Source: an uncultured Alphaproteobacteria bacterium
Lineage (GTDB): Bacteria > Pseudomonadota > Alphaproteobacteria > Bin95
Direction: 5' to 3'
NCBI GenBank assembly: GCA_938083135.1
Contig: CALLKY010000081.1
Location: 1-36,576, forward strand
DNA length: 36,576 nucleotides
In this document: positions 1-36,576 of the stretch, piece by piece
Numbering within the stretch: position 1 is the first letter of the stretch
How the letters are laid out: each line of letters begins with the position of its first letter
Made by a program: the position numbers and the translations under genes
The notes under the pieces: model-generated
Seen by the model: the letters and a program-made list of their open reading frames with translations, nothing else
What the model was told of the DNA's origin: nothing
The model's database searches: none

Positions 1-2
1 GC

Positions 3-110
3 GTCCCTAGCCAGCACTTTCACCTCTATCTCAAAGAGTGCGAATGGCGCTTCAATCACAGGCCCACCGAAAACCTCTTGAAAGTATTACGCAAGTGGGC
101 AAACCTCTGA
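3..110 (+). CDS. IS1595-family (ISXO2-like) transposase, C-terminal fragment
   Basis: The open frame enters from the left window edge and ends at TGA 108-110. The residues HFHLYLKECEWRFNHR followed by a LLKVLRKW stretch match the conserved C-terminal end of ISXO2-like transposases (IS1595 family), whose DDE-type catalytic domain finishes with this YLKE/EWRFN motif. Only the last 35 residues lie in the window, so it cannot be said whether the element is intact. No terminal inverted repeat could be fixed downstream. Family assignment is from motif memory and is fairly secure. Confidence 0.8.
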   Translation, partial: VPSQHFHLYLKECEWRFNHRPTENLLKVLRKWANL

Positions 111-164
111 ACCGAAACCCTTAGATAGGCCAGCCCCTTAAATAATGACACAAACCCAGGCTTA

Positions 165-641
165 ATGCACAAGCTCCGGAATAGTGGGTTTCCAATTGGT
201 CTTGAGATGAGCCTTACAATTCATTCACCACACGGCACTCACATAAGAATGGATTCTCCCAACTGCCACATATTCTGCACATCAGAAGCGTGTGAACCAG
301 AAATTTCCGCTGATTTGAACTCTGGCTACGATGTGTGCGTTAAGATTGGAAATCCAATCGCATTCCACCACAGCATTACTGACGCCTTCACTTTATATGG
401 CCCAGTTTCGCAAAGCGGGGAGATCAACTCGACCTGTTTTCAAGTTAAATATGAGTCTAGAAATTTGGATGAAAATGCAGATAATTATGAGTTCGGACCT
501 CACATTAAGGACTCGCACTTTTCGCGACAAAAAGAGTGTCGAATAATCTTTGTTACAGAAATCTCTGATGTGGAACCGCTGTTCCTAAGTTTTGACCCCT
601 CTGGCTGCGACCTGTCGGTCTGCTGGAGAAAAGGGGGTTGA
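165..641 (+). CDS. Hypothetical protein (158 aa) beside an IS fragment
   Basis: No family was recognised. The gene is visibly more AT-rich than the genes after position 760 and lies 54 bp past the transposase tail, so it may be imported or IS-associated. The protein is soluble-looking, with no membrane segment or signal peptide, and holds several cysteines. Near the C-terminus the pattern F-x-x-Q-K-E-C-R-I-I-F resembles the F-x-x-Q-x-E-x-R end motif seen in several uncharacterised phage or defence-associated proteins. That resemblance is only suggestive. The ATG at 165 has a weak AGG at 158-160; an internal ATG at 207 is an alternative start. The frame is open upstream to a TAG at 126-128. 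Confidence 0.5.
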   Translation: MHKLRNSGFPIGLEMSLTIHSPHGTHIRMDSPNCHIFCTSEACEPEISADLNSGYDVCVKIGNPIAFHHSITDAFTLYGPVSQSGEINSTCFQVKYESRNLDENADNYEFGPHIKDSHFSRQKECRIIFVTEISDVEPLFLSFDPSGCDLSVCWRKGG

Positions 642-668
642 ATGTCGGAACGGCATTGACACATTCAA
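638..668. repeat. 8-bp inverted repeat at the end of the orphan gene
   Basis: TTGAATGT (638-645) is matched by its exact reverse complement ACATTCAA (661-668) with a 15-nt spacer. It overlaps the stop codon of the preceding gene. The stem is AT-rich and no T-run follows, so it is a poor intrinsic terminator. It may be an element end or chance. Confidence 0.25.
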
Positions 669-763
669 TGGTCAGACGAAGCGGGAAGAATCGGGACATC
701 GGTGAATGTCATAAAAGTCCGCATAGTTGCGGTTTGCAATTGCCGGATTAATGAGTTCTGGTC

Positions 764-946
764 CTAAAGTGCCCTGCGGGTGCGGGTTTGCCAGGCGATC
801 AGGTAAACCAGGACCATGCCGACGACCGCCGCAATCCAACTTCTATAGTCCTGGTACAGCAGGCCTGCAGCGCAGATGAATATGGCGAGGCGGATGAAAA
901 ACCCGATCCGCCCGACGCCATAGAGATAGCCTTCAAAGCCCGCCGC
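764..946 (-). pseudogene. C-terminal part of the TRAP permease beyond the in-frame TAA
   Basis: Reading on in the same frame past TAA 947-949 gives 60 codons to a TAG at 764-766. The sequence begins AAGFEGYLYGVGRIGFF and contains two further hydrophobic helices (around LAIFICAAGLL and AAVVGMVLVYLIAW) and a basic tail. A G-Y-L-x-G...R motif followed by two short helices is the usual end of fused TAXI-type TRAP permeases. Full length would be 648 codons including the stop, within the family's usual range. No frameshift is needed: one base change at the TAA restores the gene. Confidence 0.75.
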
Positions 947-2710
947 TTATAATACTATTGCCAGAGAGCATGCGGCGATAACGGCGACGATCTCGCCCAC
1001 GTCTTCGCCGCGCAAGATGAGCGCTGGCGTCAATACCAGGATGAACGGCAAGACGAACTTGATGGACCCAAGCCGCATAGCCGTTATCGCTGTCTCCATC
1101 TGCTTCGATCCTGCGATCACTGAAGCAGCGACGGCGGCAAGTGCCACTGGCGGGGTGATGTAGGAAAGCATGCCCCAGTAGAGAATGAACAGATGGCTGG
1201 CCACCGGATCAATGCCGAATTCTATTAGCGCTGGCCCCAGCACAATCGCCAGGAATATGTAGCAAGCGCTGACGGTAACCCCCATGCCAAGAACGAAGCT
1301 TGTGATGGCACCCATGGCGAGCAACAGCCAGAGACTCCCTTGCGCGAAGCCCACAAGCTCACGGCTGAAAGCCCCACCAACGCCCGTGAAGGCAAGCGAG
1401 CCGACGATGACGCCGACACCTGCCAGGATCGCTACGATATTAGAGATTGTCCGGGTGGATTCCTCGATCAATGCCAGGAATTGCTTGAAGCCAAAGCGTG
1501 CGTTTTTGCGAAACAGGGCGGCAGAGGCGACGAGGATAATAGTGGCGAAGTAGGGGGCGTAAATTTCCAGCCGGGCGAAAACCAGGAAATAGACCAAAAC
1601 AACCAGACTCAGCAGATAGAACCAGCCCTCTTTCAAGGTCGCGATGAGGCTCGGAATGTCCTCTGCGGGCTGGCCTTTCAGCCCATGTACCGCCGCATGG
1701 CAATCCACCTGCAGCAGGAGAGCGGCATAGAATAGGATGGATGGAACGGCGGCGGCGATGACGATGTCGCTGTAGGGGATATTCAAGAATTCAGCCATGA
1801 TGAAGGCAACAGCGCCCATCACCGGCGGCATTAGGGTTCCACCTGTGGACGCGCAAGCTTCAACCGCACCTGCATAGGGCGCGGAATAACCCGCCCGTTT
1901 CATCGTCGGTATCGTAAGCCGCCCTGTCGTGACAACATTCGAAATAACGCTGCCGGACAGAGAGCCAAAGAAGCCGCTTGCCAATACCGCGACCTTGGCT
2001 GGACCGCCGCGGCTTCGTCCTAAGATGGCGGCCGCAAAATTCATGAAGAACGCGCCGCCGCCTGTTACGACCAACGCTGCGCCAAAGATCAAAAAGCCAA
2101 TCAGAATATTGCCTGCAACTCGCATTGGCAGGCCAACAATGCTCTCGAAGCCCATGGCATAGGCCCGGACCAGTTCCGTTGGCGTTTTGCCCACACCCCA
2201 AAGGAAACCGGGTGCCTGCTCTGCCCAGAGCGGAAAGGTGAAGAAGATTATGCAAACGGCAAAAAGTGCGAGCCCGCCAGCGCGGCGCACACCTTCAAGG
2301 GCCAGCAGACACAATGCGGCGGCCATCAGCGCCGGCTCCAGCGGTGCCACCGTGTCCCATCCGCGCTCGATGATCTCACCGCCATAGTAGGCGTGATACA
2401 GACCAACATAGAGCGTGCCAACGAACAGGACCCAATCATAGACCGGCACACGCTTCTCATGCCGCTTTATGGCGGGAAACAGCAGGAAGGAGAGGGAAAG
2501 GAAGATCGCGATCAGCAGGTAGTAATAGGCATTGTCGATCAGAATGAAGCCCGCAGGATTGATCCCAAAACTCTGATTGATTGCCGCGCCGACGCCTAAG
2601 ACGCCAAGGGTGATCGTAATCCAATAAACCAACGCGCCGCCGCGCCTAGGCGAGGATTCGATGGCGGCAGATTCTAACCCATTCGCGTCGTCTTCCCGGT
2701 TATCTGCCAT
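947..2710 (-). CDS. TRAP transporter fused permease (DctQ-DctM type, TAXI class), truncated by an in-frame TAA
   Basis: This is a polytopic inner-membrane protein of 587 residues with many hydrophobic helices. Motifs typical of the large DctM-type TRAP subunit are present: FGSLSGSVISNVVTTGRLTI, an EACASTGGTLMPPVMGA block, and YITPPVALAAVAAS. The N-terminal four or so helices correspond to the fused small DctQ subunit. TRAP permeases use ion gradients to import organic acids with a periplasmic binding protein; no TAXI-type binding protein is present here. The frame stops at TAA 947-949 after AIVL, but the same frame continues with recognisable family C-terminus (separate entry), so the gene looks nonsense-mutated. 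The start ATG at 2708-2710 overlaps an upstream TAA as TAATG. It may be co-transcribed with the monooxygenase 95 bp upstream. Confidence 0.85.
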   Translation of the reverse strand: MADNREDDANGLESAAIESSPRRGGALVYWITITLGVLGVGAAINQSFGINPAGFILIDNAYYYLLIAIFLSLSFLLFPAIKRHEKRVPVYDWVLFVGTLYVGLYHAYYGGEIIERGWDTVAPLEPALMAAALCLLALEGVRRAGGLALFAVCIIFFTFPLWAEQAPGFLWGVGKTPTELVRAYAMGFESIVGLPMRVAGNILIGFLIFGAALVVTGGGAFFMNFAAAILGRSRGGPAKVAVLASGFFGSLSGSVISNVVTTGRLTIPTMKRAGYSAPYAGAVEACASTGGTLMPPVMGAVAFIMAEFLNIPYSDIVIAAAVPSILFYAALLLQVDCHAAVHGLKGQPAEDIPSLIATLKEGWFYLLSLVVLVYFLVFARLEIYAPYFATIILVASAALFRKNARFGFKQFLALIEESTRTISNIVAILAGVGVIVGSLAFTGVGGAFSRELVGFAQGSLWLLLAMGAITSFVLGMGVTVSACYIFLAIVLGPALIEFGIDPVASHLFILYWGMLSYITPPVALAAVAASVIAGSKQMETAITAMRLGSIKFVLPFILVLTPALILRGEDVGEIVAVIAACSLAIVL

Positions 2711-2805
2711 TACGTGTCCATCGTCAGAGTGATCATGCCAATTTGGCGTCCGATGATGGCCAGGCTGACACCCTGTCCGACGGCGGTGCGTCTATCGAGT
2801 AGGTC

Positions 2806-4440
2806 TTAGGGCGTCTGGCTTGGGTTTGAGGTTTTAAACTGGAAGCCTTTGTAACCGGCCGCAACGATCTCCTCGCAGGTTTGGCGGTAGGCACCGACGC
2901 CAGCGATGTAAGGCATGAACAGGCGTGGTTTTCCCGGAATATTGGCACCCATGTACCAGGAATTCGCCTGGGGGAAGAGCGTCTTGTGGGCCACCACTTG
3001 GACGTGATCGACCCATTCGTTTTCCGCCTCCAATTCAGGCTCAATCGACTGCAGGCCTTCCGCACGCATATGGATGATCGTATCGACGACGAGGTCCACA
3101 TGCTGCTCAATTGAATTGATCATATTGCCCTTAACCGAAGGGCTGCCCGGGCCAGTGATCATGAACAAGTTCGGGAAACTCTCGGACATCAGGCCAAGAT
3201 ATGTGCGTGGGCCCGCTTCCCACTTTTGCTTGAGCGCCCGGCCGTCACGGCCCCGAATATCAACGTTGAACAGCGTGCCGGTCATGGCATCGAACCCGGT
3301 GGCGAACACGATGGCATCGAACGCGAACATGCGGTCACCGACAGGGAAGCCCGTCTCCGTCATCCGCCCGATTGGTGTTTCGCTGATGTCGACCAGATCC
3401 ACATTGTCCCGGTTGAAGGCCTGGTAGTAGCCGTTGTCGATGCAGATGCGCTTGGTGCCGATGGGGTGCGTGGTGGGGCAGAGAATTTCTGCGGTTGCTG
3501 GATCCTTGACGATCTGCCGGATTTTGCCGCGCACGAACTCAGCCATTGTATCATTGGATGCTTTGTTGGTGAGGATGTCATTGAAGGCACCCAAAAACGC
3601 GCCCGTGCCAGCTTCCCACCGGGCTTCGAATGTTGCCTGACGCTCGGCTTCACTGACTTCAAGCGCAGACTTATTGTTCACTTCGCGCAGCACGCCGTTT
3701 GGCATGTAACGCATTTCCTGGCGCTTTTCTGCGTAATCAGATTTCCAGGTATCGGCATATTCCGGCGTCATAGGTTGATTGCGCGCGGGGATGGAGAAGT
3801 TCGCCTGGCGCTGGAACACCGTGAGGTGCTGCGCTTCATTGGCAATCTCTGGAATTGCCTGGATGGCAGAGGACCCGGTGCCAATCACGGCCACACGTTT
3901 GCCAGCAAAACTCACCGGCTGCCGTGGCCAATTACCTGTGTGGTAGGTCTCTCCCTTGAAGTCCGATAGGCCTTCAAATTGGGGGACCTGGGCTGTTGAG
4001 ATACATCCACCCGCCATGACGAAGTGCTTGGCCGTGACGGTTTCGCCTGTGGCTGTCTCAATCCGCCAAATCTGTGCGCGCTCATCATATTGGGCGGCGC
4101 AGACTTCGGTTTCAAACGTGATGTATTTCCTGAGGTCGAACGTGTCCGCCACATGGTTGGCGTAGCTCAGGATATCTGCCTGGGCGGAGAATTTTTCTGG
4201 CCAGTCCCATTCCTGCTGCAGGTCCTCATCAAAGCCGTAGGAATACTGCATGCTTTCCACATCACAGCGCGCACCCGGATATCTGTTCCAGTACCAGGTG
4301 CCGCCGACGCCGTCACCGCGCTCAAAACATCTGGCGGAGAATCCGGCCTTCTGGAAACGATGCAGCAGATAGAGGCCAGAAAATCCTGCGCCGACAACGA
4401 GAACGTCAACGTCAGACTGTGTGACGGTAGAAGCGGTCAT
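2806..4440 (-). CDS. Flavin-dependent Baeyer-Villiger-type monooxygenase
   Basis: The 544-residue protein is a class B flavin monooxygenase, expected to use FAD and NADPH to insert oxygen next to a ketone, giving an ester or lactone. Visible motifs are the FAD Rossmann GAGFSG (17-22), GGTWYWNRYPGARCD (about 46-60), the type I fingerprint FKGETYHTGNWP (161-172, matching FxGxxxHxxxWP) and the NADPH Rossmann GTGSSA (187-192). The length fits cyclohexanone monooxygenase relatives. It starts 32 bp downstream of livF on the same strand, so it is probably the last intact gene of the liv operon, and the importer may supply its substrate (inference). After the TAA stop the frame stays open for another 31 codons, which I consider chance. 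Confidence 0.9.
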   Translation of the reverse strand: MTASTVTQSDVDVLVVGAGFSGLYLLHRFQKAGFSARCFERGDGVGGTWYWNRYPGARCDVESMQYSYGFDEDLQQEWDWPEKFSAQADILSYANHVADTFDLRKYITFETEVCAAQYDERAQIWRIETATGETVTAKHFVMAGGCISTAQVPQFEGLSDFKGETYHTGNWPRQPVSFAGKRVAVIGTGSSAIQAIPEIANEAQHLTVFQRQANFSIPARNQPMTPEYADTWKSDYAEKRQEMRYMPNGVLREVNNKSALEVSEAERQATFEARWEAGTGAFLGAFNDILTNKASNDTMAEFVRGKIRQIVKDPATAEILCPTTHPIGTKRICIDNGYYQAFNRDNVDLVDISETPIGRMTETGFPVGDRMFAFDAIVFATGFDAMTGTLFNVDIRGRDGRALKQKWEAGPRTYLGLMSESFPNLFMITGPGSPSVKGNMINSIEQHVDLVVDTIIHMRAEGLQSIEPELEAENEWVDHVQVVAHKTLFPQANSWYMGANIPGKPRLFMPYIAGVGAYRQTCEEIVAAGYKGFQFKTSNPSQTP

Positions 4441-4472
4441 ACATCAATTCCTATGATCTGGCGGCGGCTAGA

Positions 4473-5180
4473 TTACACCGTCAGATATTGCTCAACGATG
4501 CTCTTGTCAGCCTTAAGGGCCGCACCCGTTCCCGACCATTTGACCTCACCCTTTTCCAGGATGTGCACCTTGTCTGAAAGATACAGGATGAACCCCAGAT
4601 TCTGTTCAGCGAGGATGATGGTGAGACCGCTTTCTTTCAGCAATTTCACCTGGTCACGCACATTCTCAACCACCTTTGGTGCCAAGCCTTCGGATGGCTC
4701 ATCGAGTAGGAGCAGGCGTGGATTGCCCATGAGGGAGCGGGCGATTGTCAGCATTTGCTGCTGCCCGCCCGATAGGACCCCGCCTGGGCGGTCTGGAATT
4801 TCTTTCAGGTCCGGGAACAGCGTGTAGACCCGTTCTTCATCCCAGGCTTCGCGGCCTGCAGGTGCGGGACGGCGCGCGATATCCAGGTTTTCCCACACGG
4901 TCAGGTCTGGGAAGATGCGGCGTTCCTCGGGCACAAACCCGATGCCAAGCTTGGATATCTGATGGGCGGCAAGGCCCGCGATTTCCTTGCCTTCGAACTT
5001 TACGCTGCCTTGGCTCGGTTTGGTGAGACCCATAATGGATCGCATGGTCGTGGTTTTGCCCACGCCATTGCGACCAACCAGAGATACGATCTCGCCCTCT
5101 TCCACGTCCAAGGTAATGCCGAACAGGACCTGGCTCAGGCCATAGCTCGTGTGGATGTCGTTGACTTCAAGCTGCGGCAT
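4473..5180 (-). CDS. livF: Branched-chain amino-acid-type ABC transporter ATP-binding protein LivF
   Basis: A 235-residue ATPase with Walker A GRNGVGKT (36-43), ABC signature LSGGQQQ (136-142) and Walker B LLLLDEPSEG (from 156). The short length and the ending VEQYLTV are typical of LivF, the smaller of the two ATPases of the HAAT family. It overlaps livG by 14 bp, which points to translational coupling. Together with LivG it should power the LivH/LivM channel at the inner membrane. HAAT systems also carry amides, short-chain acids and aromatic acids, so the substrate cannot be read from this subunit. Confidence 0.93.
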   Translation of the reverse strand: MPQLEVNDIHTSYGLSQVLFGITLDVEEGEIVSLVGRNGVGKTTTMRSIMGLTKPSQGSVKFEGKEIAGLAAHQISKLGIGFVPEERRIFPDLTVWENLDIARRPAPAGREAWDEERVYTLFPDLKEIPDRPGGVLSGGQQQMLTIARSLMGNPRLLLLDEPSEGLAPKVVENVRDQVKLLKESGLTIILAEQNLGFILYLSDKVHILEKGEVKWSGTGAALKADKSIVEQYLTV

Positions 5181-5925
5181 CGGCGTCCTCGCCTAGATAG
5201 ATCCTGCGGACCTCTGGGTCATTGCGTACGTCGTCTGGCAATCCGCTGGCGATAATTTCGCCATGATGCAGGACCGAAATCCTGTCGGAGATGCCGAATA
5301 CGACGCCCATGTCATGTTCTGTGAACAGCAGCGTCAGCCCGCGTTCCTTTGTGATGCGGTCAACAAGCTTGATCGCGTCCCCGGTTTCCGTTGGTGACAT
5401 GCCGGCAGTGGGTTCGTCCAGCAGCAGCACGTCTGGGTTTTCAGCGAGCGCGATGGCGAGTTCAAGTTGCTTCTGCTTGCCGTAGGCTAACTCGCCCGCG
5501 GTTTCCTCTGCCTCGGTCAACAATCCAACCGTATCCAGAAGCTGATTGGTCTCCGCCACATGCAGATCAAAGCAGAGCTTGAACATTTTCAGCGACTGGC
5601 CTTCGCGGCTCATCAACGCCACCTGCACATTCTCAAAAACGCTCATGCGCGGAAAAATGTTAATGCGTTGAAAAGAACGCGCGATGCCAAGCTTGACGAC
5701 CTTATGCGGCGGGATGCCGGTGATGTCCTTGCCCCGGAATTCCACGCTGCCTTTGCTTGGGTGCATATGGCCGGTGATCAGGTTGAAGAACGTAGTTTTA
5801 CCGGCTCCGTTCGGTCCGATGATCGCGTGCCGTTCGCCTTCTTCCAGGTCAAAGGTGACGTCCCGGGTCGCGACGAAGCCACCGAAATCCTTCCAGAGAT
5901 TCTTGATGCTTAAGAGCGCGCTCAT
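5167..5925 (-). CDS. livG: Branched-chain amino-acid-type ABC transporter ATP-binding protein LivG
   Basis: A 252-residue ATPase with Walker A GPNGAGKT (37-44), the LivG-type degenerate signature LAYGKQKQLE (about 147-156) and Walker B VLLLDEPTAGM (about 166-176). Longer than LivF and carrying the YG-type signature, it is the LivG partner. Its ATG overlaps the stop of livM as ATGA, and its 3' end overlaps livF by 14 bp. It forms the ATPase heterodimer that energises the importer. Confidence 0.93.
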   Translation of the reverse strand: MSALLSIKNLWKDFGGFVATRDVTFDLEEGERHAIIGPNGAGKTTFFNLITGHMHPSKGSVEFRGKDITGIPPHKVVKLGIARSFQRINIFPRMSVFENVQVALMSREGQSLKMFKLCFDLHVAETNQLLDTVGLLTEAEETAGELAYGKQKQLELAIALAENPDVLLLDEPTAGMSPTETGDAIKLVDRITKERGLTLLFTEHDMGVVFGISDRISVLHHGEIIASGLPDDVRNDPEVRRIYLGEDADAAA

Positions 5926-6869
5926 GGGCTGCCTCCTCCGCCGAATTTATTCTTTATTCGCTTGCCCAGGCCGACCAGTCCGTCCGGCTGAAACAGCAGG
6001 ATCGCCAGCAGAATGACGCCAAGCACTGTGGGCCAATATTCAGTGTATTCGTTGGTCAGCCGTTCCAGCATGAACAGCACCGCAGCGCCGATGAGCGGGC
6101 CAAAGAACGAATAGATGCCGCCCAGCAGCGTCATGATCAGCACCTGCGCCGATTGCGTCCAGAAGGCGCTCTCTACGTACATGCCGCGGTGATACATGCC
6201 GAACAGTACGCCCGCGACGCCCGCAAAGAACCCGGCGATCACGAACGCCTGCCACCGCATCCGCCTTGTGTGAATGCCAACAAATCCCGCACGTCCAACA
6301 TTCTCACGCACCGCTACGAGTGAGCGCCCGAATGCGGAATGGGTGATGACCCAAAGCACGGCAATCGAAACCACGATGACGATCATGGTGAAGTAGAAGA
6401 AAGCCGTACGGTCGTCGATCATGGCTGGCACATGTACCGGTGTGAAGCCATCATCGCCGTTGGTGAGCGAGCGCCATTTGAACACGATCGCCCAGACCAG
6501 CATCGAAAACGCCAAGGTCAGCATGGCGAAGTAGATGTCCGTTAGGCGTGTGCAGAAATAGGCTACAATCGCTGCCGTCAGCGTCGCTGCAAGGACGCCC
6601 GCGACGGCGGAGGGCAACAGTGGCCAGCCATAGGTCGTCAACAGGATCGCATTCACATAGCCGCCAATAGCGAAATACGCGGCGTGCCCGAAGCTCACAT
6701 TGCCGGAATAGCCGATGATGATGTTCAGCGAGAGGGCGAACAGCGCGACGATCAGGATTTCCGTTACAACATCGATGAGATAGTCGGACTGCAGCAATGG
6801 CGTGAGTGCGCACAGGATCAGAATGATCAAGCAGGCTGCCATGCCGGTTTTTGAGAGAGGAGACGTCAT
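5922..6869 (-). CDS. livM: Branched-chain amino-acid-type ABC transporter permease LivM
   Basis: A 315-residue inner-membrane protein with about eight to ten hydrophobic helices. LSLNIIIGYSGNVSFGHAAY near residue 50 and GGIYSFFGPLIGAAVLFMLE near residue 250 are hallmark LivM blocks. The C-terminus is polar (GLGKRIKNKFGGGGSP). It pairs with LivH to form the transmembrane channel. It sits 4 bp after livH and overlaps livG by ATGA, so the order livK-livH-livM-livG-livF is the standard one. Confidence 0.93.
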   Translation of the reverse strand: MTSPLSKTGMAACLIILILCALTPLLQSDYLIDVVTEILIVALFALSLNIIIGYSGNVSFGHAAYFAIGGYVNAILLTTYGWPLLPSAVAGVLAATLTAAIVAYFCTRLTDIYFAMLTLAFSMLVWAIVFKWRSLTNGDDGFTPVHVPAMIDDRTAFFYFTMIVIVVSIAVLWVITHSAFGRSLVAVRENVGRAGFVGIHTRRMRWQAFVIAGFFAGVAGVLFGMYHRGMYVESAFWTQSAQVLIMTLLGGIYSFFGPLIGAAVLFMLERLTNEYTEYWPTVLGVILLAILLFQPDGLVGLGKRIKNKFGGGGSP

Positions 6870-6873
6870 TGGA

Positions 6874-7803
6874 TCAGTGCCCTCCCGCTTCCGGCTTGCC
6901 GTAGAGGCCCCAAGGCCTAATCAGCAACACCACGAGCAACAGCAGATACGCGAACACATCCTGCCCATTCGGATAGATGACTGAGCCGAAGTTAAAGACC
7001 AGCCCGTACAACAAGGCACCAACAAAGGTGCCCCAAAGGCTGCCAAGCCCGCCGACAATCACGATGACAAAACATTCAACAATCAACGTTGCGTCCATGC
7101 CGGGAACAGGGCTGGAGAATGGGGCGGCCAGCGCACCGCCAAACCCGGCAAGTGCGGAGCCCAGGATGAAGACACTGGTGTAGATCAACGGCACATTGAT
7201 GCCGAGAGCGGCCAGCATTTCCCGATCCTGGGTCGCCGCCTTCGTCATGCGGCCCCAGCGGGTGCGCTCCGCGAACCAATACAGCGCAATCAGGATCAGC
7301 GGGCCGATAATGCAGAGCATTAACCGGTAGGATGGATAGAACGTAATCCCCAGGTCCGTCGCACCCTTAAGGCTGGCGGGGTAGGAGACACTATATTGTT
7401 CTGTACCCCAAATGACTTTCGCCAGATCGCCCATAATAAGGACGATGGCGAATGTTAGGAGCAGCTGCATCAGATGTTCGGCCTCGTAAATTTGGCGGAA
7501 CAGTGTGCGCTCAATAATGGCCGCAATGACGCCAAGTGCTAGAGCAGACGCAATGGCACCCACCCAGAACGGGGCGCCCCAGTCCATGAAAACTGTGTGA
7601 ACGACATAAGCGCCGAACATATAAAATACGCCGTGGGCGAAGTTGATGACCTTCAATACCCCGAAAATCAGCGAAAGACCGGCCGCAATGATGAAAAGGT
7701 TCATCCCTTGGCTGATCGAATTTAAAAGCTGAATAAAGGCGAATTGCGGGTTGGTTAGCAGAATTGCTAGCCCCGGGCTGAATTCGCGTATCAGATCGAG
7801 CAT
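6874..7803 (-). CDS. livH: Branched-chain amino-acid-type ABC transporter permease LivH
   Basis: A 309-residue polytopic permease. The block LSLIFGVLKVINFAHGVFYM (near residue 45) and the late GGLGSLWGTFVGALLYG block are LivH signatures. The ATG at 7801-7803 is preceded by a strong AGGAGG (reverse complement of 7815-7820) with about 11 nt spacing. A GC-rich hairpin lies between livK and this gene (separate entry), which may lower permease expression relative to the binding protein. Confidence 0.93.
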   Translation of the reverse strand: MLDLIREFSPGLAILLTNPQFAFIQLLNSISQGMNLFIIAAGLSLIFGVLKVINFAHGVFYMFGAYVVHTVFMDWGAPFWVGAIASALALGVIAAIIERTLFRQIYEAEHLMQLLLTFAIVLIMGDLAKVIWGTEQYSVSYPASLKGATDLGITFYPSYRLMLCIIGPLILIALYWFAERTRWGRMTKAATQDREMLAALGINVPLIYTSVFILGSALAGFGGALAAPFSSPVPGMDATLIVECFVIVIVGGLGSLWGTFVGALLYGLVFNFGSVIYPNGQDVFAYLLLLVVLLIRPWGLYGKPEAGGH

Positions 7804-7837
7804 CGCGCTCCGACCCTCCTAAAACAGTAATCACGGT

Positions 7838-7865
7838 CCCCCGCCCCAGATATCCGGGGCGGGGG
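7838..7865 (-). promoter_or_regulatory. Strong GC hairpin between livK and livH
   Basis: CCCCCGCCCC (7838-7847) and GGGGCGGGGG (7856-7865) form a perfect 10-bp inverted repeat with an 8-nt loop, inside the 83-bp gap between livK and livH. On the transcribed (minus) strand a short T-run (TGTTTT) follows about 12 nt later, too far for a classic intrinsic terminator. Such hairpins after binding-protein genes commonly protect the upstream mRNA 3' end or partly stop transcription. That role is inference. Confidence 0.7.
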
Positions 7866-7886
7866 GCGCTATGAGATCGCGGCTGC

Positions 7887-9059
7887 TTACTTGATTTCAG
7901 CCGGGATGTAGGTGACGGGATCCATCACTTTGTAAGAGAAGCCGTCCTTTTTCACCATTGGGCCCCAGAACTGGCCAGTATTGGCCTGGTGGTCTGCAGC
8001 GTTGATGGTGCGTGGGCCGACAGGGGTGTCGATGGTCATGCCTTCAAGCGCCTTGATGATGCCTTCAGACTTAGTGCCACCGCTTTTGGCAACAGCTTCG
8101 GCGTAGAATTTCACGCCGGTGTAGGACAGAACCGGCCACATTGCCGTTTCTTTGGTGCCGGATTTCTCGGCAATCTTCTCCTGGAACACTTTATGGTTCG
8201 GGCTCACAGCGTGATACCAAAGCTCATAGGTGTTGGAGATGACATTAGGCGGATAATCGTCGCCCATTTTACCAGCAATCTCGTGGGAAGCGACTTCGCC
8301 GCCAGAGATATAGGCTTTGATGTTGTTAAACAGACCGAACGGTGAGGCCTGCTGCGCAAAGTCCACGAAGTGGGAACCCCAGAGACCGGACGTCACGACA
8401 TCGCAGCCAGCGCCCATGATCTGGGTGATGAACACGTTGTAATCCGTCGCGCGCAGTTTTGGGCGCAGGTCGAGAACGACTTCCACATCCGGTGCATGGC
8501 GTTTAAGGGCAGCTTTTAGACCGTCGGCCAGATCGTGGCCGTAAGCATAATCAAGCTGAATGTCACAGACCTTCTTGCCACCAATCTTTTTGATGAGTTG
8601 CGCCATGGCATCGCCTTCAAAGTCCGTATTGGACGATGTGCGGAACACATGGGGATGCAGCTTAGAGGTTGTCATCTGAATGGTTTTTGGAATGGTCGCG
8701 AGATAAACGATACCTTCCTGTTTCGCGACTTCAGAGATCGCGAGACCGACGGCGGACGAAAGACCGCCCATCAGTACGTCCACGCCATCCTTCGTCACCA
8801 TTTCTTTAGCGGCGGAGGCTGCGGCGGCTGGATTCAGCTTTGAATCGCGGGCGACTGTTACAAGCATGCGACCGTTGATGCCGCCTGCTGCATTGATTTC
8901 GTCCACTGCGAGATTGTGGCCGACCATTGCTGGACCGCCATAGATCGCGCCGCCACCCGATGTCGGGTACAGGACGCCGATCTTGATATCTTGTGCGAGA
9001 GCGGCTGAGCCTGCTCCCATTGCCGCGAGCGCAACAGCGCCCGCCAAAATCCGTTTCAT
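7887..9059 (-). CDS. ABC transporter periplasmic substrate-binding protein (LivK/HAAT type)
   Basis: The 390-residue protein starts with a clear signal peptide (MKRILAGAVALAAMGAGSAA, cleavage likely after ALA before QDIKIG). It then shows type I periplasmic-binding-fold features: IGVLYPTSGGGAIYGGPAMV, the AVDEINAAGGINGR block and VDVLMGGLSSAVGLAISEVA. The ligand is uncertain; the flanking monooxygenase suggests an organic acid or ketone-derived compound rather than leucine (inference). AGGGAGA precedes the ATG at about 7 nt. It is the first gene of the importer operon and the hairpin after it may raise its relative output. Confidence 0.9.
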   Translation of the reverse strand: MKRILAGAVALAAMGAGSAALAQDIKIGVLYPTSGGGAIYGGPAMVGHNLAVDEINAAGGINGRMLVTVARDSKLNPAAAASAAKEMVTKDGVDVLMGGLSSAVGLAISEVAKQEGIVYLATIPKTIQMTTSKLHPHVFRTSSNTDFEGDAMAQLIKKIGGKKVCDIQLDYAYGHDLADGLKAALKRHAPDVEVVLDLRPKLRATDYNVFITQIMGAGCDVVTSGLWGSHFVDFAQQASPFGLFNNIKAYISGGEVASHEIAGKMGDDYPPNVISNTYELWYHAVSPNHKVFQEKIAEKSGTKETAMWPVLSYTGVKFYAEAVAKSGGTKSEGIIKALEGMTIDTPVGPRTINAADHQANTGQFWGPMVKKDGFSYKVMDPVTYIPAEIK

Positions 9060-9137
9060 GATGCTTCTCCCTAATTGTTAGCGCCATTACCGGCGACAAC
9101 TGCCCAAAGTATGTGCGGCAATTTGCACAGGCGTCAA

Positions 9138-9584
9138 TCAAGTCACTTTTGCGGGCACGAGCGGCATGCGCATTTCGTCGCCAAGAGTTACCAAGCCATA
9201 TTTCTCATAGAACGGACGGTTATGGGTTGTTGACGGAATGAGGTAGAGGCCAAATTCAGCCGCACCCTTGGCCTTTGCTGCATCAATCGCAGCTTCAAGA
9301 AGCAACCCGCCCAAACTACGGCCGCGCGCTGCAGGGTCGACGATCAACTCCTCGAGCTGGCAATAAATTCCGCCATACCGCATCGCCAAATTGAAGGAGA
9401 AAGCGGCGCTGCCTAGCAGAACGCCAGCTTCGTCCGCCACCAACACCATGCCGCGCTCACCATCCAGCAGGGCGCGGAATACGCTAGCCCATGCTGGCTC
9501 TGGCGGCGTGCCGCGCAGCATGGACAGAAGCTCAAGGCAGCGGGATTCGTCTTCGGCACGTGCGGGGCGGATTGTGATTGTCAT
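9138..9584 (-). CDS. GNAT-family N-acetyltransferase
   Basis: A 148-residue single-domain acetyltransferase. The acetyl-CoA-binding motif A is visible as LEELIVDPAARGRSLGGLLL (about 88-107; R-G-R-S-L-G-G is the Q/RxxGxG/A loop). It is followed by a late FYEKYGL motif typical of the GNAT C-terminus. The substrate is not inferable. It ends 78 bp before livK on the same strand and is divergent from the SDR-photolyase operon, with a 115-bp shared upstream region. Confidence 0.85.
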   Translation of the reverse strand: MTITIRPARAEDESRCLELLSMLRGTPPEPAWASVFRALLDGERGMVLVADEAGVLLGSAAFSFNLAMRYGGIYCQLEELIVDPAARGRSLGGLLLEAAIDAAKAKGAAEFGLYLIPSTTHNRPFYEKYGLVTLGDEMRMPLVPAKVT

Positions 9585-9631
9585 AGGCGCGCTCTAAGTC
9601 AGCTGATGGGGATTTACTTTCCCACGCACAC

Positions 9632-9649
9632 GCCGATATCGGCAATTGC
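9632..9649. promoter_or_regulatory. Two adjacent palindromes in the divergent GNAT/SDR promoter region
   Basis: GCCGATATCGGC (9632-9643) is a perfect 12-bp palindrome and GCAATTGC (9642-9649) is a perfect 8-bp palindrome sharing its last two bases. They lie between the divergently transcribed GNAT gene and the photolyase operon, about 50 bp before the chosen SDR start. A dimeric regulator site is plausible. No regulator gene is nearby and no matching known operator was recognised. Confidence 0.35.
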
Positions 9650-9699
9650 AGTCTCTCTGCGACGGTGGCGGGGCATTACGGCAAGTAGGAGCAGCGGCT

Positions 9700-10401
9700 T
9701 TGAAATCACTGGAATCAGGCGGTGTCGCGGTTGTCTTTGGCGCATCTGGTGGCATAGGGGCGGCCCTTTTCGCGGCCCTTCAGGATGCAGGCCAGTTTAA
9801 GGCTGTCCACGGCTTCAGTCGTCAAAGTGCGGTTCCAGTGGAACTGACGGATGAGGCCAGCTTGGCCAATGCGGTAGAGGTCGCTGCGCAATCTGGTGCG
9901 GTCCGGCTGGTCATTGACGCGACTGGTTTTTTGCACGGGCAGGGTATGATGCCAGAGAAAACCTGGCGGGCGCTGGATGCGGATCAACTGGCTCATGCCT
10001 TTGCCATCAACACGATTGGGCCAGCCTTGTTGATGAAGCACATGCTGCCAAAGCTTCCGCGCATGGGCAAAGCGGTCTTTGCAACACTGTCAGCCCGCGT
10101 TGGATCTATCGAGGATAACCGCCTTGGCGGCTGGTATAGCTACCGCGCATCGAAAGCCGCCTTAAACCAGATCGTCCGGACCGCCGCCATCGAGCTTTCC
10201 CGCCGCGCGCCCGATGCGCTGTGTGTGGCACTGCACCCAGGGACAGTTGCAACACCGCTGTCAGATAGTTTCGCGAAGGCGGGGTTAGATGTTCTGACAC
10301 CAGCCCAATCCGCCCAACATCTGCTGTCCGTGATTGACCAATTGGATGCAGACGCCACGGGCGGATTTTTTGATTGGCGCGGCGATCAGGTGCTTTGGTG
10401 A
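9700..10401 (+). CDS. Short-chain dehydrogenase/reductase (CsgA/C-factor-like)
   Basis: A 233-residue classical SDR. It has the cofactor loop GASGGIG (14-20), catalytic Ser near 131, and Tyr148-x-x-x-Lys152 (YRASK). I chose the TTG at 9700 because AGGAG (9687-9691) lies 8 nt upstream; a further in-frame TTG at 9646 would add 18 unlikely residues. Compact SDRs of this kind are often found beside PhrB-type photolyases, as here, where the stop TGA directly abuts the next start. The substrate is unknown. Confidence 0.82.
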   Translation: MKSLESGGVAVVFGASGGIGAALFAALQDAGQFKAVHGFSRQSAVPVELTDEASLANAVEVAAQSGAVRLVIDATGFLHGQGMMPEKTWRALDADQLAHAFAINTIGPALLMKHMLPKLPRMGKAVFATLSARVGSIEDNRLGGWYSYRASKAALNQIVRTAAIELSRRAPDALCVALHPGTVATPLSDSFAKAGLDVLTPAQSAQHLLSVIDQLDADATGGFFDWRGDQVLW

Positions 10402-11934
10402 GTGCAGGATATGGATGTTCTTCGCGTCGTTCTCGGCGACCAGCTTTCCCGCGACGTGGCAGCACTTCAGGGGCTCAATCCCAAACGTGACGCTGTGTTG
10501 ATGATGGAGGTGCGGGATGAAACTGAATACGTCCCGCATCACAAACAGAAGCTGGTGCTTATACTATCCGCCATGCGCCACTTTGCGGCTGATCTTAGGG
10601 AAGCTGGCATTCGGGTCGAATATGTGAACCTGGACGACCCAGACAATACGGAGAGTTTTACGGGTGAACTCCAGCGGACTGTTGATCGGTTCAAGCCGTG
10701 CAAGGTGGCGGTAACGGAGCCAAGCGAATGGCGCGTTCAACAGATGGTGGACGACTGGAAAACTGGCCTAAACGTCCCAGTGGAGGTGCTTCAGGACGAC
10801 AGGTTCTTTGCGTCTCATACCCGGTTTAGGGAATGGGCTAAGGGCCGAAAAACTTGGACCATGGAACATTTTTATCGGGAGATGCGGGAAGAGCACAATA
10901 TCCTGATGTCCGACGGAAAGCCGGAGGGTGGCCGTTGGAATTTCGACGCTGACAACCGCAAGCGTCTGCCAGCCAAAACCACGCCCCCAAACCGTGCCCG
11001 ATTCACGCCGGATGAGATAACCCGCGCTGTGATCGAGATGGTGGAAGAACAATTCGCCCAAAATTTCGGCACGTTGGAGGCGTTCGGTTGGCCTGTCACA
11101 CGCTCGGAGGCGCTGGCGGCACTTGACGATTTCCTGCAAAACGCGCTGCCGCATTTTGGCGATTACCAGGACGCTATGAAGGCAGGCGCGCCGTTCCTCT
11201 ATCACTCGCTGATCGCACCGGCCATCAACATTGGTTTGCTATCACCACGTGAAGTATGCGTCGCGGCAGAGGCTGCGTGGCGAGGCGGTGACGCGCCCTT
11301 GAATGCAGTGGAAGGGTTCATCCGTCAGATTTTAGGCTGGCGGGAATATGTGCGCGGCATTTATTGGGCACTGATGCCAGACTATGCAGCGATGAACGCC
11401 TTGAAAGCGTCACGCCCGCTTCCAGAATTCTATTGGAGCGGCGTGACGGACATGCACTGCATGCATCAGGCCATCGATAGCACCCGGCATCATGCCTATT
11501 CACACCATATTCAGCGCCTTATGTTGACGGGCAATTTTGCCTTGCTGGCTGGCGTTGCCCCTGCGGAAATCGAGCAATGGTACTTGGCTGTGTATGCTGA
11601 TGCGTTTGAATGGGTGGAAATGCCAAACACTCTCGGTATGGCAGTGTTTGCAGATGGCGGGCGCATGGCCTCGAAGCCATATGCGGCCTCTGGGGCCTAC
11701 ATCAACCGAATGTCGGATTTCTGCAAAGACTGCGCCTATGATGTTAAGCAGAAAACTGGACCTGGCGCCTGCCCTTTCAACGCCATGTACTGGGCGTTCC
11801 TCATCCGGAATGAGGCGACGCTCCAAGGCAATCCGCGCCTGTTGATGCCGTACCGCACACTGAGCGGATGGTCAGACGAAAAGCGAGATACCTATCTGGC
11901 GAGCGCTGATGCATTCTTAGAAAGCTTGCCTTAG
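10402..11934 (+). CDS. phrB: (6-4) photolyase, iron-sulfur bacterial cryptochrome/photolyase family (PhrB type)
   Basis: The 510-residue protein has the N-terminal LVV-type antenna domain start (LRVVLGDQLS) and the helical FAD domain ending in the [4Fe-4S] ligand set Cys353, Cys441, Cys444 and Cys457. Their spacing equals that of Agrobacterium PhrB (350, 438, 441, 454) with a constant offset of 3. Members repair UV-induced (6-4) photoproducts using light, FAD and a lumazine antenna. The GTG at 10402 directly follows the SDR stop; the ATG at 10411 is an alternative start. The SDR and photolyase are evidently co-transcribed. Confidence 0.92.
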   Translation: MQDMDVLRVVLGDQLSRDVAALQGLNPKRDAVLMMEVRDETEYVPHHKQKLVLILSAMRHFAADLREAGIRVEYVNLDDPDNTESFTGELQRTVDRFKPCKVAVTEPSEWRVQQMVDDWKTGLNVPVEVLQDDRFFASHTRFREWAKGRKTWTMEHFYREMREEHNILMSDGKPEGGRWNFDADNRKRLPAKTTPPNRARFTPDEITRAVIEMVEEQFAQNFGTLEAFGWPVTRSEALAALDDFLQNALPHFGDYQDAMKAGAPFLYHSLIAPAINIGLLSPREVCVAAEAAWRGGDAPLNAVEGFIRQILGWREYVRGIYWALMPDYAAMNALKASRPLPEFYWSGVTDMHCMHQAIDSTRHHAYSHHIQRLMLTGNFALLAGVAPAEIEQWYLAVYADAFEWVEMPNTLGMAVFADGGRMASKPYAASGAYINRMSDFCKDCAYDVKQKTGPGACPFNAMYWAFLIRNEATLQGNPRLLMPYRTLSGWSDEKRDTYLASADAFLESLP

Positions 11935-12031
11935 CAAGGACTGCGCATGCCAAGAATTCATGGTGTTTCCGGGTAGAGAAGCACGCGCTGGCGGCATAAG
12001 GTTAGGCATCAAACAGCAGGGAGATAGGCCT

Positions 12032-12526
12032 ATGAACCGGGAAGATTTCATGGCGCGAGCGATTGAGATTGCAGCTTCAGCGGCCGATGAAGAGGGCGCG
12101 CTGCCCTACGGTGCCGTCGTCGTGCTGGATGGCAAGATTATTGGTGAAGGCCTGAACCGGGCTGTGGCGCTGCACGATCCCACCTCCCACGGTGAGGTTG
12201 AGGCGATCCGGGATGCCTGCAAGCGCTTAGGCACGACGGACCTTTCCGGGGCAGAGATGTATACCTCTGCAGAGCCGTGTTCCATGTGTGTCGCAACAAT
12301 GATCCTGGCCAATATGGCACGGCTCGTATACGCGGCGGATTGGCGGGACAGCACCCGTTTCATGCAGGCGATGGCGGGCGACAATCCAACTGTGAAGCGG
12401 CGTTACACAACCGTGGAATTGCGGGATCAAGTTAGCCGTGCGCCTGAAGATCGTGACATGCCGGCAGAGCGCATGGGCACTGCAGAGGCCAACGCGATGC
12501 TTGATGCATATGCGGCGAACCGCTGA
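12032..12526 (+). CDS. Zinc-dependent nucleoside/guanine deaminase family protein
   Basis: A 164-residue cytidine-deaminase-fold enzyme. The zinc site is H53-G-E55 (SHGEVEAIR) and P-C83-S-M-C86. Glu55 would be the proton shuttle. The larger PCxxC context and length suggest a GuaD- or CodA-like purine/nucleoside deaminase rather than the tRNA adenosine deaminase TadA, but the exact base is not certain. The ATG at 12032 has AGGGAGA at 12018-12024, 7 nt upstream, which is better than any start further upstream. It follows phrB by about 100 bp on the same strand. Confidence 0.85.
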   Translation: MNREDFMARAIEIAASAADEEGALPYGAVVVLDGKIIGEGLNRAVALHDPTSHGEVEAIRDACKRLGTTDLSGAEMYTSAEPCSMCVATMILANMARLVYAADWRDSTRFMQAMAGDNPTVKRRYTTVELRDQVSRAPEDRDMPAERMGTAEANAMLDAYAANR

Positions 12527-12550
12527 AGCAGCGGCAGAGGGAGAAAGCGT

Positions 12551-12844
12551 TTGGCGAAAACCGCAGTTATTGTCGCGTTCGAGGTGAAGGAAGGTCAGAT
12601 AGACCCATTCCTGGACATCATTCGAGCGCACGCCGCCCGCACACTTGCCGTCGAGCCTGGCTGCGAACGGTTTGACATCTTAATCCCGACCGATGGCAGC
12701 GCTGCGGTCCACCTGCACGAAGTTTACGCCGATGACGCTGCTTTTGTGGAACACAGGCAATCCCAGCGCCTCGCCGATGTGCGCGAAAGCTATCAGGACC
12801 TAATCCATGGCCGGACTTTGTCCATCTGCAGCTTCGTAAGCTAA
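12551..12844 (+). CDS. Antibiotic biosynthesis monooxygenase (ABM) domain protein, YgiN-like
   Basis: A 97-residue dimeric alpha-beta barrel protein. The pattern FEVKEGQIDPFLDIIRAHAA, then EPGCERFDI and LHEVYADDAAFVEHRQS, is characteristic of ABM/quinol monooxygenase-like proteins. These oxidise or isomerise quinones or aromatic substrates, often without a cofactor. The start is TTG at 12551 with GAGGGAG about 8 nt upstream. Its stop codon TAA (12842-12844) lies in the first bases of the tandem repeat array, so its 3' end touches the repeat. Confidence 0.8.
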   Translation: MAKTAVIVAFEVKEGQIDPFLDIIRAHAARTLAVEPGCERFDILIPTDGSAAVHLHEVYADDAAFVEHRQSQRLADVRESYQDLIHGRTLSICSFVS

Positions 12845-13600
12845 GCGGTTGCTTTTTGGTGGCAGAAGCAGGCCCGCCCTTAGAACCCTCGCCCGCCCCC
12901 AATGGGCGTATGGCGGGGGGAGAGGGCAGGGTGAGGGGGGCGACTGCGGCACTGCACACTTTGCAGGATGAAGTAGGAGTCACCTCGCTAGCGGCAAAGA
13001 TATGTCATTCCCGCCACCTTCCCCCCTCACTCTGATCCCTCTCCCCCCAACTGGGGGGCGAGGGGACCCTCACGGATGCCGCATTTGAATTCCGAAGTGG
13101 TGGCCTTTTGGCGGCAGAAACAGGCCTGCCTATAGAACCCCCGCCCCCCCAACGGAGGGAGAGGGCAGGATGAGGGGGGCGACTGCGGCGCGTCGCTCCT
13201 TGCAGGAAGACGTAGGGGCTGCCTCGCTAGCGGCAAAGGAGCGTCAGTTCTGCCACCTTCCCCCCTCACCCTGATCCCTCTCCCCTCACTGGGGGGCGAG
13301 GAGACCCTCACGGATGCCGCGTTAGGGTTCCTAAGCGGTGCCTGTTGGCGGCAGAAGGAAGCCTGCCTATAGAACCCTCGCCCCCCAACGGGGGGAGAGG
13401 GCAGGGTGAGGGGGGTGACTGCGGCACTGCACACTTTGCAGGATGAAGTAGGAGTCACCTCGCTAGCGGCAAAGATATGTCAGTCCCGCCACCTTCCCCC
13501 TCTCTCTGAACCCTCTCCTCCCTCTGGCGGGCGAGGGGACCCTCACGGATGCGGCGTTAGATGTCCTATGCGGCGGCCTGTTGGCGGCAGAAGCAGGAGG
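12841..13600. repeat. Tandem array: three ~236-252 bp units plus the start of a fourth, with internal inverted repeats
   Basis: The anchor GGCAGAA recurs at 12861, 13113, 13350 and 13586, giving periods of 252, 237 and 236 bp. Each unit has a G-rich arm (for example 13391-13415, pattern GGGGGAGAGGGCAGGGTGAGGGGG as two halves), a CTCGCTAGCGGC centre, a complementary C-rich arm and a GACCCTCACGGATGC tail, so it can fold into a long imperfect hairpin. Units 1 and 3 are identical over 66 bp (12942-13007 against 13417-13482), while unit 2 differs at many places there. Apparent reading frames inside (peptides with PLTLPSPP, FYRQACFCRQ) are repeat-encoded and not genes. It resembles dispersed alphaproteobacterial palindromic elements. 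Confidence 0.88.
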
Positions 13601-15137
13601 CGTGGACTTTGACCTCGGCCCGGGCAAGCGCCTGGTCGAGTTGTTGCTTGATGAGGCGGGATTCCACGGTCTCGCCCCGGCGTGTCAGGCATTCATGCAA
13701 GCCGTGCAAGCTCCATAGATTGTTCGGGTGCTGGCAGGCGCGGTTGAGGGTGTCGTCGAGCCCAAGATCAGCACGGTACACGGCTTCCGCTTCCTCAAAC
13801 TGGTTCTGCTCCATCAAAAGCGCGCCGAGGGCATGGCGTGCTGGCTGCATCCAGCCCCAAGGCTCGTCATAGGCCAGCGAATCATCCAGGGCAACGGAAC
13901 GGCGGAGGTGGTCAAATGCGACCTCATGATTGCCCCTCCGGTATTCCAGCTCGCCATCCAACATGGCCTCAGCGATTTCCAGAACGTCGACGACGAGATT
14001 GTTATGGATGCGCCGGGTTTCCGGGACCTTCGCTTTCGCCACCAGGAACGCGGCTTTCTCTCTTTCGGCGTCCGCCACATTGCCCATGGCGGAATGGGCG
14101 ACGGACTTTGCATAGAGCATCATGGCTGTTGTCGAGGCGTAAAGCGCCTGATCTTCCGGCAATTCCTGCTGGATGATCTCCTGCCATTTGCCGAAGCGCA
14201 CCAGCACATGTTGCTTCATGGGGATATAGCCCTCAATGAAATCGGCCATGGGTGGGGAGGGGATGCGCAGAAGTTCTTCCGGGGTTGTGTCGATCAGTTC
14301 TTGAGCGGCGGCCAGCGCTGGGGTGAATTGGCCAAGGAACATGGCACCGTACATGGTGAAATGCAGATTATGCGTGCGATACATCGCATAAACATTGAGC
14401 GCGCCTTCCCGTGCCAGAAACTTCCGGTCCGCGATTGTGGCGCGCTGATTATAGACCATGACGTCGTGATAATTACCGCAGAGGACATCGATGTGGGTTG
14501 GCATATGAACAAGATGCCCAGCGTCTGGCATCATGTGGCGCAGACGGTCGCCTGCTCTAAGCGCCAGTTCAGGGAACGGCGACATCTCCATCAAGTGCAC
14601 ATAGAGATGTAATAGCCCTGGGTGATCCCAGCTGGCGGGCATGGCCTCGAACGCGCCTTCCAGAACGGCACGGGCTTCGGCGGTACCAGCGCCTTCGGCA
14701 ATCGTGCCGCTGTCCAGATCCCACATCTGCCAGGGGGTTTCGTTCATGATGGCTTCGACGAATACAGACTTGATATCCAGATCGCCTGGATACTCGGCGG
14801 CGACCTTCCGCATGGCAGCCGTAAACGCGACATCCCATGCGGACATCTCATCCACATCATCCGTAATTTCCCGCTGTGGGTGGCGGATCGGCAGTGCTTC
14901 TATCAACGCGCGTTCGCCTGGTGTGGCTGTGGGAGCGAGAGCTAAGGCCGCCTGCGTCGCGTCATAGGCTGTCGTCAGTGCAGTCGCGCGGCCTGCAGGA
15001 TCATAGCGGACCCAGGGCAGGTTATAGTTCGGCCCGGCTGCGTATCCGACACCCCAATGGGCCATGGCGCAGGCCGGATCAGCAGCGATCGCTTTCTGAA
15101 AGCAGGCGACCGCTTCGCCATGATTGAAAGCAAACAA
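13566..15137 (-). CDS. Tetratricopeptide-repeat protein (523+ aa)
   Basis: A soluble helical protein with TPR-like segments at the N-terminus (HGEAVACFQKAIAADPACAM) and C-terminus (LMEQNQFEEAEAVYRADL). A central conserved block around HMPTHIDVLCGNYHDVMVYN belongs to a widespread uncharacterised bacterial TPR family. The function is unknown. The TTG start at 15137 cuts off a recognisable family N-terminus lying in frame upstream (separate entry). The last 11 or so residues (ASCFCRQQAAA) are encoded by the edge of the tandem repeat array, so the native C-terminus may have been replaced. It follows the membrane-protein gene on the same strand and may be coupled to it. Confidence 0.8.
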   Translation of the reverse strand: MFAFNHGEAVACFQKAIAADPACAMAHWGVGYAAGPNYNLPWVRYDPAGRATALTTAYDATQAALALAPTATPGERALIEALPIRHPQREITDDVDEMSAWDVAFTAAMRKVAAEYPGDLDIKSVFVEAIMNETPWQMWDLDSGTIAEGAGTAEARAVLEGAFEAMPASWDHPGLLHLYVHLMEMSPFPELALRAGDRLRHMMPDAGHLVHMPTHIDVLCGNYHDVMVYNQRATIADRKFLAREGALNVYAMYRTHNLHFTMYGAMFLGQFTPALAAAQELIDTTPEELLRIPSPPMADFIEGYIPMKQHVLVRFGKWQEIIQQELPEDQALYASTTAMMLYAKSVAHSAMGNVADAEREKAAFLVAKAKVPETRRIHNNLVVDVLEIAEAMLDGELEYRRGNHEVAFDHLRRSVALDDSLAYDEPWGWMQPARHALGALLMEQNQFEEAEAVYRADLGLDDTLNRACQHPNNLWSLHGLHECLTRRGETVESRLIKQQLDQALARAEVKVHASCFCRQQAAA

Positions 15138-15242
15138 CCAGTTCAGGCCGCGCGTAAACCAAAGCTGTGCATCATCAGAATTTGTGCTGATTTTCCGTGA
15201 ATAGCCCCCAAGGTCATAGTAATCCTCGCCGCTTCTCCCAAT
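15138..15242 (-). other. In-frame N-terminal extension of the TPR protein without a normal start codon
   Basis: Upstream of TTG 15137 the same frame reads DYYDLGGYSRKISTNSDDAQ and then LWFTRGLNWL into the annotated start. This is the usual opening of this TPR family. The frame is closed by TAG 15264-15266, which is the stop of the upstream gene, and between them there is no ATG, GTG or TTG. The best-placed candidate is ATT at 15240-15242, five residues before DYYDLG, with no clear ribosome-binding site. CTG at 15144-15146 would be too late. Confidence 0.6.
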
Positions 15243-15263
15243 GTTGAGGGCAGAAGGATGGGC

Positions 15264-16064
15264 CTATTTGGCGATACGGTACAGTGGAATATATGGCCGG
15301 GCGAACGTAAGGCCTGTACTCCACGCAACACAGAGTCCGAGGGCGATGATGAATGCGAGGGGCCAACCGATTGGGTCGGCCAGCAGGGCAACAGCTGGTA
15401 GTGCCATCGCGAACCCGATCATGCCGCCTATGCCGTTGGCCAAAATTGCAGAGCATGCCGCCCTGCCGGATCGTGCGTAGACGACGACGGTCAGGCTGGT
15501 CCAAACCACCGGTGCTACAGCGGCAATGCCTGCAATTTCCGGCCCAAGCCGCCGTCCAACGATGATCGCCGTTCCGACAACCGCCATCACGGCAATCACG
15601 CGCACGATGATGTCGATATAGCCCCGCCGCAGCGCCTGGGCTGGCGGCTGTGCCAGAAGTGGCCGGGAGAGCGGTAGGCAAATGATGAAGCTGACGATGT
15701 TGAGTAAGACCGCGCCGATCAGCGATATATCCGTCGCCAGAACAACAACAGCACCACCGCCCCAGACGATGAATGCTACGCCCAGCGCCGCAACCAACCC
15801 AGCTTTTCGGATGACCACTGCCGCGACCAGAAGAAATGGCGGCACAAGCGCATTGACCCCAAGACTGATGCGCGCGCTTTCGGCGATGAACGCGGCGTCA
15901 TGATCCAGCGCCAGGAACAAGTATGCGGGACCGGCAGAAATCGGCAGGGCCACAATCATCGCACCGACAAATGCACCAGCCCGCTCTGCAATCAGCGTAG
16001 CAAGCAGCACGACCATGGCCGTGCTGGCGAGCTTTGCGGCGAAGCCGATGTCGATTACGTCCAC
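15264..16064 (-). CDS. Polytopic membrane protein of unknown function (266 aa)
   Basis: It has about eight or nine hydrophobic helices and short loops. The blocks GAMIVALPISAGPAYLFLAL in the first half and AGIAAVAPVVWTSLTVVVY in the second half look related, suggesting an internally duplicated transporter-like fold. I did not recognise the family. Its TAG stop is in the same frame as the downstream TPR protein and 21 nt from that protein's best start candidate, so the two may be translationally linked. It is divergent from the SDR gene at 16204. Confidence 0.75.
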   Translation of the reverse strand: MDVIDIGFAAKLASTAMVVLLATLIAERAGAFVGAMIVALPISAGPAYLFLALDHDAAFIAESARISLGVNALVPPFLLVAAVVIRKAGLVAALGVAFIVWGGGAVVVLATDISLIGAVLLNIVSFIICLPLSRPLLAQPPAQALRRGYIDIIVRVIAVMAVVGTAIIVGRRLGPEIAGIAAVAPVVWTSLTVVVYARSGRAACSAILANGIGGMIGFAMALPAVALLADPIGWPLAFIIALGLCVAWSTGLTFARPYIPLYRIAK

Positions 16065-16203
16065 GCCTAATGCTCCGGCTGAAATAGCGATGAATCCAAA
16101 CCCTATAGCGGGATTTCCTGTTGTCTGTCAGGGCACGACGCTACCGGACACTGCTGGCTGATGCTAAAGCACTGGAAACACCGTTTCATCAGGGAGAAGA
16201 TGC
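16065..16203. promoter_or_regulatory. Divergent intergenic region (membrane protein / SDR)
   Basis: This 139-bp gap separates divergently transcribed genes and must contain promoters for both. A ribosome-binding site AGGGAG lies about 10 nt before the SDR ATG. GAAAC-ACC-GTTTC (near 16173-16185) is a 5-bp inverted repeat. No clear -35/-10 pair was found. Confidence 0.35.
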
Positions 16204-16977
16204 ATGATTGACTATGGATTGACGGATAAGGTCGCAATCGTCACTGGCGGCAGTGATGGGCTTGGGCGGGCTACGGCGAAATTGTTGGCGGCGGAAGGTG
16301 CTAAGGTCGTGATTTGTGGGCGCCGGGAAGATTACCTGAAAAACGCTGCCCAAACGCTGTCACAGGAAAGCGGCGGCACGGTCGTTGCCGTTCGGGCGGA
16401 CGTATCCGACGGTGCCGATTGCGAGAACCTGATCAACGCGACCATAGAACAGTTCGGACGTCTCGATATCCTGATCAACAATGCGGGCACATCTGCGGCG
16501 GCGTCATTGGAAGCGGTTAGCGACGAATCCTGGCAGGCTGATTTTGACCTGAAAGTCATGGCCGCCGTCCGGCTTTGCCGCATGGCGCTCCCGCATTTCC
16601 GCGCTGTTGGCGGTGGCTCCATCATCAATGCAGCAATTGGCGGCGGCAAAGCGCCGGGGCCGAACCAACTCCCAACATCACTGACCCGCGCGGCAGGTCT
16701 CAACCTCACGAAATCCTTGGCGAACGCCTATGCGGCGGAGAATGTGCGCGTCAACGCGATCTGCATTGGCCGCATTAAGAGCGCGCAATTGGAAGCCCGG
16801 GCAGGCAATAAGCCGCTGGATGAATTCTATGCGGACATGGGCAAGATCGTCCCCATGGGCCGCGTTGGTGAGGCTGATGATTACGCTCACCTAGCTGCAT
16901 TTCTGTGCTCCAAAGTCGGCAGCTATATCACCGGAACAGCCGTCAACCTGGACGGCGGCATGTGCGCGACCCTGTAA
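16204..16977 (+). CDS. SDR-fold oxidoreductase with substituted catalytic residues
   Basis: A 257-residue SDR with an intact NAD(P) loop TGGSDGLG (14-21), NNAG (92-95) and the VNAICIGRI and NLDGG ends. The active site departs from the classical pattern: where Ser...YxxxK is expected the sequence is NAAIGGGK...TSLTR, so Tyr is Thr158 and Lys is Arg162. Related FabG-like SDR subgroups without YxxxK exist; their chemistry is unclear. It overlaps the next gene by one base (TAATG), so the two are co-translated. Start ATG 16204 has AGGGAG upstream. Confidence 0.83.
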   Translation: MIDYGLTDKVAIVTGGSDGLGRATAKLLAAEGAKVVICGRREDYLKNAAQTLSQESGGTVVAVRADVSDGADCENLINATIEQFGRLDILINNAGTSAAASLEAVSDESWQADFDLKVMAAVRLCRMALPHFRAVGGGSIINAAIGGGKAPGPNQLPTSLTRAAGLNLTKSLANAYAAENVRVNAICIGRIKSAQLEARAGNKPLDEFYADMGKIVPMGRVGEADDYAHLAAFLCSKVGSYITGTAVNLDGGMCATL

Positions 16978-17591
16978 TGGGTAAGCGCTATGACGCCGTC
17001 ATTTTTGACCTGCTGACGGCGCTCATCGATAGCTGGACGCTCTGGAATGATGTGGCCGGTTCCGATGAAGACGGCATGCGCTGGCGCCAAGCCTATCTCA
17101 GGCTGACCTACGGTGCCGGCGTCTACCGGCCTTACGAGACGATTGTTGCGGAAGCGGCAATGGCTGCGGGCATCGGGCCAGACACACCGGACGCACTCAC
17201 CCGCCGCTGGGCGGAGTTGCAGCCCTGGCCGGAAGCGGTGAGCGTGGTCGAAGCGTTGGCAGGCCGCGCTAAGCTTGGCGTCGTCACCAACTGCTCCATC
17301 GTGATGGGGCGGGCGGCGGCGGCGCGGGTATCCCCCGCCTTCGATGTTGTGATGACAGCGGAGGAGGCCGGGTTCTACAAACCTCGCGCGGAGCCCTATG
17401 CGGCAACGCTTGCGGTGATGGATATGGACCCAGCCCGGGTCTTGTTCGTGGCAGGGTCTGCGGCTGATGTACCGGGGGCGATGGCGCTTGGCATGCCGGT
17501 CTACTGGCACAATCGCATCAGCGTTAAAGCGGAGGCAGAGCCGCTGTATCACGAGCGTTCGCTCGACCGCTTGCTTGAGATTGTCCAGTAG
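16977..17591 (+). CDS. HAD-family hydrolase, haloacid dehalogenase-like
   Basis: A 204-residue HAD protein. Motif I is F-D11-L-L-T-A-L: the nucleophile Asp11 is present, but the second Asp of phosphatase-type DxD is Leu. That is the pattern of L-2-haloacid dehalogenases (DAYGTL type). VVTNCS gives motif II, the KPRAEPY block motif III, and VLFVAGSAADVPGA replaces the usual acidic motif IV (GDxxxxD) with only one Asp. A hydrolase of the dehalogenase branch is likely, with altered acid residues. The start ATG 16977 overlaps the SDR stop. Confidence 0.82.
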   Translation: MGKRYDAVIFDLLTALIDSWTLWNDVAGSDEDGMRWRQAYLRLTYGAGVYRPYETIVAEAAMAAGIGPDTPDALTRRWAELQPWPEAVSVVEALAGRAKLGVVTNCSIVMGRAAAARVSPAFDVVMTAEEAGFYKPRAEPYAATLAVMDMDPARVLFVAGSAADVPGAMALGMPVYWHNRISVKAEAEPLYHERSLDRLLEIVQ

Positions 17592-17658
17592 CCCCTACAT
17601 TGCTTTCGACCCGACGGAACGGCATGGTCTCCCGCAGCACCATATAGGGAGCCAAGCA

Positions 17659-18066
17659 ATGGCTGAAATTACAGGTAAATGCCTCTGTGGAGAGATTTCT
17701 TTCAGCGGTGATGTTGATATCAAGATGATGGCGAATTGCCATTGCAAGGATTGCCGGGCCGCCACGGGCGCTGCTTATGGCACGCTGATTTTTGTTGATC
17801 CAAACGAACTAAACGTCACCGGTGCGCCCAAGGTCTTCAAGCACAAAGCTGACAGCGGTGCCGATATGGAAAAGCACTTCTGCCCGAACTGCGGCTCTCA
17901 ACTGTTTGGCCGGAATTCAAACCGCCCGACCATGATCAGCTTGCGCGCAGGCATGGTCGATCAGACCGATCTCGTGAAGCCTGCTGTCAACGTCTACATG
18001 CAAAGCCGCATTCCCTCGACGCCAATCGATCCGGCGTTAAAGGCTTTCGACAAAATGCCCGGCTAA
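17659..18066 (+). CDS. GFA-family (glutathione-dependent formaldehyde-activating, CENP-V fold) zinc protein
   Basis: A 135-residue Mss4-like zinc-binding protein. The cysteines are arranged as in the GFA family: C8-L-C10, C27-H-C29-x-x-C32 and C75-P-N-C78. Few members have proven activity; one was described as an S-hydroxymethyl-glutathione synthase, so the formaldehyde role should not be assumed. The ATG at 17659 follows GGGAGC with good spacing. It is the last gene of the short plus-strand run and converges with the monooxygenase, their stops being 2 bp apart. Confidence 0.88.
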   Translation: MAEITGKCLCGEISFSGDVDIKMMANCHCKDCRAATGAAYGTLIFVDPNELNVTGAPKVFKHKADSGADMEKHFCPNCGSQLFGRNSNRPTMISLRAGMVDQTDLVKPAVNVYMQSRIPSTPIDPALKAFDKMPG

Positions 18067-18068
18067 GT

Positions 18069-19586
18069 TTATTCGGCGGCGACGCTGCTTTGGGATTTGG
18101 CGCGATATTGGAAAACTTCGTCGGTCAGATCGATGGCTGGGAATTCGTCCTTTTCGCGCCAATGATCCTGGGTATGCCGCCAGTCCCGGGACTCGCCGCG
18201 CTTCGGCAAAAGGTCCTTGGCACGGAGCAGATATCCAGGATTAAAGTCCTCGTCGTCGACCCATGAGTGGAGTTCCATATCCTGCTCATGGGGGCGAAGT
18301 TCTGGGCGCATGCTTGCCGCACCCGTGTCCCGCATATGGTTCAGTATGCGGCAGACAAAATCAGCGATGATCTCACTGCGGAGAGTCCAGCTGCCCCGGA
18401 AATAACCGAACACATAGGCCAAGTTTGGGATGCCAGTGAACATCGTGCCTTTGAAGGTCACTGTTTCATTGAACGCAAACGGCTGGCCGTCTTTCGAAAA
18501 GCCAATATCGCCCATGGCGTTCATATTGAATCCAGTTGCGGTGACAATAACGTCCGCTTTCAAGGTCTCGCCGGATTTGAGCTGTATGCCATCTTCAGTG
18601 AACCGCTCAATGTGATCGGTGACGACGGAGGCTTTGCCCTCCGCAATCCGCTTGAACAGGTCCGCGTCCGGCACGAAGGCGATACGCTGGCGCCAGGGGC
18701 GGTAATCGGGTGCGAAGTGCTTCTCCACATCAAAATCAGGACCGAGTAAATTCCGGATATTGGCAATCAGGTCACGGCGGACCACGTCCGGCTTGGCGCG
18801 GCAGAGCTTGGTGAATGCCGTCTGCTCATATTGGATTTTGCGGCGGACGATCTCGTGAATCCAGGTCTCATCGACCTGTAATTCGCGCAGCTCCTCAGCG
18901 ATCTCAATCGCATTCCGCCCGGTGCGGAAATATGTGGGCGTGCGCTGTAGCATCGTGACGTGGGCCGCTTTGTCAGTCATCGCGGGCACAACGGTCGCCG
19001 CCGTAGCACCGGAGCCGATGACAACGACATTCTTGCCGGAATAGTCCAGATCATCAGGCCAGTTTTCCGGGTGGGCGATGGTACCTTTGAAGTCCGCCAT
19101 GCCCGGCCATTCCGGTGTGAAGCCCTCATTGTGGCGGTAATAGCCTTGGCACATGAACAGGAAATTCGCAGTGAACTGCACCGGCTCATCAATGTCCGTG
19201 CGGATGGCATCAATCGTCCAAAGGCTATCGGCCTCTGACCAGTCGGCCGTGAGGATTTTGTGTTGGTAGCGGATATGCTGCGCCAGATCGTTTTCTTCGA
19301 TCACGTCGCCCATATAGGCCAGAATTTCTTCCGCCGTCGCGATGGGCGGGCCGATCCAGGGCTTGAAGCGATAGCCGAACGTGTGCAAATCGCTGTCGGA
19401 CCGGATGCCCGGTGAGCGATGGGTCCACCAGGTGCCGCCAAAGCTTTTCTCAGACTCCAGCACGACAATGCTGTGATCCGGGCATTGCTCGCCAATATGG
19501 TAAGCCGCCGCCACACCGGATATTCCGGCACCGACGATCAGGCAATCAACATGTTCGGTCGTTTGGGGCGCAATGCTGTCAGGCAC
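18069..19586 (-). CDS. Flavin-containing Baeyer-Villiger-like monooxygenase (second copy)
   Basis: The 505-residue protein has FAD Rossmann GAGISG (19-24), GGTWWTHRSPGIRSDSD (about 50-66), the fingerprint FKGTIAHPENWP (166-177, FxGxxxHxxxWP) and NADPH Rossmann GSGATA (191-196). The SPGIRSDSDLHTFGYRFKPW block places it in the branch of FAD-dependent oxidoreductases of mycobacterial EthA type, distinct from the cyclohexanone-monooxygenase-like enzyme at 2.8 kb. It heads away from a minus-strand series of dehydrogenases that could process its products (inference). Confidence 0.9.
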   Translation of the reverse strand: MPDSIAPQTTEHVDCLIVGAGISGVAAAYHIGEQCPDHSIVVLESEKSFGGTWWTHRSPGIRSDSDLHTFGYRFKPWIGPPIATAEEILAYMGDVIEENDLAQHIRYQHKILTADWSEADSLWTIDAIRTDIDEPVQFTANFLFMCQGYYRHNEGFTPEWPGMADFKGTIAHPENWPDDLDYSGKNVVVIGSGATAATVVPAMTDKAAHVTMLQRTPTYFRTGRNAIEIAEELRELQVDETWIHEIVRRKIQYEQTAFTKLCRAKPDVVRRDLIANIRNLLGPDFDVEKHFAPDYRPWRQRIAFVPDADLFKRIAEGKASVVTDHIERFTEDGIQLKSGETLKADVIVTATGFNMNAMGDIGFSKDGQPFAFNETVTFKGTMFTGIPNLAYVFGYFRGSWTLRSEIIADFVCRILNHMRDTGAASMRPELRPHEQDMELHSWVDDEDFNPGYLLRAKDLLPKRGESRDWRHTQDHWREKDEFPAIDLTDEVFQYRAKSQSSVAAE

Positions 19587-19648
19587 GGGGGCAAGTCCTT
19601 CGCTGGAGTGAGCGGCTAAGTATAGTGGACAGCGCCGAAAACGCAGCC

Positions 19649-20344
19649 CTACCAGTTTTCCCCAAATGGCCGGAGTTCGATGAGGAAGCTCCAGGTGGAT
19701 TTGGGCTGGTGCGCCAGATGATAAATCTCGCCGGCTAGGTCGTCCGGCTTGGCGTAGAAATCATCTGGGTAGTCTGGCCAGCGCTTGCGGGCGAACGGCA
19801 TGTCGATAACGGCGTCAATCACGACATAGGCTACGTGAATGCCTTTCGGCCCCAAGTCCCGCGCCAAAGCCTCGGCGACCATGCGCTGGGCGGCTTTGGT
19901 GGGGGTCCAGCCAATGAACCCCGGCTTGCCACGCATTGCCCCGGTATTGCCGGTGCAGATGATGGCACCTGATCCGCGCGCCTCCATCCCCGGTCCAAGT
20001 GTTTTCGCCGTCGCAAGCAATCCGCCAGCGTTCACCCGGAAGTTTCGCTCGAAGTCCTTCAGGTCGATCTGATCATAGGTCCCGCGACTGGCCAGCGTTG
20101 CGTTGTAGATGACCACATCTGGCGTGCCGTGCGCCGCTTCGATTTCGCGGAGCGTTGCGCAGAAGGCTTCGGTATCGCCAATATCGACAGCATGGCCGGA
20201 TGTGCCTGGAATATCGCGTTCCCACGATTCAAGCCGCCCGGAATGGCGCGCGATCATCGAGACATGATAGCCCTCCGCCGCGAACTTGCGGACGGTTGCG
20301 AGGCCCGTGCCAGGCCCGACGCCAATGACGAGGCAATGCTTCAT
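19649..20344 (-). CDS. SDR-fold protein lacking the catalytic Tyr
   Basis: A 231-residue protein with a modified cofactor loop GVGPGTG (8-14). The catalytic motif position reads W146-T-P-T-K150 instead of YxxxK, and the usual Ser region reads ICTGNTGAM. The tail HVAYVVIDAVIDMPFAR belongs to an SDR subgroup seen in proteobacteria whose reaction is unknown. A redox role with altered chemistry, or a non-enzymatic role, is possible. It ends 7 bp after the alcohol dehydrogenase gene begins its tail and is probably in the same operon. Confidence 0.8.
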   Translation of the reverse strand: MKHCLVIGVGPGTGLATVRKFAAEGYHVSMIARHSGRLESWERDIPGTSGHAVDIGDTEAFCATLREIEAAHGTPDVVIYNATLASRGTYDQIDLKDFERNFRVNAGGLLATAKTLGPGMEARGSGAIICTGNTGAMRGKPGFIGWTPTKAAQRMVAEALARDLGPKGIHVAYVVIDAVIDMPFARKRWPDYPDDFYAKPDDLAGEIYHLAHQPKSTWSFLIELRPFGENW

Positions 20345-20351
20345 GCGCTGA

Positions 20352-21449
20352 TCAATTGAACATTATGACGGACCGCGCGATCTCGCCCTTCTTCATCTCA
20401 ACGAAGGCCTCGTTGATGTCTTCAAGCTGGATGTGCTGGGAGACCAGTTCATCCAATTTCAGGCGGCCCTGCATGTAGAAATCGATGTAGCGGGGCATAT
20501 CCACCCGGAAGCGGTTGGAGCCCATGGTGGAGCCTTGTATTTTCTTTTCGCGCAGAAACTCCGGCCCATGGAGCTCGATCTTGGTGCCGACCGGGATCAT
20601 GCCGATGATGGTGGCGGTGCCGCCGGGGCGGATCATGCGGAAGGCGTCCTCCGCCGTCTGCTTCAGGCCAATGGCTTCAAAGGCATGATGCACACCACCA
20701 CCGCCAACCAGATTGCGCACCTGCTTCACAGGGTCCCCGTCTGCCGGGTTCACAACGTCTGTAGCACCGAATTCTTTGGCGAGATTCAGCTTGGTCGCTG
20801 AAAGGTCCACTGCGATCACACGGCTGGCACCTGCGATTGCAGCGCCATTAATGGCAGATAGGCCAACGCCGCCGCAGCCGATAACGGCTACTGTGCACCC
20901 AGCTTCAATCCGTGCCGTGTTCTGCACAGCACCGACACCCGTCGTGACGCCGCAGCCGATCAGTGCAGCCTTATCCATGGGCATGTCATCCCGCACTTTG
21001 ACGGCGGCATGTTCATGGACCAGCATTCGTTCCGCGAAGGATGAGAGCTGCGCGAACTGGTAAATTTCCTGGTCGCCTTGGCTCAAACGCGGGCGCTCGT
21101 TCTCAGACCGCATGCGGGATGGGTTTTCGCAAAGCGACATCTGGCCGGACAGGCAATATTCGCAATTACCGCAGAAAACACTAAGGCAGGTAATGACCGT
21201 ATCGCCGACTTTCAGGTCCGTCACCTGGTCGCCAACGGCCTCAATAATGCCTGCAGATTCATGGCCAAGCACCGTTGGATATTTCCAGGGGTAGGAGCCT
21301 TCAGCCATGTGCAGGTCTGAATGGCACACCCCGCAGGCCTTTGTTTTAACGCGAATTTCGCGGGGGCCTGGATCATCGACCATGATGGTTTCAATCGTCA
21401 GCGGTGTATTGGTTTCACGCAGAACTGCGGCTTTGGCTTCGACGGGCAT
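20352..21449 (-). CDS. Zinc-dependent alcohol dehydrogenase (medium-chain)
   Basis: The 365-residue MDR enzyme has catalytic zinc ligands in C39-GVCHSD, G-H63-E64 and the LIGCGVTTG block, and structural zinc ligands C93, C96, C99 and C107 (CGNCEYCLSGQMSLC). The NAD-binding loop VIGCGGVGLSAI is followed by an acidic end of beta-2 (VDLSATK), favouring NAD over NADP. It should interconvert alcohols and aldehydes. The length and the TTGVGAVQNTA block are close to class III and aryl-alcohol dehydrogenases. It lies between two SDR genes on the same strand. Confidence 0.92.
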   Translation of the reverse strand: MPVEAKAAVLRETNTPLTIETIMVDDPGPREIRVKTKACGVCHSDLHMAEGSYPWKYPTVLGHESAGIIEAVGDQVTDLKVGDTVITCLSVFCGNCEYCLSGQMSLCENPSRMRSENERPRLSQGDQEIYQFAQLSSFAERMLVHEHAAVKVRDDMPMDKAALIGCGVTTGVGAVQNTARIEAGCTVAVIGCGGVGLSAINGAAIAGASRVIAVDLSATKLNLAKEFGATDVVNPADGDPVKQVRNLVGGGGVHHAFEAIGLKQTAEDAFRMIRPGGTATIIGMIPVGTKIELHGPEFLREKKIQGSTMGSNRFRVDMPRYIDFYMQGRLKLDELVSQHIQLEDINEAFVEMKKGEIARSVIMFN

Positions 21450-21473
21450 GGGTTTCAGGCTCCCTGGGTACGA

Positions 21474-22256
21474 TTAGTTTTTCTTGTTTCCGGCATAGGT
21501 CGTATAGGCGAGGCCCGCAAGCCAGCCATTGTCGACGGGTAGTGTTGTGCCAGTGATGGCACGGGCAGCATCACCGCAAAGGAACAGAATGGCGTCTGCG
21601 ATCTCGTCCGGCTCAACAATGCGACGGAGCGGCTTTTGGCCCTCCATGACTGACGTGTCGCGCTCACCTGCTTCGACGCGGGCCTTCAGGGCTTCTGTCA
21701 TAACGAAGCCCGGTGCCACTGCGTTCACCCGCACGCCGCGTGGGCCTAGGTCGCCTGCCAACACTTTGGTGATTTGGTGGATGGCGGCTTTGGAGGGGCT
21801 GTAGGCTGGAAGCGGAAACATCTCAAACCCAGCGATGGAGCCAATGTTGACGATCGCCCCTTTGCCGCGCCCCGCCATGACGGGACCAAACGCCCGGCAG
21901 CAGAGATATGTGCCGCGATAATTCACGTTCCACACCCGGTCGTGCTCCACTAGTTCCATGTCCTCAACGCGGCTGCCGTTCTGCAGAATACCAGCGCAAT
22001 TCACGAGCGCGCCTGTTGGGCCGATGCGTTCTGCCGCTTTCAGCAATGCGGTGACCGAGAGCTCGTCTGCTACATCCACATGGAGGACAGAGGCTGTGCC
22101 GCCCTCTGCCTCAATCTGCATCTTGGTCTCACCAGCGCCGGCATCATTGATGTCAGCGACAATGACATGATCGCCGATGCTGGCGAACTTCTTTGCGGTG
22201 GCGCGGCCAATGCCGCTGCCACCGCCGGTTACGACAGAGGTGCGAGCAGGAATCAT
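21474..22256 (-). CDS. Classical short-chain dehydrogenase/reductase (FabG-like)
   Basis: A 260-residue SDR with cofactor loop TGGGSGIG (about 9-16), the NCAG motif, SIAGFEMFPLPAYSPSK carrying the Ser and Tyr-x-x-x-Lys triad, and the PVDNGWLAG end. The acidic residue after beta-2 (VADIND) suggests NAD(H). Its ATG overlaps the stop of the RidA-like gene upstream as ATGA, so the two are translationally coupled. The substrate is unknown. Confidence 0.9.
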   Translation of the reverse strand: MIPARTSVVTGGGSGIGRATAKKFASIGDHVIVADINDAGAGETKMQIEAEGGTASVLHVDVADELSVTALLKAAERIGPTGALVNCAGILQNGSRVEDMELVEHDRVWNVNYRGTYLCCRAFGPVMAGRGKGAIVNIGSIAGFEMFPLPAYSPSKAAIHQITKVLAGDLGPRGVRVNAVAPGFVMTEALKARVEAGERDTSVMEGQKPLRRIVEPDEIADAILFLCGDAARAITGTTLPVDNGWLAGLAYTTYAGNKKN

Positions 22257-22669
22257 TGTAGCGTCCTTGAGCAGCCAATATGGGCGATGGCTTCAATCTC
22301 TACGGTCACGGCAGGGTCAGCCAGCTTGGAGACTTCCACCAGCGAAGAAGATGGGAAGTCGCCCTCAAAGAACTCAGACCGCGCTTGCCAGACCTGCTCG
22401 CGTCGGCGGATATCCGTCACGAATACGGTTAGCTTAACGATGTCCGCCATGCTACCGCCAGCAGCTTCAACCAGGGCTTTGATCTTGGTGAAGATCGCTA
22501 AGCTCTGCAGGTAGTCATTCGGGCCATTGACGTCTGTCCCGCCGCCATCTGCCGCCCTGCCAGTCTGGCCTGAGATATAGGCGATGTCGCCGACAACGAG
22601 GCAGTTTGACCAGCGCTTTTCTGTTGGTTCAGGCGCGCCAGGGGCTGTTACGCGGCGGATTTGAGACAT
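22253..22669 (-). CDS. RidA/YjgF/YER057c/UK114-family protein without the key Arg
   Basis: A 138-residue RidA-fold protein with VGDIAYISGQTGR, the IVKLTVFVTDI block and the EIEAIA end. Canonical RidA uses an Arg in the R-x-x-V-E-V motif to hydrolyse reactive enamine/imine intermediates. Here that position is Ser108 (FPSSSLVEV), so classic imine deaminase activity is unlikely. Other subgroups of the superfamily act on different substrates or bind ligands. It is co-translated with the SDR at 21474. Confidence 0.87.
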   Translation of the reverse strand: MSQIRRVTAPGAPEPTEKRWSNCLVVGDIAYISGQTGRAADGGGTDVNGPNDYLQSLAIFTKIKALVEAAGGSMADIVKLTVFVTDIRRREQVWQARSEFFEGDFPSSSLVEVSKLADPAVTVEIEAIAHIGCSRTLQ

Positions 22670-22678
22670 ATGCGGCTC

Positions 22679-23851
22679 CTAGTTTGATTTGGCTTGCGGG
22701 GTGATAACCAGGGCCGTGGCAATATTGGCATCAAGATTGCCAATCTCCACCTGCCCATCGGCTAACCCGCGCGCGACCATGCCCATTTGTGTATGCCCGG
22801 CCATGTTGACGGCCCAATGGGCTTTCGCATCGCCATAGAAGGCCGGGTCCAGCAGCATCATCTGCGCGTCATAGAGCGATACCTTATTGCTCGTCGCCAC
22901 GATATAAAGCCGACGTTCTGGCCCATCTGCTTCAGCATTGGCGGCGTCGGCTGCGATATCTGGTGCGTCTGTCGCGAAGATCGTGCGGAACGTTGCACGG
23001 CGGGCCAGGGAGCGGCGGCATACGCCAGATTTCGGCGGTTCATCTGCGAGGCAGGCGAGATCGCCGCCTTCGGCTCGCATATCCTTATAATCCTGATCTT
23101 CGATTTCGATGATGCGGGGGCCAACCTGCACCAAATCATCGCACGCTTGGACCCGCTCACGCTTCTTCTCGGACCATTCCTGGATTGAGAACTTGCCAGA
23201 TTGGGTGAACCAAAACGCCGCTGGGACTTGTACCTTCTCCTTGGCCCAGCGCACTTTGTCGTCCAGGCATAGGAACGTGCTAAGTGATGGATATGGATCC
23301 AGCGCCACGACTTTGCCGTTGACGAATGCGGCACCGACAGGTTCCGGGCGTCCTGCACCCCTGGACCATCCAGCATTGGCGATGGCTTTCACTTCTGGCC
23401 CCAAGACTTCGGTCAAAGTGCGCATGGAATAGCGGACGGCTGCCCCAGCCGACTTACCGCTGCGGGAGACCGAGCGTGACACGCCGCCTTTGGTTGCGGG
23501 TGCGGATTCGATCGTGTCGCGGACGTCGATCAGATCAATTTTGTATTTGGCCTTGTTCACGCGGAGAGCGGTGAAGCATACGGAGCGTGCCGGGGCTTCC
23601 TTTTCCTCGCCGGTTTTCTGGTCCGTGAATTTGATCGCGGGCAGCGTATACCTGCCATCCTTAATGACCTCAAGGCCTTCAACACCTGGGAGTGCCTGCC
23701 AAGCCAAGTTGGTTTTTATGGCGCAGGCGGGTTCTGGCGGTTTCTCTTCTGCCGCTATGGCTGGGTGCGCGAAAGCCAAGGCGGCGAAGCCGACCGATAA
23801 GGCCGTGCCCAAGCGTGAATGCAGGCGTCTATTAATCAATGACGATCTCAT
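22679..23851 (-). CDS. Exported phosphodiester glycosidase-like (NAGPA/DUF2233) protein
   Basis: The ATG at 23851 gives a 390-residue protein with a signal peptide (hydrophobic ALSVGFAALAFAHPAIA after a basic N-region). It fits the NAGPA/DUF2233 pattern: ANAGWSRGAGRPEPVGAAFV corresponds to the NAGFF...PVG block, RATFRTIFATD to the R-x-A-I-G strand, and RRLYIVATSNKVSLYDAQMM to the later conserved strand and helix. The final NLDGG motif is replaced by AVNMAGHTQ, so catalysis is uncertain. Relatives remove GlcNAc-1-phosphodiester caps or act in exopolysaccharide metabolism. An upstream in-frame start at 24031 lies inside the preceding gene and is rejected. It overlaps that gene by 20 bp. Confidence 0.62.
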   Translation of the reverse strand: MRSSLINRRLHSRLGTALSVGFAALAFAHPAIAAEEKPPEPACAIKTNLAWQALPGVEGLEVIKDGRYTLPAIKFTDQKTGEEKEAPARSVCFTALRVNKAKYKIDLIDVRDTIESAPATKGGVSRSVSRSGKSAGAAVRYSMRTLTEVLGPEVKAIANAGWSRGAGRPEPVGAAFVNGKVVALDPYPSLSTFLCLDDKVRWAKEKVQVPAAFWFTQSGKFSIQEWSEKKRERVQACDDLVQVGPRIIEIEDQDYKDMRAEGGDLACLADEPPKSGVCRRSLARRATFRTIFATDAPDIAADAANAEADGPERRLYIVATSNKVSLYDAQMMLLDPAFYGDAKAHWAVNMAGHTQMGMVARGLADGQVEIGNLDANIATALVITPQAKSN

Positions 23852-24713
23852 TTGCTGGCTCCGGCGGTTTGGGCGGAGGCGGGGCGGGGGAAGGACGCGT
23901 GCTCGGAATGACCGGCAGCGTTGGGCTAGAACGGCCACCAGATTTTGCCGGGGGCGCTTGCTTTGTCGTGGCGGTAATCTCATTCGCGACGATGATGCTG
24001 ACATTGGCGACAATCTCAATCGAGTCGACAAGATGGTTGCCGGGGGTGATTGTCAGCTCAAAAATCTCCCATTCAGCGCCGTCAGGGAACGTCAACATCG
24101 GTGTGATGTCGAACTGTTGGTCCGTCAGGATACGTTGCTCGCGCACGCTGGACCGGATGTTGAACGGCTGGGACTTCGCCTGGAATGCCGTGAACAAATC
24201 TGACCGGCTGGTATCTTTGATGATATTGCGCGACGTCGCGTACAGGAACACGCGCTGGTTCCTATGGGCAACGAAGGTGATGGTTTTCTCCAGGCCTTCG
24301 CGGTCGGCGCTGGAGAAGCGCACCTGATTGCGGAATATGCCATCGGCGCGGCCATATTCTGACTCCAGAATATCAAGGCGCTGAATTTCCTCTGCGATCA
24401 GCGCCTGCACCTTGGTACGGAGCTGCTGATCTTCAGAATTCAGCAGCGACGACAGCATGTAGGCGTCGAGCGGGTTGGCGCGGTCTTTGTTTTCGTCATC
24501 CGGCTTGAAGTTTTCTTCATTGGTGACGATACCGGCGATATAGCGCGCAACCGGTGCCTCTAAATGGTCCCGAAGCAGGATGATGGCGACGATGCCAAGC
24601 ACCGGCAGCAGAATTTCCGGCGATGTTGCAGCCGAAATCACATAGTCTTTTAGCCTGCCTGCCGCAGTTTTCTTCGGCTCTGGCGGCAATGGCGGCGGCG
24701 TATCTTCGCCCAA
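23832..24713 (-). CDS. Single-span membrane protein with proline-rich tail, unknown function
   Basis: The 293-residue protein has a short proline-rich cytoplasmic start (PPPLPPEPKK), one clear transmembrane helix (about 30-50, EILLPVLGIVAIILL), a charged helical segment, then a beta-rich domain (about 120-240). It ends in a Pro-rich tail (PSPAPPPPKPPEPAN). I did not recognise the family. It overlaps the exported glycosidase-like gene by 20 bp, suggesting coupled translation and a shared envelope role (inference). Confidence 0.72.
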   Translation of the reverse strand: MGEDTPPPLPPEPKKTAAGRLKDYVISAATSPEILLPVLGIVAIILLRDHLEAPVARYIAGIVTNEENFKPDDENKDRANPLDAYMLSSLLNSEDQQLRTKVQALIAEEIQRLDILESEYGRADGIFRNQVRFSSADREGLEKTITFVAHRNQRVFLYATSRNIIKDTSRSDLFTAFQAKSQPFNIRSSVREQRILTDQQFDITPMLTFPDGAEWEIFELTITPGNHLVDSIEIVANVSIIVANEITATTKQAPPAKSGGRSSPTLPVIPSTRPSPAPPPPKPPEPANEIVID

Positions 24714-24740
24714 ATGATCCGTCCTTTAATCGACAGGCAG

Positions 24741-25511
24741 TTAATCAACTACCAGGGAGATCGTTGTCGTCTCATCCATGCCGTCGCCGTACCAGGCGCG
24801 GATTGCAGCTTCACGTTTGGCCAGATAGCGCGGCTGGCCTGCGTCGTCCAGGTCCATCGGCACGTCATGGCCGGGGACGAGCACGTTGCCAGCCCGCGTG
24901 CGCCATAAATCCCAGATCATCTCGATAGTGGCGCGGCTGATCGCGGGATCATAGGTCATGTCTGTATTGCGGGAGACAAGCTCCGCGCGGTTCTTAGCGC
25001 TATCGCCCGTGAAGATCACGTCTTTTTCTTTGCCCGCCAACTTGAACGTCACGCAACCGGGTGTGTGGCCGGGTGCCAGGTGCATGGTGATTCCGGGGAA
25101 TACCTCGTCGCCATCTTTGGCGCGAACCAGCGTCGGCAGCAAGTTCAGTTCCTTGACATACAGCTCCGGCACTGGGGTTTCGCCCCAGGGCTGGTCCAGC
25201 GCCCAATCCATCTCAATGTCCGCGATGACGGTGCGGGCTTTCGGGAATAGCACCCAATTGAGCGCATGGTCATAATGGGAATGGCTCAGCAGCACATCCG
25301 TAACATCGCTCGGCTTTAGGCCGCGTTCTGCCAGTGCTGCGATCAACATTTGGCGATGGCCAAATGCGCCGACATCAATCAATGCAATGCGATCCTGATA
25401 GCGGATAAGCGCAATCGTGCTCCAGCCAAGGGCTCCATGGCACACGGATTTACCAGGAAAACCGGTTACGAGGATTTCGATGTGATACCCATCGACTTGT
25501 AGCTGTTTCAT
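24741..25511 (-). CDS. Metallo-beta-lactamase-fold hydrolase (lactonase-like)
   Basis: The 256-residue protein has the dinuclear metal motif HSHYDH (77-82), then GHTPG with His149, FTGDS with Asp170, and a late GHD motif (VLVPGHDVP). Overall order and length resemble AHL lactonases and related lactone or ester hydrolases. In a cluster with Baeyer-Villiger enzymes, a lactone-opening role would make metabolic sense (inference). No signal peptide. It starts 17 bp after the SDR gene upstream and is likely co-transcribed. Confidence 0.87.
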   Translation of the reverse strand: MKQLQVDGYHIEILVTGFPGKSVCHGALGWSTIALIRYQDRIALIDVGAFGHRQMLIAALAERGLKPSDVTDVLLSHSHYDHALNWVLFPKARTVIADIEMDWALDQPWGETPVPELYVKELNLLPTLVRAKDGDEVFPGITMHLAPGHTPGCVTFKLAGKEKDVIFTGDSAKNRAELVSRNTDMTYDPAISRATIEMIWDLWRTRAGNVLVPGHDVPMDLDDAGQPRYLAKREAAIRAWYGDGMDETTTISLVVD

Positions 25512-25528
25512 CGGCCTGGAACCTCAAA

Positions 25529-26311
25529 TCACATTGCGCTGATGCCGCCATCCACCAGCAGTTCAGAGCCGGTGGTATAGCTGCTTTCGTCGGATGCCAG
25601 GAAGAGGATGGCATAGGCGATCTCCTTCGGCTCGCCCACCCTGCCAATCGGTACCTGGCGGGCAAGCTTGCGCATCGCTTCCTCAGCACCGAATTTTTCA
25701 CGGTGTTTGTCGAGGATGGGTGTATCGACGAATGTGGGGTGCACGCTGTTGCAGCGAATTTCATAGCCCTGGCGGCAGCAATGCAGCGCTACGGATTTCG
25801 ATAGATGCCGCACCGCCGCCTTCGCAGAATTATACGCCGCCATATTATGACCAGCGATATTCCCAGCAATGGATGAAATATTGACGATGGAGCCCTTGGG
25901 ACTGCCAACCCCAGCGGCAAGCGTTTCCGCGATCAACGGAATGCCGTGCTTGCAGCCAAGGAATACGCCGTCCAGATCAATTGCATGGACACGGCGCCAG
26001 TCCTCCAGTGCGATTTCGGTGACAGGCTGGGTCCAGCCGATACCGGCGCTGTTCAGCAATACATGCAGGCCGCCAAAGTGCTCTTTCGTTGCGGCGAGGG
26101 CAGCAATCCAGGAGTCTTCGTCCGTTACATCCAGATGTGTGAATGCGCCTGCGTCCCCCAGCGAGGCTGCAACAGCACGACCGCCGTCTTCGTTGATATC
26201 GGCGATCATCACTTGACCGCCTTCCGCCACAAACATCTCTGCGGATGCTTTCGCGAGGCCAGATGCCCCGCCTGTCATCAACGCAATCTTCCCTGCAACC
26301 CGGCCTGCCAT
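25529..26311 (-). CDS. Classical short-chain dehydrogenase/reductase
   Basis: A 260-residue SDR with cofactor loop TGGASGLA (13-20, the final Gly replaced by Ala), NSAG, NISSIAG with the catalytic Ser, Y-N-S-A-K and the VDGGISAM end. The acidic beta-2 end (IADINED) suggests NAD. It looks functional and is the first gene of the minus-strand oxidative cluster, followed by the lactonase-like hydrolase. Confidence 0.9.
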   Translation of the reverse strand: MAGRVAGKIALMTGGASGLAKASAEMFVAEGGQVMIADINEDGGRAVAASLGDAGAFTHLDVTDEDSWIAALAATKEHFGGLHVLLNSAGIGWTQPVTEIALEDWRRVHAIDLDGVFLGCKHGIPLIAETLAAGVGSPKGSIVNISSIAGNIAGHNMAAYNSAKAAVRHLSKSVALHCCRQGYEIRCNSVHPTFVDTPILDKHREKFGAEEAMRKLARQVPIGRVGEPKEIAYAILFLASDESSYTTGSELLVDGGISAM

Positions 26312-26414
26312 GATCTCTAATGCTCCCGTTCTTCAATTCTTTTCAGAACTATCGCATGGACTTTGCAGCGAAATAAAGGCGAGAACACCCGATGGCATAA
26401 ATCTGTTTTAAAAG

Positions 26415-26428
26415 AAGATCTTGATCTT
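26415..26428 (-). terminator. Possible weak terminator after the DUF2335 remnant
   Basis: On the minus strand AAGATC-AA-GATCTT (26428-26415) is followed directly by CTTTT. The stem is short and AT-rich, so it is weak. It lies about 30 bp past the DUF2335 stop, in an otherwise empty stretch 26312-26456 where nothing else is visible. Confidence 0.3.
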
Positions 26429-26456
26429 GCAACCAAGGCAATTGAAATTCTTAATA

Positions 26457-26990
26457 TCAGGAGCTTTGTTCAGCATCTTCCTGTTGAGTTTCTTCTTTTT
26501 TCGCGCGGTCTAACGTTGCTGAAGCAACATCTCCGGTTTTGTTGGTCACAATCCTAGAAATAACACCACCTGTCGAAATGCATGCGACTGTTCCAATGCC
26601 GAGCATCGCTGCAGCCCAGGAAGGTCCACCCACGAACATAATCGCTATAGCGCCACCTAACCCAATTACTCCCAGCGAGAACATAAGCAACGGAGATATA
26701 ATGGATGCCAGCATTGAGATATTGGCTGATTTTTCTTCAATACGCCGACGATGCGCACTTTCATCATGCCAAGCCGTTACGATCCTTTCCGCAAGGCCTG
26801 GTACCGCTAGATCTTACTGCCTCATCATTTCCGGAGGCGGTAGCGGACCTTGATGCGTTGTCAGGGAAGCGTGAACTGCGATAGGCGTTGTGCGAGCTTC
26901 ACCTGTTTCAGGGTCAGAGATTTGCACTTGAGCATGAATGATTTCACCATCAGATGCATCGAATTCGTCATCACTTCCAGGTGGGCACAT
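26457..26990 (-). pseudogene. DUF2335-family membrane protein, interrupted by an in-frame TAA
   Basis: From ATG 26988-26990 the frame gives 58 residues ending GPLPPPEMMRQ, then TAA (26814-26816), then continues DLAVPGLAERIVTAWHDESA to a stop at 26457. Together this reads as a DUF2335 protein: the LPPPE-x-x-x-x-Y-x-x-x-PGLAERI-x-x-HR motif followed by two transmembrane helices (around SPLLMFSLGVIGLGGAIAIM and AAAMLGIGTVACIS). The TAA sits exactly where family members have a Tyr, so TAT or TAC to TAA is the simplest change. An internal ATG at 26714 could start only the two-helix remainder (85 residues). The family's function is unknown. It overlaps the preceding small gene by 20 bp. Confidence 0.78.
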
Positions 26991-27315
26991 GGCGCTGAAT
27001 TACTTTTTCTGCATCGAGCGTCAATCGCTCAATATCGGAAGAAAGTGCATCTGAGGTCGAGATTCGCTTAGTATGTGCCGCACATACGCCAGATAAATTC
27101 ATCGCACCAACGCCAATCCAACTACCATGCGCAATTGGCGATAGTTCAGCGGCCAGTGTTGCCCATTTCAAAATAGAAGAGACTGTCGATTTCCTCGTCC
27201 CATAACTGATCTGGTCGGCGGCAGTATTCTTGCGCTGCACGGCCGACGACCCAGACAATTTCTTTGTCTGATCGCGACTAGAATGATGAATCGAGTGTCT
27301 ATTGCTCATGGTCAC
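26971..27315 (-). CDS. Small hypothetical protein (114 aa) upstream of the DUF2335 gene
   Basis: No family recognised. The N-terminal 40 residues are polar and basic; the middle is mildly hydrophobic (SILKWATLAAELSPIAHGSW). The start is GTG 27315 or, more likely, ATG 27309, both with only weak ribosome-binding sites. It overlaps the DUF2335 remnant by 20 bp, as in a coupled pair, and lies in the AT-rich island. A tandem 14-bp repeat sits about 42-70 bp upstream. It could be real or a decayed frame. Confidence 0.45.
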   Translation of the reverse strand: MTMSNRHSIHHSSRDQTKKLSGSSAVQRKNTAADQISYGTRKSTVSSILKWATLAAELSPIAHGSWIGVGAMNLSGVCAAHTKRISTSDALSSDIERLTLDAEKVIQRHVPTWK

Positions 27316-27356
27316 TCATTTTCTCGTTCACTTGCTTACACGGGCTTAACAAATTC

Positions 27357-27384
27357 TAAGAATGCTTAGTTAAGAATGCTTAGT
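27357..27384. repeat. Two contiguous copies of a 14-bp near-palindromic repeat
   Basis: TAAGAATGCTTAGT occurs twice head to tail (27357-27370 and 27371-27384) without mismatch. Each copy is itself an inverted repeat (CTAAG-AATG-CTTAG for the first, TAAG-AATG-CTTA for the second). The position just upstream of the 27315 start suggests an operator for that small operon. Iteron or element-end origin is also possible. Confidence 0.6.
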
Positions 27385-27460
27385 ATAGTTGATCTCAGCC
27401 TGTTATGGCAAATTTAGTTTCAAATCGATGTTTGTCTAGCCTTCGAGCCGGTGGTAGTTG

Positions 27461-28255
27461 CTATTCGCCTGTGAGGCTTAAGGGCTGGCGCGCTTCGATG
27501 ATCTTGCGGACGAGGATGAGGTCGTCAGGCTTATCAACATCGATGGCGGCTTCGGCCTGGGACATTTGTATGGCAGCGACCGGTACGTCGAGCTTCCGGC
27601 TTAAGCGCACCATGGCGTCATCCAGTCCAAGCTTGCCCATGGCGTAGAGAGCGACGGCTTTGATATCGACGGATCGAATAAGCTTCAGCGGGTTTTTGCG
27701 ATTGCGGTCGATTTCCTGCCAGAAGCCAAGCGCGTCCGCGGCATTGGGCCTTGCCAGCGCGAAGAGATTGCAGCCAGAAAACCCGCCTTCTGCGAACTTC
27801 AGATATGTGCGCCGCACGTCCGGATACGCGGCCTTGATCACGTGTTCCGAGGCGAGGCCGACGGAGGCTGAAGCCCCTTTCTCCAAAGCACCGGCGAGAA
27901 ATTCTTCCACCATGTCTGCTGTCAGCAAGCCGTGATCACCGGTGACGATCAGAAGCGGTGGGCCCAATTGCTCAAGTCCGCTGGTAACCGTTCCAACCAC
28001 GCTATCAGCAGCGCGGGCAGCTTCGGGGCGGGGGGAGATGCCGTCGAGTAATGTGGCGTCCTCAATAGCGGTAACCACGCGGCCAACGCTGGGGGCGGCA
28101 TCCAAGGCATCGATCACGCGCTGGAGTACGGGTTTACCGCAAATGTCGATCAGCGTTTTGTTGGAAACGCCTTCCGCGAGCGCCAGTGGATCGTTCGGTC
28201 GTCCAGCTGCCAGGACGAGCGCGGTCCATGCGCCTGTCATGCCTTCATCGCTCAT
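27461..28255 (-). CDS. MobA-like NTP transferase (nucleotidyltransferase)
   Basis: A 264-residue Rossmann-like nucleotidyltransferase. The N-terminal signature is LVLAAGRPNDPLA (about 13-25) with NKTLIDICGKPVLQRVIDAL, where Lys33 and the GKP loop bind the NTP. LLIVTGDHGLLT carries the metal-binding Asp, and AIDVDKPDDL closes the domain. Relatives make CDP-, GDP- or UDP-activated sugars, alcohols or cofactors. The unusual GRPNDPLA loop argues against MobA proper. Its ATG overlaps the stop of the GNAT-like gene as ATGA, so it belongs to that operon. It may supply an activated headgroup (inference). Confidence 0.83.
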   Translation of the reverse strand: MSDEGMTGAWTALVLAAGRPNDPLALAEGVSNKTLIDICGKPVLQRVIDALDAAPSVGRVVTAIEDATLLDGISPRPEAARAADSVVGTVTSGLEQLGPPLLIVTGDHGLLTADMVEEFLAGALEKGASASVGLASEHVIKAAYPDVRRTYLKFAEGGFSGCNLFALARPNAADALGFWQEIDRNRKNPLKLIRSVDIKAVALYAMGKLGLDDAMVRLSRKLDVPVAAIQMSQAEAAIDVDKPDDLILVRKIIEARQPLSLTGE

Positions 28256-29403
28256 AGCAGCGCCTTCTGGTAGACGCGGTAGGTTTTATAGGCTTCCGCA
28301 CCACCAGATTCTGCGATGCGGCGCATGGGGATATTGTCCTCCAAAATCCACGACATCTCCATTTTTTCATAGCCACGCTCGGCATGGCCATCGCCCAGGG
28401 CCTTGACCAGCGTCATGCTGACCAGGGGGCCAAGCGCTAAGTCGGCCTGAATATCCTTCACGACGCCCATCAGCAGGATGCGCGCGGATTTAGGCTTGCG
28501 CACTTTCAGCCGCCAAAGGAATTTCAACAGTGCTAAGGGTGATCCAGCGCCGCCAAGGCCCGAAAGCGCTTCATTCACATTTGGCAAGCTGGCGGCCATT
28601 CCGATAGGTCGACCATTGATTTCGACGATGAAGATCAGGCCATAATCCGCAATCATCTTGAATGCGTCCGCGAGCGCCTTGATCTCCTTCTCCGACATTG
28701 GCACGTAGCCCCAATTTTCGGACCAAGCGTCATTGAAAACGGCCAGCACCGCCGCGAGATCATGGTCGAACGCGCGTTTGTCGAAGCAGCGGATACGGGC
28801 ACCCTCTACTTGCTCCAGTTTTGCGGCGAATGCAGTGACGCGTCGCGGCAAGCCTTGTCGGGGATCATAACGGTAAGCGATTAAGTCTTTGGCTTTGGTA
28901 TATCCGGCGGCTTCAATATGGCCCCCGGCCCATGCCGGGTCGTAACCCATGAGCAGCATGGACGGTGTGTCGAAGCCATCGACGAGCAGGCCAAAATCTT
29001 CATTCACAGACAGGCTGGCAGGGCCGATGGCGAGATTGCATCCGCGCTCCTTCAGCCAAGCTTCTGCCGTTCTAAGCAATTCCCGATAAAGGGCAGGATC
29101 ATCCTCTCCGGCGATGCAGCCAAAATGGCCGTCGCCCTTGCCGTAGCGGTCCTGATGGCGCTGGTTGATTTGGGCGGAGATACGGCCAACGGGGCGATCA
29201 TCACCATTCAAAGCGACCCAGAATGCGGCCTCTCCATGGCCATAGAATGGGTGCTTTTTGGGCTCCAGGCGATGTTTCGCATCCATGGTCAGGGGTACAA
29301 TAAAGTTCGGATTGCCTTTCAGCACAGTCCCTGGTGCCGCCAAGAACGCACGTTTGGTCTTAGCGTCGGTAACGGGGAGGATGCGGTAATCCGGCAAGGT
29401 CAA
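28252..29403 (-). CDS. GNAT-fold acyltransferase-like protein (383 aa)
   Basis: A large soluble protein of a conserved bacterial family with a GNAT-like core. Visible blocks are GNPNFIVPLTMDAKHRLEPK, HGEAAFWVAL...PVGRISAQIN, FGCIAGEDDPALYRELL, AIGPASLSVNEDFGLLVDGF and a late second acetyltransferase-like half. Similar proteins turn up near lipid genes, and from memory a protein of this general kind has been linked to bacterial ceramide synthesis; I cannot verify that here. The start is TTG 29401-29403, overlapping the desaturase stop (TTGA). An N-acyltransferase role is inference. Confidence 0.75.
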   Translation of the reverse strand: MTLPDYRILPVTDAKTKRAFLAAPGTVLKGNPNFIVPLTMDAKHRLEPKKHPFYGHGEAAFWVALNGDDRPVGRISAQINQRHQDRYGKGDGHFGCIAGEDDPALYRELLRTAEAWLKERGCNLAIGPASLSVNEDFGLLVDGFDTPSMLLMGYDPAWAGGHIEAAGYTKAKDLIAYRYDPRQGLPRRVTAFAAKLEQVEGARIRCFDKRAFDHDLAAVLAVFNDAWSENWGYVPMSEKEIKALADAFKMIADYGLIFIVEINGRPIGMAASLPNVNEALSGLGGAGSPLALLKFLWRLKVRKPKSARILLMGVVKDIQADLALGPLVSMTLVKALGDGHAERGYEKMEMSWILEDNIPMRRIAESGGAEAYKTYRVYQKALL

Positions 29404-30137
29404 TCCTTAGCCGTCAGCCCGGATTGCTCCGCGACCCATGGATATTTCGAATATTCTTCCGCTGTATAGCCAAGGTTCCGGACAGTCGGGCTTGCCGGTT
29501 TTTCGGATATTTTGCCGTAATATGAGCCAAACAGCTTGTCCCAAAGGAACGTCGTGATGCCGTAATTGCCCTGCTCGCTATGGAAATGGTGGGCCATGTG
29601 CAAGCGCTTGATCTTTTTCAGCCAGGCGCGCTTTGGCGTGAATCCAAGATGCTGAATGCAGTGGCAGAATTCGTAGATGCACGTGACGAACAGCCCGCAC
29701 GCGAATGCTGATGCCGCACCACCCGGCCCGCCGATCGCCCAGCCCAAAGGGATGGTGGCCATGGCGATAGTCGGCAGCGTCGTGTAGAGCGCGCCAAACA
29801 GCACACCAAGATCGTTCGGATCGCCATGATGGTCGAAATGGATGCGCTTCCAAACGGACGCTGTCAGCGGGCTTTTATACAGGTAGCGGCCATGCAGTAC
29901 GAACCGGTGCAGCACATACCAGACCAGCCCATAGATAAAGATGGTTACGACGACGGCGGCCAGCGCGGCCAGAAACCCAGGCCAGTAATAGATGGCAGCG
30001 GCAGTGCTCAGCACACCAAGACCCAAATATCCCTGGATCGCCGGAAATGCGAAATAAGCGCGCACTAGGTCTGGCACCGTCATCCGGTCCAGATAGTGTT
30101 TGCGCCCGTCCCAAAGCGCGGACCTAAGGAAAGCCAT
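29400..30137 (-). CDS. Fatty acid hydroxylase / sterol desaturase family membrane di-iron enzyme
   Basis: The ATG at 30137 gives 245 residues with four or so membrane helices and the histidine boxes of the family: HRFVLH (77-82), HFDHH (100-104), HCIQH (159-163) and HMAHH (180-184) followed by HSEQGNYG. These bind a di-iron centre that hydroxylates or desaturates lipid chains or sterols. The longer frame upstream to 30518 overlaps the divergent LptF gene and is rejected. It is the first gene of the minus-strand lipid arm. Confidence 0.9.
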   Translation of the reverse strand: MAFLRSALWDGRKHYLDRMTVPDLVRAYFAFPAIQGYLGLGVLSTAAAIYYWPGFLAALAAVVVTIFIYGLVWYVLHRFVLHGRYLYKSPLTASVWKRIHFDHHGDPNDLGVLFGALYTTLPTIAMATIPLGWAIGGPGGAASAFACGLFVTCIYEFCHCIQHLGFTPKRAWLKKIKRLHMAHHFHSEQGNYGITTFLWDKLFGSYYGKISEKPASPTVRNLGYTAEEYSKYPWVAEQSGLTAKD

Positions 30138-30248
30138 GTCTCGGCCTCGTTTCAATTGCTCATGCTGCCAAGGCCGTGATTTAGGACTGTGCGGGCGCGC
30201 GCGCAAGACCGGCTGACCCGGGCGAGTGCCCATGCTAAGACACCTCCC
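30138..30248. promoter_or_regulatory. Divergent promoter region of the two lipid-cassette arms
   Basis: This 111-bp gap separates the desaturase (minus) and LptF (plus) starts and must drive both operons. It contains CAATTG and a GCGCGCGCGC run near 30195. No convincing -35/-10 or operator could be fixed. Confidence 0.4.
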
Positions 30249-31415
30249 ATGGGCCGTATTGACCGCTATATCCTGAGCCACATGGCCGGGCCGTTCTTCG
30301 GCGCGCTTTTCGGCGTGCTCGCATTGCTGATGCTTGAGCGGCTGCTGCGTCTGCTTGATCTCGTGAATTCGAACGAGGGGGCGCTTCGCTATATCTTCGA
30401 CATGCTGACCAATTTGGCGCCGCATTATTTGGGCCTGGCACTGCCAGCGGCATTGTTCATTGCCTGCTATGTCGGCTACCGACGGCTTGCCACAACCAGT
30501 GAAATTGCGGCGTTGCAAAGCATCGGCAGGGGGCTTGGCCGCATGGCGTTTCCAGCGTTTATGGCCGCCACATTGATCGCCGCGTTCTCAGCCCTGCTCC
30601 ATGGATACCTTCAGCCCCATGGCCGGTATGCGTATAGAAGCCTTGGGTTTTTAGCCGCCCATGCCTCCATCGCTGCCGCCCTCGAATCCGGCGCATTCCT
30701 GGAAAATGACGGCATCACCTTTATGGCGGAACAGGCGACGCCTGGCGGTCGCACATTGGCCAAGGTGTTTGTTTATGAAGAGCGCCCAGACGGTGTTGCA
30801 CGCATCATCACATCGAAAGGCGGCGCGCTCATTGAAAGTGCCGATGGGCAGCGCTCTGCTCTCCATTTCAAAGATGGCTTGATGGTTGAGGAGGACGATA
30901 AAGGCGGGCGGCGGCGCATCACCTTCAATACGTTTGATTGGCCAATAGACCGCGGTGCCCTCGGCGCGTTCCGCCCCCGTGGGGCCAATGAACGAGAACT
31001 CACCTGGCTAGAACTCTATGCCGCCCGCGACAATCCGCCGGAAGCGACCACGCGCGCCCGCGTTGTTTCAGAGATTCATGCCCGCGCCGCCCGTGCTTTC
31101 GCGGTGCTGCTTATGCCGATGTTGGCAATCCCGCTTGCTGTGGCTGGTATCCGCACCCGTACGTCCGGGCCGCTGGCGTTTGGCATCGTCACAATGCTGG
31201 TGTTTACCCAGGCGCTGCAATTCGGCGAAGGCATGGCGGATTTGGAGCGAGCGCCCGTCCTGGTCGCAATCTGGACACCGGTGCTCGGGCTTCTGCTGAT
31301 ATCAGGATTCCTATTCTGGCGAACATGGCGCGGTGTCGGCTTCAATCCAGGCGATTGGCTACCGCAAATTAGCTTCAAACGCCGCAGCAAGGTGACAGAG
31401 GCGGGCGGATCATGA
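30249..31415 (+). CDS. LptF/LptG-family permease (first of pair, LptF-like)
   Basis: The ATG at 30249 gives a 388-residue protein with the family layout: N-terminal IDRYILSHMAGPFFGALFG helix, two more helices, a periplasmic beta-jellyroll-like domain (about 150-290), then three C-terminal helices (from about AFAVLLMPMLAIPLAV). LptF and LptG with the ATPase LptB extract LPS from the inner membrane. Here no LptB or LptC gene is nearby and the partners are lipid-modifying enzymes, so the pair may be a paralogue moving another lipid (inference). Its stop overlaps the next start as ATGA. Confidence 0.85.
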   Translation: MGRIDRYILSHMAGPFFGALFGVLALLMLERLLRLLDLVNSNEGALRYIFDMLTNLAPHYLGLALPAALFIACYVGYRRLATTSEIAALQSIGRGLGRMAFPAFMAATLIAAFSALLHGYLQPHGRYAYRSLGFLAAHASIAAALESGAFLENDGITFMAEQATPGGRTLAKVFVYEERPDGVARIITSKGGALIESADGQRSALHFKDGLMVEEDDKGGRRRITFNTFDWPIDRGALGAFRPRGANERELTWLELYAARDNPPEATTRARVVSEIHARAARAFAVLLMPMLAIPLAVAGIRTRTSGPLAFGIVTMLVFTQALQFGEGMADLERAPVLVAIWTPVLGLLLISGFLFWRTWRGVGFNPGDWLPQISFKRRSKVTEAGGS

Positions 31416-32482
31416 TCAGTACGCTCGACCGATATCTGCTGCGCCGCCTGATCAGTTCATTCGCCGTTGTATTTCTGGGCGTAGTTGGCCTTGCCGCTAC
31501 CCTCGACTTGCTGGCCAATGCGGATGAAGCCGTGGAGGGGGCGGAGAAGCTTGGCGGGCTTGGTGTGTATTTGATCGCACGCTTGCCTTTGATCGCGCTG
31601 GAGCTTGCGCCCATCGCTGGCCTTTTGTCCGCCTTGGTGACGCTATTGGCTTTGGCGCGTTCAGGGGAGCTTGCGGCGGCAGGCGCACTTGGAGCCGGGC
31701 AGGGACGCAGCATCCGTGCGCTTTTACCCGCTGCCATCGGCTTCGGATTGGCGATGTATTTCATTGCGGAACTGGCCGCCCCGCCTGCCGCCGCTACTCT
31801 CCGCGCTATGGGGCTGGAGCCATTTGCACGTCTAGCTAGGCCGACCGAGGCGATTTGGCTTCGTGAGGACCAGGATATCGCCCGCATCAACAAAGCGTCA
31901 GCGGACGACAATACGCTGACAGGTGTCCGCATTTTCCGCCGCGATGCGGATGGCAGACTAACGGAGGAAGTGCGGGCTGCACGGGCTGAGCGCGCGGGAA
32001 GTAACGGATGGACCTTCCATGATGTAACTGTCCTTCCAGGGGATGGTAGCCCCTCGCGGCGAATGAATGTGTTGGCGTGGCCACACCCGCTCGGGCCGGG
32101 GTCCTTTGGGCTTTTGGCAGCACATCCTTCCGAATTGCCGATGCAGATGGTCCGGGACCTGGGCGATCATCCAGGTGCTAGCGCCAAGCCACCGTTTTAC
32201 TATGAGCTTTGGGTGCAACGGAAATATGCGGCACCCGTTGGGGCAGCACTCATGCTGATGTTGGCGGTGCCGTTCGCGGGCCGGATGACGCGCGGTCGCT
32301 CTATGGGCTGGCCCTTGGCGGCGGGTCTGCTCGTGGGTTTTGCCTATTTTGTGTTTGAGAGTTTGGCGATGGCGGCCGCAGAAACTGGTGCGATCTCGCC
32401 TTTAGCGGGTGCATGGGGACCGCCAATGACGCTGGCGCTGGCCACTGCCACGATGATGGCGTTTCAGGAAAAACCAGGATGA
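31412..32482 (+). CDS. LptF/LptG-family permease (second of pair, LptG-like)
   Basis: A 356-residue protein beginning STLDRYLLRRLISSFAVVFL, with helices at the N-terminus, a periplasmic domain (about 140-260) and C-terminal helices around AAPVGAALMLMLAVPFAGR and GLLVGFAYFVFESLAMAA. The final LAGAWGPPMTLALATATMM block is the typical LptG end. It overlaps the LptF-like gene and the lipid kinase gene by ATGA at both ends, so the four plus-strand genes are a single coupled operon. The dedicated substrate is not known. Confidence 0.85.
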   Translation: MISTLDRYLLRRLISSFAVVFLGVVGLAATLDLLANADEAVEGAEKLGGLGVYLIARLPLIALELAPIAGLLSALVTLLALARSGELAAAGALGAGQGRSIRALLPAAIGFGLAMYFIAELAAPPAAATLRAMGLEPFARLARPTEAIWLREDQDIARINKASADDNTLTGVRIFRRDADGRLTEEVRAARAERAGSNGWTFHDVTVLPGDGSPSRRMNVLAWPHPLGPGSFGLLAAHPSELPMQMVRDLGDHPGASAKPPFYYELWVQRKYAAPVGAALMLMLAVPFAGRMTRGRSMGWPLAAGLLVGFAYFVFESLAMAAAETGAISPLAGAWGPPMTLALATATMMAFQEKPG

Positions 32483-33447
32483 ACTCGCCGCCGCGCAGGT
32501 TTGGCGCACTGGTCAATCCCAATAGCCGCCGCAATCGCAAGGTCGATGCAGCGCACTTGCGCGCGCTTGGCCCCAATATCGAACTAACCGAGTCCCCAGC
32601 GGATGCGCCAGCCGCACTCCGCCGGATGGCGGCAAACGGTGTGGATGTGGTTGCGGTGAGCGGCGGCGACGGGGCTGTCATGACGGCGTTATCAGCCATC
32701 CTGATCGAGGGCACCTTCGATCCTCCACCAATTCTGTGCCTATTGCCGTCCGGCACAACGAATATGACGGCTGGTGATATTGGCCTGAAGGCAACCCTCG
32801 CTGAAGCCAAAGCGCTGGCGGAATCTGGCGGTGGTCGGTTGGTCAGGCGGCCCATCCTGCGGCTTGATAACGTCATGGATGCAAATGGCGTTATGGGCGC
32901 GCATGCGGGTATGTTTTTCGGTGCCATTGGCATTTGCCGCGCAATCGCATTTTGCCGCGCGCATCTCCATAGCCGGGGCGTTGTGGGTGTCGGCGCCTCA
33001 TGGTTGACGCTCCTACCGCTGCTGCTGAAGAACCTGACCTCCGCAAAGGAAAATGGCGTATTGGCGCCAGCGCCTGCTGCGATCCGTGTGTTTGATCAGG
33101 CTGGTGATGAGATTGAGACGCTAGACGGCCCATGGTCTGTGTTGATGGCGTCCACATTGGAAAAACTGGTGATGGGTGCCCGGCCGTTTTGGGGCGAAGG
33201 TGTTGGCCTTGGTGTTGACGCAACGTTTGTGCGCGCCCCGCCGCCGCATCTCGCGCGGTCGATCCGCCCGCTTTTGTTTGGTGCCGCAAAGCGCCCGCCA
33301 GAACCCGGATACCAGAGCCGGCGGGCGGCTGCATTTGAGATTGCCTATACGGGCCAGGTGACTTTGGATGGCGAGCTCTATGACGCTGATGCAGCAACGC
33401 CGCTCCGCCTTAGTTTCGCCGGTGAAATCAGGTTTCTGGTGAAATGA
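32479..33447 (+). CDS. Diacylglycerol kinase-family lipid kinase
   Basis: The ATG at 32479 gives 322 residues with the DAGK/sphingosine-kinase catalytic signature: FGALVNPNSRRNR start, VSGGDGAV (60-67), LPSGTTNMTA (89-98) and a late VTLDGELYDAD. These enzymes phosphorylate diacylglycerol, sphingoid bases or ceramide using ATP. The acceptor cannot be told from sequence. It is flanked by the LptG-like permease and a Tam41-like cytidylyltransferase, both overlapping by ATGA; making a phospholipid precursor for that neighbour is the natural reading. Confidence 0.88.
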   Translation: MNSPPRRFGALVNPNSRRNRKVDAAHLRALGPNIELTESPADAPAALRRMAANGVDVVAVSGGDGAVMTALSAILIEGTFDPPPILCLLPSGTTNMTAGDIGLKATLAEAKALAESGGGRLVRRPILRLDNVMDANGVMGAHAGMFFGAIGICRAIAFCRAHLHSRGVVGVGASWLTLLPLLLKNLTSAKENGVLAPAPAAIRVFDQAGDEIETLDGPWSVLMASTLEKLVMGARPFWGEGVGLGVDATFVRAPPPHLARSIRPLLFGAAKRPPEPGYQSRRAAAFEIAYTGQVTLDGELYDADAATPLRLSFAGEIRFLVK

Positions 33448-34328
33448 GCACGGACCCCATCCAAGCCTTTATGACGGCAGAACTGGATCGCACGGTCGAA
33501 CCGGCAACGATGGCGCTGGCAGAGGCGGCCATGGCCCGGGTCGGCGGCGTGCGGGCGGTGCTGTTCTATGGCTCCTGCCTCCGCGATGGCCTGGCGACAG
33601 ATGCGGTCGCTGACCTTTATCTGCTGACGGATGGTTATAAATCGACCGGTCAAGCGCCGTGGGCACGGATGGCGAACGGGTTGCTGGCACCCAATGTGTT
33701 CTACATGGAAGCCGAAACACCCCTTGGCCAGATCGCAGCGAAGGCGGCTATTGTATCGGTTGATGATTTCGTGCGCCTGACTGGGCCGAAGACGTTCCAT
33801 TCCTACTTCTGGGCGCGGTTTACACAGCCTGCCGCCGTTGTTTGGGCGAATGGGCAAGACACACGACAAGCACTTGCGCGCGCCTTCGCCGCCGCCGCGC
33901 GCACATTTGCTGCTGAAACGGCAGAAGGCCCGCTAGCACCCGGTGCGTCAGACCAATTCTGGCCTGTGGGGTTTCAGAAGACCTACGCATCAGAACTGCG
34001 CGCCGAAGGGCCGGAACGGGCGGAGATATTGTATCGGGCCGATGCGGACCGGTATCGCGCCCTTTATGATCTACTACAAGCGGATGGGGTTGAACCGCTT
34101 AGTGCGCCACGGCGGTGGCGTCTAAGGCGCATGCAAGGAAAGTTCTTGTCTGTCGCACGGCTGGCCAAAGCGATTTTCACGTTTGAAAATGGCGTGGATT
34201 ATGTGCTGTGGAAGGTGAAACGTCATAGCGGTGTGCATATTGAGGCCAAGCCCTGGCAGCGGCGCTTTCCATTGATCGCAGCACCTGGATTAGCCTTTAA
34301 AGTTTGGCGCGCTGGCGGGTTTCGCTGA
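33444..34328 (+). CDS. Tam41-like (phosphatidate cytidylyltransferase) nucleotidyltransferase-fold protein
   Basis: A 294-residue protein. It shows a nucleotidyltransferase-type motif VLFYGSCLR (39-47) then A-D-L-Y-L-L-T-D (56-63), matching the YGSG...DLxFxVDD pattern of Tam41/Mmp37, where the second acid of the DxD is also absent. Further along, PNVFYMEAE and KAAIVSVDDFVRL...SYFWARFTQPAAVVW parallel Tam41's GVYFNP, KYGVxSxxDL and LYxAGRLxKPV blocks. Tam41 makes CDP-diacylglycerol from phosphatidate and CTP in mitochondria. That function here is inference, but the lipid kinase just upstream would make its substrate. Previous family knowledge in bacteria is thin. Confidence 0.6.
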   Translation: MSTDPIQAFMTAELDRTVEPATMALAEAAMARVGGVRAVLFYGSCLRDGLATDAVADLYLLTDGYKSTGQAPWARMANGLLAPNVFYMEAETPLGQIAAKAAIVSVDDFVRLTGPKTFHSYFWARFTQPAAVVWANGQDTRQALARAFAAAARTFAAETAEGPLAPGASDQFWPVGFQKTYASELRAEGPERAEILYRADADRYRALYDLLQADGVEPLSAPRRWRLRRMQGKFLSVARLAKAIFTFENGVDYVLWKVKRHSGVHIEAKPWQRRFPLIAAPGLAFKVWRAGGFR

Positions 34329-34376
34329 GCGGTGAAAACCGGGTAGTATCTCCAGCGTCACCAGCCGGATACACCG

Positions 34377-35045
34377 ATGCCCATTCTGCACCATCTGCCC
34401 CTTTCGCCATTTTGCCGCAAAGTCCGGATTGCGCTTGGCGAAAAGGTATTGCCGTTTGAGCTAAAAGAACAGCGAGTTTGGGACAGGGATAGGGCTTATC
34501 TGGCGCTCAATCCCGCGGGTATGGCACCAGCTCTGGAACTGGAAGACGGCGGCGTGATCGCCGATTCCAACGCCATTGTTGAATTCCTGGACGAAATTGC
34601 CCCTGATCCACCATTAATCGGCGATGGCCCGATGCAGCGCGCGGAAACCCGGCGCCTGATCGCCTGGTTCGATGATAAATTCAACCGTGAAGTTACGCGC
34701 CATCTCTATGGGGAGAAAGTGCAGAAGCGACTTACAGGTGCTGGCGCGCCGGATTCATCTGCTATCCGCGCCGGCCAATCCAATCTTCGCCACCATCTGG
34801 ACTATATCGCTTGGCTCGCTGCCCGCCGGAATTGGCTGGCGGGGGACGATTTCTCCCTGGCGGACATCGCTGCCGCCGCACATCTCTCGACGCTAGATTT
34901 CCTGGATGACATCCGCTGGGCTGACCATGATGAGGTCAAGCTTTGGTACCAGCGCGTCAAATCCCGCCCCAGCTTCCGCCCCGTCCTAGCCGACCGCATC
35001 ATAGGCTTCCGCGCCCCCGCCCACTACGCAGACCTCGACTTTTAG
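34377..35045 (+). CDS. Glutathione S-transferase family protein
   Basis: A 222-residue protein with an N-terminal thioredoxin-like domain (LHHLPLSPFCRKVRIALGEK; Ser/Cys in SPFC near the GSH site, NPAGMAPAL cis-Pro loop, DSNAIVEFLDE). The C-terminal helical domain ends in DDFSLADIAAAAHLSTLDFL, the family's N-capping box. It conjugates or isomerises electrophiles with glutathione; the substrate is unknown. It is 48 bp past the lipid operon and may be separately expressed. Confidence 0.9.
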   Translation: MPILHHLPLSPFCRKVRIALGEKVLPFELKEQRVWDRDRAYLALNPAGMAPALELEDGGVIADSNAIVEFLDEIAPDPPLIGDGPMQRAETRRLIAWFDDKFNREVTRHLYGEKVQKRLTGAGAPDSSAIRAGQSNLRHHLDYIAWLAARRNWLAGDDFSLADIAAAAHLSTLDFLDDIRWADHDEVKLWYQRVKSRPSFRPVLADRIIGFRAPAHYADLDF

Positions 35046-35118
35046 GCGCGGGGCGTTAGTTAGAATTCTGCTTTTCCAGAACGTCGGCGATGCAGGCAGT
35101 TGATGCTGGCCTTAGTTT

Positions 35119-35295
35119 CTAAGAACGAGCGGGCTGATCCGTATTACCATCTGTACCGATGGCAGATGTCCCGCCTTCCTGGCCAGATGAATTGATGAAG
35201 GCAGCTGGGTTATGCTTGGCGTTGGGTGCAGGAAGCCAGCTCGGCGTATAATAGGCGGATACATAATATAGGTTGTATGCATTAACAGCAGTCTG
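35119..35295 (-). other. Possible coding remnant in the gap after the GST gene
   Basis: The gap 35046-35336 holds no complete gene. On the minus strand a 58-codon open frame between TAG 35296-35298 and TAG 35119-35121 reads QTAVNAYNLYYVSAYYTPSW and then a low-complexity polar tail. It lacks a start codon. The peptide looks less random than other frames but no family was recognised; it may be the end of a decayed gene or chance. Confidence 0.2.
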
Positions 35296-35336
35296 CTACA
35301 GGACTGAAGGGATCGGCGACACAAGTAGGATGGGTT

Positions 35337-35858
35337 ATGGGTAGTCCATATCGTCAAATATTTGATTTCTCGGCTCCAGAGCCTGCGCCGTTTGAGGATG
35401 GCCCTTTGCCGCCAGCGGATCGATTTGCCGGAACGCCAGCAATGGCTGCGATTGAGGCTGGGCTTGGCGCCTTGCTGCTGGAGCGTGGCTATACACGCCC
35501 CCATCCACAACTTTATGAGGATGAGCGCGGTGAGCCGCATGTTTATGTGTGGTTCGATATCTCTGACGGTGGGCAAAGCTATTCAGAGCGGACATTCGTC
35601 TACTCGCCCATTAAGGCCCGTATGCTGACGGATATGTTCCGCAAACATGATTACATCGGCGGGAATGACGGTGTGAATGCATCATACACGTCTGAGACTG
35701 CGCTATTCGGGCGGCCCGTGCATTTCAGCCTTCTATCGCCCCGCCGCGCGTTACATCGGGCATGGGGTGCGACCGGAAGTGATTTAGCGACCATGCCAGC
35801 GCAGGATTTAGAGACCACGTCAGAGCCTAAACTGGGGTGGTGGAAGCGGTTGCTATAA
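35337..35858 (+). CDS. Hypothetical protein (173 aa), frame continues after its TAA
   Basis: No family recognised. The protein is soluble and rich in aromatic residues, for example RPHPQLYEDERGEPHVYVWF and KARMLTDMFRKHDYIGGNDG, and ends LGWWKRLL. It stops at TAA 35856-35858, but the same frame stays open to the right window edge with coding-like sequence (next entry). It may be the N-terminal part of one larger gene cut by a nonsense codon, or the first of two adjacent genes. The ATG lies about 10 nt after a plausible AGTAGGA. Confidence 0.6.
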   Translation: MGSPYRQIFDFSAPEPAPFEDGPLPPADRFAGTPAMAAIEAGLGALLLERGYTRPHPQLYEDERGEPHVYVWFDISDGGQSYSERTFVYSPIKARMLTDMFRKHDYIGGNDGVNASYTSETALFGRPVHFSLLSPRRALHRAWGATGSDLATMPAQDLETTSEPKLGWWKRLL

Positions 35859-36430
35859 GGCTGGTTTGAGCCAAGGCCGGAGCCTGACCGTGACCCTGGG
35901 CCTGCTTATCCGGAGGAACTGGCGGCGCTGCCAGACTTCGATGAGACGGGGCCAATGCGAACGGACGTGTTTATCACCCATTATACCCATTGGCTCGTGT
36001 CCCCAGATCCTGATGCGACTGGCCGTGCGCACAGCCGCCTTTGGCAAACCGATACGGAGCCGTTGTTTGCAGGCTTCCGTGTAGACGGCCTGCCTGCAGT
36101 GCATGATTTTGAGAAATGGGAGACTATCGGTGCCGAATGGGAAGCCCATGACATGCATGCTGTGCTCTTCCGCGGCCAGTATGGATATGGCGCTGACGGT
36201 GAACAGTGGACCTACGAATGGGCGGATAGGTCGGGAATGGGCAATGAAGCCAAGAAGGACCCATACTGCATGCTGTTCGGGCACTGTTATCAATGGAAAT
36301 ACCGAAACAACATTCCCTCTGATGGGGTGCCCGCCGACGAAATATGGGCTACAATAGCCCGCTACCTTTTATCCGATGGAGCCAACATCGGCGCAGTCTT
36401 CATGCTTCGCACTGTGGCGATAATGCAGGA
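35859..36430 (+). pseudogene. Coding-like continuation of the 35.3-kb gene beyond TAA
   Basis: The frame of the preceding gene is open from 35859 to the window end with no stop for about 239 codons. It begins GWFEPRPEPDRDPGPAYPEE and includes protein-like segments such as TDVFITHYTHWLVSPD, HDFEKWETIGAEWEAHDMHA and KKDPYCMLFGHCYQWKYRNN. An independent start at ATG 35953 is possible. The frame then runs into the IS5-type fragment near 36400-36435, so an insertion may have removed its end. The family is unknown. Confidence 0.5.
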
Positions 36431-36434
36431 AACA

Positions 36435-36575
36435 CTAGGTCATGGACTCATTAGCGCGCAGCCAAACCTTGATGGCGGCGAGCTTGAGCATGGCGAGGAA
36501 GTTGGCGCCATGCTTCTCGTAGCGGGTGGCGACGCGGCGGAAGTGTTTGATGCGATTGAAGAAGCGCTCGACCCG
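36435..36575 (-). CDS. IS5-family transposase, C-terminal fragment
   Basis: The frame enters from the right window edge: RVERFFNRIKHFRRVATRYE followed by KHGANFLAMLKLAAIKVWLR and a TAG at 36435-36437. This is the standard end of IS5-family DDE transposases (ERFFNRxKxxRRxATRYxK...W). It reads opposite to the flanking unknown gene. The terminal inverted repeat should lie a few tens of bases left of 36435, but I could not identify it. Confidence 0.85.
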   Translation of the reverse strand, partial: RVERFFNRIKHFRRVATRYEKHGANFLAMLKLAAIKVWLRANESMT

Positions 36576-36576
36576 G

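Follow-up and report, generated by a model that had tools for sequence, protein, structure and literature searches.

What does a pair of Lpt-type permeases transport when it is encoded among lipid-building enzymes in a genome that lacks the genes for lipid A? In 2024 it was still stated to be unknown how sphingolipids of bacteria get to the outer membrane (PMC11324152), and the locus described here makes the export question directly testable, since the only Lpt pair of its genome lies inside a sphingolipid cluster and has no LPS to carry. The window, i.e. the whole stretch of 36,576 nucleotides analyzed from an uncultured alphaproteobacterium, contains at positions 27461–34328 seven ORFs in two divergent arms. 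The minus-strand arm encodes a CofC/MobA-like nucleotidyltransferase (27461–28255, NTP_transf_3 E 3.8e-9), a GNAT-type protein assigned below as the bacterial ceramide synthase CerS (28252–29403) and a Scs7/FA2H-like di-iron hydroxylase (29400–30137, start taken as the ATG at 30137, FA_hydroxylase E 1.8e-20). The plus-strand arm encodes an LptF2-type permease (30249–31415, PF03739 E 4e-62), an LptG2-type permease (31412–32482, PF03739 E 1e-52), a CpgB-type putative ceramide kinase of the DAGK fold (32479–33447, ATG at 32479 and stop at 33447, DAGK_cat E 2.8e-12) and a CpgC-type nucleotidyltransferase with a predicted Tam41 fold (33444–34328). Pfam matches were obtained for six of the seven genes (NTP_transf_3, a weak Acetyltransf_1, FA_hydroxylase, LptF_LptG twice and DAGK_cat) and none for the last one. 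The ORF positions bear out the seven genes, the two coupled arms and the 111-bp divergent gap of a preliminary description of this DNA, with the overlaps between neighboring genes measured as 4 bp throughout each arm. The gap (30138–30248, on neither strand) is presumably regulatory; that it forms one promoter region shared by both arms is presumed rather than read from the sequence, because no sigma-70-like promoter was recognized within it.

The preliminary description had regarded the gene set as undescribed, which does not hold, as nearly the same set including LptF2/LptG2 has been published for Caulobacter crescentus and its relatives (PMC11324152). In C. crescentus CC_1152–CC_1168 include five genes that make ceramide and six that convert it to ceramide phosphoglycerate lipids (Olea-Ozuna et al. 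2024, PMC11324152). CC_1155, CC_1156 and CC_1168 are second versions of LptF, LptG and LptC and were proposed, though not tested, as sphingolipid exporters (PMC11324152). The set in the window is part of this known Caulobacter-type phosphosphingolipid cluster, and the idea of export was published first for Caulobacter. Both clusters hold CerS, the CofC-like protein, CpgB, CpgC and LptF2/LptG2 together, with CerS followed by the CofC-like gene. The window differs in that the ceramide operon is located elsewhere in the genome and an Scs7-like hydroxylase is included in the cluster, whereas neither CpgA nor a second LptC (CC_1168, LptC2), both part of the Caulobacter cluster, was found in it. In addition, LPS is retained in Caulobacter together with another LptFG pair of the LPS type, while in the window genome lipid A genes are missing and the cluster pair is the only one. 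What is new here are an LPS-free genus with a single pair in an otherwise LPS-keeping family, two CerS-linked clades of LptFG, the LptF/G numbers across the class and the finding of a Tam41 fold in CpgC.

Assignment of the individual genes rests on similarity and synteny. The GNAT-like protein shows 47% identity to the Caulobacter endophyticus protein (L064) at the published position, has the same neighbors and shares 33 invariant columns over 16 family members; we assign it as the ceramide synthase, the counterpart of CC_1154, predicted to N-acylate the sphingoid base. The NTP transferase gene comes after CerS in Caulobacter and most relatives as well, and CC_1153 at this position is needed for CPG2 in Caulobacter (PMC11324152). 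The kinase is 27–35% identical to orthologues including that of Caulobacter, and the CpgB and CpgC genes are adjacent in the window (32479–34328) as in relatives. These similarities and neighborhoods identify the kinase as the counterpart of CpgB (CC_1160), the last gene as that of CpgC (CC_1161) and the NTP transferase as that of CC_1153. An ORF of L064 (12283–13137) considered as CpgD was dropped after searches of other loci gave no homologue.

Searching with a ceramide synthase profile yielded 579 loci, and among the best 80 of these all six core genes were found in 29 and all seven genes, i.e. also the hydroxylase, in 10. The preliminary description had named lack of joint conservation in relatives as an observation that would speak against its proposal; within these 80 loci LptF/G does occur with the kinase and the Tam41-like gene as a conserved set. 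Three named contigs (L077, L107 and L128) show the same divergent layout as the window, L077 without a detected NTP transferase. Since orthologues cluster in dozens of other genomes, the gene neighborhood is not due to chance. The LPS-free Sphingomonadales S. wittichii and Z. mobilis resemble the window organism in having a sphingolipid instead of LPS and orthologues including LptF2/G2; there, however, the orthologues are scattered over 6–10 regions (PMC11324152), whereas in the window seven genes form one divergent unit, and LPS is retained by the other genera of the small family to which the window organism belongs.

Taken together, we consider it very likely that the locus serves sphingolipid maturation and export in an alphaproteobacterium whose LPS has been lost. 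The preliminary description had suggested that a non-LPS lipid, perhaps hydroxylated and N-acylated, has an Lpt-type export route of its own; the sequence evidence supports this and points to a sphingolipid as the lipid, while the transport itself we infer.

We analyzed the relation of the permease pair to those of other genomes in a tree of 84 concatenated LptF and LptG pairs (FastTree support and 50 bootstraps). The window pair is the sole LptF/LptG pair of its genome and scores below the NCBIfam cut-offs (LptF 197 bits against 230, LptG 217.6 bits against 240). In the tree it groups with the pair of the Caulobacter cluster in one clade, separate from the LPS pairs. This clade, SL-I, contains 41 pairs, of which 38 including these two lie within about 15 kb of CerS; the remaining three are second-copy pairs not linked to CerS, from CerS-containing genomes. 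A second clade, SL-II, comprises 15 CerS-linked pairs (L099, L109, L112, L113, L126, L133, L140, L141, L142, L083, L091, L093, L106, L129 and L217) and branches near gammaproteobacterial LPS pairs. Its members come from Nitrospirales (Nitrospirota), Desulfobulbaceae (Desulfobacterota), Gammaproteobacteria and some Alphaproteobacteria, and include the CerS-linked pairs of Nitrospirillum, Acidocella, Pseudomonas asuensis and Pantoea. LPS pairs, among them those of E. coli and the sister genera, make up the other 28. Both SL-I and SL-II received a support of 1.0 and were recovered in 50 of 50 bootstraps. The window clade is thus separate from the canonical LPS pairs, a point posed as a question in the preliminary description. 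A first tree of 71–73 pairs also grouped the window with CerS-linked pairs, and IQ-TREE on that first set gave the same split. From this topology CerS-linked LptFG appears to have arisen at least twice.

The number of LptF/G genes was determined in 190 alphaproteobacterial genomes drawn evenly from the class; related genomes in these counts are non-independent observations. When LpxC is present without CerS, 131 of 146 genomes have two LptF/G genes. With both LpxC and CerS the number rises to four or five (8/10 genomes), and with CerS but no LpxC it is again two (14/15). LpxC is present in 10 of 25 genomes with CerS versus 146 of 165 without (Fisher p 3e-7, not corrected for relatedness and with some absences being assembly gaps). 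Among genomes searched whole, 16 of 17 LpxC-negative, CerS-positive ones have exactly one pair, always of SL-I, and one has none, whereas 20 of 22 genomes with both LpxC and CerS have two pairs. Where both pairs of such a two-pair genome were placed in the tree, one is of the LPS type and the other of the CerS-linked type. A second family, f29, likewise comprises both states, with G041 having LpxC without CerS and G171 having CerS without LpxC; the latter genome also carries two CerS copies (L062). That LptF/G number tracks LpxC and CerS across the class turns a proposal for one organism into a general prediction.

These counts bear on the alternative that the cluster does make sphingolipids, but that LptFG moves some other lipid of the envelope or is unselective among several. 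No transport test was found for any organism, the Caulobacter study stating that it did not investigate transport (PMC11324152), and among the 19 genomes lacking both LpxC and CerS eight still have two LptF/G genes, while nine have none. On the other hand, LptF/G number follows CerS in the LpxC-negative genomes, and all SL-I members of the tree come from CerS-positive genomes, the only CerS-negative genomes in the tree being the LPS-positive sister genera and E. coli. We regard this alternative as improbable. The association has exceptions. G079 (L240), a complete 5.4-Mb chromosome, contains CerS and Spt without LpxC, and no LptF or LptG was found anywhere in it, so that another sphingolipid route must exist somewhere. 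G048 and G092 (L234, L235, L228) have LpxC together with CerS and Spt-like genes, yet only LPS-clade LptF/G. As a separate observation, G032 and G163 (one genus), G075 and G146 have two LptF/G genes without LpxC or CerS, possibly pointing to a third kind of cargo or to missing sequence.

A second alternative is that the pair, being the sole Lpt permeases encoded by the genome, is an ordinary LPS extractor located beside lipid genes by chance. The pair is indeed the only one, and the organism shares with the canonical enterobacterial LptB2FGC exporter (PMC5548808, PMC6744409) the PF03739 permease pair as well as LptC and LptD, each single-copy and encoded outside the cluster. However, neither LpxC nor LpxK was found in the own genome, which is 99.99% complete, or in four genus-mates (5/5 without both), while the nine genomes from the family's two other genera all carry both. 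In these nine genomes Caulobacter-type Spt is absent, one showing a weaker match of 34%. The genus appears to have lost LPS altogether, and the LptFG pump should therefore now serve sphingolipids alone. The window pair further differs from the canonical exporter by its separate clade, its sub-cut-off scores and its changed lipid-A-contact residues in LptG. The placement outside the LPS clades in all bootstraps and the division of two-pair genomes into an LPS-type and a CerS-linked pair equally speak against an LPS extractor, and export of LPS by this pair was rejected on gene content and phylogeny. The preliminary description had named a sole pair essential for LPS as the observation that would speak against its proposal; the pair is the sole copy, but LpxC and LpxK are missing and the pair belongs to a CerS-linked clade. 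An LPS extractor is very improbable; short of a lipid A pathway built from non-homologous enzymes, gene content already refutes it. In the open-licence literature, which leaves earlier work possible, we found no report on LPS loss in other Alphaproteobacteria or on LptF2/G2 outside PMC11324152.

The sphingoid base is accounted for by an aasR-cerR-acpR-spt operon elsewhere in the own genome (G000:C33, L230:6243–10634), encoding an AMP-binding synthetase, CerR, a small ACP and an Spt with 52% identity to Caulobacter Spt. Neither the window nor the spt locus, the two regions searched, yielded CpgA, a CDP-alcohol phosphotransferase that together with CpgD serves the second phosphoglycerate in the Caulobacter-type cluster. 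The solved structure nearest to the hydroxylase is that of SCS7, the enzyme of yeast that hydroxylates ceramide fatty acids (PF04116, E 4e-12 over 149 residues); the window enzyme probably hydroxylates ceramide. That the lipid is instead another N-acylated amino lipid resembling ornithine lipids, with the GNAT protein and hydroxylase acting as in Ols pathways, is scarcely credible and was rejected. In its favor the hydroxylase matches the OlsE model weakly, with 21 bits where the cut-off is 475; against it speak the closeness of the hydroxylase to Scs7, the CpgB and CpgC neighbors and the Spt, CerR and ACP/synthetase operon in the same genome.

The activity of CpgC is listed as undetermined in the literature (PMC12275187), and a CDP-DAG synthase domain was seen in CC_1161 by the Caulobacter authors (PMC11324152). 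We obtained a confident AlphaFold2 model of the window protein (pLDDT 93), which matched bacterial Tam41 with CTP (7ecd) at Z 17.6 and yeast Tam41 (6ig4) at Z 14.3; the scores of other nucleotidyltransferases were far lower, at most Z 7.5. The earlier Tam41-like call for this gene was right, because the model shows the fold of this CDP-diacylglycerol synthase over 199–217 residues together with a YGS...D motif, although identity is only 11–17%. The fold suggests a concrete reaction: CpgC is probably a CDP-ceramide synthase, its substrate most likely being ceramide-1-phosphate rather than phosphatidic acid. Formation of CDP-ceramide would ease an energetic difficulty noted in the published Caulobacter scheme (PMC11324152).

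We propose the following pathway, in which the enzyme activities and the head group are predicted from gene content. The aasR-cerR-acpR-spt operon would make the sphingoid base, which CerS would N-acylate to dihydroceramide, and the Scs7-like enzyme would then hydroxylate the ceramide. CpgB may phosphorylate it to ceramide-1-phosphate, the product reported for Caulobacter CpgB (PMC10331486, as cited in PMC11324152). CpgC would probably activate this as CDP-ceramide, allowing attachment of a head group, a further part of which the CofC-like enzyme may activate. LptF2/LptG2, presumably with an LptB ATPase encoded elsewhere, would lift the completed lipid out of the inner membrane onto the one LptC-LptA-LptD bridge, by which it would reach the outer membrane and take the place of LPS. 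The single LptC match of the genome lies beside an LptA-like fragment, and no second LptC of the CC_1168 type was found in the genome. A 9.5-kb run of N (L232:1–9501, G000:C29) adjoins lptC and hides most of lptA and what follows, probably lptB; an apparent ORF of 3,255 aa beside LptC was rejected, as it consists of this run of N.

Residues of the substrate pocket were compared as well. In the enterobacterial LptB2FG structure LptG binds the 4'-phosphate of lipid A through K40 and the inner core through K41 (PMC6744409). Window LptG has D, D and E at E. coli positions 34, 40 and 41. Among the LPS pairs of Alphaproteobacteria 22/23 have a basic residue at position 40 and 19/23 at position 41, compared with 2/41 and 4/41 SL-I pairs and 2/15 and 0/15 SL-II pairs; five non-alphaproteobacterial LPS pairs are mixed, with each position basic in two. 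Position 30 of LptF is basic in all 41 SL-I pairs. Position 34 of LptG was rejected as a clade marker, being mostly D in both clades within Alphaproteobacteria. The changes in the LptG pocket fit a different head group, but since the K40E/K41E double change leaves growth of E. coli unaffected (PMC5548808), positions 40 and 41 alone are no proof of substrate choice.

Regarding the origin of these exporters, we lean toward a recruitment of LptF/LptG to sphingolipid export on at least two occasions (SL-I and SL-II), after which several alphaproteobacterial SL-I lineages would have given up LPS together with the LPS-type pair. On this view the Lpt bridge passed repeatedly from LPS to sphingolipids, also within this one small family. 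No LpxC was found in Hansschlegelia plantiphila (G209, L127) either, and its single LptFG pair belongs to the SL-I clade, which makes this named species a handy test organism.
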